Source of the DNA: a virus
Strand: one strand, 5' to 3'
DNA: 40,482 nt
Virus record (IMG/VR): IMGVR_UViG_3300025303_000097
Location: 1-40,482 of that record
Part shown: one piece after another, positions 1 to 40,482 of the stretch
How positions within the stretch are numbered: position 1 is the first letter of the stretch
How the letters are laid out: the number at the start of each line of letters is the position of its first letter
Notes under the pieces: model-generated
Told to the model about the DNA's origin: nothing
The model's input: only the letters and a program-made list of their open reading frames with translations
The model's database searches: none
Translations under genes and position numbers: made by a program

Positions 1-228
1 ATGTGGGCAATCCTGATCGGTGCGGCTCTCATAATTGGAGGTCTTCTTTTTCTCTTTCGGTCGACGCTCAGCCGAAGGCCGAGTGACTCGCGCCAGATGC
101 CGCAAGGCGGCAGCACACTGGAACCGCGGCACCAGGGCCTCAGGTTCCTGGGCGTATCGCAAAATTGGCCGGCCCTGGCTGTGATTGCGGTTGGCGTGCT
201 TCTATTGGCTTTTGGCGGATATTCATGA
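1..228 (+). CDS. Small two-TM membrane protein of host flank
   Basis: A 75-residue protein whose ATG is the first base of the window, so an upstream extension cannot be excluded. Two hydrophobic segments are visible: residues 3-19 (ending in FLF) and 56-74, separated by a polar, arginine-rich linker. That pattern fits a small inner-membrane protein. I recognise no family. It lies outside the attachment site (370-418), so it should belong to the host chromosome next to the tRNA-Lys gene rather than to the phage. The 140 bases after it hold no further gene that I can support. Confidence 0.5.
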   Translation: MWAILIGAALIIGGLLFLFRSTLSRRPSDSRQMPQGGSTLEPRHQGLRFLGVSQNWPALAVIAVGVLLLAFGGYS

Positions 229-369
229 CCACCGGCTATGTGTGTCCCACCCCGCACGGTTGAACCAGGCGACCAGCAGCGCCATGAATCGGTCGACCAA
301 TTAGACCGACCGTGCGACTTTGCGGTCGTCGCAAAAGCCGCACTCAACACCAGTATCTAATTGATTTTA

Positions 370-418
370 TGGTGAGAGCGTCGGGGTTCGAACCCGAGAC
401 CTACTGATTAAAAGTCAG
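370..418 (-). tRNA. 3' half of tRNA-Lys(UUU): prophage attachment site
   Basis: Reading the minus strand, the block contains the anticodon arm with loop CTTTTAA (anticodon TTT at 410-412), a five-base variable loop (398-402), a perfect T arm (381-397, stem TCGGG/CCCGA), the 3' acceptor strand (374-380) and an encoded CCA ending at 370. The D arm and 5' acceptor strand are missing. Beyond position 418 the sequence no longer pairs: tRNA position 27 (base 419) mismatches position 43. This marks where tRNA identity ends. A tRNA 3' half beside a tyrosine integrase is the usual product of phage integration, so this is attL and the whole tRNA should be rebuilt at the far end. Confidence 0.85.
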
Positions 419-426
419 GTTTGTTG

Positions 427-551
427 TGTTTCACTGCGTTTCCTAGAATTTCATAATCTATTGTTTTTGCGCGGCTTTCTCCTTATATTGCATCGAAACG
501 AATGCTGATGTTTCACCTTGTTTCCGCGTTCGGTGGCGACTCGGTGGCGAC
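427..551 (+). repeat. Direct repeats between att site and integrase (arm-type site candidates)
   Basis: Two 17-base direct copies beginning TGTTTCAC and ending GTTTCC lie at 427-443 and 509-525 and match at 14 of 17 positions. Just after the second copy an 11-base unit, TCGGTGGCGAC, is repeated in tandem at 530-540 and 541-551. Short repeats between core site and int are where tyrosine integrases and their accessory proteins usually bind, so I infer arm-type or autoregulatory sites. Confidence 0.45.
461..489 (+). promoter_or_regulatory. Candidate promoter of integrase gene
   Basis: TTGTTT (461-466) and TATATT (484-489) are separated by 17 bases. The -10 box matches the sigma-70 consensus at five of six positions, the -35 box only at TTG. 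Transcription would start near 496, about 75 bases before the integrase start and between the two 17-base repeats. Confidence 0.4.
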
Positions 552-571
552 TGGAAAAAGTGAGGGGCAAC

Positions 572-1867
572 TTGCCGACAATAAAGATAAGTCGAAAGGC
601 GATCGCCGACATCGTGCCGAGCGACAAGCCAACTATCTACTATGATGCCACGCTCAAGGGCTTCGGTCTGAAGGTCATGCCAACAGGAGCAAAGTCTTGG
701 ATCATTGAGTACCGGCCAGGCGCCGGCGGACGTGGCGTTTCCAAGAAGCGGATCAAGATCGGCTCATTGGCGACATACTCCCCAGAGGCGGCCCGTGACG
801 AGGCATCGCGCACCCTCGCCCGCGTAACCCTCGGCTCCGATCCAGCGGCCTCAAGATCAGAAGAGCGTAAGGGGCAGACTGTCGCGGAAGTAGCCGACGC
901 CTGGCTCGAAGAGCACGTTCTGATCAAGCGGAAGCCCAAAACTTATTACGAATATAAGCTCGCCGTCGATAGGTACATCAAGCCGGTGCTTGGGAACCTG
1001 AAGTTCGCACTTGTGGAGCCGGCAGACGTTAGCCGCATGCAGGCGAAAATAATTCGTGGGAAAGGAGCCAAGGCAAATGGTGGGCGCACTATGGCGAACC
1101 GCGCACTAGCCACACTGTCCGCGATCTACGGCTGGGCGCAAGATCTGAAGCTGGTACCAACGGGCTTCAACCCTGTCGCCTCGATTGAGCGGTTCAAGGA
1201 AAACCAGATTGAGCGCTTCCTTACGTCGCAAGAGATCGGAGCACTGGCCGCGGCCCTCACTGAGGCCGAAACGATCGGCCTCCCCTATGACATTGACGAG
1301 ACAAAAGCCAAGGCTAAGCACGCGAACAAGGCTGAGAACCGTCGAACAGTCTACGGCGAGCACGCAATAGCCGCCATAAGGCTGTACCTCTTTACCGGCT
1401 GCCGGCGCAGTGAAATCTTGAAGCTCATGTGGTCAGACGTCGACCTCGAGCGAGGTATCTTGTTTCTGCCGGACTCCAAGACCGGCAAGAAGCCGGTGAT
1501 CCTATCCCCCCAGGCGCAGGCAATCCTTACGAACCTGACCCGAATTGGAAAATACGTGATAGCTGGTGCGGATGCCGGCACCGAGAACGAAGCGCCGCGC
1601 GCGGACCTTGACCGCCCGTGGAAGGCGGTGACGCGACGCGCCGGCCTGGATAAGCTTAGACTTCACGACCTCCGACACACCTATGCAAGCATCGGCGCGG
1701 GCGGAGGCCAGGGGCTGCCAATCATTGGAAAGCTCCTCGGCCATAAGAACATGGCCACAACGCAGCGATATGCGCATCTGGACACGGATCCAATGCGACG
1801 TGTGACCGACTTCATCGGCGACCATATCGACCGGGCGATCGGAGGCGGAAATGGCCAAGCTGCCTGA
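572..1867 (+). CDS. int: Tyrosine-type phage integrase (P4 family)
   Basis: Site-specific recombinase that inserts and excises the prophage at tRNA-Lys. From the chosen TTG start it is 431 residues. The N-terminus (MPTIKIS..., with GFGLKVMPTGAKSW near residue 40) is the arm-binding DUF4102 domain, followed by a SAM-like core-binding domain (about 100-200) and the catalytic domain. Catalytic residues are visible: Arg278 in TGCRRSEIL, Lys in SKTGKK, His365 and Arg368 in LHDLRH, a GHKN motif, and Tyr400 in QRYAHL. All are intact. TTG 572 is preferred because GAGGGG precedes it and the protein then begins as in its relatives; an upstream TTG at 518 would add 18 residues translated from the tandem repeats. 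It reads away from the attachment site and overlaps the next gene by 17 bases. Confidence 0.95.
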   Translation: MPTIKISRKAIADIVPSDKPTIYYDATLKGFGLKVMPTGAKSWIIEYRPGAGGRGVSKKRIKIGSLATYSPEAARDEASRTLARVTLGSDPAASRSEERKGQTVAEVADAWLEEHVLIKRKPKTYYEYKLAVDRYIKPVLGNLKFALVEPADVSRMQAKIIRGKGAKANGGRTMANRALATLSAIYGWAQDLKLVPTGFNPVASIERFKENQIERFLTSQEIGALAAALTEAETIGLPYDIDETKAKAKHANKAENRRTVYGEHAIAAIRLYLFTGCRRSEILKLMWSDVDLERGILFLPDSKTGKKPVILSPQAQAILTNLTRIGKYVIAGADAGTENEAPRADLDRPWKAVTRRAGLDKLRLHDLRHTYASIGAGGGQGLPIIGKLLGHKNMATTQRYAHLDTDPMRRVTDFIGDHIDRAIGGGNGQAA

Positions 1868-2219
1868 CGGATTCAGTGTGCAAGCCATTCCGATAGAGTC
1901 CGCTCTGGCGGAAGGTCGAACCGAGGACGCCAGAACCGCTATAGTTGAACTGCTGCGGATGGGCAAAGCGGATAAGGTTGTACAGCGCCTAGCGGCCGAG
2001 ATGATCCGGCCGCCTAAGCGGGCGCGCGGGCGTCGCCAGGCGCTTACTCGTCACTGGATTGAGATAGGCGAGCAGTTTCATCTGCTTCGGGACGAGGGTG
2101 TGAAATACGAGGACGCGCTCCGACGCGTGTCGGAGAAATTCGGATATTCGGAGACGCACATTCGGAAGGCAGTTGCCGAGTATGACGAGGCTCAAGCGGT
2201 TGCAGCCGAAGCCGGCTGA
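1851..2219 (+). CDS. Unknown protein translationally coupled to integrase
   Basis: A 122-residue protein starting inside the last codons of int (17-base overlap), so the two are probably co-expressed. The N-terminal half (ALAEGRTEDARTAIVELL) looks like a short helical repeat. A basic linker (PPKRARGRRQ) follows, then a C-terminal helical segment with a helix-turn-helix look (YEDALRRVSEKFGYSETHIRKA). A DNA-binding partner of the integrase, such as a directionality factor, is a reasonable guess from the position and basic linker, but no excisionase motif is recognisable. I do not recognise the family. Confidence 0.75.
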   Translation: MAKLPDGFSVQAIPIESALAEGRTEDARTAIVELLRMGKADKVVQRLAAEMIRPPKRARGRRQALTRHWIEIGEQFHLLRDEGVKYEDALRRVSEKFGYSETHIRKAVAEYDEAQAVAAEAG

Positions 2220-2538
2220 CTAAGAGAATGTAGTCAAGCCCCTCCCGAGGTTGTCCCCGGTAACCTTCGCTGTGGAAAACCGAAAAAAGGATTTCGGCAT
2301 GTGTGTGAATCCTGTGGAATTGGCGCGTATCTAGCGACTAAAGCTAGGCCTTGCAATTGACGTCATCGGCAAACTACTGATTTAAAAAGGCACCTTGATC
2401 GCTCAAGGTGCCTTCGTGTGTTTGCTCTGCGGTCTTGAGGCCCGCCGTTAAGCAAGCCGTGAGCCGCAACGCAGACCTAGCAATCTCGTGATAGCTCCCG
2501 AAGGCTTCTCAATCAAGTGGCCGATCAGGACTTAGCTA
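2220..2538. other. Intergenic region without gene; holds a hairpin
   Basis: About 320 bases with no convincing reading frame. The only clear structure is the perfect 12-bp stem at 2387-2414, described separately. The last 120 bases before the small gene at 2539 show nothing I can support. Confidence 0.5.
2387..2414. terminator. Perfect 12-bp hairpin, bidirectional terminator candidate
   Basis: AAGGCACCTTGA (2387-2398) and its exact reverse complement (2403-2414) enclose a four-base loop. On the minus strand the stem is followed by TTTAAA, extending a T run; on the plus strand the following bases (CGTGTGTTTG) are only moderately T-rich. It could stop int-operon transcripts and shield int from minus-strand read-through. 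Confidence 0.6.
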
Positions 2539-2676
2539 ATGGCTAAGGCACAATCTGGAAATAAAGCATCGTCAATCGCCGGAAAGGTTCTCGCTGGAAC
2601 CAAGCCGTCGAAAACGGAGGTCATGACGCTCGCTGCGTCCGTGCTCCGCCAAGACGAGACCAAAGGTAAGAAGTAA
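2539..2676 (+). CDS. Small basic hypothetical protein (45 aa)
   Basis: A 45-residue protein, MAKAQSGNKA at the start and DETKGKK at the end. AGGA lies eight bases upstream of the ATG, and a good intrinsic terminator begins 16 bases after the stop. The composition is lysine/alanine/serine rich with one amphipathic helix (SKTEVMTLAASVLRQ). Similar small Ala/Lys-rich proteins are common in rhizobial genomes, but I can assign no function. It forms a complete transcription unit of its own. Confidence 0.55.
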   Translation: MAKAQSGNKASSIAGKVLAGTKPSKTEVMTLAASVLRQDETKGKK

Positions 2677-2692
2677 GCTTTTTCGCAATAAG

Positions 2693-2724
2693 GGGGCGGC
2701 TCCGGTCGCCCCTGTTTCTTTTCG
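2693..2724 (+). terminator. Intrinsic terminator after small gene
   Basis: GGGGCG (2693-2698) pairs with CGCCCC (2707-2712) and is followed by a T-rich tract (TGTTTCTTTTCG). It lies just downstream of the 45-residue gene and insulates it from the convergent minus-strand gene. Confidence 0.65.
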
Positions 2725-2804
2725 TTTCCGATCGACTAAACGGACGCCAAAAATCAACTTCAAAGCGAGTGCAGTGCTTTCTTCGTACCCCGAGGCTTAC
2801 GACT

Positions 2805-3656
2805 TCATACATCCTCAAGAGGCGGCGGCTCCACCCGTAGCTGTTCCGGGAGAATACTCAGAGCTTCATTTGCGGCCCGCCACTCTTTGGTACGGTTCAC
2901 AAGCTCCGCGGCCTTTTGGGCTGCAGCAAAATCATAATCGTCCCCCGCTATTGACCTCATCAACTCGAAGAAGATCGCGTCCTCTAGCTGCCCAGTCAAC
3001 CAGTACGAAGCATGGTCTGGACTTTTCGCGATATAATCTCGCTGATGGGGTAAAACCTCTTGCACCATCGCGTTTATGTCCGTGTGATCCTTCATGAAGT
3101 TTTCTGGTGGCAGGCCACTTTTAATGGCTGCCAGCACCAACGACGAGCGCGCGGACAAGCTCGCAATCGCTTGATATGCGAGCCATGCTCGTGGCGGTAC
3201 AAAGAGACGCTCCGAGCCGACAGATGACAACGGATCCTTGCTCAGGCTTTCTGTATTCTGCGCTTCCCATAGCATCTTCGCCATGTCTCTGATGCCATCC
3301 GCCTCGCGCCCGCCACGCGCCATCAAATCGCTAATGGCATCCACCTTAGACACCTGGGCGAACATGTTGGACATACTATAACGCCTCTGAAATAGTGTGG
3401 CAGACCACAACGTTTCTGCGGCCTGCTGTCGCCTTTTGATAAGGTCGACATTTCTTGCAGAGTGCGTTGCCAACACACTGGCTCGAACGCTCTGCAATTC
3501 GTTCTCGCTTTCCCGGAGATTCGACTTCAGGCCCTCGATCTGGCGCTCGAATGCATGTTTGACTCCACCCTCGATCACCGATCTTAAAATCATGCCACCT
3601 ATGCCGGTTGCAGCTACGCTAGACAGGATCGCTGGCCCCCATACGTTCCAATCCAT
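2805..3656 (-). CDS. Membrane-anchored coiled-coil protein, unknown
   Basis: A 283-residue protein. The start at 3656 (MDWNVWGPAIL) is chosen because GGAGG stands about nine bases upstream; the frame is open further but that stretch has no protein character. A single N-terminal membrane helix spans about residues 7-27 (AILSSVAATGIGGMILRSVI). A heptad-like, charged region follows (about 34-65, FERQIEGLKSNLRESENELQ), then a mostly helical cytoplasmic domain. The topology, one membrane anchor plus a long coiled coil, recalls proteins that hold a cytoplasmic sensor domain at the membrane, including some superinfection-exclusion proteins, but no family is recognised. The gene is monocistronic, with a terminator upstream (3747-3775) closing the previous unit. 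Confidence 0.75.
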   Translation of the reverse strand: MDWNVWGPAILSSVAATGIGGMILRSVIEGGVKHAFERQIEGLKSNLRESENELQSVRASVLATHSARNVDLIKRRQQAAETLWSATLFQRRYSMSNMFAQVSKVDAISDLMARGGREADGIRDMAKMLWEAQNTESLSKDPLSSVGSERLFVPPRAWLAYQAIASLSARSSLVLAAIKSGLPPENFMKDHTDINAMVQEVLPHQRDYIAKSPDHASYWLTGQLEDAIFFELMRSIAGDDYDFAAAQKAAELVNRTKEWRAANEALSILPEQLRVEPPPLEDV

Positions 3657-3746
3657 TTGAGATTTCCTCCTGCCGCCACTCGATCGGTGGTCGCATACAA
3701 GCACGGTATTTGAAAGTAGATATTGGGGGGACATAGAGAAGGACAG

Positions 3747-3775
3747 AAAAAACCGCCGGCTGGTGAGGCCGACGG
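3747..3775 (-). terminator. Intrinsic terminator, minus strand
   Basis: On the minus strand an 8-bp stem (3768-3775 with 3753-3760, one G-U pair) is followed by a run of six T (complement of 3747-3752). It closes the HNH transcription unit before the next minus-strand gene at 3656. Confidence 0.75.
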
Positions 3776-3801
3776 CGACTGTGGTGGCTTTGGTGATTAG
3801 A

Positions 3802-3840
3802 GGCGCTCAGCCGCATGATGCGGCGACACGGCTGAGCGCC
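3802..3840. repeat. Perfect 12-bp inverted repeat with 15-base loop
   Basis: GGCGCTCAGCCG (3802-3813) is exactly complementary to 3829-3840. It sits 22 bases after the HNH stop codon and just before the T-tailed terminator. It lacks a T tract itself, so it may be an mRNA 3'-end stabiliser or the first half of a tandem terminator. Confidence 0.6.
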
Positions 3841-3861
3841 GATCGGCCAGGGCGGGCCGAA

Positions 3862-4155
3862 CTAGGATCGTTTGCTAGGAGTGATCAGTTCCCAAAACTC
3901 GCCAAGACGGTAGGTCTTGAACATAAGCCAGTCCATCGCAGAGCCGCGCATTCCGTTGCACTCGCGGCAAGCCGCCGCCATGTTATCGCGCCGCGTCCAT
4001 CCTTTGCGGCGTCCAGCAATCAGGTGCTCGAGGGTGGCAGCGTCTGGCCTGTTGCGGTCCTTGCCGATGACCATGAGGCGGTTGCAGTAGCAGCACTTCC
4101 CGCCCTGCTTTTCGAAGAGTTCAAGAATTAGAGCTCGCTTGGCTGCGGTTTTCAT
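3862..4155 (-). CDS. HNH-family endonuclease, small
   Basis: A 97-residue protein with the zinc-binding HNH layout: CCYCNR near residue 21, then ATLEHLI with the catalytic-type His, and CRECN near residue 66, giving two Cys pairs around the beta-beta-alpha-metal fold. ATG 4155 (MKTAAKRALI) is chosen over an upstream in-frame ATG at 4221 because the protein then begins just before the nuclease domain. Its 5' end overlaps the preceding gene by 35 bases, so it is probably co-translated. It is distinct from the second HNH protein beside the terminase genes. Plausible roles are phage DNA metabolism or a homing-type moron; sequence alone does not decide. Confidence 0.8.
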   Translation of the reverse strand: MKTAAKRALILELFEKQGGKCCYCNRLMVIGKDRNRPDAATLEHLIAGRRKGWTRRDNMAAACRECNGMRGSAMDWLMFKTYRLGEFWELITPSKRS

Positions 4156-4429
4156 ATGGATTCTCGCAGGCGGTGAGATGGCTTCCATCGACCGTGCGGA
4201 ACGGGCGGCCAGCCATGTCACCAGCTATAAGTTGGATGTAATAGATTTCTCTTCCGAACGCCGACCGAGAGCGCGTCATTACGATCGCGACGTGGTCGTG
4301 GAAAGCGACAGTGTCGCCTGGAGCGAACCGGAAATCAGCGGCGAGGTAAACCCGGATGGGTCGTCTGCCAAGCAAAGAGCGCGGCAGCAAGCTTCTGTTG
4401 GCGTGGCCTATCGGTGCATGAATGGTCAT
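4121..4429 (-). CDS. Small unknown protein cotranscribed with HNH
   Basis: A 102-residue protein starting MTIHAPIGHA with a strong GAGGAG site six bases upstream; the open frame to 4504 lacks such a site. The centre reads as a beta-rich stretch (IRVYLAADFRFAPGDTVAFHDHVAIVM), which resembles a KOW/SH3-like barrel, but this is only a resemblance. It is the first gene of a two-gene unit with the HNH nuclease (35-base overlap) and is driven by the promoter at 4473-4501. A nucleic-acid-binding partner of the nuclease would fit; no family is recognised. Confidence 0.65.
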   Translation of the reverse strand: MTIHAPIGHANRSLLPRSLLGRRPIRVYLAADFRFAPGDTVAFHDHVAIVMTRSRSAFGREIYYIQLIAGDMAGRPFRTVDGSHLTACENPYENRSQASSNS

Positions 4430-4454
4430 GTGGTGCTCCTCGTTGCTTCTGAAC

Positions 4455-4522
4455 TGATTTCGTAATAATGTACTGATAGCAGCACTTTTTCGGTGCGTCA
4501 ACACGAAATCGGTACAAAATCA
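4455..4522. promoter_or_regulatory. Three operator-like half sites (TGATTTCGTA)
   Basis: TGATTTCGTA at 4455-4464 has an inverted copy at 4513-4522 (9 of 10) and a second inverted, weaker copy at 4502-4511 (8 of 10). They bracket the minus-strand promoter and end two bases before the XRE gene. This is the arrangement expected of phage repressor operators between divergent genes. Confidence 0.5.
4473..4501 (-). promoter_or_regulatory. Sigma-70 promoter for the HNH unit
   Basis: On the minus strand TTGACG (4501-4496) and TATCAG (4478-4473) are 17 bases apart. The -35 box matches five of six consensus positions, the -10 box four of six. Transcription would start near 4466, about 36 bases before the gene at 4429, within the leftmost operator half site. 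Confidence 0.6.
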
Positions 4523-4524
4523 CG

Positions 4525-4755
4525 ATGAAAATAGTTCAGTGCAAGATGGCGCGGGCAGCACTTGGATGGGGCGTCCGGGACCTGGCTAAAGAGGCTGGCG
4601 TTGCCGTCGACACCATTTCTCGCCTGGAACGAGGCGAGGAGATAATGCCCCGTACACTAACTGCCATCAAGTCAGCGCTGGAATCAGCCGGGGTCGAGTT
4701 CTTCGAGGACGAGCGCGGCGAAGGCGTTGTGAAGCTGCGAGGCCAGCAGCGATAG
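4525..4755 (+). CDS. XRE-family helix-turn-helix repressor
   Basis: A 76-residue single-domain DNA-binding protein of the Cro/CI (XRE) fold: helices in RAALGWGVRDLAKEAGV, recognition helix region VDTISRLERGEE, then TLTAIKSALESAGVEFF, with a short C-terminal strand (GEGVVKLR). No ribosome-binding site is seen before the ATG, so it may be translated from a leaderless message. It lies back to back with the HNH unit across the operator half sites and is the obvious candidate to bind them. Many such short proteins occur in Rhizobiales. It has no cleavable LexA/CI-type C-terminal domain, so it is not itself a classical SOS-inducible repressor. Confidence 0.85.
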   Translation: MKIVQCKMARAALGWGVRDLAKEAGVAVDTISRLERGEEIMPRTLTAIKSALESAGVEFFEDERGEGVVKLRGQQR

Positions 4756-4893
4756 TCAAAGGTACTTGACAGAGGCGGCCTGGTTGCGCATTTTGAGCCC
4801 GCAGCATCATCTGGATGCGCCTGCCTCGGCTACCCACATCCGACCCAGGTTCGCGGCAACGGTGGACAATCCTGATCAAAGGAGACCGTTGCT

Positions 4894-5088
4894 ATGATTT
4901 CTGAATCCTCTATCCGTCGCATCCTTGCCAAGCGTGGCCTTCGCCTTGAGATGAATCGTGGCAAGAGCCGCGAACTCTATGGCATTGGCTACATGGTCAT
5001 CGATGACCGCAACACGGTGGTCTTGGGCGCGACGCACTATGCTTATGATGCAAGCCTCGATGACGTGGCTGAACTGCTGGCTTCCTAG
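4894..5088 (+). CDS. Small conserved hypothetical protein (64 aa)
   Basis: A 64-residue protein with AAGGAG nine bases before the ATG. It reads as one alpha/beta unit: an N-terminal helix (SSIRRILAKRGLRLEM), beta strands (YGIGYMVIDDRNTVVLG) and a C-terminal helix (LDDVAELLAS). A perfect TTGACA (4766-4771) stands well upstream with a weak -10 box 17 bases further. I recognise no function. Confidence 0.65.
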   Translation: MISESSIRRILAKRGLRLEMNRGKSRELYGIGYMVIDDRNTVVLGATHYAYDASLDDVAELLAS

Positions 5089-5110
5089 CGGCAGAACATC
5101 AGGAGCATTG

Positions 5111-5135
5111 GGGTATGCTTTGATCGGGCATACCC
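5111..5135 (+). terminator. Hairpin after small gene, weak terminator candidate
   Basis: GGGTATGC (5111-5118) pairs exactly with GCATACCC (5128-5135), 22 bases after the stop at 5088. The following bases (TATTGACG) are not T-rich, so termination would be weak or factor-dependent. Confidence 0.4.
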
Positions 5136-5303
5136 TATTGACGCAGATGTGGGCGCCCAACTATCTCCCAACCGCGGCCCACCAATTCCGCATTCGATCC
5201 CTCAACACCGGACAGTTCCAGCTCTCGGAGTCTGCGCCGGCGGCTAACTTCAGCTGCAAATTTCTTCTGATGTTGCGGCCCCGAGGCTTTCTAGTTTTTC
5301 AGA

Positions 5304-5330
5304 TCTGGTGGCGCAAATTGCGCCACCAGA
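5304..5330. promoter_or_regulatory. Long near-perfect palindrome upstream of HTH gene
   Basis: TCTGGTGGCGC (5304-5314) is exactly complementary to GCGCCACCAGA (5320-5330), with AAATT between. The T run lies on the 5' side for both strands, which argues against a terminator. Its position about 90 bases before the HTH gene fits a dimeric protein binding site. Confidence 0.45.
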
Positions 5331-5417
5331 ATTAATCTCCTTCCAAATCTGCTTGCGCCGCAGGATGTAAGTGCTCTCTTCGGCCGGCTGTTTCAACATG
5401 CTTTGGTAACGGATAAC

Positions 5418-5651
5418 ATGACCATCGATCCTCGCCTCATCGGCCGCAAGCAAGCGGCCATCTACCTCGGCATCGCCGAATCGACGTTCTCGCTCTGGGT
5501 CGCGACCCACAAGCTGCCACCGTGCATCCCGGGCACTCGCAAATGGGACAAAAGAGCGATCGACGCTAAGCTTGATGACATCAGTGGTTTGACGCCAGAG
5601 GACAAAGAAGATCCATATGACAAATGGATCAGGGAGAACCCGGGCAAATAA
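5418..5651 (+). CDS. AlpA/excisionase-like small HTH protein
   Basis: A 77-residue protein with a winged-helix/MerR-like start: DPRLIGRKQAAIYLGIAEST, then W and the wing region PGTRKWDKRAID. This is the pattern of AlpA regulators and many excisionases (Xis), in which a small HTH protein bends DNA near the attachment site. The ATG at 5418 is used; a TTG 15 bases upstream is an alternative, and neither has a strong ribosome-binding site. The acidic tail (PEDKEDPYDKW) is unusual for an excisionase. Either excision or transcription control is possible. Confidence 0.75.
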   Translation: MTIDPRLIGRKQAAIYLGIAESTFSLWVATHKLPPCIPGTRKWDKRAIDAKLDDISGLTPEDKEDPYDKWIRENPGK

Positions 5652-5776
5652 CTTGCGCCACGCGATCGGATTCCTGTGCGCATCTCGGGGAAAACAGGGA
5701 AATCTGCAGGGATCGGGCGCGGCTGCTTCTTGATTTTAATCTTTGATGCTGTCTCACTGAAGTTCCTGGCAACGGG

Positions 5777-5810
5777 GAATACGGTAACAGCTTGCAGGCA
5801 AACCGTATTC
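5777..5810. repeat. Inverted repeat GAATACGGT / ACCGTATTC
   Basis: Nine-base arms at 5777-5785 and 5802-5810 match exactly around a 16-base spacer. The layout resembles a recombinase or dimeric repressor site. No T tract follows on either strand. Confidence 0.45.
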
Positions 5811-5912
5811 TCCCGCGCTAGGTGGCTCCTCGGTGGCGAGATCAGCGCAAATGCTGGTCTCGCCGACAGCCAAGACAACAGTGCTACAAGTCACCTTGTT
5901 GCGCAACATGCA

Positions 5913-5958
5913 ACGTGTCAGTCGTCAACAGATTGGTGACACGTCAATGTGACGTGTC
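5913..5958. promoter_or_regulatory. Operator-like palindrome GACACGTCA-atg-TGACGTGTC
   Basis: Perfect 9-base arms lie at 5938-5946 and 5950-5958 with a 3-base centre. A further half site, ACGTGTCA, lies at 5913-5920. The palindrome ends 28 bases before the lipoprotein start, where a repressor would block the promoter. Confidence 0.55.
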
Positions 5959-5986
5959 GCAAGCCAGCCTTATCCTAAGGATCACC

Positions 5987-6463
5987 ATGCCCACGCTTTC
6001 ACAAGTGACCGGCTCGCTTCACCTTCACAAATTCTATATCGACAAGCTGAAGTTTGGCTTCATCCTCGTCATGTTTGCGCTATCCAGCTGTTCCACCACG
6101 ACGGGCGACTTGGAACGGTCAGGCTCGACCAGGCAAGCCGTATTTCAGTATTCGGAGAATTATCAAGAGATTTACCGGCGCATCGTCGGTCCAGCGAAAA
6201 ATTGCCTTGAAGGACACCTCACTTTTTCGCTCAATGCATCAGTTAACATCGATGCCCAGCTTTATTCTGAGCTAGGGTTTGGCGAGATTTCGTCCTCGCT
6301 GCTCAACGTCGGCATAAGGAATTACTACTGGAAAGCTAAGGTGGAACGAAACGGAGACGGGACAAAGCTGACGGTCTATGCTGGGAACACAGTACGCAAT
6401 CAGCATCTCATCGATATTGTGAAGAATTGGGCGGATAATAACCCAAGTTGCCCCTTGTCATAA
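5987..6463 (+). CDS. Predicted lipoprotein, unknown function
   Basis: A 158-residue protein with AAGG six bases before the ATG. The N-terminus carries a lipoprotein signal: a basic segment (KFYIDKLKFG), a hydrophobic core (FILVMFAL) and a lipobox LSSC with Cys35 as the modified residue. The mature part has a Ser/Thr-rich linker and a globular domain (YQEIYRRIVGPAKNC...), probably alpha/beta, with two more Cys residues that could form a disulfide. It should sit in the outer or inner membrane facing the periplasm. Prophage lipoproteins are often lysogenic-conversion genes, for example ones that exclude other phages, but no function is shown here. It converges with the DUF4145 gene, leaving 27 bases. 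Confidence 0.75.
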   Translation: MPTLSQVTGSLHLHKFYIDKLKFGFILVMFALSSCSTTTGDLERSGSTRQAVFQYSENYQEIYRRIVGPAKNCLEGHLTFSLNASVNIDAQLYSELGFGEISSSLLNVGIRNYYWKAKVERNGDGTKLTVYAGNTVRNQHLIDIVKNWADNNPSCPLS

Positions 6464-6490
6464 GTCGAGCATCGTCCAGTTGAGGGGTAA

Positions 6491-7273
6491 TCAGTCTTCA
6501 ACAACGGGAGCCTCGCCGACCGCAGTCGCAGCGTCAACCTTTGCGATCTCGGCCCGGCCCTTCGCGATTGCCGCTTTTTTCTCTGCAGCGATTTTCTTAA
6601 CTGCCGCCAACCTTTGCTCCCGCTTGTGTCGTGCGACATACCATTCGTCGAATAGCATCTCAATCAGTTCTATCAGCGCTTGGGCTTCACCAGGATCGAC
6701 ATCAACAATGAGGTTGATGTCCTTTTCCATATGCGCACCGATGTTCCCGATGTCACGCACCGCGTCGATCGCTTCAACAGTCTCCGGTTCCACGCCGCGA
6801 GGCGCGCTTCCGTCATCAAGTCGCTTATTTAGTTCCTTGATTTCATCTATCAGACGGCTCTTGGCAATGCCGCAAAAGTCTCGGATCATACCCTGAAGAC
6901 AGCGTCGCGCCAGCGTCGCCGAAGCTTTCGGGCTGGTAGTACGTATCGCACACGCTTCCAGATAATCCTCACGAAGCGCAGCTGGGATGTATTCAGGCTG
7001 CGATTTGGAGGAGCTGCTCGGGCGAAGTTGCCAGCTTTGAAGGCCTTTTTCTATCGCCCACACACCGTTGGGGCGAGCGAAAGCCTTAACAAACCGAACT
7101 GACAAATCGACTTCGTTGCAATCAGGGTTGACGCAACGGATCGCAGTATAAGCCATACCGGTGTCGCCGTGAGTCGACTTGCCAATGTTAAATTTCATGA
7201 ACGATGACTGATAATTGCCTTCAGTGAACAGCTGGTGATGGTCGCAAAATGGGCATGTCCACTGTTCGGCCAT
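6491..7273 (-). CDS. DUF4145 domain protein with zinc-ribbon N-terminus
   Basis: A 260-residue protein with AGGAG eight bases before the ATG. Residues 6-52 hold two Cys pairs (CPFC and CVNPDC) that look like a zinc ribbon. The middle (LEACAIRTTSPKASATLARR, then IGNIGAHMEKD and a final helix LIELIEMLFDEWY) is the DUF4145 signature. The C-terminal 45 residues form a charged Lys/Ala/Glu helix, probably a coiled coil. DUF4145 domains are found in some restriction and defence proteins and in many stand-alone prophage proteins; their biochemical role is not established. It is a single-gene unit. Confidence 0.85.
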   Translation of the reverse strand: MAEQWTCPFCDHHQLFTEGNYQSSFMKFNIGKSTHGDTGMAYTAIRCVNPDCNEVDLSVRFVKAFARPNGVWAIEKGLQSWQLRPSSSSKSQPEYIPAALREDYLEACAIRTTSPKASATLARRCLQGMIRDFCGIAKSRLIDEIKELNKRLDDGSAPRGVEPETVEAIDAVRDIGNIGAHMEKDINLIVDVDPGEAQALIELIEMLFDEWYVARHKREQRLAAVKKIAAEKKAAIAKGRAEIAKVDAATAVGEAPVVED

Positions 7274-7529
7274 CTCGTAGCTCCTAAGAATCGCGCAAGG
7301 CGAACGCTCTCACAGTTTACAGCGCGCTTGTAGCCGTGTCGGAGCTAAATCGACTTATGGTAAGAGGTTTTCATTAGTTTTCAGGCGATCAACCCCACGT
7401 CCCGAACCGAGAAGGCTTCGCGAAAAGCCAACCTAATGTGGATGATTGCCCGCCTGAAAGAACGGTCTCGATCGGCGACACATTCAGGTGCGCGAAGCCC
7501 GCCAAGGAAACAGCTCCCGGCAAGACACA
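7274..7529. other. Intergenic region, no supported gene
   Basis: Between the start of the DUF4145 gene and the tiny frame at 7530. Presumably it holds the DUF4145 promoter, but no clear boxes or repeats are visible. Confidence 0.4.
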
Positions 7530-7634
7530 ATGACGAAGCTTGATACCGCCACCATCCTCCAAGACGCCGCTGATCGGATCGCCGATATCTCTCGCGCAGA
7601 TTTGCAGATCATGTTGCGGCGCGCGGCGCTCTGA
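7530..7634 (+). CDS. Tiny conserved-looking protein (34 aa)
   Basis: A 34-residue frame, starting MTKLDTATILQDAADRIADI and ending IMLRRAAL. It is strongly helical and has good codon use for this genome. No clear ribosome-binding site is seen. Short helices of this style occur at the ends of small rhizobial proteins, so it may be an intact microprotein or the last piece of a decayed gene. Confidence 0.35.
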   Translation: MTKLDTATILQDAADRIADISRADLQIMLRRAAL

Positions 7635-7699
7635 TCGCGAATTCATTTCCTTACGGTGAGCATTGTCCAGTCTGAACGAACCGCATAGGTTTGCTGCGG

Positions 7700-8251
7700 A
7701 TGCTGCATTTATCGGGGGATCCCTTGTCCTGTTCCGCCTACTTTATTCTCTATGGAATTACCGCCTTATGGCTTTTCTACAAAATGGCGGTTCCACTCGG
7801 AAACATCGGACGTCAGAGGCAGATAACCTATCACGAAGACCTGCAGCAGATGCACTGGGAGCGATGTACTCTAGCGGCCCTGCCCTATCTCGGTTCTCTT
7901 CTATTGTTACTGCTCGCACCCGTCTATTTTCTCTTCGAGGGATCGGTCCTTGCGGGCGTGCTGGACAAGGTGATCGACGTTCCCCTACTTACAACGACGG
8001 TCATCTTGACCGCGAGGGCGATCTTCGCGCTATTAACCATGATATCCCTGGCGGCGATCCTCGGCGGCCTCTACTATCGGCTTTTCGCGAAGGCCGATCA
8101 CGAACGCCGGTTTCAGCGGTTCCGGGACGAGGCAATCCTGATGAACGCAGCCTACCCGCCCGCCCACAACGTCCGGCAACTCTGGCTGTTACGTCCCCTG
8201 CCTGGCACCCTAACGACCCGGCAGAAGCCGCAACGCCTCGGTTATCTTTGA
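7700..8251 (+). CDS. Three-TM membrane protein, unknown
   Basis: A 183-residue protein. Three hydrophobic spans are visible: about residues 15-34 (ILYGITALWLFYKMAV), 65-85 (LGSLLLLLLAPVYFLF) and 110-133 (RAIFALLTMISLAAILGGLYY), followed by a basic cytoplasmic tail (ADHERRFQRFRDE). A different reading frame over the same bases is also open to 8316 but has no such pattern. The start is uncertain: ATG 7700 is used, and TTG 7691 or 7724 are possible. The last 20 residues are low in structure, so the C-terminus may be frayed, and the LigD remnant lies close behind. No family recognised. Confidence 0.55.
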   Translation: MLHLSGDPLSCSAYFILYGITALWLFYKMAVPLGNIGRQRQITYHEDLQQMHWERCTLAALPYLGSLLLLLLAPVYFLFEGSVLAGVLDKVIDVPLLTTTVILTARAIFALLTMISLAAILGGLYYRLFAKADHERRFQRFRDEAILMNAAYPPAHNVRQLWLLRPLPGTLTTRQKPQRLGYL

Positions 8252-8762
8252 CTCGACGCATCGTAGGCGCCGCCGTGTGCGAGCCCGACAACCTCTTGGA
8301 ACCTAGTAAGTCGTGAACCCCGTATAACTTGACTGAGCAGGCGCTTGGGAAGTTCGACTTTCGGCTTGGCGGCATTACTGTGCGTTCCGCGGTGACCGTT
8401 GTGTCTCACGATTTCGCGGATAGCTCGTAGACTGCCCCGCTATCTTGATCTTCCCGCATCCCCTTATATGACGCGTGCCGCAGCGTGCCATCATGCGTCC
8501 AGGCCCGATACTCGATCTCTGCAACAAGCTTCGGGTCGATGAAGACCGCATTTCGCTTCCGTTCGGTGTCGACATCGGACTTGTCGATGATCAGCTTATC
8601 CGTCTATGTCCGAATGTCGCCAGCCGAACGCTCGTTGAAGCCGGTTCCTACTTCCCCGACATAACCGAGTTCGTTTCCTTCTATAGTTGCGAGTCTGGCT
8701 TCGTGATCTTGACGCTCGAACATCAGACTGTATTATTCCACTTAAAGCTGGGGAGCCTTACA
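8252..8762. other. Decayed region containing a LigD remnant
   Basis: About 510 bases without an intact gene. Its centre (8406-8603, minus) encodes the C-terminus of a LigD-type ligase. A plus-strand frame running through it into the next gene is an artefact of the missing stop codon. Confidence 0.5.
8406..8603 (-). pseudogene. ligD: Fragment: C-terminus of ATP-dependent DNA ligase LigD
   Basis: Translated on the minus strand, this stretch gives about 65 residues including FIDPKLVAEIEYRAW, then DGTLRHASYKGMRED and a stop at 8408-8406. This is the characteristic end of the OB-fold domain of LigD-type NHEJ ligases (PxLVAEVEYxxWTxDGxLRHxSxKGLRED in relatives). Upstream a TAG at 8606-8604 closes the frame, and no nucleotidyltransferase motif or start is nearby, so only the tail of the gene survives. 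LigD is a chromosomal or plasmid gene in rhizobia, not a usual phage gene; the fragment suggests past recombination with host DNA. Confidence 0.7.
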
Positions 8763-9695
8763 ATGAAATTCATAATTGCACTGTCTTTTGTTGCGTCCTT
8801 TTCTGTGTTTCCTGAAGTAGGTGTAGCTCAGCAATGCCAGTACGGCTGCGCCGATCAGCCGATGCCCATGAACTGCCCGCTTACGATTGACGCTGGGTAT
8901 GTCAGCGCCCGCACCTACCGAGTAAGTGGTTGCGAGTCATCGATCACCAGGGAATATGGCGAGGCCGGAACGACGTTCTGCGATGCGACCCCTCCTTCCG
9001 GCACAGTTCTCATCGACTTTGAGGCAAAAGAAATCTCAAATAACAACGGGAGTTGGAATGTCACCCGTCTCACGAAGGGCGCCAACATCGATCTCGTCAA
9101 GAAAATTACAGAGGAATACGACTCCAAAATCAAAGCGGCACAAGATTCCGGAGACTCCAAGGGAGCAGCAGAACTGGAGCGGATGAAGAAGTCGCACCTC
9201 GAGATTGTAGCGAAGTACTCAACTAACATTGACGTTGTACATCTCGAGACTTACGCAAGCGGGCATGGTTGGGATCTGGACCGTAAGCGTGGCTGGATGC
9301 ATGTTGCAGTGAAGTTAGATGTCGCCTGTGTTATGCCCGTTAATCTGGGAGAGCAAATTACACGCGCGGTCAAAGATAGAGCGACTGCCGTCTTGGTGAA
9401 CAACTACGACCAAGCTCGGCATTGGATCACAACGGCCGTAGTTGCTGACTCTCAAATACCGTGCACGGACGCAAATGATGCTGTTTCGTCAATAATCGAT
9501 CCGAATGAAAGGGGGCGCCGCTTTGAGGTAAAAGATGGGGCTAAGGCCTACAAGCTTTGTGTTCTCCTTAGTGACCGACAGCTTAAGCGTCCGGATGAGC
9601 CTACATTGCCAGATTTTAGCAAAGCGTGCGAATTTAAAGCCGGCGATCTCTTTGAAATTAGTGCGAAAACAACCTACCCCTGCTTTGTGAATTGA
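8763..9695 (+). CDS. Secreted Cys-rich protein, unknown
   Basis: A 310-residue protein. ATG 8763 is chosen because it is preceded by GGGGAG and begins a classical signal peptide: MK, hydrophobic core FIIALSFVASFSVF, then PEVGVA with likely cleavage after Ala22. The mature protein has several Cys residues in its first 60 positions (QQCQYGC, MNC, GCESS, FCD) and more near the end, typical of a disulfide-stabilised periplasmic or secreted protein. The middle is a charged helix (ITEEYDSKIKAAQDSGDSKG). Base composition is visibly lower in GC than the phage modules, a sign of separate acquisition. It is followed after nine bases by a second gene, so the two form an operon. No family recognised; a lysogenic-conversion role is inference. 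Confidence 0.75.
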   Translation: MKFIIALSFVASFSVFPEVGVAQQCQYGCADQPMPMNCPLTIDAGYVSARTYRVSGCESSITREYGEAGTTFCDATPPSGTVLIDFEAKEISNNNGSWNVTRLTKGANIDLVKKITEEYDSKIKAAQDSGDSKGAAELERMKKSHLEIVAKYSTNIDVVHLETYASGHGWDLDRKRGWMHVAVKLDVACVMPVNLGEQITRAVKDRATAVLVNNYDQARHWITTAVVADSQIPCTDANDAVSSIIDPNERGRRFEVKDGAKAYKLCVLLSDRQLKRPDEPTLPDFSKACEFKAGDLFEISAKTTYPCFVN

Positions 9696-9704
9696 GGTTT
9701 CATT

Positions 9705-10025
9705 GTGGCTACAGTTTATGAAGTTGAATGCGCATCTGCTGGAGTTAAAGCGAAAATTCGCATCGATGACGTGATTTTTCCACCTACTTCCGATTCGTGG
9801 AGTGGCGTCGGCGGCGCACGCGTTTGGGGAAACCCAAACTCAGGTAACGTGCAATGGTACGATGATTTTCTTTTCTTGAATGCTGGCGGAGCAACCGCTG
9901 GCCATCAACTCTTTGGCTTTGGCAAAGCCACAAAAGCTGGCGATCAAGGAGATGGTTTGAAGTATGCTACGGGCGGGAGCTTCCCCGATGGCGACTTCAG
10001 ATGGCATTGCCTCTCGGTCTCGTGA
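9705..10025 (+). CDS. Small protein paired with secreted protein, unknown
   Basis: A 106-residue protein with a GTG start nine bases after the previous stop; GAGG lies eight bases upstream. It has no signal peptide. The sequence is beta-rich and aromatic (WSGVGGARVWGNPNSG, WYDDFLFLNAGG), with a Gly/Asp-rich C-terminus. Close coupling to the secreted protein suggests a shared job, for instance effector and partner. It shares the low GC of its neighbour. No function is recognised. Confidence 0.65.
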   Translation: MATVYEVECASAGVKAKIRIDDVIFPPTSDSWSGVGGARVWGNPNSGNVQWYDDFLFLNAGGATAGHQLFGFGKATKAGDQGDGLKYATGGSFPDGDFRWHCLSVS

Positions 10026-10049
10026 TTTCCTACGTCGGTGGCCGCATAC

Positions 10050-10082
10050 AAAAAAACGCCCTCCCCGGCTAAGGAGAGGGCG
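10050..10082 (-). terminator. Strong intrinsic terminator ending the structural operon
   Basis: On the minus strand the stem CGCCCTC/GAGGGCG (10082-10076 with 10063-10057) is followed by seven T (complement of 10050-10056). It lies nine bases after the stop of the last structural gene and separates it from the convergent plus-strand operon. Confidence 0.85.
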
Positions 10083-10091
10083 CTTGGGAGA

Positions 10092-12641
10092 TCATGCCAC
10101 CTGCGGCAAGTATGGATGGTTGACGTAGCTCGCCAGGATCTTCGCCCGGAGTGTCGGATAATCGACATCCTGAACGTTGATGTTTCCGTCGATCGCCATC
10201 GAGGCCATGTAGCCGGCCGCCGTGCCCTTCAGGGCGCCGGTCAACTCCAGGCGCGCCATGTACCAGCAAAGGATGGTGCACGAAGACGCCCACGGCACGA
10301 TGACATTGGTCTTCACCGCGGCATCTGGCACAATTTCCTCAAGAGGAATGGGCGCCATTTTATCGACGCCCGCCACGAGCGAGCCCGGGACGCTGCCCTG
10401 CGTGTAAAGCAGTCCGCCAGACGCGACCTTCCATGGCGGGTGCTTGTCGCAGTCGTAGGAGGTGACAGCCACCGTCTTGTCAGACCGGAGGGCCGAACCA
10501 TCCGTCTTGCAGTAGTCCTGCGCCGTGGAAACATACCCGGTGTTCTTGAGCCGCCAGATCGGGTCACGCTGATACGGGCGGTTAGGCCAGAAGAGCAAGC
10601 CGCCAGGGCCCGGGTCGAGGAAGTTGTGCGCATCGAGGCCGAACGCCTGGAACTGCGTTACCAACGTGGATGGGATACGGCTGTCGCCTGAATTCGCATG
10701 CCACCAGAACCAGCCGAGCTGATAATCCCGAAGGTCGTCGATGACCGCCTGACGCCCAGCCTGGTTTGCGGCGGTCGCGTACCGGTAACCGCTGCCGGGT
10801 AGGTCGGTGGAGAGACCGCCCGACCCGTTGTTGACATCCATCTTGTCGGTCGTGCCACCGACTGCGAACTGCAGAATGGTCTGTGTGTTCGCCGGGTTGC
10901 CGATCGTGACACTCGGGTTGAGGACATATGCGCGCGCCGCCGTCTCGTAGCGGAGGGAATTGTAATTGCGGTGAGGGTCGATCGTGGTGACTGGCACTTT
11001 GCGTGCCGGATCGTTCGTCATCGCCAGACGGTAGTTCATGCTCTGGATTGACGGATCGGGGCCATTCAAAGTGAGACCAGGAAGTGGCATTTCGCCTTGA
11101 ATATCCGGGAGCAGGCCGGATGCAGGATTGCCAGCCACTACGTAGGGATCGATATCCGAGTTGTAAGGCTTGCTGAGCGCACTCGATCCCTTGTAGCCGT
11201 TGTTCGCTTCTGACCCTGCGCCGGCCGCTTCGCCGCCAGTGATCGTCGGAATTCCGGGAGACATGTGGATATATTCGCCATCGTAGTCGCCCGCGATGAA
11301 CTGCTTGGCCGTGAATGTCCTGCCGTCGTTGGTGATGACCGCGGTGTCCCTGGTCCCGACCGCCGTGATGGACGCAATGCCGGTCGAGAAATAAACCGGG
11401 ATATCCAGCCCCAGAAGAAGCGTTCCGTTCGTCCGCGTCGGGTCGAGGCATCGCCGCACGCCGGAAACGAATTGCCAGCATTCAACTGAGTTGCCCGTTT
11501 GCGTGTTCGTGTCGACCCGATTGATGATCGTGCTGTTCACCCACGAGGTAAGGTCGCGGTAGAACCCTTTGCAGGCAGTGAACGCATAGCTGTCGATATA
11601 GGCCAGCCCGTTCGTCGGCATGCCGCCGATATCCCAATCGGTTTTCGCGAGCGCATCGAGGAGGATGCCGACCGTCTTGCCCTCCTCCTTAAGCCCCCTC
11701 GCAGTCGCGATCGACGCGGGACCGGCGCCGTAAACGAGGGCATCAAAGTCTACCGTCGTCGGCGCTTTCCCGGCCTCGTAGTAATCGACCATGCCGAAGC
11801 GGATCTTCAGATAGTAATCCAGAAGCGCCGCGCTGATCTCCATGCACTGCGCATCGTTCAGTCTGACGTCGAAGATGGCGAACAGGCCGCAATCGTGCGC
11901 CGATACCGCCCCGCCGTTGATGCCACCAAGGTGAATGGTCGGATTGGTGGCTGGCGCGACGTAAGTTACGCTCGGCACCTCCCGGGTAATCCCGAGCGTG
12001 TCGAGGCTGTTCGGCCGGATGCTGTACATGCCTTGGCCGGGCGTTATGTTCGTCGCCACCGACGCGTAGTTCGTGGCCTGCAGACGCGCGTTGAACTTAT
12101 TGGATGCGTCCCTCGTATTCGCCCCGATGCCATCGCCACCGGCCGTCTGCGCTCCAAAGTCGCCACCCGCCGCGCCGGTCGCGGTGCGGGAATAATAGAA
12201 GATTGTAAACTGGCCCTGCGCGAAGGACTGAAGGCCGATCCCGGTGTTGTATTTCGTGGTCGAGCTCCACCCGCTCCACCGGTCGTTTGCCGTATAGGTT
12301 GGCGTGCCAGCGCCAGTTAGCGTCAGATCGTTCGTGCCTGGGTGGAATTTGTTGACGCGGCTGTTGATCTCGGTCGGGGTATCGGGAGAGTAGAGAGCCT
12401 TGGCGTTCGTCATGCTCACGCCGGCACCCTTGATGCGCGTGATCAGACGATCGAACGTTAGCTTCTGTCGCCGCGACATCGGGATGCCGGCCGCGGTCTT
12501 TGATGCGTTGAGGGTGTCGGTTTCAGCCTGAAATACGATGTCGGGCAGCGAGACGCTGGCGCCTCCAGGGAGGCGCCCAGCAACGCTATACCTACCGAAC
12601 GGCGAGAACGGTGAACTTAGAAACGTACCGCCCTCAAGCAC
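10092..12641 (-). CDS. Phage structural domain fused to FAD-dependent oxidoreductase
   Basis: An 849-residue protein, last gene of the late operon. GTG 12641 overlaps the stop of the preceding gene; the open frame beyond it is only that gene read in another frame. Residues about 50-285 resemble the concanavalin-like tail proteins of rhizobial phages (KLTFDRLITRIKGAGV; FAIFDVRLNDAQCMEISAALL). Residues about 297-849 match PF12831-type FAD-dependent oxidoreductases: Rossmann motif VYGAGPAS (303-310), GGMPTNG (339-345), AKQFIAGDYDGEYIHMSPGI (the AKxFIDATYEGDLM element), YRLAMTNDPARKVP, a ...DYQLGWFWW... helix, and a C-terminal GTAAGYMA...VQDVDYPTLRAKIL. The third Gly of the dinucleotide motif is Ser. 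There is no signal peptide, so it would reach the outside as part of the virion. An FAD enzyme in a tail operon is unusual. Confidence 0.85.
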   Translation of the reverse strand: MLEGGTFLSSPFSPFGRYSVAGRLPGGASVSLPDIVFQAETDTLNASKTAAGIPMSRRQKLTFDRLITRIKGAGVSMTNAKALYSPDTPTEINSRVNKFHPGTNDLTLTGAGTPTYTANDRWSGWSSTTKYNTGIGLQSFAQGQFTIFYYSRTATGAAGGDFGAQTAGGDGIGANTRDASNKFNARLQATNYASVATNITPGQGMYSIRPNSLDTLGITREVPSVTYVAPATNPTIHLGGINGGAVSAHDCGLFAIFDVRLNDAQCMEISAALLDYYLKIRFGMVDYYEAGKAPTTVDFDALVYGAGPASIATARGLKEEGKTVGILLDALAKTDWDIGGMPTNGLAYIDSYAFTACKGFYRDLTSWVNSTIINRVDTNTQTGNSVECWQFVSGVRRCLDPTRTNGTLLLGLDIPVYFSTGIASITAVGTRDTAVITNDGRTFTAKQFIAGDYDGEYIHMSPGIPTITGGEAAGAGSEANNGYKGSSALSKPYNSDIDPYVVAGNPASGLLPDIQGEMPLPGLTLNGPDPSIQSMNYRLAMTNDPARKVPVTTIDPHRNYNSLRYETAARAYVLNPSVTIGNPANTQTILQFAVGGTTDKMDVNNGSGGLSTDLPGSGYRYATAANQAGRQAVIDDLRDYQLGWFWWHANSGDSRIPSTLVTQFQAFGLDAHNFLDPGPGGLLFWPNRPYQRDPIWRLKNTGYVSTAQDYCKTDGSALRSDKTVAVTSYDCDKHPPWKVASGGLLYTQGSVPGSLVAGVDKMAPIPLEEIVPDAAVKTNVIVPWASSCTILCWYMARLELTGALKGTAAGYMASMAIDGNINVQDVDYPTLRAKILASYVNHPYLPQVA

Positions 12642-12897
12642 TGAAAACACCGCACGTTTCGCCAGCCACACGAGTAAAGCGGTATGTCCCGGGAGCGGTA
12701 ATCGCAATCGCAGGACGGAAAGGCGTGAGTTCGCCAATGTCGGTGTAGCCGCCGGCGTCGTCTTTGAGAGTGATGCGCACCCGAGCTTGAGAGGTCGTAG
12801 TGCCCTTGATGCCGACCAGCACGGTAGAGCCAGAGGCAACGACAAGGTCAGAGGAATTGGCCGCGGTGGAGCCCACCGCGAGAAGTTCTGCAGCCAT
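12634..12897 (-). CDS. Small beta-rich virion-associated protein
   Basis: An 87-residue protein with AGGAAA seven bases before the ATG. It reads as one beta-sandwich-like domain (DLVVASGSTVLVGIKG, ARVRITLKDDAGGYTDIGEL, PGTYRFTRVAGETCGVF). Similar short proteins lie beside fibre genes in rhizobial phages and may be decoration or adhesion modules. Its stop codon overlaps the start of the oxidoreductase-fusion gene, so the two should be made together and may assemble together. Confidence 0.75.
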   Translation of the reverse strand: MAAELLAVGSTAANSSDLVVASGSTVLVGIKGTTTSQARVRITLKDDAGGYTDIGELTPFRPAIAITAPGTYRFTRVAGETCGVFSA

Positions 12898-12960
12898 GAT
12901 AGTTTCCTGAAATTTTGGTGTGTCCGCGAAAGCGGAGAGGTCAGCGCGTGGTGCGGCTTG

Positions 12961-13269
12961 TCAGCCTCGTGTGGTGGTGCGCTTGACTTGGTTTTCGACG
13001 ATGCGATCAACGCGCAACGTCATATTGTCGACAGCGGCTTTCACGCCGCTGATAGCTTCCATGATCTGTTCGGTGGTCTCGCGCAGTCCGGCCTTAGAAA
13101 CATACGCTTCCGCGACATGGAGCCGATGTTGAGCCAATTCGTTTGCGACCTTTTCGGTTTCCAGGCGCTGAGCGGTGAGCTTGCCGTCGATTTTCCACCA
13201 GATGCCCCATCCGGCGCCGGCGACCGTGAGAAAGAACAGCACGGCTTTCATGATCTCTTCCGGCGTCAT
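12961..13269 (-). CDS. Single-TM coiled-coil protein of lysis cluster
   Basis: A 102-residue protein beginning MTPEEIMKAV, its ATG overlapping the o-spanin stop (ATGA). One transmembrane helix spans residues 8-25 (AVLFFLTVAGAGWGIWWKI) and is followed by a long heptad-like helix (LETEKVANELAQHRLHVAEA). The N-in/C-out topology resembles an i-spanin, but a better Rz candidate exists upstream. It may be an accessory lysis protein or an antiholin-like membrane protein; I recognise no family. Confidence 0.7.
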   Translation of the reverse strand: MTPEEIMKAVLFFLTVAGAGWGIWWKIDGKLTAQRLETEKVANELAQHRLHVAEAYVSKAGLRETTEQIMEAISGVKAAVDNMTLRVDRIVENQVKRTTTRG

Positions 13270-13571
13270 TGCTTGCCGCCCTCGAGAGCCGTGTCGCGGT
13301 CTGCGTAGAAGTCCCGCAGTGCGAGGTGGCGCCGGATGCAAGTCAGCAGCCGCTCGCGATCGGTAATCCAGAGCTTCTCAAGCTGCGCCTGCGTCAGCGG
13401 CTTGTCGCCGAGGTCGACCGGGCCAAGGCACTTGGCGGTCAGCGCGCTATCCGGCCGCGACAGCTTCGGCGGTGGTGGCGGAACAACAAGTCTATCGGAT
13501 CTTGTTAATGCGCTGCACGCTGGGAGCGCCAAGCACAACGCGGCCAGCATCAGGATCTTGGCTAGCTTCAC
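13266..13571 (-). CDS. Rz1: o-spanin (Rz1-like lipoprotein)
   Basis: A 101-residue outer-membrane lipoprotein: signal MKLAKILMLAALCLALPAC with lipobox LPAC (Cys19), followed by a proline stretch (VVPPPPPKLSRP) typical of Rz1. It begins inside the 3' end of the i-spanin gene in another frame (overlap 80 bases), the classical embedded/overlapped spanin layout. GTG 13571 is chosen because GAGGAA lies eight bases upstream; TTG 13586 would add five residues. With the i-spanin it spans the periplasm and disrupts the outer membrane in the final lysis step. Confidence 0.85.
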   Translation of the reverse strand: MKLAKILMLAALCLALPACSALTRSDRLVVPPPPPKLSRPDSALTAKCLGPVDLGDKPLTQAQLEKLWITDRERLLTCIRRHLALRDFYADRDTALEGGKQ

Positions 13572-13863
13572 GCTGCAATTCCTCAATTCTAGAATGGAGA
13601 TTATCGGCCTCGGCCTGCATGTCGGCGATGCGGGCTGCCTCGCGCGCCTTGGCGGCGTTGTTCGCGGCGGCCTGCCGCTCGATCTCGGCGTCGCGCGCCG
13701 TTACAGCGGCCGCTTTCAGCTCGGAGATTTCGGCTTTGTACTTCGTTGCCGCGGCGTCGTAGCCGTTGTTGTAGATGGTCGAGACGCCCCACCATATAGC
13801 CACGGCGAGCAGCAGGGCCGCAATCCCGTAGCCAACCCATTTATTCGTCAGGAGCGCCATCAT
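13492..13863 (-). CDS. Rz: i-spanin (Rz-like)
   Basis: A 123-residue inner-membrane protein with an N-terminal anchor (residues 9-27, VGYGIAALLLAVAIWWGVS) and a periplasmic, Ala/Glu/Arg-rich coiled coil (about 40-105). This is the Rz design. The start overlaps the lysozyme stop (ATGA). The overlapping Rz1-type lipoprotein gene confirms the assignment. It acts after the lysozyme has degraded the cell wall. Confidence 0.87.
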   Translation of the reverse strand: MMALLTNKWVGYGIAALLLAVAIWWGVSTIYNNGYDAAATKYKAEISELKAAAVTARDAEIERQAAANNAAKAREAARIADMQAEADNLHSRIEELQREASQDPDAGRVVLGAPSVQRINKIR

Positions 13864-14456
13864 GAGCTAAGCCCCGACACGCAGATCTCAGCTTCGCCGG
13901 CGCGCTGGGCGTCGCCCATCTCTCGGCGCTTGACCAGCCCCTGCACGATGTGGCCGCCGGCCTTGTTCCACGCCGTCTGCGCTTCGCAGGCCTCGCGATA
14001 GCGACCCTGCACGGCAAGCCGCGCCGCGGTCGAATTGACCATGCCCGATACGCCAAAGTTATAGGCGCCGGAAATCATGGCCGCCTGGACACCAACCGGG
14101 AACCGCGTGAAGCCCTTGATCTGTTTGGCCAGCGGCTCGTAGTAGTCACGCTTGACGCGAACCTCGAGGATAGCGTCACATTCGGCCGGCGTTTTCGTGA
14201 GCCCGGGCGGAACGGGCTTGCCGTCGATCTGGGTCTCGCCATGGCAGATGTCGTAGATCTTAGCGAAGGGATCCCAGTGCGACTTGAGCACGAGACCTTC
14301 CCACGGCTTGATGAGCGTGTCGGTCGCGAGGATGACCGCGGCCGGTCGCTCCGGCTCTTTGAAATACGAGCCGCCACCGGCGAGCACCGCCGCAAGAACA
14401 GCAGCGGCAATGGCCGACTTGCCGCGCTTGGTGGCGACAATCTTATTTATCGGCAA
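13860..14456 (-). CDS. Endolysin, GH24 lysozyme with SAR-type anchor
   Basis: A 198-residue muralytic enzyme. TTG 14456 is preferred because AAGGAGG stands seven bases upstream. Residues 14-31 form a weakly hydrophobic Ala/Gly-rich helix (AIAAAVLAAVLAGGG), typical of signal-arrest-release endolysins exported by the Sec system and activated on membrane release. The GH24 active-site region is clear: Glu53 in KPWEG, Asp62 nine residues on (SHWDPF). The third position of the usual Glu-x8-Asp-x5-Thr triad is Tyr68 instead of Thr. The C-terminal half (FPVGVQAAMISGAYNFG; AWNKAGGHIVQGLVKRRE) matches the family. It sits between holin and spanins and overlaps the holin by 14 bases. Confidence 0.92.
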   Translation of the reverse strand: MPINKIVATKRGKSAIAAAVLAAVLAGGGSYFKEPERPAAVILATDTLIKPWEGLVLKSHWDPFAKIYDICHGETQIDGKPVPPGLTKTPAECDAILEVRVKRDYYEPLAKQIKGFTRFPVGVQAAMISGAYNFGVSGMVNSTAARLAVQGRYREACEAQTAWNKAGGHIVQGLVKRREMGDAQRAGEAEICVSGLSS

Positions 14457-14694
14457 CTGGTGCCTCCTTCTTTTGGATAAGCAGCCGCGCGACATATGCG
14501 CCGCCAAGCAGCGCCAGCGTCAGCCACCACGGCAGGTAGTCGCCGATGACCGGCACGACATTGAGGATGATGTCGGCAACCGCGGCGAGCTCGATGAGGC
14601 GGAGCGACCAGGCTCTTTTATAGACTGCGGCCGCATCAGGGATGAGCACGCGCGCGAAAGCGTCACGCGCGCCTGTGAAAAGCGTGAGAAGCAT
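14443..14694 (-). CDS. Holin (DUF7940-like)
   Basis: An 83-residue membrane protein with two hydrophobic spans (about residues 32-49, LIELAAVADIILNVVPVI, and 54-73, LPWWLTLALLGGAYVARLL) and a charged C-terminus (QKKEAPVADK). Size, topology and place directly before the lysozyme make it the holin or pinholin. The WSLRLIELAAVADI...YLPWWLT pattern is that of small holin-like proteins frequent in rhizobial phages. Confidence 0.8.
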   Translation of the reverse strand: MLLTLFTGARDAFARVLIPDAAAVYKRAWSLRLIELAAVADIILNVVPVIGDYLPWWLTLALLGGAYVARLLIQKKEAPVADK

Positions 14695-14721
14695 GGTGGG
14701 CTCCGGTGGTTTTTGGGTGGA

Positions 14722-15234
14722 TTAGGTGTGCTTCAGGCCGACCTGGAACGCGTAATGATGATTGCGTCCGTCGTAGGCCTTGTTGACCCAGCCGAACCAG
14801 AGTTTCAGGTAAAGGCCGCCGGCGATCGGCTGGTCACGCTTAAAGCAGAAGAATTGAACGCCGCCGGCCGTCTTCATGACATACAGCTGCTGGTTCGGAT
14901 CTAAGCTGATCACGCCCTTGATGACCGCCGATCCGGCCGCTGGCATACCGAGCAGTTCCGATTGCCAGCCGTGAGCGGGGTTGCGGGAGATCCAGCACGT
15001 GCGCTGCCACCATAGGCGCCAGCCGGTGAGGTTTGACTCATATCCGCGAACTCCCTGCCCTACCCCGCCGTCGAGATCGGCATCGAGCGTCGAGAACCAT
15101 TGCCAGCGGCCGGGCAGAACTGGGCCGTGCTTCATTGACCATGCTGCCAGAAATGGCGAAAGCAGATAGGCCAGCCCGACGAAGAGAAGGTTGACGGGGA
15201 GGTAGGCGATGTAGCGGAGAATGCACTTGCTCAT
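14722..15234 (-). CDS. DUF7338-like phage protein
   Basis: A 170-residue protein beginning MSKCILRYIA with an N-terminal hydrophobic stretch (LPVNLLFVGLAYLLSPFLAAW). The middle (WQWFSTLDADLDGG; WWQRTCWISRNPAHGW) is characteristic of DUF7338 proteins, which occur beside tail-fibre or lysis genes in many phages. The role is unknown; tryptophan-rich content and an N-terminal anchor suggest a membrane or surface protein. A start four codons upstream is possible. Confidence 0.75.
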   Translation of the reverse strand: MSKCILRYIAYLPVNLLFVGLAYLLSPFLAAWSMKHGPVLPGRWQWFSTLDADLDGGVGQGVRGYESNLTGWRLWWQRTCWISRNPAHGWQSELLGMPAAGSAVIKGVISLDPNQQLYVMKTAGGVQFFCFKRDQPIAGGLYLKLWFGWVNKAYDGRNHHYAFQVGLKHT

Positions 15235-15318
15235 ACCCTCACCCAACGTTAAACCCCGCGCTCAAACTCGAATGAAGTTTATCGGAAGGCATACTTCCTC
15301 GCTTTTTGGAGGCTAGAA

Positions 15319-15426
15319 TTGCTAAAGGACGAAACACGTAAGGCGGTTCTGCTCGCCGTCGGCATCGGGGGCGCTTTTTTGATAGCCATTCGGTACGGCA
15401 TACACGCCGGCTATATTATCCCCTGA
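15319..15426 (+). CDS. Antisense 35-aa membrane microprotein
   Basis: A 35-residue plus-strand frame with a TTG start, preceded by a near-perfect GGAGG eight bases upstream. It reads MLKDETRKAVLLAVGIGGAF then LIAIRYGIHAGYIIP: a basic N-terminus and one membrane helix. It fills exactly the gap between two minus-strand late genes and stops four bases before the convergent gene. Small single-TM proteins are often regulators or toxins, but nothing shows the function here. Confidence 0.45.
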   Translation: MLKDETRKAVLLAVGIGGAFLIAIRYGIHAGYIIP

Positions 15427-15429
15427 TGG

Positions 15430-15786
15430 TCAGAGAGAAGCCGCCGCGGCGAAGAACTCGTCGATCTGCTGGGCAGAAAAGCCCATGGCGGCAAAGCCGG
15501 CGGCCATCATCGGACTGTCCTTCACGAACGTGCCGCTATACTCAAACGCGTCCTGGATCTCGCCATCCTGCTGCGCCACCCACGCCTTGACCGCATCGAG
15601 ATGGCCGGCGCGGCGAAGCATCACCCGAAATTGTCGCGCCGAGACGGAGGTGACGGGCAACGGCTTGTTGAGATAGATGATGACAGCCTGATCGTCATCA
15701 GCCAGCAGCTCAACTGCAAAATCTTCCTGCGGTTGCTCGAACAGGCCACAGATATCGCCATCGGCGTTTCGCATCACGTAAGGCAT
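15430..15786 (-). CDS. Tail-fibre-associated / assembly-like protein
   Basis: A 118-residue protein, start MPYVMRNADG joined to the fibre stop by TAATG overlap. The C-terminal part (SARQFRVMLRRAGHLDAVKA; MAAGFAAMGFSAQQIDEFFA) is the pattern of small proteins encoded directly after fibre genes in alphaproteobacterial phages, thought to be fibre chaperones or assembly factors. N-terminal residues form a short beta region. The tight coupling supports a fibre-partner role. Confidence 0.7.
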   Translation of the reverse strand: MPYVMRNADGDICGLFEQPQEDFAVELLADDDQAVIIYLNKPLPVTSVSARQFRVMLRRAGHLDAVKAWVAQQDGEIQDAFEYSGTFVKDSPMMAAGFAAMGFSAQQIDEFFAAAASL

Positions 15787-16928
15787 TATGGAATCCTCTT
15801 GCATGGAAAGTGGAACCCATCAGTCCACACCCACAGATTGCCCGCGGCACCGGCGACCTGCCGGACCTGCTTATTGGTGTTCGTCCAGATATCGCTGGAT
15901 CCGATGGCATAGTTGCTTGCGACTTGGATCGCGCCTGCAACGCCGCCGTCATTGCCGATGCCGGCGATAAGTGTCCCTTGGGCCGGATCATGTATCAGCG
16001 CGGCATTAGTTGTTGCGCTTGACGAGAACTGGATCCGAAGCTTGGCTTTAACCTTCACGCCGTTAGGCACGGTAATGGCGAGGAGAGCCGAAGTCGTAGA
16101 AATCGCGGCGCTGACTGCGTCCTTGACCGGCGAGGTGTATGTGTACTCGTCTCGAGAATTCATGATGAATTCACGGATATTCGAGCTGCCATCCGTCAGC
16201 GCAACACCGATCGGCGCCATTACGTCATAGCCGCTCAGCAGCGAGAGATTGACGCCGCCGACCGTTGGCGACGTCGAGAGCACCACCTCGCCCGTCCCGT
16301 CCGACTGTTTGCGAAGCGCATAAAGGAAATAGGTGGCGCCCGCCGCCTTCGTGCCTGTGTCCAGGCCACCGCCATTGCCGGCCACCCAAGTGCCATTGAT
16401 GTTCTTGGTGAGGGTGCTGGCCGTGGATGCGAACTTGCTCAGCGCCTTCACCGTGAAGGCGGTAATATCCAGATGCGTCAGCGGATTTGATCCGTTGGGG
16501 CTGGCGATGCCGCCCTGAACGAAATCCGGTCCTAGCAGCGGAGCAAGCCAAGTGCTGAGAGCGGTCAGCGTGAGGCTCTTTGTGTCGCCAGCTACACTAT
16601 CCCAAATCCCCATCTTGTCGGCGCCGGTCGGCGCAGTCTTTGCCGTCGCGGCATTGATCGCCGTGCCCAGGCCGCTGAAAGTCACGGCATTGGTTGCCGT
16701 GTCGAGCACCAACAGCAAGACGTCGTCGGATCCGTCATAAAGATAGAGCTTCAACTGTCCGGCCGTGGCCGTCGATATCCAGATAGTCCCAGCCACAGCA
16801 TAGGACGGCCGCGAGGCGCCGGAATGAGCGCTCACGGCGGCCTTGAAATTATCGTCGATCCGCGACGCCATAGCTGATGGCGTCGCGGGTCCAGTTGTCG
16901 GAACACTAAAGGTGGTTGCTTGCGTCAT
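15786..16928 (-). CDS. Tail fibre protein
   Basis: A 380-residue protein, Ala/Thr/Gly/Ser-rich. The start (MTQATTFSVPTTGPATPSAM) and the following region (MASRIDDNFKAAVSAHSGAS) are typical of fibre N-termini that attach to the tail tip. Later segments (GTIWISTATAGQLKLYLYDG; AAISTTSALLAITVPNGVKV) are beta-strand repeats. The C-terminus (NLWVWTDGFHFPCKRIP) probably contacts the host. It overlaps the J-like gene by four bases (ATGA). Confidence 0.8.
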   Translation of the reverse strand: MTQATTFSVPTTGPATPSAMASRIDDNFKAAVSAHSGASRPSYAVAGTIWISTATAGQLKLYLYDGSDDVLLLVLDTATNAVTFSGLGTAINAATAKTAPTGADKMGIWDSVAGDTKSLTLTALSTWLAPLLGPDFVQGGIASPNGSNPLTHLDITAFTVKALSKFASTASTLTKNINGTWVAGNGGGLDTGTKAAGATYFLYALRKQSDGTGEVVLSTSPTVGGVNLSLLSGYDVMAPIGVALTDGSSNIREFIMNSRDEYTYTSPVKDAVSAAISTTSALLAITVPNGVKVKAKLRIQFSSSATTNAALIHDPAQGTLIAGIGNDGGVAGAIQVASNYAIGSSDIWTNTNKQVRQVAGAAGNLWVWTDGFHFPCKRIP

Positions 16929-19900
16929 TGAACGTATCCATAGCCCTTTGCTACGTAGTCGAAGGTGCGCGCGACCGGCGAGCCCGATGCGTTGCGGAAT
17001 ATTATTGTGAAGCCAGAGGCGGTTTTTCCGGTGATCTGGTAATAGTCGCCGGTCTGCATGTTTTGCGCCGTGATCGCGACGCCGCTCAGGACGTGGTAAG
17101 AAGGCGAGAAGTTGATCGTTCGCCCTGACGTCGTGACCAACAGGTCGTTCTCGGCAATGACGCGGTCCGGCATGTCGACTGTCACGCTTAAAGCTTCGAC
17201 CACCGGCGTCACATCGAACTGGAGCGACAGAAGACGCGCTCTGAAACGGTATGCCCGGGCCGACACATCGGCAGTCGTAAGCTCGGCCCAGTCAGTCCAC
17301 GTTGGCGACCCGGCCGGGTTGTCGTTGGTCAAGGAAACCTCGACGCGCACATTCCACAAGGAGTCGGACGCTAGGCCGAAGTACTCCGGAACGCCGAACC
17401 AGTCGGAACGTGTAAACAGGTCAAGGCTTGCAACTTCACCAAAGGCGCTGAGGCTGGCCGAGACACGCGACGTGTAGACGGCGCCGAGATCGACGATGTC
17501 GGCAAACTCGTATGTCCCTTCCGCCTGGAAGCCTCCGATCGACAGAAAGAAGTCGTCAACCGAGAACCAATCGACGAGCTCGAAGATATCCGACGCCGTA
17601 TCAAGCCGCAGTGCACCCCCAGCTGCCACAACATTGGTCTTGCTTCCCGTGAACCCTGGATCTTCTTGCAATGCCTCGACAGCGTTGAAGGCGGTCAGTG
17701 GATTGACCGTGCTAACCACCAGCGCCGCATTGTCCGACATCAGGCCGGCATAGTTCACCGCCTTGATCAGGTAGGTGCCGACCATCGCCGGAACCTGCGC
17801 CTGCGAGCCAACCACGTTGGTCCGCAGCTGTGAGGCCGTCTGCCACGTCGCCCCTGTGACCGCCGGCGAAAACCGGATCTCGCAGTGAGAGAGGGCCTGA
17901 TCGACCTGCAGCGTCCATTGCAGCATCGCCACATCGCCGCTGATGGCGACCCGGAAATCTTCGACATCCGCCGGATTCGAAGCAAAGATGGCGCAGACGA
18001 AGGACGCAGTCAGAAAGCCGGATAGCTCGCCGTTCGCGAAGACAGCACGGATGCGAACGTCGTAGACGCCCGTCGCGAGATCCACGAGACGGATGGCCGG
18101 CGCGCTGACGCTCGACGTGGTGATCCATTGGCTGTCGCCGTTCGCCCGATACTGCACGATATACGAGGCAGCAGCACCAGCATCCGGCGCCTGCCAGGCC
18201 AAGTCGATGGCCGATGTAGCCGGTGACGTGGTCCAGACAGTCTCGAGATAGGAAAAGCCTGTCGGGGCCGATGCGCGATAATCCGGAACCGGCGCAATGC
18301 CTGTCTCGAACTCCGGGATCGTGCCGGTGTCGGCAGTGAGGATCGCCGGAGCGTCGTCAACGAGCTCAATGCGAGCAGACAGATCCTGCCGCGCCGAGAT
18401 GCTCTTGACGCGAAGCACGACGCTTTCGAAGCCGTTCTCGCCAAACAGAGCAAGATCGCCAGTTGCCGGCAGCTCACCCGCGTCTGAAAAAAAGAAGCTC
18501 CTGAACTCGCCATCGACGCCTGTGACCTGGCGCACCAACGTCGAGCCGTCATTCAGGCGGAACCGCATGGAATAGGTCTTGCCGGCCTCCATGCGCAACG
18601 TGTCATCAAGGACGACACCATCAGGCGACGAAGTCACCGACCGCACCCTCGCCGACCCAGCGCCCCACAAGACGACGTCATGGTTGACGCGGACACGATC
18701 GCCTCGCGTGCAAACGAGGTTTTCAAAGTCGGTATCGAGCGAATAGGTCTCTCGCTGCAGCCGAAGCTGGGCGAGATGGTAACGACCGTGTTTCCAGATC
18801 AAGTCCTTGTCCGTGACGCCGGAAAAGTCGAGACCCTCGAATTTGGTGGCGTTGGCTTCCGTGTATCCGTCGTCATAGACGACGCGCTCGTCGTTCAGGT
18901 AGCCGTTGTCACGGTTGATGAAGCTGACGCGGAAGCCATGCGGCATGTCGCCATAGGCGCGCGTGGACGAGAAGTTTGCCGAATTCCGCGGCGAGAAGTG
19001 CTGGACGATCGGCGAATCCGCGATATCCCAGACGACACCCCACCGCCCATCGCGAAACGATACAGCGGCGCGGCCGGCGGCAGCAATCTCGGTGAGCCGG
19101 TCATAAACCGACTTCTGATCGTTCGCCACAAGGTCGAAAGTGAACCCTTTGGCCGCGCAGTAGTCATGCCATTCCTGAAGGCTATCGAGGTCGATCGATG
19201 CACCATCAACAGGTCGCGCATTCCCGTTACCCTGCAGCACCTGCCTGAAGTGATCGGCTGGATTGCGGGTGACTTGGCCAGAAGACCATGTCGTGCCGTT
19301 CCATGCCCTGATCTTCGGGCTGGCGATGCAATTGAGCGTGTTGACCGTGCCGTTGAGCTGGCCGGTTGCCCTGATCCGCATTGCGATTAGCGTCAGCGGC
19401 TTCGTGAAGCTGATGACCGGCTCGTTGCGTCGGCCGCGTACGGCCGTCCAATAGACGGTCTCGGCTACGTTGTCTTTGCCGCTGTAATCGGGCGAGGACT
19501 TGCTGAGCCGAACATCATATTTGCCACGAGCGACAGCCTTGCTCAGCGTCCGCCGGATTGCCTGCGGCGAATTTGCCGTCAGATCAAAGGTGCCAAGCGC
19601 GATCCAAGTGCTGGCGCTGGAGAGCTTGTACTGAACGTCAACGGTGACCGTGTAGTTGACGCGCGAACCATCTTTTGCCTTGAGCCGGTAGATGCCATTT
19701 GGCGCGCCGACGTCGACCGAGATCTCGTCGACATTATCTGCAGTGGTTCGCTGCACCCATCCAGTCGGCCCATCCAGCTCAACGGAGACATCCTCCTGAT
19801 AGACTGGCTTGGTGTAGAGGGTAACAGGCGTGACTGTGTGGTCTTCGATGATCTCGTAGCGGACATCCTCGAACTTGGAGATATCCGTTTCGCCGATCTT

Positions 19901-20566
19901 CAGGTCGGAAATGGCGATCGGCCCATAGCCGACGACGAAGAGCATGCGCAGATACTGGTCGTCGCCAACCAGCTCAGTATAGGCGCCAGCTGCGTACGGC
20001 GGGGAGATCCGGTGCGTGCCGAAGATCTCGGGGATTGCGCCGTATTGCGCGGCTTGGTTCTGTGCGCCGCCGATCGAGTAAAGCGTTGTGGTGTTGGGCA
20101 GCGACGAAGGCTTCGCTACCGGGAACAGTGCGTTGATCGCAAGTGTGCCAGCAAGCGAAATACCGGCACCGATCAGGCCGGTGGCAATCGCTCCTGCGGT
20201 GGTGCCTGCCAAGCCCGGCAGCAAAGCTCCCGCCAACCATGGTGCAAATACAGCTGCCGCGAGTGCCACAACAAGGCCAGCAATCGCACGCAGCGCACCC
20301 TTGCCCGGCACCTTAACGATAGTGACGGAGACCCCCGGCTTCACGCGCACGCGCGCCCAGTTCTTTGGCTCGATGGCGTGGCCGCCGATGGTGACATACA
20401 GGCGAACAGGTTCCAGCCCGCAGGAGGAGATGATTTCGTCAATCGTCAGGCAGGCCGGAACTTCGAAATGCTCGCGCTGCTCACGAAGAGGAGAACGACG
20501 CAGATAGACGTCCACCATCTCGTTCGGCCCGATGATCTGGGGCGTCACGTTTCGGGCTATCAACAT
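16925..20566 (-). CDS. Tail tip / host-specificity protein (J-like)
   Basis: A 1213-residue protein. Start MLIARNVTPQIIGPNEMVDV is chosen; upstream codons overlap the NlpC gene without protein character. A glycine/alanine hydrophobic region near 90-160 (GLVVALAAAVFAPWLAGALL; LIGAGISLAGTLAINALFPV) is typical of J-type proteins. Then come the tail-hub beta domains (QYGAIPEIFGTHRISPPYAA), a phage-tail-protein-3-like centre and two fibronectin-III-like segments (about 780-980, e.g. SYIVQYRANGDSQWI). The C-terminal 250 residues are beta-rich. It forms the tail tip that recognises the host and follows NlpC as in lambda (K-I-J order). Confidence 0.88.
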   Translation of the reverse strand: MLIARNVTPQIIGPNEMVDVYLRRSPLREQREHFEVPACLTIDEIISSCGLEPVRLYVTIGGHAIEPKNWARVRVKPGVSVTIVKVPGKGALRAIAGLVVALAAAVFAPWLAGALLPGLAGTTAGAIATGLIGAGISLAGTLAINALFPVAKPSSLPNTTTLYSIGGAQNQAAQYGAIPEIFGTHRISPPYAAGAYTELVGDDQYLRMLFVVGYGPIAISDLKIGETDISKFEDVRYEIIEDHTVTPVTLYTKPVYQEDVSVELDGPTGWVQRTTADNVDEISVDVGAPNGIYRLKAKDGSRVNYTVTVDVQYKLSSASTWIALGTFDLTANSPQAIRRTLSKAVARGKYDVRLSKSSPDYSGKDNVAETVYWTAVRGRRNEPVISFTKPLTLIAMRIRATGQLNGTVNTLNCIASPKIRAWNGTTWSSGQVTRNPADHFRQVLQGNGNARPVDGASIDLDSLQEWHDYCAAKGFTFDLVANDQKSVYDRLTEIAAAGRAAVSFRDGRWGVVWDIADSPIVQHFSPRNSANFSSTRAYGDMPHGFRVSFINRDNGYLNDERVVYDDGYTEANATKFEGLDFSGVTDKDLIWKHGRYHLAQLRLQRETYSLDTDFENLVCTRGDRVRVNHDVVLWGAGSARVRSVTSSPDGVVLDDTLRMEAGKTYSMRFRLNDGSTLVRQVTGVDGEFRSFFFSDAGELPATGDLALFGENGFESVVLRVKSISARQDLSARIELVDDAPAILTADTGTIPEFETGIAPVPDYRASAPTGFSYLETVWTTSPATSAIDLAWQAPDAGAAASYIVQYRANGDSQWITTSSVSAPAIRLVDLATGVYDVRIRAVFANGELSGFLTASFVCAIFASNPADVEDFRVAISGDVAMLQWTLQVDQALSHCEIRFSPAVTGATWQTASQLRTNVVGSQAQVPAMVGTYLIKAVNYAGLMSDNAALVVSTVNPLTAFNAVEALQEDPGFTGSKTNVVAAGGALRLDTASDIFELVDWFSVDDFFLSIGGFQAEGTYEFADIVDLGAVYTSRVSASLSAFGEVASLDLFTRSDWFGVPEYFGLASDSLWNVRVEVSLTNDNPAGSPTWTDWAELTTADVSARAYRFRARLLSLQFDVTPVVEALSVTVDMPDRVIAENDLLVTTSGRTINFSPSYHVLSGVAITAQNMQTGDYYQITGKTASGFTIIFRNASGSPVARTFDYVAKGYGYVQ

Positions 20567-20951
20567 GGATTGTCCTGTAGAACCCGGTGATCCGGTCGCG
20601 CCATCGCACGTCGGCCATCCGTTCAATTTGAGAGGGGTGCGGCCCTTCCGAGTGCAGCATGCGCCCGGCGCCGACGAATACCCCGACGTGGCTGTCGTGC
20701 CGGCCGGCACGCATCAGGACGCAATCGCCCATGGCAGGAGTTTCGACTTTAACCCAATCGCGCTCGCGTTCCGCTTTCATCAGCGGCCCGATATCGCGGC
20801 GGTCAAACCGCCTTGCCTCCATCTCGGCGACATAAGTGGGCACCAGAATGCCAAGAACGTCGCGGTAGTAGAGGTAGAGGACACCCCAGCAGTCCGCCCC
20901 ATCGTAGCCTCGCCCGTGCGGGACGTAAGGGATCCCGATAAAGCGTTCCAT
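20481..20951 (-). CDS. NlpC/P60-type tail-tip peptidase
   Basis: A 156-residue cysteine peptidase-like protein. The catalytic Cys is Cys21 in YDGADCWGV, and the His lies in RHDSHVGVFVG, as in lambda K and GTA tail proteins. It probably opens peptidoglycan during DNA entry or helps tail-tip assembly. Its last 86 bases overlap the J gene. Start MERFIGIPYV joins the previous stop by one-base overlap (TAATG type). Confidence 0.87.
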   Translation of the reverse strand: MERFIGIPYVPHGRGYDGADCWGVLYLYYRDVLGILVPTYVAEMEARRFDRRDIGPLMKAERERDWVKVETPAMGDCVLMRAGRHDSHVGVFVGAGRMLHSEGPHPSQIERMADVRWRDRITGFYRTIHVDSPKRDAPDHRAERDGGRLSASFSSS

Positions 20952-21454
20952 CAGAACAGTCCTGGGAATGCACCTGGCGTGAACTGGCCAGCCGGATGTG
21001 GCTCATTGATCAAAGCATCGGCCACGAGCGTGGCCGTAATTGTGTGATCGCCAATCGTGACATCCGACATCTGCAGCGCCGGCATGGTGATTTCGACGGT
21101 ATCGAGATCAGACGCCAAGACGATCTCCATCATGACGCTGGCTGGCGTGGCGAAGCTGCGCAGGACTGCCACGAGCGATCGGTCGATGTTGTCCATCGTC
21201 AGCTGCACGCGGGGCGGAGTGTCGCCGCGATCATCCGGAAGCGTGAATTCAAAGGGCAGGTATAGGTACTGCTGGCCGCGGCTATCCGTCCCGTAGACCA
21301 GAGGCTCCTCCGAGAGGCGCGTCGTGGCGTCGCTGGACAAATAGATCGGATCTTCAAGATCCTCGTGCGTCACCGTCAGCAGACAGATCGGCACCTCTCC
21401 GGTCTCTTGCGCGAAAGCTGCGCCAAGAAAGTTTGGGGATACTTCCCGGCTCAT
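20951..21454 (-). CDS. DUF1833 minor tail protein
   Basis: A 167-residue protein starting MSREVSPNFLGAAFAQETGE. The pattern VPICLLTVTHEDLEDPIYLS... and TPPRVQLTMDNIDRSLVAVL is that of DUF1833, the protein that lies between the tail distal protein and NlpC in many alphaproteobacterial siphoviruses (position of lambda L). It is a likely tail-tip component. Confidence 0.87.
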   Translation of the reverse strand: MSREVSPNFLGAAFAQETGEVPICLLTVTHEDLEDPIYLSSDATTRLSEEPLVYGTDSRGQQYLYLPFEFTLPDDRGDTPPRVQLTMDNIDRSLVAVLRSFATPASVMMEIVLASDLDTVEITMPALQMSDVTIGDHTITATLVADALINEPHPAGQFTPGAFPGLF

Positions 21455-21801
21455 GGCAGCACCTCGAGCGCAAATGAAACTTGCCATGAGTTGCCATCGA
21501 GCGATGCCTTCGGTGGCTCCTTGATGCGCACAAGCAAATCTGCGCTGCCGAGCCTGTCAGGGAACCAGAACGCCTGCGCGCCGTCGCTGATGACATCGGA
21601 AATAAAGCTCAGAAACGAACGATATTGACCATAGGTCATGATCATCGTTCCGTTCTGGTCCCAAACGTTGGACGTGGTTCGTCGACGGGCCTTTGCAGGC
21701 CCGATCGATGTTTCGGAATATATGACGTTGTTGGGCCGAGTTTCCTGATAAGAGGAAAGCGTAAATCCCTTCGGCAGGTCATGTGGCCAGAAAGCCGTCA
21801 T
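21451..21801 (-). CDS. Minor tail protein (M-like)
   Basis: A 116-residue protein placed directly after the tape measure, overlapping it and the next gene by four bases each. It has a beta-strand-rich fold (SNVWDQNGTMIMTYGQYRSF; WQVSFALEVLP). Length and place match the lambda M-type minor tail protein that starts the tail-tip complex. Confidence 0.75.
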   Translation of the reverse strand: MTAFWPHDLPKGFTLSSYQETRPNNVIYSETSIGPAKARRRTTSNVWDQNGTMIMTYGQYRSFLSFISDVISDGAQAFWFPDRLGSADLLVRIKEPPKASLDGNSWQVSFALEVLP

Positions 21802-24800
21802 CGTCTCGCCAATCCACTTTGAAGGCCAAATTGCGCCTGCACCGCCCCGCGGGACCGTGAACCTGGCGTTGACATCTTGTCGGCAACCATGTCGTCGATG
21901 ACCATTTCAATGGTCTGACCAGAGGTCGTGTTTCGCTTCGTCTGCGAAACCTTAGAGCCGTTGTTGTTGATGATCTTAACCTCGACGTTCGCGCCGGATG
22001 CGGTCCCACGTCCCGCTGATGATGGGTTCAGCCTCGGAGCGACAACGCCGCCCACTGCGAAGTGGCCGATCGTACCGCTGTTGATGGCATCCAAGAGCCG
22101 CCGATGCCTTCTCGTGGATGCTGCGTTGATGACGTACTCACCGTTGGAGAGCATCGCCGGTACGCTGTCGCTCGTCGGTCCGCCAGGGCCGGTTACATGG
22201 CCGCCATCGGCAAGCCCGAGGAATGCGCTGAACGTGGTGTTGGGCTTAAATGCCGGACTGAATAGCCACGACAAATCGAATCCGCCACTGCCGGAGAGCT
22301 GCCCCCAACCTCCGCCGCCGCCCATTGAACTAAGGCTGCTGCCTAAGTTGTTCAGTCCGCTGCCGAACTGGCCAAGGCCCTGCGTTGCATCGGTCGCCGA
22401 TCCGGCCACCTTGCCTAGCGATGTAGCAGATTCAGTCGCACGGCGCGCCTGAACTTGCATGGCATTGACCCACTCCTTGCCGACGCCGTCTCTGAGATTG
22501 CCCGAAAGCATCTCGACTTGCTGTTGACCGCCAGAAAAACGTGTCGCGCCCGTTGCAAAGCCGACGTGACCGCCAGCCTGGTTGGCCCCTAGCCCGCGAT
22601 TCTGCACCAGCACGTCGCCGCGCAGGATCTGGCTTGGGTCAACCTTCGTGCCCCAATCGAGGAAGCTGTTTGCTACCTGCGAACCGCTGCCCTTGATGCC
22701 GACCTGCTCGAGCGAGGAGTTGACGAATGCCGCGCACCACTTGGTTTGCGCCGCATTGAGATCAACACCGCCCTGCTTGAGGAAGGAGTTGATGGACGAC
22801 GTGTTCGTGTTCTCGTTGGCGCCGAAAAGCGTGAAAGCCTTATCGACCGCCGAACCCGCGCTAGAAATGACAGCCTTGCTTGCCGCCGCGCTTGCGCTTG
22901 CTGTGGAGTTGCCGCCAATAGATCCCGTAATCGCGCCACTGATGCCGTTCGCCGCGCCACCGCCCCGCCCTGTTACACTCCCGATGATCCCATTAATGAT
23001 CTGATCAAAGAGTTTGTCCCAGAGCTTTGATACTTGGTTCAGAATCGCACTCTGGATGGCGTCGGCAAAGGCCTTGCCGATATCACCGCCATTGTTAAGC
23101 AGGGCGTTCTTGAAATCGGTTGCGAACGAGTGGAGGTCGTCACGCAGTTCGCCAGTTTTGATAGACTGCCTGATCTGCCCAGCCTCTTGGCTGTTGAGAT
23201 CTTCCGGCAGGCCGTATTGGCGTAGTGTCGTGGTGACCTTCTGGTCTTCTTTCGACAACGAGTCATATCGCATGTCGTTAAGCAGATCCTGCGAGAGCTT
23301 CGCCTTTGAGAGCGTCTCGGAATATTGCTTGTAAAGATCAACCTTCTTCTGAATTTCGGCGCGCTGCGCGTCAGAAAGTGACCTGCCCTTGTCTTCTGCC
23401 TGCTGGAAAAGATCCAGAGCAAAGCGCGCGGCATCGGCCTCGATACCATATTTGCCGAGGAGGTCTATTTCCTGCTGGACCTGACCGATGCGGTCATCAG
23501 CGGCCTTCTTCAGGTCGCGATAAGCGTTAGCGGCTTTCGTGGCGGCAGTTTCGGCAGTTTTTGCAGCCTTTTCTGCGCCAGGAAGACCCTCAAGCTCAAT
23601 GTTTGGACGCTTTTCTGGCGTCGGCCCAATCTCCGGCGTCATAAAGCCGGGGTTCTTTATATTGTCGTCACCCGGCTGGGCATTTGTTTCAGTCTTGCCG
23701 GTCTGGGGGTTGAAACTCCGCCAGGTGGAAATTGGCAGGTTTCTGGATGCGGCATCGTTGACCTTCCCAACGCTTCCGGCGGCCGTTAGGGCGCTGGCTG
23801 AAAGCTTGTCAAAGACGTTTTTGAATTCCGAGATTGCAGGAACGCCGGTACTTTTCAGCGCCGCTGCAAGAGCTGTCTGAACTCTCTCTACGTCTGCCGT
23901 TTCCACCTTCCCATCGCGGGCGGCATCGGCGAACTTCTTGAATGCTGTCTCAACGCCCTTGATGATCTCCGGATCTTCGCCAGCAAGGCGCAGATCGGCA
24001 ACGAAAGCCGCGACAGAAATACGGGTATCCTCGACTTCCTTTCGGACGCTCTCGAGGGTTTTCGTATTAATGATGGCCGCACCCTCTTTGAGGTCTGCGG
24101 CATCCTTGGCGCGGGCTAGCTCATTGGCGTATTCGCGCAGGGCCGGGATTACGTCGCCCCATCGCGCCGCGAGATCCTGAATAAGTTGCGCCTGCTCCTT
24201 GAGCTTCTCGGCGCTTTGGTCGCCGCCCGTTGCGACAGATTGAAAGTATTGGATAGCAGCGGCGCCGCCGGCTATAAGCCCGATCGTCACCAGGGAAACC
24301 GGGCTAACCAAGCTAGTAAAAGCTGCGGCCAGCCCGCCGATTACCTGCTTGCCGTTCCCCATCGTCGCGAGGACCGACGAAAGCTGAGTACCCTGCTGCA
24401 GAGCGATCTGCAGCGGGTTCATGCCCATCGCCGAGGTTACGGCAATATCTTGGAACTGCGCTGCGATGTTCGCGGTCTGGAATCCGCCGCCATTACGTTG
24501 TGATGGCGTAGCCGCTAAAGCGGCATTGCGCCCCTTGATCGCGGCCGTCGATGCCAGAGCGGCCTGCCGTTCCCGGCTGATGGCTGTGGCCATTTCGTTG
24601 GCGGAAATGGCGCCAAGCGCATGCGCCTGTTTGATGTCAGCAACGGCGGTCTTGTACTGATTGATCGTCGCAAACAGCGGCGAATAGCGAGCGCGCAGGC
24701 GCTCAAGCTCCTTCCCCTGGTCAGCAAGCGCGCCGGTCCATTCCTTAGCGGCCGTCTTGCCGATACCAACCATACCGTTGATGCGGTTTTGCAGCGTCGA

Positions 24801-24959
24801 CGAAACGGAGTTGTCGATCGACTTGCCGACGGCCGTGAATTGCTTCTGGACGCTGCCGGCCAGCGTGCCCAGATCCTGCTCAATGCGCTTGATGCTGCGG
24901 CGAAGCGTGGCCTGATCGGTGCTGATAGAGATAATCAGGTCATCGGTATTGTCAGCCAT
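21798..24959 (-). CDS. Tape measure protein with embedded peptidoglycan hydrolase
   Basis: A 1053-residue, mostly helical protein that sets tail length. N-terminal helices (QATLRRSIKRIEQDLGTLAG), a hydrophobic segment near 200-245 (IGGLAAAFTSLVSPVSLVTI), and long coiled coils support the call. About residues 740-835 hold a CHAP/NlpC-like module of the TIGR02594 type: TKWCAAFVNSSLEQVG with the nucleophilic Cys near 742 and GGHVGFATG with the His near 798. This lets the protein cut the cell wall as it leaves the tail. The gene follows the tail chaperones after a moron on the other strand. Confidence 0.92.
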   Translation of the reverse strand: MADNTDDLIISISTDQATLRRSIKRIEQDLGTLAGSVQKQFTAVGKSIDNSVSSTLQNRINGMVGIGKTAAKEWTGALADQGKELERLRARYSPLFATINQYKTAVADIKQAHALGAISANEMATAISRERQAALASTAAIKGRNAALAATPSQRNGGGFQTANIAAQFQDIAVTSAMGMNPLQIALQQGTQLSSVLATMGNGKQVIGGLAAAFTSLVSPVSLVTIGLIAGGAAAIQYFQSVATGGDQSAEKLKEQAQLIQDLAARWGDVIPALREYANELARAKDAADLKEGAAIINTKTLESVRKEVEDTRISVAAFVADLRLAGEDPEIIKGVETAFKKFADAARDGKVETADVERVQTALAAALKSTGVPAISEFKNVFDKLSASALTAAGSVGKVNDAASRNLPISTWRSFNPQTGKTETNAQPGDDNIKNPGFMTPEIGPTPEKRPNIELEGLPGAEKAAKTAETAATKAANAYRDLKKAADDRIGQVQQEIDLLGKYGIEADAARFALDLFQQAEDKGRSLSDAQRAEIQKKVDLYKQYSETLSKAKLSQDLLNDMRYDSLSKEDQKVTTTLRQYGLPEDLNSQEAGQIRQSIKTGELRDDLHSFATDFKNALLNNGGDIGKAFADAIQSAILNQVSKLWDKLFDQIINGIIGSVTGRGGGAANGISGAITGSIGGNSTASASAAASKAVISSAGSAVDKAFTLFGANENTNTSSINSFLKQGGVDLNAAQTKWCAAFVNSSLEQVGIKGSGSQVANSFLDWGTKVDPSQILRGDVLVQNRGLGANQAGGHVGFATGATRFSGGQQQVEMLSGNLRDGVGKEWVNAMQVQARRATESATSLGKVAGSATDATQGLGQFGSGLNNLGSSLSSMGGGGGWGQLSGSGGFDLSWLFSPAFKPNTTFSAFLGLADGGHVTGPGGPTSDSVPAMLSNGEYVINAASTRRHRRLLDAINSGTIGHFAVGGVVAPRLNPSSAGRGTASGANVEVKIINNNGSKVSQTKRNTTSGQTIEMVIDDMVADKMSTPGSRSRGAVQAQFGLQSGLARR

Positions 24960-24978
24960 GCGGAGCGCATCCTAGAAT
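24949..24978 (+). promoter_or_regulatory. Sigma-70 promoter of the YbjQ-type moron
   Basis: TTGTCA (24949-24954) and TAGAAT (24973-24978), each five of six to consensus, are 18 bases apart on the plus strand. The promoter lies over the start codon of the tape measure gene, and transcription would begin at about 24985, right at the hairpin. Confidence 0.6.
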
Positions 24979-24980
24979 AG

Positions 24981-25002
24981 AAAAGCCCGCGCTTGGCGGG
25001 CT
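24981..25002 (-). terminator. Hairpin with T tract between moron and tape measure
   Basis: AGCCCGC (24984-24990) pairs with GCGGGCT (24996-25002), loop of five. On the minus strand it is followed by TTTTCTATT, so it can attenuate transcription entering the tape measure gene. On the plus strand it would form the very 5' end of the moron message. Confidence 0.6.
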
Positions 25003-25014
25003 AGGGAGAGTTGC

Positions 25015-25491
25015 GTGCAGCTGCTGTGCAAGGAGTGCGGACACTACAAACCAGAAAATCAGGTGCAGCTCGGAACTTGCGATGACTGCTTCAAATATGG
25101 AGCTCCCAGGCAAGCAAAGCCTGCGACGGAAACTGATGAACGCAGAACTGTCCCTGCGGTCATTCTGACGACGTCGATTGATGTTCCAAACCGCAAGGTA
25201 GAGAGCGTGGTATCGATCGTCGCAGCAGAGGCGGCGCTCGGAATGAACATCTTCAGAGATATAGCCAACAATTGGCGTGACTTCGTCGGCGGCAGGGCTA
25301 ACTCTGCGCAGAAATCATTGCGCGAGGCCCGCCTAGCTTGCCTCGACGAACTCAAGCGGGAAGCGGCCGCGGTCGGCGCCGATGCCGTGATCGCAGTCGA
25401 TTTGGACTATAATGAGCTCTCGACGTCCGGCAGTGGCGGCATCCTATTCGTGGCGGCAAGCGGCACCGCCGTTAAGCTGGCGCCGATCTAA
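25015..25491 (+). CDS. YbjQ-family (heavy-metal-binding-like) protein, moron
   Basis: A 158-residue protein from GTG 25015, with AGGGAGAG just upstream. Residues 5-25 (CKECGHYKPEN ... CDDC) form a zinc ribbon. Residues about 48-157 match the YbjQ/DUF74 fold: TTSIDVPNRKVESVVSIVAA, SLREARLACLDELKREAAAV, GADAVIAVDLDYNELSTSGS, and a closing strand FVAASGTAVKL. YbjQ proteins form pentamers; their role is uncertain. The gene is antisense inside the late tail operon and has its own promoter, so it can be expressed in the lysogen. This is the classical moron situation. Confidence 0.87.
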   Translation: MQLLCKECGHYKPENQVQLGTCDDCFKYGAPRQAKPATETDERRTVPAVILTTSIDVPNRKVESVVSIVAAEAALGMNIFRDIANNWRDFVGGRANSAQKSLREARLACLDELKREAAAVGADAVIAVDLDYNELSTSGSGGILFVAASGTAVKLAPI

Positions 25492-25676
25492 CCGTACTGC
25501 GCGACCAATGCCGCCATCTCACTTTCGGTTGGCGCAGCGGTCGATTGCTCCGCGCCTTGCGCTTCGTTGTGGCCATTGATGGCCTCAAAGAATTCCGTCA
25601 GCGTCGCAGCCCAGAAATCTACTGGCCGCCATCCCAGCCCCCCGAGGCCAATCCGCAGCCATTGGCGGAAAGGCAT
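25488..25676 (-). CDS. Tail assembly chaperone (TAC, GTA-like)
   Basis: A 62-residue protein, MPFRQWLRIGLGGLGWRPVD at its start, then FWAATLTEFFEAINGH. The motif matches short tail assembly chaperones (Phage_TAC_6 type) that follow the gp10-type chaperone in gene transfer agents and related phages. It sits in the place of lambda T and would wrap the tape measure during assembly. It converges with the moron, overlapping its stop by four bases. Confidence 0.8.
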   Translation of the reverse strand: MPFRQWLRIGLGGLGWRPVDFWAATLTEFFEAINGHNEAQGAEQSTAAPTESEMAALVAQYG

Positions 25677-25696
25677 CTCTTCATCTGGCTTGTGGT

Positions 25697-26059
25697 CTAT
25701 GCCGCCTCGTCGACGGCTTCCACGTTTCCCTCATCACCGTCAAAGTGATGCGCCAGGATAGTAGAAAATGCGGCCGCGCAATCGGGGAAGTGCTTCAGCT
25801 TGATTTTCGTGATCGCCTCAAGCGCATTGCCCTTGACCGTCAGAAGCTCAATGCCAGCAAGTGTGGCCGCGGCCTCAACGCCGGACAGCCGCATAAACAG
25901 ATCGTTCAACGACTTGCACTGCAGCCGTGTCGACACTGCCGATAGGCGACCCATCTCGGCGGCAAGCACAAGCTCGACGCCATCGATGACGAGGCGCGCT
26001 TCCCCGCGCGCCTCGTTAACTGCATGCTTGTAGGCGGTTTCAACTACTGTGGCAGCCAT
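25697..26059 (-). CDS. GTA-gp10-like tail chaperone (TAC_11)
   Basis: A 120-residue protein starting MAATVVETAY. The pattern NEARGEARLVIDGVELVLAA and LFMRLSGVEAAATLAGIELL is that of the gp10 family of gene transfer agents, a tail assembly chaperone (position of lambda G). It is followed by the smaller TAC after a 20-base gap. I see no obvious slippery sequence joining the two, so they appear as separate proteins. Confidence 0.82.
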   Translation of the reverse strand: MAATVVETAYKHAVNEARGEARLVIDGVELVLAAEMGRLSAVSTRLQCKSLNDLFMRLSGVEAAATLAGIELLTVKGNALEAITKIKLKHFPDCAAAFSTILAHHFDGDEGNVEAVDEAA

Positions 26060-26082
26060 GGGTTTCTCCTCTTTAACCACGC

Positions 26083-26517
26083 TTAGGGTTCGGCCGTGAA
26101 CGACAGAACGTCAGCGGCGACAAATGTTGCGCTGAATTCCAGGTTCGGCTCGACGTCGCCGCTGAACGAGAAGTCGGTGACCATCCACGAGCCGGTATAA
26201 GTGCCGTCGCCAGGCACGATGACCTTTGCATTGAAGGCCTCGGCTGCGCGCACATGGTTCATGAAGATGTCCGATGCTGCGCTGGACACGAAGTTGCCAG
26301 AACCGCTGAAGGTGCGGTTCGAGATGCCAGGCCGGCTGGTCTTCTGGACAGGGCCGCCGGGATTGGTGCAGCTCGGGATCGTCGTGTCGATCTCGGATGC
26401 GGACATGTTGAAGCTGCGGGTCTTGAGGCCGCAAAGGTTCGTGAAAGTTTCCGTGGGGCTTCCGCCGTCGCCGATCTGAATCAGCAGGAGGCGGCCAAGC
26501 TGTTGACCGTCGGCCAT
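26083..26517 (-). CDS. Major tail tube protein
   Basis: A 144-residue protein, start MADGQQLGRL. Segments TFTNLCGLKTRSFNMSASEI and GDGTYTGSWMVTDFSFSGDV and the order before the tail chaperones identify a tail tube protein (TP901-1-like), the subunit of the hollow siphovirus tail. A single copy without sheath gene supports siphovirus morphology. Confidence 0.87.
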   Translation of the reverse strand: MADGQQLGRLLLIQIGDGGSPTETFTNLCGLKTRSFNMSASEIDTTIPSCTNPGGPVQKTSRPGISNRTFSGSGNFVSSAASDIFMNHVRAAEAFNAKVIVPGDGTYTGSWMVTDFSFSGDVEPNLEFSATFVAADVLSFTAEP

Positions 26518-26563
26518 GTGCAAGTCTCCGATTTGATGTGGTGGTGAGTGGCCGGCGCGAAAG

Positions 26564-26968
26564 CTACGGCTTTTCGGTGTAGGCCACGAATTCGATAACC
26601 GCGTGGCTGGTCAGCCCGTCAGCATCGCGAAAAGTCCGCGTCTGCCGGTGCATGATTGAGATCAATCGATTGGTCGGCAGAGCGATCGGTGCCAGGTGCA
26701 GGCTTTCGACAACAGCGTCGGCAACCTGCTTTACCTCAGGAAATCCGGGCTTCGTCGACCATGCATGAAGCGTCAGATAAACTTGCCCGCCGCTAACGCA
26801 CGTCGCGTCGTCGCGAATGGTCTGCGCCTCGCCAATGGTGACGTATGGATAGGTCACCGGAGAAGGCGGCTGGTCGTACACCCTGCCCTGCACGAGCAAG
26901 GTCAAAGGCGCATCCGCCTTCAAGCGCCCGACAAGGGCACCCTGTAATTCAAGTTCTGCACTGGCCAT
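26564..26968 (-). CDS. Tail completion / terminator protein (DUF3168)
   Basis: A 134-residue protein, start MASAELELQG. It matches DUF3168: LQGALVGRLKADAPLTLLVQ, PPSPVTYPYVTIGE, VYLTLHAWSTKPGFPEVKQV, RLISIMHRQTRTFRDADGLT. These proteins cap the tail and join it to the head (lambda U-like). It follows the gp10-like protein by three bases. Confidence 0.87.
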   Translation of the reverse strand: MASAELELQGALVGRLKADAPLTLLVQGRVYDQPPSPVTYPYVTIGEAQTIRDDATCVSGGQVYLTLHAWSTKPGFPEVKQVADAVVESLHLAPIALPTNRLISIMHRQTRTFRDADGLTSHAVIEFVAYTEKP

Positions 26969-26971
26969 CGG

Positions 26972-27466
26972 CTATCCCTTCCCCATGGCCTCGCGCACCG
27001 CCTTGTTGACGGCCGCGCGGATCTTGGCGGAAGCCTTCTTCTTGTAAGCTCGCCAAGTTGGGAAGATGTGAGGTTGCGCTGCCGTGCCGGGGTGCATCCC
27101 CTTGCCGTTTGCAGCCGCATTTTTCTTACCTAGGACCGTGCCGCCGCCTTTTACAGTGCTGTGCGGCGCGGTCCCGAACTCCAGAAAACGCCAAATGTAT
27201 TCAGCGAATACGCCGGCGGCTGAGGGATCTTTGGTCTGCGCGATACCGACCGGCTGCTTATTGGGATTGTTGGCGAGGCGCTCGCCGCTGAAGCTCTCGC
27301 GATATTCGAGCGTCGCGCCAGCAGGAGCGCGTTCACGCATCAGTTCCGCGGCCTCTTCGGCAGCCTGCAGCTTCGCCTCAGCAGCGTACTTCTCGACGTT
27401 CGGCGCCAACTGATTCAGCCGCCGCATAAGCGCGTCGCGCCCTTTTAGCTCTGCCATAATAGCCAT
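26972..27466 (-). CDS. HK97 gp10-like tail component
   Basis: A 164-residue protein from ATG 27466, which overlaps the stop of the head-closure gene. It shows the HK97-gp10 pattern: ELKGRDALMRRLNQLAPNVE, AAELMRERAPAGATLEYRES, YIWRFLEFGTAPHSTVKGG, AQPHIFPTWRAYKKKASAKI. It is needed for joining head and tail (neck). Confidence 0.9.
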   Translation of the reverse strand: MAIMAELKGRDALMRRLNQLAPNVEKYAAEAKLQAAEEAAELMRERAPAGATLEYRESFSGERLANNPNKQPVGIAQTKDPSAAGVFAEYIWRFLEFGTAPHSTVKGGGTVLGKKNAAANGKGMHPGTAAQPHIFPTWRAYKKKASAKIRAAVNKAVREAMGKG

Positions 27467-27813
27467 CAGGTCGCGACTCCCTGAGTGGCCATGATATCCA
27501 GCCAGGCGTTCTTGTTGTCTGGATCGACAGTCGCCGTGATGTTGAAAGATCGACTTTGCTGTCGAGCATCGACAGCGCGCCAAGCTGGCGTCACCGCGCG
27601 CGCGTCGGCGCAACTACGGATCCGGATGATGAATGGCTGAACACCGGTGAGCCTCGCCGCAAGCACTGGCTCGCCGCCCTTCAGTGGGATAAGCTCGGCC
27701 GCTGCGGTAAACTTCGTTTCCCAGTCACCAGACTGCTCATTTCCGAAGCCATCATCCACGATCGCGCGGCACTGGAAAAGTAACTTTTCGCGCAGTTTGC
27801 CCGCGTCGGTCAT
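27466..27813 (-). CDS. Head closure protein (head-tail adaptor)
   Basis: A 115-residue protein, start MTDAGKLREKLLFQCRAIVD. The fold pattern (DGFGNEQSGDWETKFTAAAE; FIIRIRSCADARAVTPAWRA; ITATVDPDNKNAWLDIMATQ) is that of phage head-tail adaptors of the SPP1 gp16 type. It closes the connector pore. It overlaps the preceding gene by 62 bases. Confidence 0.87.
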   Translation of the reverse strand: MTDAGKLREKLLFQCRAIVDDGFGNEQSGDWETKFTAAAELIPLKGGEPVLAARLTGVQPFIIRIRSCADARAVTPAWRAVDARQQSRSFNITATVDPDNKNAWLDIMATQGVAT

Positions 27814-27967
27814 TCACTGGCCTTTCGGTAGACGTCGCCTTGCCGGCGGCTTTCGCTGCTTTTGCGCATGGTGTGGTCACATTAGCCACGGTGCCCGCCT
27901 TATAAGCCAACGTGACGGCGGGCGTAGCCCGCCAGTCATAGTCCGCCAGAAAGCGAACCCAGGGCAT
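27752..27967 (-). CDS. Small phage protein of the connector region
   Basis: A 71-residue protein, start MPWVRFLADYDWRATPAVTL. The first 45 residues (beta strands plus VANVTTPCAKAAKAAGKA) match a short protein often found between capsid-proximal and connector genes in rhizobial phages. The C-terminal 25 residues overlap the head-closure gene and are basic. Role unknown. Confidence 0.65.
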   Translation of the reverse strand: MPWVRFLADYDWRATPAVTLAYKAGTVANVTTPCAKAAKAAGKATSTERPVNDRRGQTARKVTFPVPRDRG

Positions 27968-28377
27968 TAGAGCGCAACGCCAGGGAACTGGAAGCTCAGC
28001 TGCAGAACGCTGGTCGACTTTGCAAGGCCGATCAGCTGGACATATTCGCCGGAACCGACGTCAGCGAGCGGACAAATGCCACCGGGCGTGTCAGAGAGGT
28101 AATATGCCGTACCGGCAACGACCGTGCCGCCGATGGTGATGTCGCCCGACTTCTGAAATGCGACGGGCTGGCCGACCGATGCACCGTTAAGGGCAATCGC
28201 TTTGGCCTGCCGCGCTTCCGCTGTGGCCGAGTTGCTGTCTGCGAGCATCCAACGATTGGTAGCAGCGGCCAAATAGATCGCTTTCCCGGCCGCGATGGTT
28301 TCGCCGGCGATGCCCTGATCGCGCTCAGCGTTGCTGGCTGCCAGGACGTTGGCTGGCGTGATTACGATGTCTGCCAT
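27967..28377 (-). CDS. Putative capsid decoration-like protein
   Basis: A 136-residue protein. Its order (after the connector, before the closure protein) and a beta-sandwich composition (GETIAAGKAIYLAAATNRWM; GDITIGGTVVAGTAYYLSD; YVQLIGLAKSTSVLQLSFQF) resemble small structural proteins related to DUF2190 or capsid decoration proteins. Direct evidence is weak; it is clearly a phage structural gene by neighbours. Confidence 0.65.
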   Translation of the reverse strand: MADIVITPANVLAASNAERDQGIAGETIAAGKAIYLAAATNRWMLADSNSATAEARQAKAIALNGASVGQPVAFQKSGDITIGGTVVAGTAYYLSDTPGGICPLADVGSGEYVQLIGLAKSTSVLQLSFQFPGVAL

Positions 28378-28394
28378 GGAGTTTCTCCTGCGGC

Positions 28395-28937
28395 CTACGC
28401 GCCGCGTCTATAATTGCAAAGCAGTGCGTCGAATGCAGACCATCCGGGCAGCGCGTCGTTCTCGCGCTTCTCGTAGGCTTCAGCGATCCAAAGCAGCATT
28501 GCGTGTTTGATGGATGGCGGCAGAGCGACGTAACCGACGACTGCAGTAAGCGTGATGCGCGACCCGTTGCGTGGCACCGGCCACTGCTTGCCGTATGCTG
28601 GCTCGATGGAAGCCTCGAGGCCGTCGAACCGTTGCTCGGTATCCCCCGCAACGACGGTCGCGTCTGTGCCGTCTGTGGCCACATACGCAATGGATGTAAT
28701 CGACTGCACCGGCGCCACTGGAAGCCGATCGAAGTCGCAAAAGCCGTCGCACTTCACCTCGACGGTCTGCGTCGCAAGAGGCGTATTGCAATACCGCTCA
28801 ACATAGTCGCGAGCGGCAGAGATCAGCGTCACGAAAAGCGCGTCATCGTCGTCGTGAAGCACGACGCATTGGCGTTTTGCTTCCTCGACGGAAACGGGAT
28901 CAGTCGGCGCTTGCGTTACCTTCGGTGGATACCACAT
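28395..28937 (-). CDS. Head-tail connector protein (gp6-like)
   Basis: A 180-residue protein from MWYPPKVTQAPTDPVSVEEA. The pattern matches phiE125 gp8/HK97 gp6 connectors: EEAKRQCVVLHDDDDALFVT, AARDYVERYCNTPLATQTVE, LPVAPVQSITSIAYV, LPPSIKHAMLLWIAEAYEKR. It forms the ring under the portal. The upstream open frame to 29030 overlaps the previous gene and lacks protein character. Confidence 0.87.
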   Translation of the reverse strand: MWYPPKVTQAPTDPVSVEEAKRQCVVLHDDDDALFVTLISAARDYVERYCNTPLATQTVEVKCDGFCDFDRLPVAPVQSITSIAYVATDGTDATVVAGDTEQRFDGLEASIEPAYGKQWPVPRNGSRITLTAVVGYVALPPSIKHAMLLWIAEAYEKRENDALPGWSAFDALLCNYRRGA

Positions 28938-29103
28938 TCGCCTTGCCCTTCTTGGTCTTGACTGGCACTTCGACGGCTTCAGCCTTCTCGGCAAAGCCGG
29001 CCGCGATAAGGCGATCCGCCTCATCGTCATCGAATTCGTACTCGTCGCCAGGCGCCAAGTTGAATTCTGGGCCGGACAGACCGGCGGTCATTTTCAAAAG
29101 CAT
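28900..29103 (-). CDS. Small acidic phage head protein
   Basis: A 67-residue acidic protein, start MLLKMTAGLSGPEFNLAPGD. Short acidic proteins with the motif PGDEYEFDDDEADRLIAAGF recur between capsid and connector in HK97-like phages of alphaproteobacteria. The tail is Lys/Val-rich (PVKTKKGKANVVS). The role is unknown; it overlaps the connector start by 38 bases. Confidence 0.7.
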   Translation of the reverse strand: MLLKMTAGLSGPEFNLAPGDEYEFDDDEADRLIAAGFAEKAEAVEVPVKTKKGKANVVSTEGNASAD

Positions 29104-29114
29104 GTCGCCTCCGT

Positions 29115-29145
29115 AAAAAAGGCGGGCCGACCGAAGCCAGCCCGC
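29115..29145 (-). terminator. Hairpin with T6 after major capsid gene
   Basis: GCGGGC (29122-29127) pairs with GCCCGC (29140-29145). On the minus strand the stem is followed by six T (complement of 29115-29120). It lies between the capsid stop (29153) and the next start (29103) and would trim read-through to the downstream genes. Confidence 0.65.
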
Positions 29146-29152
29146 GCGTCTA

Positions 29153-30406
29153 TTAGGCCTGGATCAGATGCTTGATCGCCGCGGTATCAGCGAGCTCGCC
29201 ATCGAAGCGGATAAGGCCGGCAATACCGAGATCCGGCCAGAACCTCTCGCGCAGAACGCCGATCACGGGCGAGCCGACCTTTCGGACGAAATACTTATTG
29301 AAGTCCCCAAACAGAACGGTCTTCTGTCCCGTGGCAATGTCGGCCATGGAGTCGTTCACGTTGAGTTTGTAGCCGAGCAGAGTGGCTGGGCGTCCCTGGG
29401 TGACGTCGCCGGCCGACCAAATGTAATCGCCGTCAGAGTTTTTGAGCTTCCTGACCGCCTTGACCGTAAGATCGTTCATCATGAAGGCTGTTTTCGGAGA
29501 CTTCCGATATGCCCGGTTTACCGAGTGCTCGAGGTCGATGAGCTCATCACAAGTAAGTGCGGTAGCGGAAGCGGCGGTCTTCCCGAGCGTCGACGCGGTA
29601 ACAACCCCATTCGGAGCAGACGAACCCGTGCCGAGCGTGAGCTGGGCGTTCGCGACACGGCCAAGGCGCTCACCCAGGAGGTCCGCGAGAAGCGCTTCCA
29701 TGGAGAAGATCGAGTCGGCGTCGAGCTCGAACGACCACCGGATGAATTCGGTGTCGAAGACGTATGCGTCGAGAGACTTCTGCCCGAAGGTGACGTCCTC
29801 GGAGCCGTCATCGGTCAGCGCGGCGCCTTCGGTGTGGGCACCTGCCGATTTTGCGGTGTCGTTGACGGTCGGGACCTTCATCGGGTTGCCGGCCGAAGAC
29901 TCGATGACACGAGCGACATCGCCATCGTACATGGGACCCCAGGCCAACATGCTTCGAACGATCTCGTTCGCAAGCTCGGTCGGCACGGTATAGCCGCCAG
30001 CAGTTGTCGAGCCCGCCGTCTGAGCACGCTGCTCAAACTTGGTAACGCCCTGCTTCAGAACCGCACGCTCTTCAGCGCTGAGGTCATCGAAGCCGCCGCA
30101 TACGACCTTAGCGAAGACGTGACGGTAAGTGAGCTTGTCGCCCTCATCCTGGCCGCGCTGCTCACCATCGCCAGAGATTGGCCGGCGCTCCTGGCGACGC
30201 TGCTCGAAACGGGCTTCGATAGCGGCCGTGCGCTCTTCGCGCTCGATCTGCTTTTCGATCTTATCGAACTCAGCCATGATCGTGTCGTGGCGAGCATCGA
30301 GCTCTGCGGCGCGGGCTTCGTCGGTGTTTGCCTTGATGGCATCGAGAGCTTCGCGGGCGTCATGGACGAGCTTGCCGCGTTTCTCGTTAAGTTCCCTAAG
30401 GGACAT
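29153..30406 (-). CDS. HK97-type major capsid protein
   Basis: A 417-residue protein from MSLRELNEKRGKLVHDAREA. Residues 1 to about 100 are a charged coiled coil, the delta scaffold domain usually removed by the phage protease. The capsid fold follows (AGSTTAGGYTVPTELANEI near 130; FELDADSIFSMEALLADLLG; FMMNDLTVKAVRKLKNSDGD; FGDFNKYFVRKVG; RFWPDLGIAGLIRFDGELAD). The ATG at 30418 would add four residues and is less likely. Hairpins with T tracts flank the gene on both sides. Confidence 0.95.
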   Translation of the reverse strand: MSLRELNEKRGKLVHDAREALDAIKANTDEARAAELDARHDTIMAEFDKIEKQIEREERTAAIEARFEQRRQERRPISGDGEQRGQDEGDKLTYRHVFAKVVCGGFDDLSAEERAVLKQGVTKFEQRAQTAGSTTAGGYTVPTELANEIVRSMLAWGPMYDGDVARVIESSAGNPMKVPTVNDTAKSAGAHTEGAALTDDGSEDVTFGQKSLDAYVFDTEFIRWSFELDADSIFSMEALLADLLGERLGRVANAQLTLGTGSSAPNGVVTASTLGKTAASATALTCDELIDLEHSVNRAYRKSPKTAFMMNDLTVKAVRKLKNSDGDYIWSAGDVTQGRPATLLGYKLNVNDSMADIATGQKTVLFGDFNKYFVRKVGSPVIGVLRERFWPDLGIAGLIRFDGELADTAAIKHLIQA

Positions 30407-30420
30407 ACTTTTCTCCAATA

Positions 30421-30444
30421 AAAAAGCCCGCGTGAAGCGAGCTT
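30421..30444 (-). terminator. Attenuator-like hairpin between protease and capsid genes
   Basis: AAGCCCGC (30424-30431) pairs with GCGAGCTT (30437-30444) with one mismatch and a loop of five. On the minus strand it ends in TTTTTATT and lies just before the capsid ribosome-binding site. It would attenuate messages arriving from the protease gene. Confidence 0.55.
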
Positions 30445-30498
30445 GTCGTGTGGTGATATGGCAGGACGGTCGTCCGGCCCTCCGGCAATGCCGGGTGA

Positions 30499-31110
30499 CT
30501 ACGAGGCGTCCTGCCGGATGCCCCGGATTCTTTGTTCCATCGCCGCGCGCTTCTCAGAAATGCGCCTTGCAGCCGCCGCCGCATTGCGACTTGCGGATCC
30601 GCCCTCTGCCCTCGCCGCATCAAGCGAGCGAAGGCCGATCGTTGTGTCTTCGTATGCCGGCCAGGCCACAGCAGAGACCTCGAACAGCTCAACCGCCTGA
30701 ATCGTGCGCACCGGCACATCGCCGGTCTCGTCCCAGGTTTCCTTGGTAACGCGGAACCCAAAACTCATTCCTGAGATATCTTGGCGCGATACCAGTTCCC
30801 AAAGATCGTTTCCGTCGGTGGTGTCCGGTACGTCGATTTCAACGCGCAGCCCAACGCCATCTTCGGCCAGCCGGAGCGTGCCGCTCTTTGTGCGGCCGAT
30901 AACCCTGCCCGGGTCGTGATCGACGAGTGCGCGAATGTCGCCGCCGAGCGCGGAGGTAAATGCGCCCGGCGCAATCTTTTCTTGGAAGTAGCTGCCGATC
31001 ATGGCCAGCCGCTCGAACTTGGCGGCATAGCCGATTAGGGTTCGCTTCCCATCATCGGCGCGGTGCTCGACGGCGCCGACGTAGCTGCGCTTTTCAATAT
31101 TGGTCGTCAT
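30499..31110 (-). CDS. HK97-family prohead protease
   Basis: A 203-residue serine protease of the herpes/HK97 assembly class. The motif ALVDHDPGRVIGR (His65) and SGMSFGF (residues 113-119) carry the catalytic His and Ser. C-terminal residues (ARAEGGSASRNAAAAARRIS) form a basic tail as in relatives. It cuts the capsid delta domain during maturation. The start overlaps the portal stop (ATGA). Confidence 0.93.
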   Translation of the reverse strand: MTTNIEKRSYVGAVEHRADDGKRTLIGYAAKFERLAMIGSYFQEKIAPGAFTSALGGDIRALVDHDPGRVIGRTKSGTLRLAEDGVGLRVEIDVPDTTDGNDLWELVSRQDISGMSFGFRVTKETWDETGDVPVRTIQAVELFEVSAVAWPAYEDTTIGLRSLDAARAEGGSASRNAAAAARRISEKRAAMEQRIRGIRQDAS

Positions 31111-32384
31111 GCGGCGTCAGCCTTATCTGGTTCATTATCGTTCGCTGAGTCCTGCGCCCCCGCCTTGTTTTGCTGGCCATAGGTGGCCGTGCCAAGGGGC
31201 GCTGTCGCGCCCTGAAGGAACAGATCATCACCGTGAGGCATCGCCGGGCGGTCATCCAGTGCCCTAGCTTCATTGGGCGTCAGAAGCGCATTTTGGACCG
31301 CCTTAGCCAAGCCATCCATGCGGGTGGCGAAGTCGCCGCGCATGAGCCCGTCGAGCACATGCCTAACGTAACGTGAGCCACCGGCACGCCCGAAGAACTT
31401 CAAGTTAAGTTCATCTTCCAACGCTTTGGCCCATTGGCCGATTAGGTGCTGGACGAGCATCAAGTTCTGTTGCTCGGTGTTTGCCATCGTGCCGTGCGTC
31501 AGATCCTGCAGAAATACCGGCGGAAGCTGATACACACGTGCGATCTCTTCCGCTTGGAATCGGCGTGCCTCAACCATCTGGCCCTTTGCGGGATCGATAC
31601 CGACCGGCGAGAGCTTGTAGCCCGCGGGGATCGGGAATATAGGCTCGTCAGCGCTCTTGGCTGCGTCGACCGACCTCTTGATGTCTGCCTGGGCGCGCTT
31701 CATCGCCTCAGCGCCTGCAGGCAACGGACCTTCCAGCGCGAGTGGCGGGACACCACCACCTGCAAAAAAGTTGCTGCCGTAATCGTTCATCGCGATTGCA
31801 AGCTGAATCGCCTTTGATGCCTGATTGATTGGGCCGTAGTGCTTCAGTCCGCAACTGCGCCGCATGAACGGTACGTCAATGACGTCGCCCGCGTCGTATG
31901 TCTTGCCCTCAAACTCGTATACGATTTTCAGGCCGACACGTTTGATGGTGGTCTTCACCGGATCCATTGGCCAAAGCGAGTCGATGCCTTGCGGCGTGCG
32001 CTCGATATAGGCGAGGCCGCGGCCGCCGGTGAATACCTGCTGCCAAAACCACTGCCAAAAACCGAACGAGCCGATCGAGTCGTTCGGCGCTGCGTTCACG
32101 ACCGTTTCAAGCCTACCGCCCACGCGCTTAGCACCATCTTTGGTATCGCGATATGCATGGCGAGGCAGCGCAGCTAGCGTCCGCGATAGAAATGCGACAG
32201 CCGCCCAGACGGCTGGCACGCGGAGAGCGTTGTCGATCGTGACGTGTGGGAGGCTGGCGCTCTGGACACCGAAGAATGCCAAGAAGTTTTCAGCACTCAC
32301 CGGCACCGTCGGATTTTCGATGGTTGCGCGCGATTCCGGCGCTTTCACCGCGCTCGGGCGGGAAAACCAGTCTTTGATAGCCAT
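31107..32384 (-). CDS. Portal protein (HK97 family)
   Basis: A 425-residue protein from MAIKDWFSRP, joined to terminase by TAATG overlap. Motifs: VPAVWAAVAFLSRTLAALPR, WFWQQVFTGGRGLAYIERTP, RRFQAEEIARVYQLPPVFLQ, TMANTEQQNLMLVQHLIGQW, ALEDELNLKFF. It forms the dodecameric ring at the head vertex through which DNA is packaged. Acidic C-terminus (ANDNEPDKADAA). Confidence 0.95.
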   Translation of the reverse strand: MAIKDWFSRPSAVKAPESRATIENPTVPVSAENFLAFFGVQSASLPHVTIDNALRVPAVWAAVAFLSRTLAALPRHAYRDTKDGAKRVGGRLETVVNAAPNDSIGSFGFWQWFWQQVFTGGRGLAYIERTPQGIDSLWPMDPVKTTIKRVGLKIVYEFEGKTYDAGDVIDVPFMRRSCGLKHYGPINQASKAIQLAIAMNDYGSNFFAGGGVPPLALEGPLPAGAEAMKRAQADIKRSVDAAKSADEPIFPIPAGYKLSPVGIDPAKGQMVEARRFQAEEIARVYQLPPVFLQDLTHGTMANTEQQNLMLVQHLIGQWAKALEDELNLKFFGRAGGSRYVRHVLDGLMRGDFATRMDGLAKAVQNALLTPNEARALDDRPAMPHGDDLFLQGATAPLGTATYGQQNKAGAQDSANDNEPDKADAA

Positions 32385-34288
32385 TACGCCGCCATAAGTT
32401 GGAAGTTCGGGTCGTCCCATGGGGAAGCTATGGGCGCGATTTCAGCGCCGCCGTCTGCAGCCGCGCCAGCGGCCATTGCAAGAGCGACCGCCGAGTCGAT
32501 ACGCACCGACGCACGGGTTTTCACAAACCACCGATTTCCGTGAGGATCCGGTGGATGGTTGAATGTCGCACCCATGAGAGCGGACATCAGGACTGGATTG
32601 CGACGGAGCCGGATGCGCCCATCAATGATGAGGTTTTCCAGTTCGGTTACAGAGCCGGGCATCCACAGCCCGAGCGGCGCTTTTTGGCCGGCGGCCTTAG
32701 CTGCCTCGATGCGCGCCTCAGATGGCTTGGCCCTCACCTTTCCGCCTTGCGGATGGGGTAAGGTCTCAGCCTCTACGCCGAACGCATCTAGCTCATCTTT
32801 GAACTTGGCGAACGCGTAGTTGTCATAGGCGATCGCCTTGATGTTGAAGGTGCTGTTGATCTCAGCCACTCGAGCGGCAATGATATCGAAGCGGATGCGC
32901 GGACCTGGTGGAGCGTTGAGAAACCCGTCACGGACCCAAAGGTCGTAGGGCTGCTTGTCTGCCGCGGTCCTGGCCGCCAAGGTATCGCCCGGCGTCCAGG
33001 CCTCAATCCAAGCATCATAGGTCGGCAGGACTGCTATGCTGCTGTCGGCTCGAACGACTTCGACCGTGCCAGTCGGCACGACACACGCCACAACAGCCAT
33101 GTCCTTGGTGCCGGCAAGGTCGATGCCCAGGTAGACATCCTTGCCTGCGTGTTCCTCTGGATCAAACGGTACCATGACCGTCTCAACCGTTTCGCGGGAC
33201 ATCCACGCTTTGTCAGCATCGGTCCAGACGCAGAAATGCAAGCGAAGAACGTTATTCAGCTTGCCAGGCACTGCCCTAGCTTCGGCAACCACCCCAGCGA
33301 GATAATCGACTGTCAGGATCGTGCCGAGAAGCGGATTCGCCTTCACCCAGCATGACGAGTCCGTCATCGGATCATCGTCTTTGTCGAGACTGCAGATAAA
33401 CGCGAAGACGCTGTCACTGCCCTCCCACGCCTCGCCGACAAAGGTAAAATCGTCGTCTGGCGTTTGGGTGCCGGCCACAACCTTGACCGCTCGTTCCCGC
33501 TCCTCCCAGCAGACCGAATTCCTGTCGCTGCCGGAGTTTGTGATCATCAAAAGCAGAGGGTTCTGCCGAAACTTGAATCCCCGCTGGAGCATTTCCATGA
33601 TGCTGCGGTCAGGATGTTCATGAACTTCATCGCAGAGGGCCATGTGCGGGCGTGGCCCTGAGCCGGTCTTGCCTGCCTCCTTGGAGATCGGGCGGAAGAA
33701 CGACTGCGACCGGTGATGGGCAATGTTGAATTCCTTGCCCAAGCCGCCACTGAATTTCAGCCGATCGTTCAAAGCTGGTGCCTGCCGGACCATCTTGCAC
33801 GCGTCCTGAAACAGGATCTGCGCTTGGTCTTTCTTGGCGGCGGCGGCATAGATCTGTGCGCTAGGCTCAGAGTCTGCCATGAGGCCATAGAGGCCAATGC
33901 CGCCGGCGAACGGCGACTTGCCGTTGCCTTTACCTTCCTCGATGTAGACCGTGCGAAAGCGCCTGGTCCCGTCCGTCCTTTTCCAGCCGAAGATGGAGCC
34001 CAGTTTGAAAGCCTGCGACGGATGCAGCTTGAACGGCTTTCCGTCGAACTGGCCGTCGCTCAGGCGCAGGCGCTCTTCAAAGAAACGGAAAACTCGCGTG
34101 GCTGCCGCGTCATCCCAAGACAGCCCGCGCTCATGACCATTGGTCAGATCAGCTAGATGTCTGCGGCAAGCGTTTCGAACGTGAGGACCGGCAATGATCT
34201 CCCCATCAAGCACTGCACGCGCATAAGCAGACACGCGCTTTAGCGCCGGCCCCTCAATCGAGGAGGTCGTCCTTTTCCTCATCGGCAT
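32384..34288 (-). CDS. terL: Terminase large subunit
   Basis: A 634-residue packaging motor and nuclease. ATPase domain: Walker A-like EEGKGNGKS (117-125), Walker B-like MALCDEVHE (216-224), and a coupling motif MITNSGSD. Nuclease domain starts with Asp390 in YLGIDLAGTKDMAV, followed by IKAIAYDNYAFAKFKDELDA and the final NRWFVKTRASVRIDSAVALA. It is of the P27/HK97 cos type. The start overlaps the small subunit gene by 35 bases; ATG 34282 is an alternative. Confidence 0.96.
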   Translation of the reverse strand: MPMRKRTTSSIEGPALKRVSAYARAVLDGEIIAGPHVRNACRRHLADLTNGHERGLSWDDAAATRVFRFFEERLRLSDGQFDGKPFKLHPSQAFKLGSIFGWKRTDGTRRFRTVYIEEGKGNGKSPFAGGIGLYGLMADSEPSAQIYAAAAKKDQAQILFQDACKMVRQAPALNDRLKFSGGLGKEFNIAHHRSQSFFRPISKEAGKTGSGPRPHMALCDEVHEHPDRSIMEMLQRGFKFRQNPLLLMITNSGSDRNSVCWEERERAVKVVAGTQTPDDDFTFVGEAWEGSDSVFAFICSLDKDDDPMTDSSCWVKANPLLGTILTVDYLAGVVAEARAVPGKLNNVLRLHFCVWTDADKAWMSRETVETVMVPFDPEEHAGKDVYLGIDLAGTKDMAVVACVVPTGTVEVVRADSSIAVLPTYDAWIEAWTPGDTLAARTAADKQPYDLWVRDGFLNAPPGPRIRFDIIAARVAEINSTFNIKAIAYDNYAFAKFKDELDAFGVEAETLPHPQGGKVRAKPSEARIEAAKAAGQKAPLGLWMPGSVTELENLIIDGRIRLRRNPVLMSALMGATFNHPPDPHGNRWFVKTRASVRIDSAVALAMAAGAAADGGAEIAPIASPWDDPNFQLMAA

Positions 34289-34640
34289 CAGTCACCGTCA
34301 CTTTTGAGGCGTCAGAAGGCGTTGCCCCCATCTGCCCCAGCATCTGCCGGAGGAGATTCATCGCCTGGACTCCAACCTCTTGGCCGGCCATCATGCGCCC
34401 CTGGATATTGGCCGCCATCCCGACCAGCATTCGGTGGGACTCAGTCAGCCACGGAATTTCCTTGCGAAACAGCTCCCAGGCTGACTTTGCCTTGATCGTG
34501 TCGTTGTCGACGATCCACTTCGGCGGAGCTCCAAGGGGCTCATTGGCGCCTAGTTCTTTGCGCCCCTTGAACCGGCCCGCGTTGATCTTGTCTCTGCCCT
34601 CGGTCTTAGCCTTGCCGAGGGGATTTCTCAGCCTGGCCAT
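34254..34640 (-). CDS. terS: Terminase small subunit (P27 family)
   Basis: A 128-residue protein, start MARLRNPLGK. It shows the P27 pattern: LGAPPKWIVDNDTIKAKSAW, LFRKEIPWLTESHRMLVGMA, ANIQGRMMAG. It recognises the packaging site and hands DNA to TerL. Acidic C-terminus (TDADEEKDDLLD). Confidence 0.88.
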   Translation of the reverse strand: MARLRNPLGKAKTEGRDKINAGRFKGRKELGANEPLGAPPKWIVDNDTIKAKSAWELFRKEIPWLTESHRMLVGMAANIQGRMMAGQEVGVQAMNLLRQMLGQMGATPSDASKVTVTDADEEKDDLLD

Positions 34641-34747
34641 CTGGCGAAATCCTAATCAGGGTGGGTGGGTCATATTTTGAATTGCAGATGCGTGCGCGAT
34701 GCGGCAACACCGGTTCCTCGATGGCGCAGTTCCACAACTTTGGAACA

Positions 34748-34766
34748 CCCCTCCCCGTCAGAGGGG
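34748..34766. repeat. Short hairpin at the 3' end of the HNH gene
   Basis: CCCCTC (34748-34753) and GAGGGG (34761-34766) pair around a seven-base loop that contains the HNH stop codon. It is a weak candidate for an attenuator between HNH and terS. Confidence 0.35.
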
Positions 34767-35072
34767 CCAGCCGTCCGGCCCGAACCGCACGACGGTCTTG
34801 CCGTTGTCCTCGAGTTGCCCGCGCGAGGCATGGCATGGCCCGCATGTTGAGACCAATGGGCCGCCATAGAAAATCTCAAGGTCACCTCGATGTGGCGTTG
34901 CGTGATGCACCTCAGTAGCCTCGGTGATCGTCTCCGATTCCAAACACCATTCGCAAAGCGGCGACTGCGCTAGCTGCTGATGTCGGATGGAGCGCCAGCG
35001 TGCCGTCTTGTAGAGACGGCGGTAGGCTGCGGCTTCAGCAGAGCGGCCACCAGGAACTCTGGGGTAGGTCAA
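34758..35072 (-). CDS. HNH endonuclease of the packaging module
   Basis: A 104-residue nuclease. Visible motifs: RRLYKTARWRSIRHQQLAQS, CEWC, EVHHATPHRGD with the catalytic His pair, and CGPCHASRGQL. The two Cys pairs bind the structural zinc. HNH proteins beside terS/terL are known partners of terminase in cos-cleaving HK97-like phages. The start is uncertain: TTG 35072 has GGAG ten bases upstream and stays clear of the divergent gene; the frame is open to 35168 but that part has no domain. Confidence 0.85.
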   Translation of the reverse strand: MTYPRVPGGRSAEAAAYRRLYKTARWRSIRHQQLAQSPLCEWCLESETITEATEVHHATPHRGDLEIFYGGPLVSTCGPCHASRGQLEDNGKTVVRFGPDGWPL

Positions 35073-35104
35073 GCGTTCAATCTCCGCAAACCCAGGAGGC
35101 GCAG

Positions 35105-35287
35105 ATGGCAGACGATAAATCGAAACGTGGCGCGGCTGACCGCAACAAAGTTGCCGGCGGAGAACCATATGAAGTCAGCTACTTCGCCAAGAAGCATGGA
35201 TTGAGCAAGGAAGATGCGGAGCGCATCATCAAGCGGCACGGCCCAGATAGAGATGCAGCTGACAAGGCGGCTCAACGGCTCAAATAG
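35105..35287 (+). CDS. DUF3606 protein (small, stand-alone)
   Basis: A 60-residue protein with AGGAGG six bases before the ATG. It matches DUF3606: DRNKVAGGEPYEVSYFAKKH, GLSKEDAERIIKRHG, ADKAAQRLK. These helical, lysine-rich proteins are common in Rhizobiales and in rhizobial phages; their function is unknown. It is divergent to the HNH gene with 32 bases between the starts. Confidence 0.85.
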   Translation: MADDKSKRGAADRNKVAGGEPYEVSYFAKKHGLSKEDAERIIKRHGPDRDAADKAAQRLK

Positions 35288-35292
35288 CGAAA

Positions 35293-35384
35293 GCGCCAGG
35301 GAGCGCGATTACCGCCGATAGCAGCACCGACACTCAACCTGGCGCAGGATTACCGCGTCGCGAGAGGAGGCGCGCTGCGGTAAT
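35293..35384. repeat. Nested direct and inverted repeats upstream of packaging genes
   Basis: GATTACCGC occurs at 35307-35315 and 35348-35356, with an inverted ATTACCGC at 35377-35384. GCGCCAGG (35293-35300) has an inverted partner CCTGGCGC (35338-35345). The two units partly duplicate each other (spacing 41 bases). Possible cosB/terminase sites, an operator, or a replication site. Confidence 0.5.
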
Positions 35385-35432
35385 TGGAAAGGTTTTAGAC
35401 TTAAGGTCCCGAATATTTTGCAGGGGTACGTG

Positions 35433-36119
35433 ATGGCCTTAAGTCAATTCCAGATAATCAAATCGTTAGGGGAAGCGCTTGCGTGGTTCGAGCGCGAGCT
35501 TGCGTGGGGTGTTCCAGCGTCGGAACTTAATCACCTCACCGGTCGTATCGGTGAGCTCTACACAGCTATGTTCACTTACGGGCAAATGGCGCCCGAGTCG
35601 AAGCAGCGTGGTTATGACGTGGTGAGCGCGGACGGACAGAAGATCTCTGTAAAGACAGTGACTTCTTCGACCCAAGTATCGTTCAACGAAAACACATTCA
35701 GCGATGTCGATCGTGTCGTGGTCCTCAGGATCAACGCTAAAGAGCTGGCAATCGAGATATTGATGGATCTGCCGGCATCAGAAGCCCGAGACAGCATGCG
35801 GACACGCGCAGGAAAGCTCGTGTTTCCGACCTACAAGTCGCCAACGCAAGCCGATCACCTTCCTCTTAGCAATCTCCAGATCACCAAGATGGCCAATGCC
35901 GGCCAAGTTCAAATTCGCCAATACGAGAACGGAACTGTCGAAGTTTTGAGGGATGGTCACTTGATCGCACCCGCACTACCGCTTCTCCGCGAGCTGTCGA
36001 TGGAGCTCGGCATTGATCATCTTAATAGCACAGGGACGCCGAAGAACACCCGTCACCTAGGCGATCAGATCATCCGCGAACTGCTTGCGCGGCAGCAAGA
36101 GACATCGCAAGACGAATAG
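35433..36119 (+). CDS. DUF6998-like protein with restriction-endonuclease-like motif
   Basis: A 228-residue protein from MALSQFQIIK, AGGGG seven bases upstream. Residues about 35-100 resemble DUF6998: HLTGRIGELYTAMFTYG, then GYDVVSADGQKISVKTVT, then VDRVVVLRINAK. The E-x..D-x..Q-x-K-like order (Glu in GRIGE, Asp in GYDV, Lys in SVKT) is that of PD-(D/E)XK nuclease folds, although assignment by eye is tentative. The C-terminus is helical (PLLRELSMELGI; LGDQIIRELLARQQE). It is monocistronic, on the strand opposite to the late operon, and closed by the terminator at 36182-36206, so it looks like a lysogen-expressed moron. Confidence 0.75.
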   Translation: MALSQFQIIKSLGEALAWFERELAWGVPASELNHLTGRIGELYTAMFTYGQMAPESKQRGYDVVSADGQKISVKTVTSSTQVSFNENTFSDVDRVVVLRINAKELAIEILMDLPASEARDSMRTRAGKLVFPTYKSPTQADHLPLSNLQITKMANAGQVQIRQYENGTVEVLRDGHLIAPALPLLRELSMELGIDHLNSTGTPKNTRHLGDQIIRELLARQQETSQDE

Positions 36120-36181
36120 AGATGAGGCTGGCCCGGCGAACTCGCGAGTCTCAAACGTCCGCGGTTGACGGCGCCTCAAAC

Positions 36182-36206
36182 AAAAACGGACGCACGAGCG
36201 TCCGTT
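36182..36206. terminator. Strong bidirectional intrinsic terminator
   Basis: AACGGACGC (36185-36193) pairs exactly with GCGTCCGTT (36198-36206). On the minus strand it runs into TTTTT (36186-36182); on the plus strand into TTGGGTTT. It separates the convergent genes ending at 36119 and 36260. Confidence 0.8.
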
Positions 36207-36259
36207 GGGTTTCAGAACCCTTCATGAATATACGGTTCGGGCATACCTTTGACTGGACA

Positions 36260-37375
36260 CTAAGCCGCGGCTTTTAGCGGAATACATCCGAAATCGCCTC
36301 GCGCCGTCTCATCGATCTCGATCAGCTTGTCGATCGCATCGTCTATCAGGCCGGCGCCACGCTTTGCCGCGTACGCTGGCGCAAGTCCCATGGCGATGCC
36401 GATCTCGGCTGCAGGTGTGTTACTGATAGCCAGGTCCAGCACCTTGGCATGATCCCCCAGCTTGAACCGCAGACGATCTACGTAATCTGCGGTCTCAACA
36501 TGTCTGACGAACTCTGGTTCGCGGCCGGCCGGTTCGGAAGCTGTCGGCTTCGGCATCTTTATTCCACCAAGGTAAAGCGCTCCCGAGGCGTGGCCGACAG
36601 GGCAGCGGCTGGCTTGGAAGGGCAACTGCTCGAAAGGCACGCTTCCGTCGATGCCGAGATCTTGAAGCAGCTTGCGCGCCTTCTGAGCGGAAGGTGATGG
36701 CGTGAAGTAATCACCAACAGCCGGCTCGGCAGAAAGAGGCTTCAGATAAGGTTCTGCCGTAAACGGGGAGATCGCACCTGTCAGTTCGAGATATGATAAG
36801 ATGCCGCTTTCTGACCGTTCCGCCTTCGATCCGCCCTTTTCTCCGCGGCGGCGCTCATCAGGTCGCAAGGCTCGGCCCTTGGCCGTTGTTCCCCATTGTT
36901 TTAGCTCGCCATTGCGGAATGTCAGATCGCCAATGCTGGCATCAAGCGACCCGTTCCGGGTCGTAGTATAACGGACAAGTGGCGCAGGCTCGTCGTCATA
37001 GGTGTTCGCCATCTCGCCCGTATGATCCCAACGCGCGCGGCCAGTAACCTTGCGGCCAACGGCACCGAGCAGCTCTGCCTCAGACGGCCTGATTTCAATC
37101 GCGCATTCGGGCTCATATTGCTCTTCTTGATCGGGAATTTCCATGTCCCGTGGGAAGCAAAGGTCACGCCAATGCCGAAGAGCGAACGCACGAACAACAT
37201 CGCCACGATGCGCCAACCGCTCGAATGCCGGCCATGCCAGGAGAGGTCGTGCCGGTTTGTTGTCGTTGGCCGGCTGACGCACCTTGACGACCGTCGACTT
37301 CGGCTTCTCAAGAGGCGCGCTGGTGTGATCTGCCAGCATTGTGGCAAGCTGTGAGAAGTCACGTGCCTTGGTCAT
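36260..37375 (-). CDS. Unknown replication-region protein (371 aa)
   Basis: A 371-residue protein from MTKARDFSQL; the start overlaps the stop before it (TAATG). A low-complexity linker (RQPANDNKPARP) is followed by a region with domain-like blocks (LLAWPAFERLAHRGDVVRAF; ARWDHTGEMANTYDDEPAPL). The C-terminus (LDLAISNTPAAEIGIAMGLA; AAKRGAGLIDDAIDKLIEID) resembles a helix-turn-helix. It may bind DNA and act in replication or late control, but I recognise no family. Confidence 0.7.
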   Translation of the reverse strand: MTKARDFSQLATMLADHTSAPLEKPKSTVVKVRQPANDNKPARPLLAWPAFERLAHRGDVVRAFALRHWRDLCFPRDMEIPDQEEQYEPECAIEIRPSEAELLGAVGRKVTGRARWDHTGEMANTYDDEPAPLVRYTTTRNGSLDASIGDLTFRNGELKQWGTTAKGRALRPDERRRGEKGGSKAERSESGILSYLELTGAISPFTAEPYLKPLSAEPAVGDYFTPSPSAQKARKLLQDLGIDGSVPFEQLPFQASRCPVGHASGALYLGGIKMPKPTASEPAGREPEFVRHVETADYVDRLRFKLGDHAKVLDLAISNTPAAEIGIAMGLAPAYAAKRGAGLIDDAIDKLIEIDETARGDFGCIPLKAAA

Positions 37376-37776
37376 TAGCGGCTCCATTTTGGCTTAGGGT
37401 CGGGAATGTTGTCGATCGCATTTGACATGCTGGTTGGGACGCCGGGTGGCCATTCGGCCAAAATCGAGGCCTTTCCTCTTGCCAGCCGAAACGCGGCAAG
37501 CCTCTCTTCCTCGGCCGCCGTCCGAGTGACGCAAAGGCTCAAGGTATAGTCCTTGTCCGCCTTCGCCTTGTCCCGCTCTTGCTCGAGCTCTTTGACTCGC
37601 ACTTGCAAGATTTCGATCGTCCGGTGCGCGTCAGCCAGGTGGCGGCGATAGTGGTCGCCACGCGCTCGAGGATCCCGGGGCGCTGTGCTGTCGGCCAGCA
37701 GCGTGCGCATCGCCTCTTTGGCTAGCGCGCTCTCGCGGCGCGCGGATTCCTCCGCAGTCTTGACGCGTCTGCTCAT
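37375..37776 (-). CDS. Coiled-coil unknown protein
   Basis: A 133-residue protein from MSRRVKTAEE with a strong GGAGGAAG site upstream; the longer frame to 37836 is not supported. A clear coiled coil covers residues about 40-85 (HLADAHRTIEILQVRVKELE). The C-terminus is basic/proline-rich (WPPGVPTSMSN; DPKPKWSR). It is coupled to the next gene. Function unknown. Confidence 0.65.
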   Translation of the reverse strand: MSRRVKTAEESARRESALAKEAMRTLLADSTAPRDPRARGDHYRRHLADAHRTIEILQVRVKELEQERDKAKADKDYTLSLCVTRTAAEEERLAAFRLARGKASILAEWPPGVPTSMSNAIDNIPDPKPKWSR

Positions 37777-37894
37777 GACTTCCTCCTTCCTTTCCTGGGA
37801 TTTTCCCCACCCACCTGAATGATGATTTTTCGACACTCACACCCTCCACCCCACTCTAAAGGTGTGGTGGGGGTGGTGAGGAAGGGTGTTTTCT

Positions 37895-37940
37895 CCCCAC
37901 CTGCCCCACCTCTTCCCCACCTCAAAAATCCGAGGTGGGG
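37895..37940. repeat. CCCCACCT iterons with inverted copy after helicase gene
   Basis: Three direct CCCCACCT copies lie at 37895, 37904 and 37915, with an inverted AGGTGGGG at 37933-37940. CCCCACCTC (37915-37923) and GAGGTGGGG (37932-37940) form a 9-bp hairpin containing the helicase stop. The minus strand here has three GGGG tracts. Further C/G-rich pieces extend to 37805. Confidence 0.5.
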
Positions 37941-39424
37941 AAAACTGGAACGAGGCACGGACGTGGGGTTCCCTTGTGGTCCTCGCGCATCTCTACGGTG
38001 AAGTGACCATCTTTCGTCCACGCATCGAGCATGCGCTTCACGCGGCGCTTTTCGGAAGCGTCGGCGACGTTGATTCCAAGGGCCTGAGCGACCTGATATC
38101 CAGCCCACTGCGGCGACTGAATGCTCTCTCGGCAGTCGAGACCACTGATCTTCCTCTTGATGGCATCAAGTTGCTCTTCCGAAACATCTGCCGTCAGCTC
38201 GGCCGCCGATGGCCACCGCCAAGCTTCGACGACACCGACTTCGTCGCCGGTCTTAACAAGCCCCTTGCCGTTCATCAGGGGCACTGAGACAAAGCGACGC
38301 CACAACGATGATCCGGCGCTCGCGACCTTGTTAACCTTTCCGAAGTCGACGCGGAAATAACCTCGCTCGTCCTTGAGGCCAGCCTTCTCCGCCTCCTCCT
38401 TTGTCATTCCATTGATGACCCTGACGGATCGAGCTGCATCCTTCAGCGCGCCGCCGCCTCGAGCGGAGTCCGCGGTGATCTCAGCGTTGCCCTTCGTGGC
38501 GTGGTGGACTAGCTCAATCGAGCAGTTTGCCTCGTCAGCTATCCGGCGCCATTGCTTGGCGACGCGCTGGATCATGGTGTTGTCGTTCTCCGGAACTTCA
38601 TGCGTTGACACAAACGGATCGACGATCACGACGTCGATTTCGTTCTCGCGGATCGCGGCCAGCATGTCTTCGACCATCGGCTCGCAAACTTTGAAATCCC
38701 TGTTCTCTTGCCGCACAATGACGAACTCCTGGTCTCGACCAGAGTCCGTGAAAAGGCGATCGCCGATTTGCTCCTCCGTGATGCTGAAGTGCTTCGCCGC
38801 CGCCCCGAAACCGCGTTCGATTTCGTCAGCTGGATCTTCGAGGTTTAGGTACCAAACTTTCAATTTCCGCCTCAGTCCGCCTAGATCAAGCAGCGGCCTG
38901 CCCGTTACCATGCACAGGGCTTCCGTCATCGCATGCGCAGTTTTGCCGACACCGCCGGGCGCCACGGTCACGGTCAGGTATTTGCGTTGGTAGTGCTTCG
39001 CGAATAGCCACTCGCGCATCGGGATCTCCGATGTCGAGCGAAGCTTGAACGCCGTTGCTCGCAGCCGCTTTCGCGGACTGTCGTCAACGGGAAACGAACC
39101 GTTAGCTCCGTAGAGAAACATCCGCCCCTTGCCGTCGATGCTGACCTGGCCAGACTTCCCGTCGATCGTCGCACCGAACAAGGTCCACGAGCGCCCGGTA
39201 ATGCGGATATCGCCGCCGTGGTCGCGCTGGATAGCTTGCAGTCGCACAAGATGTTGCGGATCACCCGGCACGTCAGCCTTGTTGTCGTTGGCAGCACGAT
39301 TCGGCACTAGTTCCGGCTTCGCTGGCTCTGCCGGCGGTTGCTGTGCGAGCTCAAGGGAGAGGCGATTAACCTCTGCCTCGGCCAACTCGTTACCGTCCCG
39401 CCATATCTCGGCGAGAGATTTCAT
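37922..39424 (-). CDS. RecA-fold AAA ATPase / replicative helicase-like
   Basis: A 500-residue protein. Walker A APGGVGKT (155-162), Walker B VVIVDPF (265-271) and a sensor HHATKG (307-312) give the RepA/AAA_25 helicase layout. The N-terminal 130 residues form an unknown domain (DIRITGRSWTLFGATIDGKS). The C-terminal region (QWAGYQVAQALGINVADASE; RVKRMLDAWTKDGHFTVEMR) looks like a winged helix. It probably loads at, or unwinds, the phage origin. The start is coupled to the preceding gene by ATGA. Confidence 0.88.
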   Translation of the reverse strand: MKSLAEIWRDGNELAEAEVNRLSLELAQQPPAEPAKPELVPNRAANDNKADVPGDPQHLVRLQAIQRDHGGDIRITGRSWTLFGATIDGKSGQVSIDGKGRMFLYGANGSFPVDDSPRKRLRATAFKLRSTSEIPMREWLFAKHYQRKYLTVTVAPGGVGKTAHAMTEALCMVTGRPLLDLGGLRRKLKVWYLNLEDPADEIERGFGAAAKHFSITEEQIGDRLFTDSGRDQEFVIVRQENRDFKVCEPMVEDMLAAIRENEIDVVIVDPFVSTHEVPENDNTMIQRVAKQWRRIADEANCSIELVHHATKGNAEITADSARGGGALKDAARSVRVINGMTKEEAEKAGLKDERGYFRVDFGKVNKVASAGSSLWRRFVSVPLMNGKGLVKTGDEVGVVEAWRWPSAAELTADVSEEQLDAIKRKISGLDCRESIQSPQWAGYQVAQALGINVADASEKRRVKRMLDAWTKDGHFTVEMREDHKGTPRPCLVPVFPTSDF

Positions 39425-40158
39425 GCAGCCACCCAGTTAAACCGACCAGGGTGCTTTTTGTTGATCGCCTCGGAAATGACCTGCCGCTGCGCCTGGGCTT
39501 TGAAGTATTCTTCGATGTTGTCGCTCGTGTCATCGATTTCAAACCGCTGAAGCGCCGCCTCGTCGGCTCCGAAGGCCCAGTCCCAGACCTCCAGTGCCCA
39601 GGCAATATCGTTACAGAGGATCTTGCCCACCGACTGCAGGCGCTTGAGTGGTGTCCGCCGCTGGGCATCGATGTAGACGCACCCGTCGGTCCCAGCCTTC
39701 AGCCAGTCGTAAGCTGCAACGTGTAGGCGGACAGCTTCGCCCTCAATGTTATCGCCGCCGAGCCAAATAGCCTTCTGCCGCACCGTGCCGAATTCAAAAT
39801 CCTCGATGAAGAGCATCCCATAATCGATGGTCTGGCCGTTATCTATGATGGGAAACAGAAGGCAATTGCGCTCCTCGCCAGTGCCAAAGGCAAGCACGTG
39901 CTGGCCGCGGGGATTTTCTATTTCAGGCATTTCGAAGTCGCGAGATACGCTCACGCTGACCAGCTTCGGCTGAAAGGGGAGCTTCTCTGGATCAATGTCG
40001 TTTTCGAGGAGCCACGCCCGGGCTTCGTCGACACCGTCGGCTGCCTCGAACTTCGCTTCAGATTCGTCGATCGGTTCCCGAAATTGCTCCTCGAGCTCTT
40101 CCCAGTGGAGGAAATCAGGGTCTTCCCAAAGTTCGGAAACGGACAGGGGCAAGGTCAT
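39421..40158 (-). CDS. Unknown protein upstream of helicase
   Basis: A 245-residue protein from MTLPLSVSEL with AGAGGAG before the ATG. Acidic N-terminus (WEELEEQFREPIDESEAKFE), then alpha/beta segments (HVLAFGTGEERNCLLFPIID; YGMLFIEDFEFGTVRQKAIW) and a helical end. Its place directly before the helicase in one operon suggests a replication accessory, but I find no primase or Toprim motif. Confidence 0.7.
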   Translation of the reverse strand: MTLPLSVSELWEDPDFLHWEELEEQFREPIDESEAKFEAADGVDEARAWLLENDIDPEKLPFQPKLVSVSVSRDFEMPEIENPRGQHVLAFGTGEERNCLLFPIIDNGQTIDYGMLFIEDFEFGTVRQKAIWLGGDNIEGEAVRLHVAAYDWLKAGTDGCVYIDAQRRTPLKRLQSVGKILCNDIAWALEVWDWAFGADEAALQRFEIDDTSDNIEEYFKAQAQRQVISEAINKKHPGRFNWVAA

Positions 40159-40251
40159 AGGTTCTCCTCTCGCCGGCGCATGGCCGGTCGGCAAATGATG
40201 TGGTTGGGTGGCTGGGGTTATGTCGGCAGTTCGGTCTGGGAAGTCCAGATT

Positions 40252-40482
40252 TTAGGCGGCCCGGGCGGGAATCTTGGCGCGGGAATTGTCGTTGGCGCCG
40301 TCCCAAGTCTCGGACCGGCGACGCTCAACCATCCAGGCGTCTAGGTCTGCCGTTGAGTAAACGACCGCCCGCCCAAGCTTAAAATATTCTGGGCCGCCGC
40401 CAAAGTGGCGCAGCTTGTCGAGGCTCGATTTGGACAGGCCGACGTAGTGAGCAGCTTCTTTTACGCGTATATTCCGTTGCAC
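40252..40482 (-). CDS. AlpA/excisionase-like HTH protein, possibly truncated at window end
   Basis: Seventy-six residues are visible, starting with GTG at the last bases of the window, so a longer N-terminus cannot be excluded. The sequence RVKEAAHYVGLSKSSLDKLR, then GGGPEYFKLGRAVVYSTADL and DAWM, is a classical MerR/excisionase-type HTH with wing (PF12728-like). The C-terminus is basic and has the rhizobial ANDN motif. It heads the replication operon and may control it. Confidence 0.85.
   Translation of the reverse strand: MQRNIRVKEAAHYVGLSKSSLDKLRHFGGGPEYFKLGRAVVYSTADLDAWMVERRRSETWDGANDNSRAKIPARAA

Follow-up and report, generated by a model that had tools for sequence, protein, structure and literature searches.

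A gene at the end of a phage late operon appears to join a phage structural module to a flavin-dependent oxidoreductase domain, which raises the question of what a redox enzyme would do in such a protein. The gene lies in a virus record of 40,482 bases, the whole of which was analysed and is called the window below. To our knowledge, the surface enzymes carried on the virions of tailed phages belong to the hydrolases, lyases and esterases. A sequence-only reading of the window had proposed a virion-borne redox enzyme, fused to a phage tail protein and perhaps acting on host surface glycans.

Position of the gene and features of its product

The open frame at 10092-12641 has been confirmed with exactly these coordinates and is located on the minus strand (Table 1). 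Its start overlaps the stop codon of the upstream 87-aa gene by 8 bases (GTGCTTGA), and as the GTG start and this overlap are kept in 11 related loci, the assigned start codon is supported. The genes for the tail tip protein J, a fibre, an endolysin and a spanin precede the fusion gene, and a 13-pair terminator (10085-10054) closes the operon, which bears out the earlier placement of this gene as the last of the late operon. All peptides quoted from the translation in that reading have been found: VYGAGPAS (residues 303-310), GGMPTNG (339-345), AKQFIAGDYDGEYIHMSPGI, YRLAMTNDPARKVP and VQDVDYPTLRAKIL.

Table 1. Coordinates of the fusion gene, its parts and its neighbours in the window
Feature	Coordinates	Strand	Description	Basis
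LamG-PF12831 fusion gene	10092..12641	minus (12641-10092)	GTG start, 849 aa	ORF and Pfam
87-aa gene	12634..12897	minus	small, probably beta-rich protein (PHROG 34273); constant part of the cassette	translational overlap with the fusion gene
Intrinsic terminator closing the late operon	10054..10085	minus	13 pairs, 8 G-C, T tail	
N-terminal anchor, residues 1-31 (MLEGGTFLSSPFSPFGRYSVAGR...)	12549..12641	minus	low model confidence; common to phages with other payloads	
LamG/ConA-like phage module, residues ~32-285	11787..12548	minus		structure model, Foldseek, PHROG matches of relatives
PF12831 FAD-oxidoreductase domain, residues 298-849	10095..11750	minus		Pfam, structure models, Foldseek
Dinucleotide-binding motif GAGPAS, residues 305-310	11712..11729	minus		sequence comparison
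GGMPTNGL, residues 339-346	11604..11627	minus	GM..GL part invariant	aligned phage and cellular members
SYDCDKH, residues 728-734	10440..10460	minus	no variation at D732 or H734 in phage and cellular members	

Domain composition and predicted fold

Pfam analysis of the window protein revealed one family, PF12831 (FAD_oxidored), at residues 300-834, with 77.6 bits (E=1.5e-21) over positions 1-415 of the 416-position profile. The curated Pfam cut-off for this family is 27 bits; the match is far beyond chance, and the assignment made earlier from motifs in the C-terminal half is confirmed over the full-length profile. An SGNH domain is absent from the window protein, in which Pfam finds only PF12831. 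The PHROGs search gave no match to the protein, and its N-terminal part has no match of its own in Pfam or PHROGs; matches to PHROG 26223/18498 in the LamG region come from distant family members.

The AlphaFold2 model of the window protein, calculated from a 51-row alignment of this protein and its relatives, has a mean pLDDT of 86.1 and a pTM of 0.89, with pLDDT below 50 only at residues 1-27 and in one short loop. In a Foldseek comparison the model of the N-terminal half is closest to phage proteins, e.g. “YapH” of Sinorhizobium phage phiN3 (rmsd 2.5 over 252 columns), and also matches other Rhizobium phage proteins and the ConA-fold domains of AbnA and trans-sialidases. The ConA-like jelly-roll fold is seen in the model and the kinship with phage LamG proteins in tblastn with the relative L026; the concanavalin-like phage structural N-terminus suspected from the letters is therefore upheld.

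The FAD half folded alone gave a pLDDT of 85.7, and the best 50 PDB matches listed for this isolated model are all FAD-type flavoproteins (best E 2.9e-7), including fumarate reductase, urocanate reductase, ketosteroid dehydrogenase, monooxygenases and MnmG. As the TM-scores are modest, these matches support the fold class and not one particular enzyme. The models thus predict an FAD-type Rossmann flavoprotein fold, in agreement with the sequence-only reading. PDB sequence searches revealed no close relative of the PF12831 domain with a solved structure from which FAD could be positioned, and no named NCBI function was found for the PF12831 relatives considered here.

Recurrence of the fusion in other phages

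Searches with the FAD half revealed the same LamG and PF12831 architecture in about 22 IMG/VR contigs, and the fusion was also found in the isolated Rhizobium phages RHph_N3_19, RHph_Y55 and RHph_I72 (GenBank MN988527, MN988500, MN988554; PF12831 scores of 152-203 bits) and in a Paracoccus methylarcula genome. Because of this recurrence the fusion is not an assembly error; a chimeric assembly or a chance frame, refuted by many independent contigs, three complete isolate genomes and low dN/dS, has a negligible probability. Among 298 Rhizobiaceae genomes, a fusion-type frame (840 aa) was detected only in the already-seen prophage of Pararhizobium antarcticum, the other matches being read as stand-alone cellular PF12831 members. 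The fusion is uncommon.

The fusion is present in siphophage-, N4-like and myophage-type genomes. In window-like phages the gene closes the late operon, behind the endolysin and spanins; elsewhere it lies close to an N4-like RNA polymerase gene in L009 (PHROG 2051, 536 bits) and to genes for head maturation proteases in L029 and L132, and is flanked by portal and capsid genes in Y55 and I72 and by terminase and portal in N3_19. The presence of one module across such different phage types would be typical of parts engaged in host interaction. The earlier label “tail protein” is likely for the window phage but may not extend to N3_19, Y55 and I72, where the gene stands among head and packaging genes. 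The FAD half of these three isolates is 28-29% identical to that of the window protein and closer to the cellular members.

The claim that such a protein had not been described stands in part. The literature searched, largely open-access papers, yielded no description of such a fusion, and the papers found discuss no function for the gene of N3_19, Y55 and I72, but two of these three Rhizobium phage genes carry the GenBank label “FAD dependent oxidoreductase”. The “FAD-dependent oxidoreductase” of phiM9-like phages (PMC10783043) was rejected as a further case, being absent from tblastn results with PF12831 queries. Just upstream of the Paracoccus fusion gene, a DarB-like antirestriction protein is encoded (L034:1651-4923; PHROG 10089, 888 bits), which suggests a large prophage or a plasmid-like phage.

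A cassette with exchangeable payloads

A survey with the upstream 87-aa gene as probe revealed homologues in eight loci (L169, L170, L172, L173, L175, L177, L178, L179), each followed by a payload gene of a non-FAD type that starts at the same overlapping GTG. Most of these eight payload proteins start with the anchor of the window protein, MLx..LFxPLFSPIGRYSxSGR, which L177-L179 match poorly. The payload is SGNH/GDSL-like in 6/8 cassettes, L175 and L177 being without assignment: L170, L178 and L179 match PHROG 8480 “lysophospholipase L1-like esterase” (332, 100 and 55 bits, respectively), and L169, L172 and L173 have GDSL lipase model matches below the Pfam cut-off (24-27 bits vs 32.9). New here, beside the spread over phage types above and the sister group and second recruitment described below, is that the fusion gene sits in a payload-swapping cassette, in which the small upstream gene stays constant and the anchor mostly does as well. 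In the window virus, one of soil rhizobia-like bacteria, the fusion sits where relatives carry esterases of a putatively sugar-deacetylating type.

Sequence comparison indicates that a modular anchor and an enzymatic-type payload are exchanged between phages, and the anchors themselves are shuffled. The anchor MAGLK/RxSLRRGxSL is common to L004/L006 and L032, and MLGLS.GI.NQ to L003 and L031, despite their distant FAD domains, and close FAD-fusion relatives can differ in anchor. In L009, cadherin-like repeats stand ahead of the rest of the protein.

PHROG 26223 covers both the SGNH-type protein of L178 (profile 27-365) and the LamG region of the FAD proteins (profile 532-770); as the two matches fall on separate stretches of the profile, one phage protein family joins SGNH and LamG. 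The length of this profile, 775, equals that of gp308 (“putative YapH”) of phage phiN3, which, like its phiM12 relatives, carries the same LamG module at the C-terminus, lacks the FAD domain and probably has an SGNH-like part in its place, as deduced from PHROG 26223. A module of the same LamG type occurs in gp20 of Klebsiella phage KPP5665-2 (L137:5698-9360), which has no Pfam match and whose gene adjoins a tail-tip-like gene near a DNA invertase.

Conservation of the FAD half

The dN/dS of the FAD half is 0.03-0.11, equal to or lower than that of the LamG half in most pairs. These values indicate strong purifying selection on the FAD half and rule out its decay. The residues G305, G340, M341, G345, L346, D350, G469, R538, N604, Y690, R692, D732, H734 and P772 are invariant in 51 sequences. 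Of 131 columns with at least 90% conservation among 46 cellular members, the window protein retains 65 and the other phage members 95. In the window clade an Asp, an Arg and the His of the SxSH motif, which is present in 100% of the cellular members, have been replaced; this His is also missing from a stand-alone phage protein at L133, described below, and kept in most other phage members. Because of these replacements and the lower number of retained columns, activity appears less secure for the window protein than for members of the N3_19/Y55 type.

Two other deviations do not read as decay. The position of GAGPAS is occupied by GASWTA in most close relatives and by GGTxxG/A in the cellular members, which themselves deviate from GxGxxG, and the loss of that pattern was accordingly rejected as the sign of a dead enzyme. 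The acid that ends the second beta strand usually binds the ribose. The phage clade lacks it at this position, the window clade having an Asp one residue further on, and as it is also absent in the twin-arginine sister group described below, its lack is an ancestral trait and not decay; it counts nonetheless among the points against the flavoenzyme reading proposed below.

Origin of the FAD domain

In the tree of FAD domains the phage LamG fusions form one clade (99/99), whose sister, at 100/100, consists of three Rhizobiaceae PF12831 proteins with twin-arginine-type (Tat) leaders, e.g. MRFNLGRRVFVAGA and INRRHFIAGSA, as read from the sequence. When long branches are removed, the fusion clade and its Tat sister group both persist, each at 100/99. 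N3_19 is 40-42% identical to the Tat-leader Rhizobiaceae proteins and ~35% to members from Bacteroidota and Verrucomicrobiota. The nearest known proteins, the Tat-signal proteins of Rhizobiaceae (L145, L147, L148), possess the full domain, the invariant Y-x-R and D-x-H motifs seen in the phage proteins, and the GGWRDRHxGGM-type motif common to most phage relatives; unlike the window clade, they have the SxSH His. The cellular relatives stand alone with an export signal, whereas the phage proteins lack such a signal and are fused to LamG and an anchor.

Proteins that fold around a cofactor while still in the cytoplasm are usually exported through the Tat pathway. Since the sister proteins appear to be Tat-exported, the ancestor of the phage FAD domain is likely to have acted outside the cytoplasm. 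The gene neighbours of the Tat sisters were considered as a guide to the substrate and set aside as too weak, just one hexapeptide acyltransferase gene being common to two genomes. Tat-leader PF12831 proteins of Rhizobiaceae are encoded at L160:7465-9237, L161:7070-8827 and L162:7155-8927, and one Rhizobiaceae genome contains three tandem PF12831 genes (L165; G015:C24:72207-77256).

A different prophage encodes a 528-aa stand-alone PF12831 protein (L133:6989-8569; also L167), located directly after the tail-tip gene and a 657-aa gene and followed by a fibre gene (PHROG 4201 tail fibre). This protein falls outside the clade of LamG fusions, which suggests a second, separate recruitment of PF12831 by phages; its exact place in the tree is unsure because of its long branch. 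A Sec-signal PF12831 protein beside a P2-like prophage (L163) was rejected as a third acquisition, as the downstream neighbours are chromosomal, as seen in L166.

Proposed function and alternative explanations

The best reading of these data is a virion-anchored flavoenzyme acting on the host surface, the redox counterpart of phage deacetylase fibres, to which we assign a probability of roughly 0.5. The short N-terminal anchor, probably together with the co-translated 87-aa protein, would tie the enzyme to the particle, and the LamG/ConA module would position it on the host glycan layer. The PF12831 domain, taken from a Tat-exported rhizobial enzyme or sharing an ancestor with it, would oxidise or reduce a sugar of the envelope polysaccharide. 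Its action would resemble that of SGNH deacetylase tail fibres, whose enzyme type fills the same slot in related phages, with redox chemistry in place of hydrolysis. Given the exchange with SGNH/GDSL-type esterases, the FAD domain is most simply read as an alternative surface-acting payload. Carriage in the virion and action on host glycans find indirect support in the payload swap, the spread over phage types and the exported sister family, and a virion-borne surface enzyme appears better supported than at first, above all by the swap. Virion carriage, flavin binding, catalysis and a glycan substrate are all putative.

Fibre-borne esterases offer a close functional parallel, and on phage fibres SGNH domains are well documented as deacetylases of polysaccharides. 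Gp66 of Pectobacterium phage Possum, an SGNH protein, O-deacetylates the host O-polysaccharide (PMC9569702), and the SGNH fibres (RBPs) of Klebsiella prophages are active esterases, with gp63.1 of phage G7C as a precedent (PMC13123978). In these systems an enzyme payload is likewise carried on a modular fibre; they are hydrolases that remove acetyl groups, whereas the window protein has a predicted flavin redox fold.

The main rival, unlikely but to be taken seriously because the window clade lacks the family-invariant His, is that the flavoprotein fold has been reused as a non-catalytic, lectin-like receptor-binding domain of the virion, which binds a sugar and performs no chemistry. It would account for the loss of this His (SSCTILCWY vs SxSHIAYGS), of D450 and of R470, for the long stem branch to the window clade (1.5-1.6 changes per column) and for the parallel lack of the SxSH His in L133. 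A mere binder is harder to reconcile with the retention of GGM..GL, D350, Y690, R692, D732, H734, R797 and E799, with the His kept in most other phage members, and with an FAD half constrained at least as strongly as the LamG half in most pairs, where fast-changing receptor-binding tips usually show the reverse.

Two further explanations are improbable. A virion-borne oxidase or dehydrogenase might act on a target other than polysaccharide (e.g. a quinone or a small envelope molecule), or produce H2O2 at the cell surface; the fold does group with a large mixed set of enzymes (fumarate reductase, ketosteroid dehydrogenase, monooxygenases), but both the LamG module and the exchange with esterases of the SGNH type speak for glycans. 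Slightly less probable still is an auxiliary or lysogenic-conversion gene whose non-structural product acts inside the cell, as the gene's place at the operon's end, downstream of the endolysin and spanins, could suggest. Against this stand the fusion to a phage structural module and an anchor, the location among head and tail genes in other phages, the export of the sister proteins, and the lack of a promoter-like site of its own on the minus strand.

Returning to the virion-anchored surface enzyme, its more general form is somewhat more tentative: a fibre-borne flavin oxidoreductase that oxidises sugars of the host envelope, forming a redox class beside the depolymerases (hydrolases and lyases) and deacetylases, with two or more recruitments and exchange through a common fibre cassette. 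If correct, a flavin redox payload in the slot of SGNH-type esterases would add a chemical class to host-surface attack, and suggests that some phages may alter the host surface by a redox reaction. The fusion would also offer direct experimental access to the PF12831 family, and with three Rhizobium phages in isolation it can already be tested.

Other genes of the window

A gene of the YbjQ family (PF01906) at 25015-25491 (+), which lies upstream of the tape-measure gene and runs opposite to the late operon, is a possible moron. A DUF6998 (PF22522) protein, perhaps restriction- or defence-like, is encoded at 35418-36119 (+) adjoining the packaging genes, and a DUF4145 gene at 6491-7273 (-) lies outside the late operon.

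Follow-up and report, generated by a model that had tools for sequence, protein, structure and literature searches.

The closest described systems are the restriction endonucleases of the BisI family, such as NhoI, Eco15I, BisI and Pam7902I, which are solitary enzymes with a PD-(D/E)XK core and helices alpha0-alpha1. NhoI and Eco15I_Ntd are reported to cut multiply 5mC-modified GCNGC with an active site formed by the alpha1 glutamate, a 'PD' aspartate and a QVK or QIK motif (PMC11347163), and many homologues in the family are reported to be 150-190 aa long (PMC4926085). Every active-site alteration described as tested in Eco15I_Ntd abolished its activity (PMC11347163), whereas in Pam7902I the D59A and K74A alterations abolish activity and Q72A keeps it in part (PMC8281217). 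As far as these reports go, Eco15I_Ntd is less tolerant of active-site change than Pam7902I, and the partial activity of Pam7902I Q72A suggests that a missing glutamine need not mean inactivity. Another characterised enzyme is the 5mC-dependent EcoBLMcrX, which is ECD_RS10570 of E. coli BL21(DE3); it is reported to restrict T4gt and to cut modified-cytosine DNA, and its gene lies on a strain-specific island (PMC5487053). RefSeq names this protein (L146:3712-4143; L numbers denote the loci compared here) only a 'DUF6998 domain-containing protein', and Pfam describes PF22522, the DUF6998 family, as of unknown function. Prophages are also known to carry modification-dependent restriction enzymes, such as McrA of the e14 prophage, but McrA is an HNH nuclease of unrelated fold. 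In our comparisons EcoBLMcrX matched PF22522 at E 1.7e-10, NhoI at 5.4e-18 and Eco15I at 1.5e-14; because it is a PF22522 member and also matches NhoI and Eco15I, we conclude that PF22522 covers BisI-type enzymes. A Pfam family listed as having 'unknown function' is thereby linked to restriction enzymes that have been characterised, which gives DUF6998 proteins a testable function. No paper in the literature searched names DUF6998 or joins any two of BisI, DUF6998 and PF22522. DUF6998 proteins were found at E 0.001 in 14 of 385 and 61 of 369 genomes in two class samples, and EcoBLMcrX used as the query found zero relatives in 50,697 phage records or in IMG/VR.

The DUF6998 gene described here belongs to a virus, IMG/VR record IMGVR_UViG_3300025303_000097, whose 40,482 bases form the window, that is, the whole stretch of DNA that was analysed. 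An integrase is encoded at 518-1867, and the large terminase is 92.9% identical to its counterpart in Rhizobium phage RHph_Y3_1, which places the phage in a rhizobial group. The features of the locus are as follows.

34758-35168, minus strand: HNH endonuclease gene (family match), the left border of the variable slot
35105-35287, plus strand: DUF3606 gene (Pfam PF12244, E 3e-9), 145 bp upstream of the DUF6998 gene and also in RHph_Y3_1
35349-35384, no strand: conserved hairpin element with GAGGAGGC loop, directly left of the cassette (alignment across phages)
35385-36114, no strand: 730-bp segment missing from Rhizobium phage RHph_Y3_1, the cargo cassette (alignment)
35433-36119, plus strand: DUF6998 (PF22522) nuclease-like gene, 228 aa (ORF, Pfam, alignment, predicted model, structure matches)
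35553-35555, plus strand: codon of E41, the catalytic-type glutamate of helix alpha1, in 86/86 relatives; aligns with E33 of EcoBLMcrX
35616-35618, plus strand: codon of D62, the 'PD' aspartate, in 86/86
35646-35654, plus strand: codons of S72-V73-K74, the (D/E)XK position with serine for Q/E; K in 86/86, S in 85/86
35841-36116, plus strand: extra C-terminal domain, residues 137-228, with four strands and two helices (separate model, structure searches)
36185-36206, minus strand: terminator-like hairpin for the converging minus-strand operon
36260-37387, minus strand: 375-aa gene without assigned function, the right border of the variable slot (locus comparison)

The open reading frame (MALSQ...QDE) carries GRIGE with E41, GYDVV with D62 and ISVKT with S72-V73-K74 where the initial annotation had placed them, and the DUF6998-like assignment made there holds, as the protein matches PF22522 at E 3e-10 and 40.6 bits, above the gathering score of 27, over residues 33-125. 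PHROGs gave no match to the protein, and NCBIfam gave scattered, weak ones. The ATG start is kept in the family, with M at position 1 in 71 of 86 relatives, and comparison with a 93%-identical phage copy (L106) indicates purifying selection on the gene (dN 0.032, dS 0.639). The gene sits between the packaging and replication modules on the plus strand, opposite in orientation to the minus-strand terminase and portal genes, so the earlier description of a gene opposite to the late operon is correct. Other parts of that description were not confirmed. The gene had been called monocistronic, but the DUF3606 gene is a second plus-strand gene just upstream. It had also been described as closed by a strong terminator, but the T tract of the hairpin at 36185-36206, which is followed on the plus strand by TGGGTTTC, belongs to the minus strand, so that the hairpin is positioned to terminate the converging operon ending at 36260. 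Expression in the lysogen, which had been proposed as well, finds no support in the sequence; no sigma-70-type promoter was found just upstream of the gene, and the single site, at 34847-34874, is not above shuffled expectation.

Comparison with RHph_Y3_1 (L229) shows that the DUF6998 gene is a one-gene cargo and supports the earlier suggestion of a moron. Window positions 34000-35384 align with this phage at 85.9% identity, ending at base 4907 of L229, and the alignment resumes at base 4909 of L229 with window positions 36115-36657, so that exactly the cassette is missing. RHph_Y3_1 retains the opposite-strand DUF3606 gene, which indicates that DUF3606 is the resident and DUF6998 the addition. 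A search with the HNH gene found 21 related loci, and the DUF6998 gene is absent from 18 of them; the three carriers are two fragments that match the window phage at 100% and L128, which is the same phage as L106. All of L125, L127 and L129, with terminases 94-96% identical, are without the gene, and L107-L109 and L112, with terminases only 26-30% identical, nevertheless carry it. The gene lies right of the conserved hairpin in the window, L106 and L107 and left of it in L109 and L112, which suggests separate acquisitions. Other candidate cargo ORFs were seen in the same slot, namely L125:4575-4943 (122 aa), L129:4866-5237 (123 aa) and L122:5830-6690 (286 aa).

The slot also contains two conserved non-coding elements. 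The hairpin at 35349-35384 has an invariant loop, GAGGAGGC(A)GCGC. In related phages it is flanked by the terminase/HNH genes and by the replication module, and it was found in L106, L107, L108, L109, L112, L122, L125, L126 and L127, as well as in L135, L140, L141, L142, L143, L229 and L230. Its outer stem (ATTACC/GGTAAT), which was picked by eye once the sequences had been seen, scored 90.5% paired, and two of its pairs show changes on both sides, in 6 cells altogether; RNAalifold on a MAFFT alignment of the hairpin gave no outer stem, and Rfam gave no family at the locus, the best chance match having E 0.93. The hairpin could serve in packaging, as a cos element, or in regulation. The second element, GAGGC...CGTCCGC...GCGCCTCA, lies at window 36122-36180 and also occurs in L126, L127, L129, L143 and L229. 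It adjoins the hairpin in cargo-free phages, and in the window the cargo splits the pair.

Searches for relatives of the window protein gave 11 and later 14 viral loci, 26 plasmid records and 107 places in bacterial genomes. The best 80 of these 107 were kept, and they come mostly from Alpha-, Beta- and Gammaproteobacteria, but also from Planctomycetes, Verrucomicrobia (Rubritalea) and Sulfurospirillum records as judged by title. A tblastn search with the window protein found zero relatives in the 50,697 phage records. Alignment of 86 distinct window-type proteins (alignment A2), all of which match PF22522 at E <= 0.01, reveals that E41, D62 and K74 are invariant, while position 72 is S in 85 proteins and T in one. 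When 22 of these rows were compared with 41 other DUF6998 proteins, the S72 column held S in 21 and T in one of the window-type rows versus Q in 37 and E in four of the others, and position 38 was R in 22/22 versus acidic in 36/41. The three catalytic-type columns are nevertheless kept in the other proteins (E in 41, D in 40 and K in 41 of the 41).

An AlphaFold2 model built on alignment A2 (pLDDT 90.4, pTM 0.68) predicts a PD-(D/E)XK nuclease core in the window protein, with a helix at residues 5-24, a helix at 33-47 carrying E41, D62 at the start of a strand, a strand at 70-76 carrying S72-V-K74, and strands to about residue 132. In a Foldseek search against the PDB the ten best matches are all NhoI or Eco15I chains (E 1.9e-5 to 5.2e-3), and VIA-align superposes the model on NhoI with Z 10.6 over 107 residues at 3.2 A, and on another NhoI entry over 98 residues at 2.0 A. 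PDB sequence searches, with the single sequence and with a profile, did not reach NhoI; their best profile matches, lipoamide acyltransferase domains at E 0.45, were taken as chance. The initial annotation, although wrong on the direction of the terminator, was thus right on the cargo status and the fold, and the two checks that it had proposed, a predicted nuclease core and catalytic residues conserved in homologues, both came out in its favour; the kinship with BisI-type enzymes was beyond its reach.

The core is followed by the extra C-terminal domain, which was modelled alone with pLDDT 84.8. Compared with solved structures it gave no clear match, the best Foldseek E being 0.28 and the best VIA Z 4.2, over 33 residues; this result does not establish a new fold. 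Eco15I likewise has an extra C-terminal domain (PMC11347163). DpnI also combines a nuclease core with a C-terminal domain (VIA Z 6.4), but the DpnI domain is a winged helix that reads 6mA, and the C-terminal model of the window protein matched nothing of that fold. Residues 161-217 occur twice in one ORF at L061:8001-8957 and at L098:8001-9002, which suggests that this part of the domain behaves as a module.

How close the window protein stands to the characterised enzymes depends on the breadth of the comparison. A profile of seven BisI-type proteins finds 42 of 45 further DUF6998 loci but misses both window-type ones (L157, L174), HMMs of the window-type and BisI-type groups do not detect each other, and hhalign of the 86-sequence family against the seven proteins alone is weak (probability 2.6%, E 0.018). 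When the set is widened to 41 BisI/DUF6998 sequences, however, hhalign pairs the E, D and K columns with one another at a probability of 96.6% and E 6.9e-10, and it is this comparison, together with Pfam and the structure matches, that carries the link. EcoBLMcrX, which shares PF22522 membership with the window protein, differs in having 143 aa, a QVK motif and no C-terminal domain, and the two proteins are kin in sequence only through the wider family. The BisI enzymes keep the E, D and K positions, but they have QxK, whereas the window protein has SxK and 228 aa. Since the D-X(10-12)-QxK motif of the strict BisI family is absent, with S72 in 85 of 86 and T in the other, we do not count the window protein among the BisI enzymes in the narrow sense. 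For the (H/R)(V/I/T/M) internal-methyl motif no conserved counterpart was recognisable in residues 115-135, but the loop there is aligned with gaps. The methyl-contact residues of NhoI are not recognisably kept. With its serine and its extra C-terminal domain, the window protein is a divergent branch of the DUF6998/BisI group.

The gene neighbourhoods of the relatives are rich in defence genes. The 149 immediate neighbours, a set that leaves out ORFs below 80 aa, neighbours of at least 1300 aa and duplicates, matched 170 PADLOC families at E 1e-8, compared with 13 for 147 control ORFs, which were taken from contig C1 in 31 of 40 genomes (the other nine had no such stretch); this contrast counts families rather than proteins, and one large protein may match many models. 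Among the 25 of 170 families listed are models of TIR effectors, type I, IIG and IV restriction proteins, Mad, AriA and DpdF. Defence genes may, however, concentrate in mobile islands whatever the DUF6998 gene does. No PADLOC model matches the window protein itself, and mREase_II touches 3 of the 86 relatives weakly (best E 0.0018). A further model, PDLC03213, was rejected as a bridge, as it had no matches in 40 family-bearing genomes and one in 274 genomes of one class.

Taken together, these results make it reasonably probable that a temperate rhizobial phage here carries, as one-gene cargo that protects its lysogen, a solitary and probably modification-dependent restriction endonuclease of the PD-(D/E)XK type from the DUF6998/BisI superfamily. 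The defence role proposed by the initial annotation gains indirect support from the defence-rich neighbourhoods and from the kinship with EcoBLMcrX, which is reported to restrict T4gt (PMC5487053). By analogy with NhoI, the N-terminal helix (residues 5-24) would serve for dimerisation, E41, D62 and the S72-V-K74 strand would bind Mg2+, and the protein would cut double-stranded DNA. The absence of a methylase nearby, which had been pointed out before, extends to the whole virus record, where PF00145 and PF01555 have zero matches, and fits a modification-dependent enzyme. As the gene travels without a methylase, its product would have to discriminate, most simply by requiring a modification; the enzyme would thus most likely cut only DNA with a modification foreign to the host and thereby shield the lysogen from phages or plasmids with modified DNA. 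Target choice may involve the C-terminal domain. What speaks against activity is S72 in place of the metal-binding Q/E in 85 of 86 relatives, together with the reported intolerance of Eco15I_Ntd to active-site change (PMC11347163). In literature listings on prophage-borne modification-dependent restriction, nothing was found on this gene. The gene is a candidate for an immunity function that rhizobial phages carry as single-gene cargo, and the window phage and RHph_Y3_1 form a natural with/without pair for it.

Several other roles for the nuclease have to be weighed. One is that of a free-standing homing endonuclease that cuts the uninterrupted intergenic site beside the conserved hairpin in related phages and copies itself there, as might be suggested by the exact insertion of a single gene beside a conserved element and by the PD-(D/E)XK homing enzyme I-Ssp6803I, the next structural match outside the BisI family (Z 7.5). 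We consider this unlikely, as the insertions on both sides of the hairpin leave no shared site and the neighbourhoods hold many defence genes. Clustering of four genes on each side at 89 loci (L014, L020, L036, L062 and L093 were dropped from 94 because a simple ORF caller lost the gene) also gave no recurrent partner and no cluster common to more than six loci, the largest being PAN-domain proteins of rhizobial loci (6/89) and large restriction/helicase proteins (5/89). Quite improbable is a conventional restriction enzyme that cuts unmodified DNA while a methylase encoded elsewhere protects the host. The catalytic residues are conserved and PvuII, a conventional enzyme, has the same fold (Z 6.1); L033 and L080 have type ISP restriction-modification genes in their vicinity, L097 and L102 have proteins similar to these nearby, and 2 of the 149 neighbours match a PADLOC type IIG enzyme-methylase model. 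On the other hand, among the 25 of 107 Pfam families listed for these neighbours no methylase family occurs in at least two, and a C5 methylase occurs once; the phage record, as noted, holds neither methylase family, and such an enzyme as mobile one-gene cargo would endanger every new host. We give similarly little credence to a nuclease that serves the phage, either structure-specific or in recombination (Hjc type), or attacking host DNA; Hjc resolvases do match the model and the gene does lie between packaging and replication modules, but the BisI-type structures score well above Hjc (Z 10.6 versus 6.9), close phages manage without the gene, and the relatives are found mostly in bacterial chromosomes and plasmids. 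A protein that keeps the nuclease fold but no longer its catalysis and works as a DNA-binding regulator or as an immunity protein, as the S for Q/E at the metal position throughout the branch might imply, is very improbable, since E41, D62 and K74 would not be expected to stay invariant in 86 of 86 were catalysis gone and Pam7902I Q72A is reported to be still partly active (PMC8281217).

If the restriction endonuclease reading is taken further, it is conceivable, though somewhat doubtful, that the branch forms a separate nuclease group, with SxK for QxK and a new C-terminal domain reading a modification other than 5mC at GCNGC, which spreads as a self-contained one-gene immunity cassette among phages, plasmids and defence islands of several bacterial phyla. 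Should the branch indeed read a different modification, it would offer a new tool for detecting modified DNA. Two minor observations concern the loci of the relatives. Uracil-DNA glycosylase is not among the listed families with at least two of the 149 neighbours, a set to which L014 does not belong, but its gene adjoins the DUF6998 gene in L014 and L015, two Rhodobacterales plasmids. In L038, L089 and L024 two copies of the DUF6998 gene lie near each other, and in L038 and L089 the second copy is diverged and follows directly.
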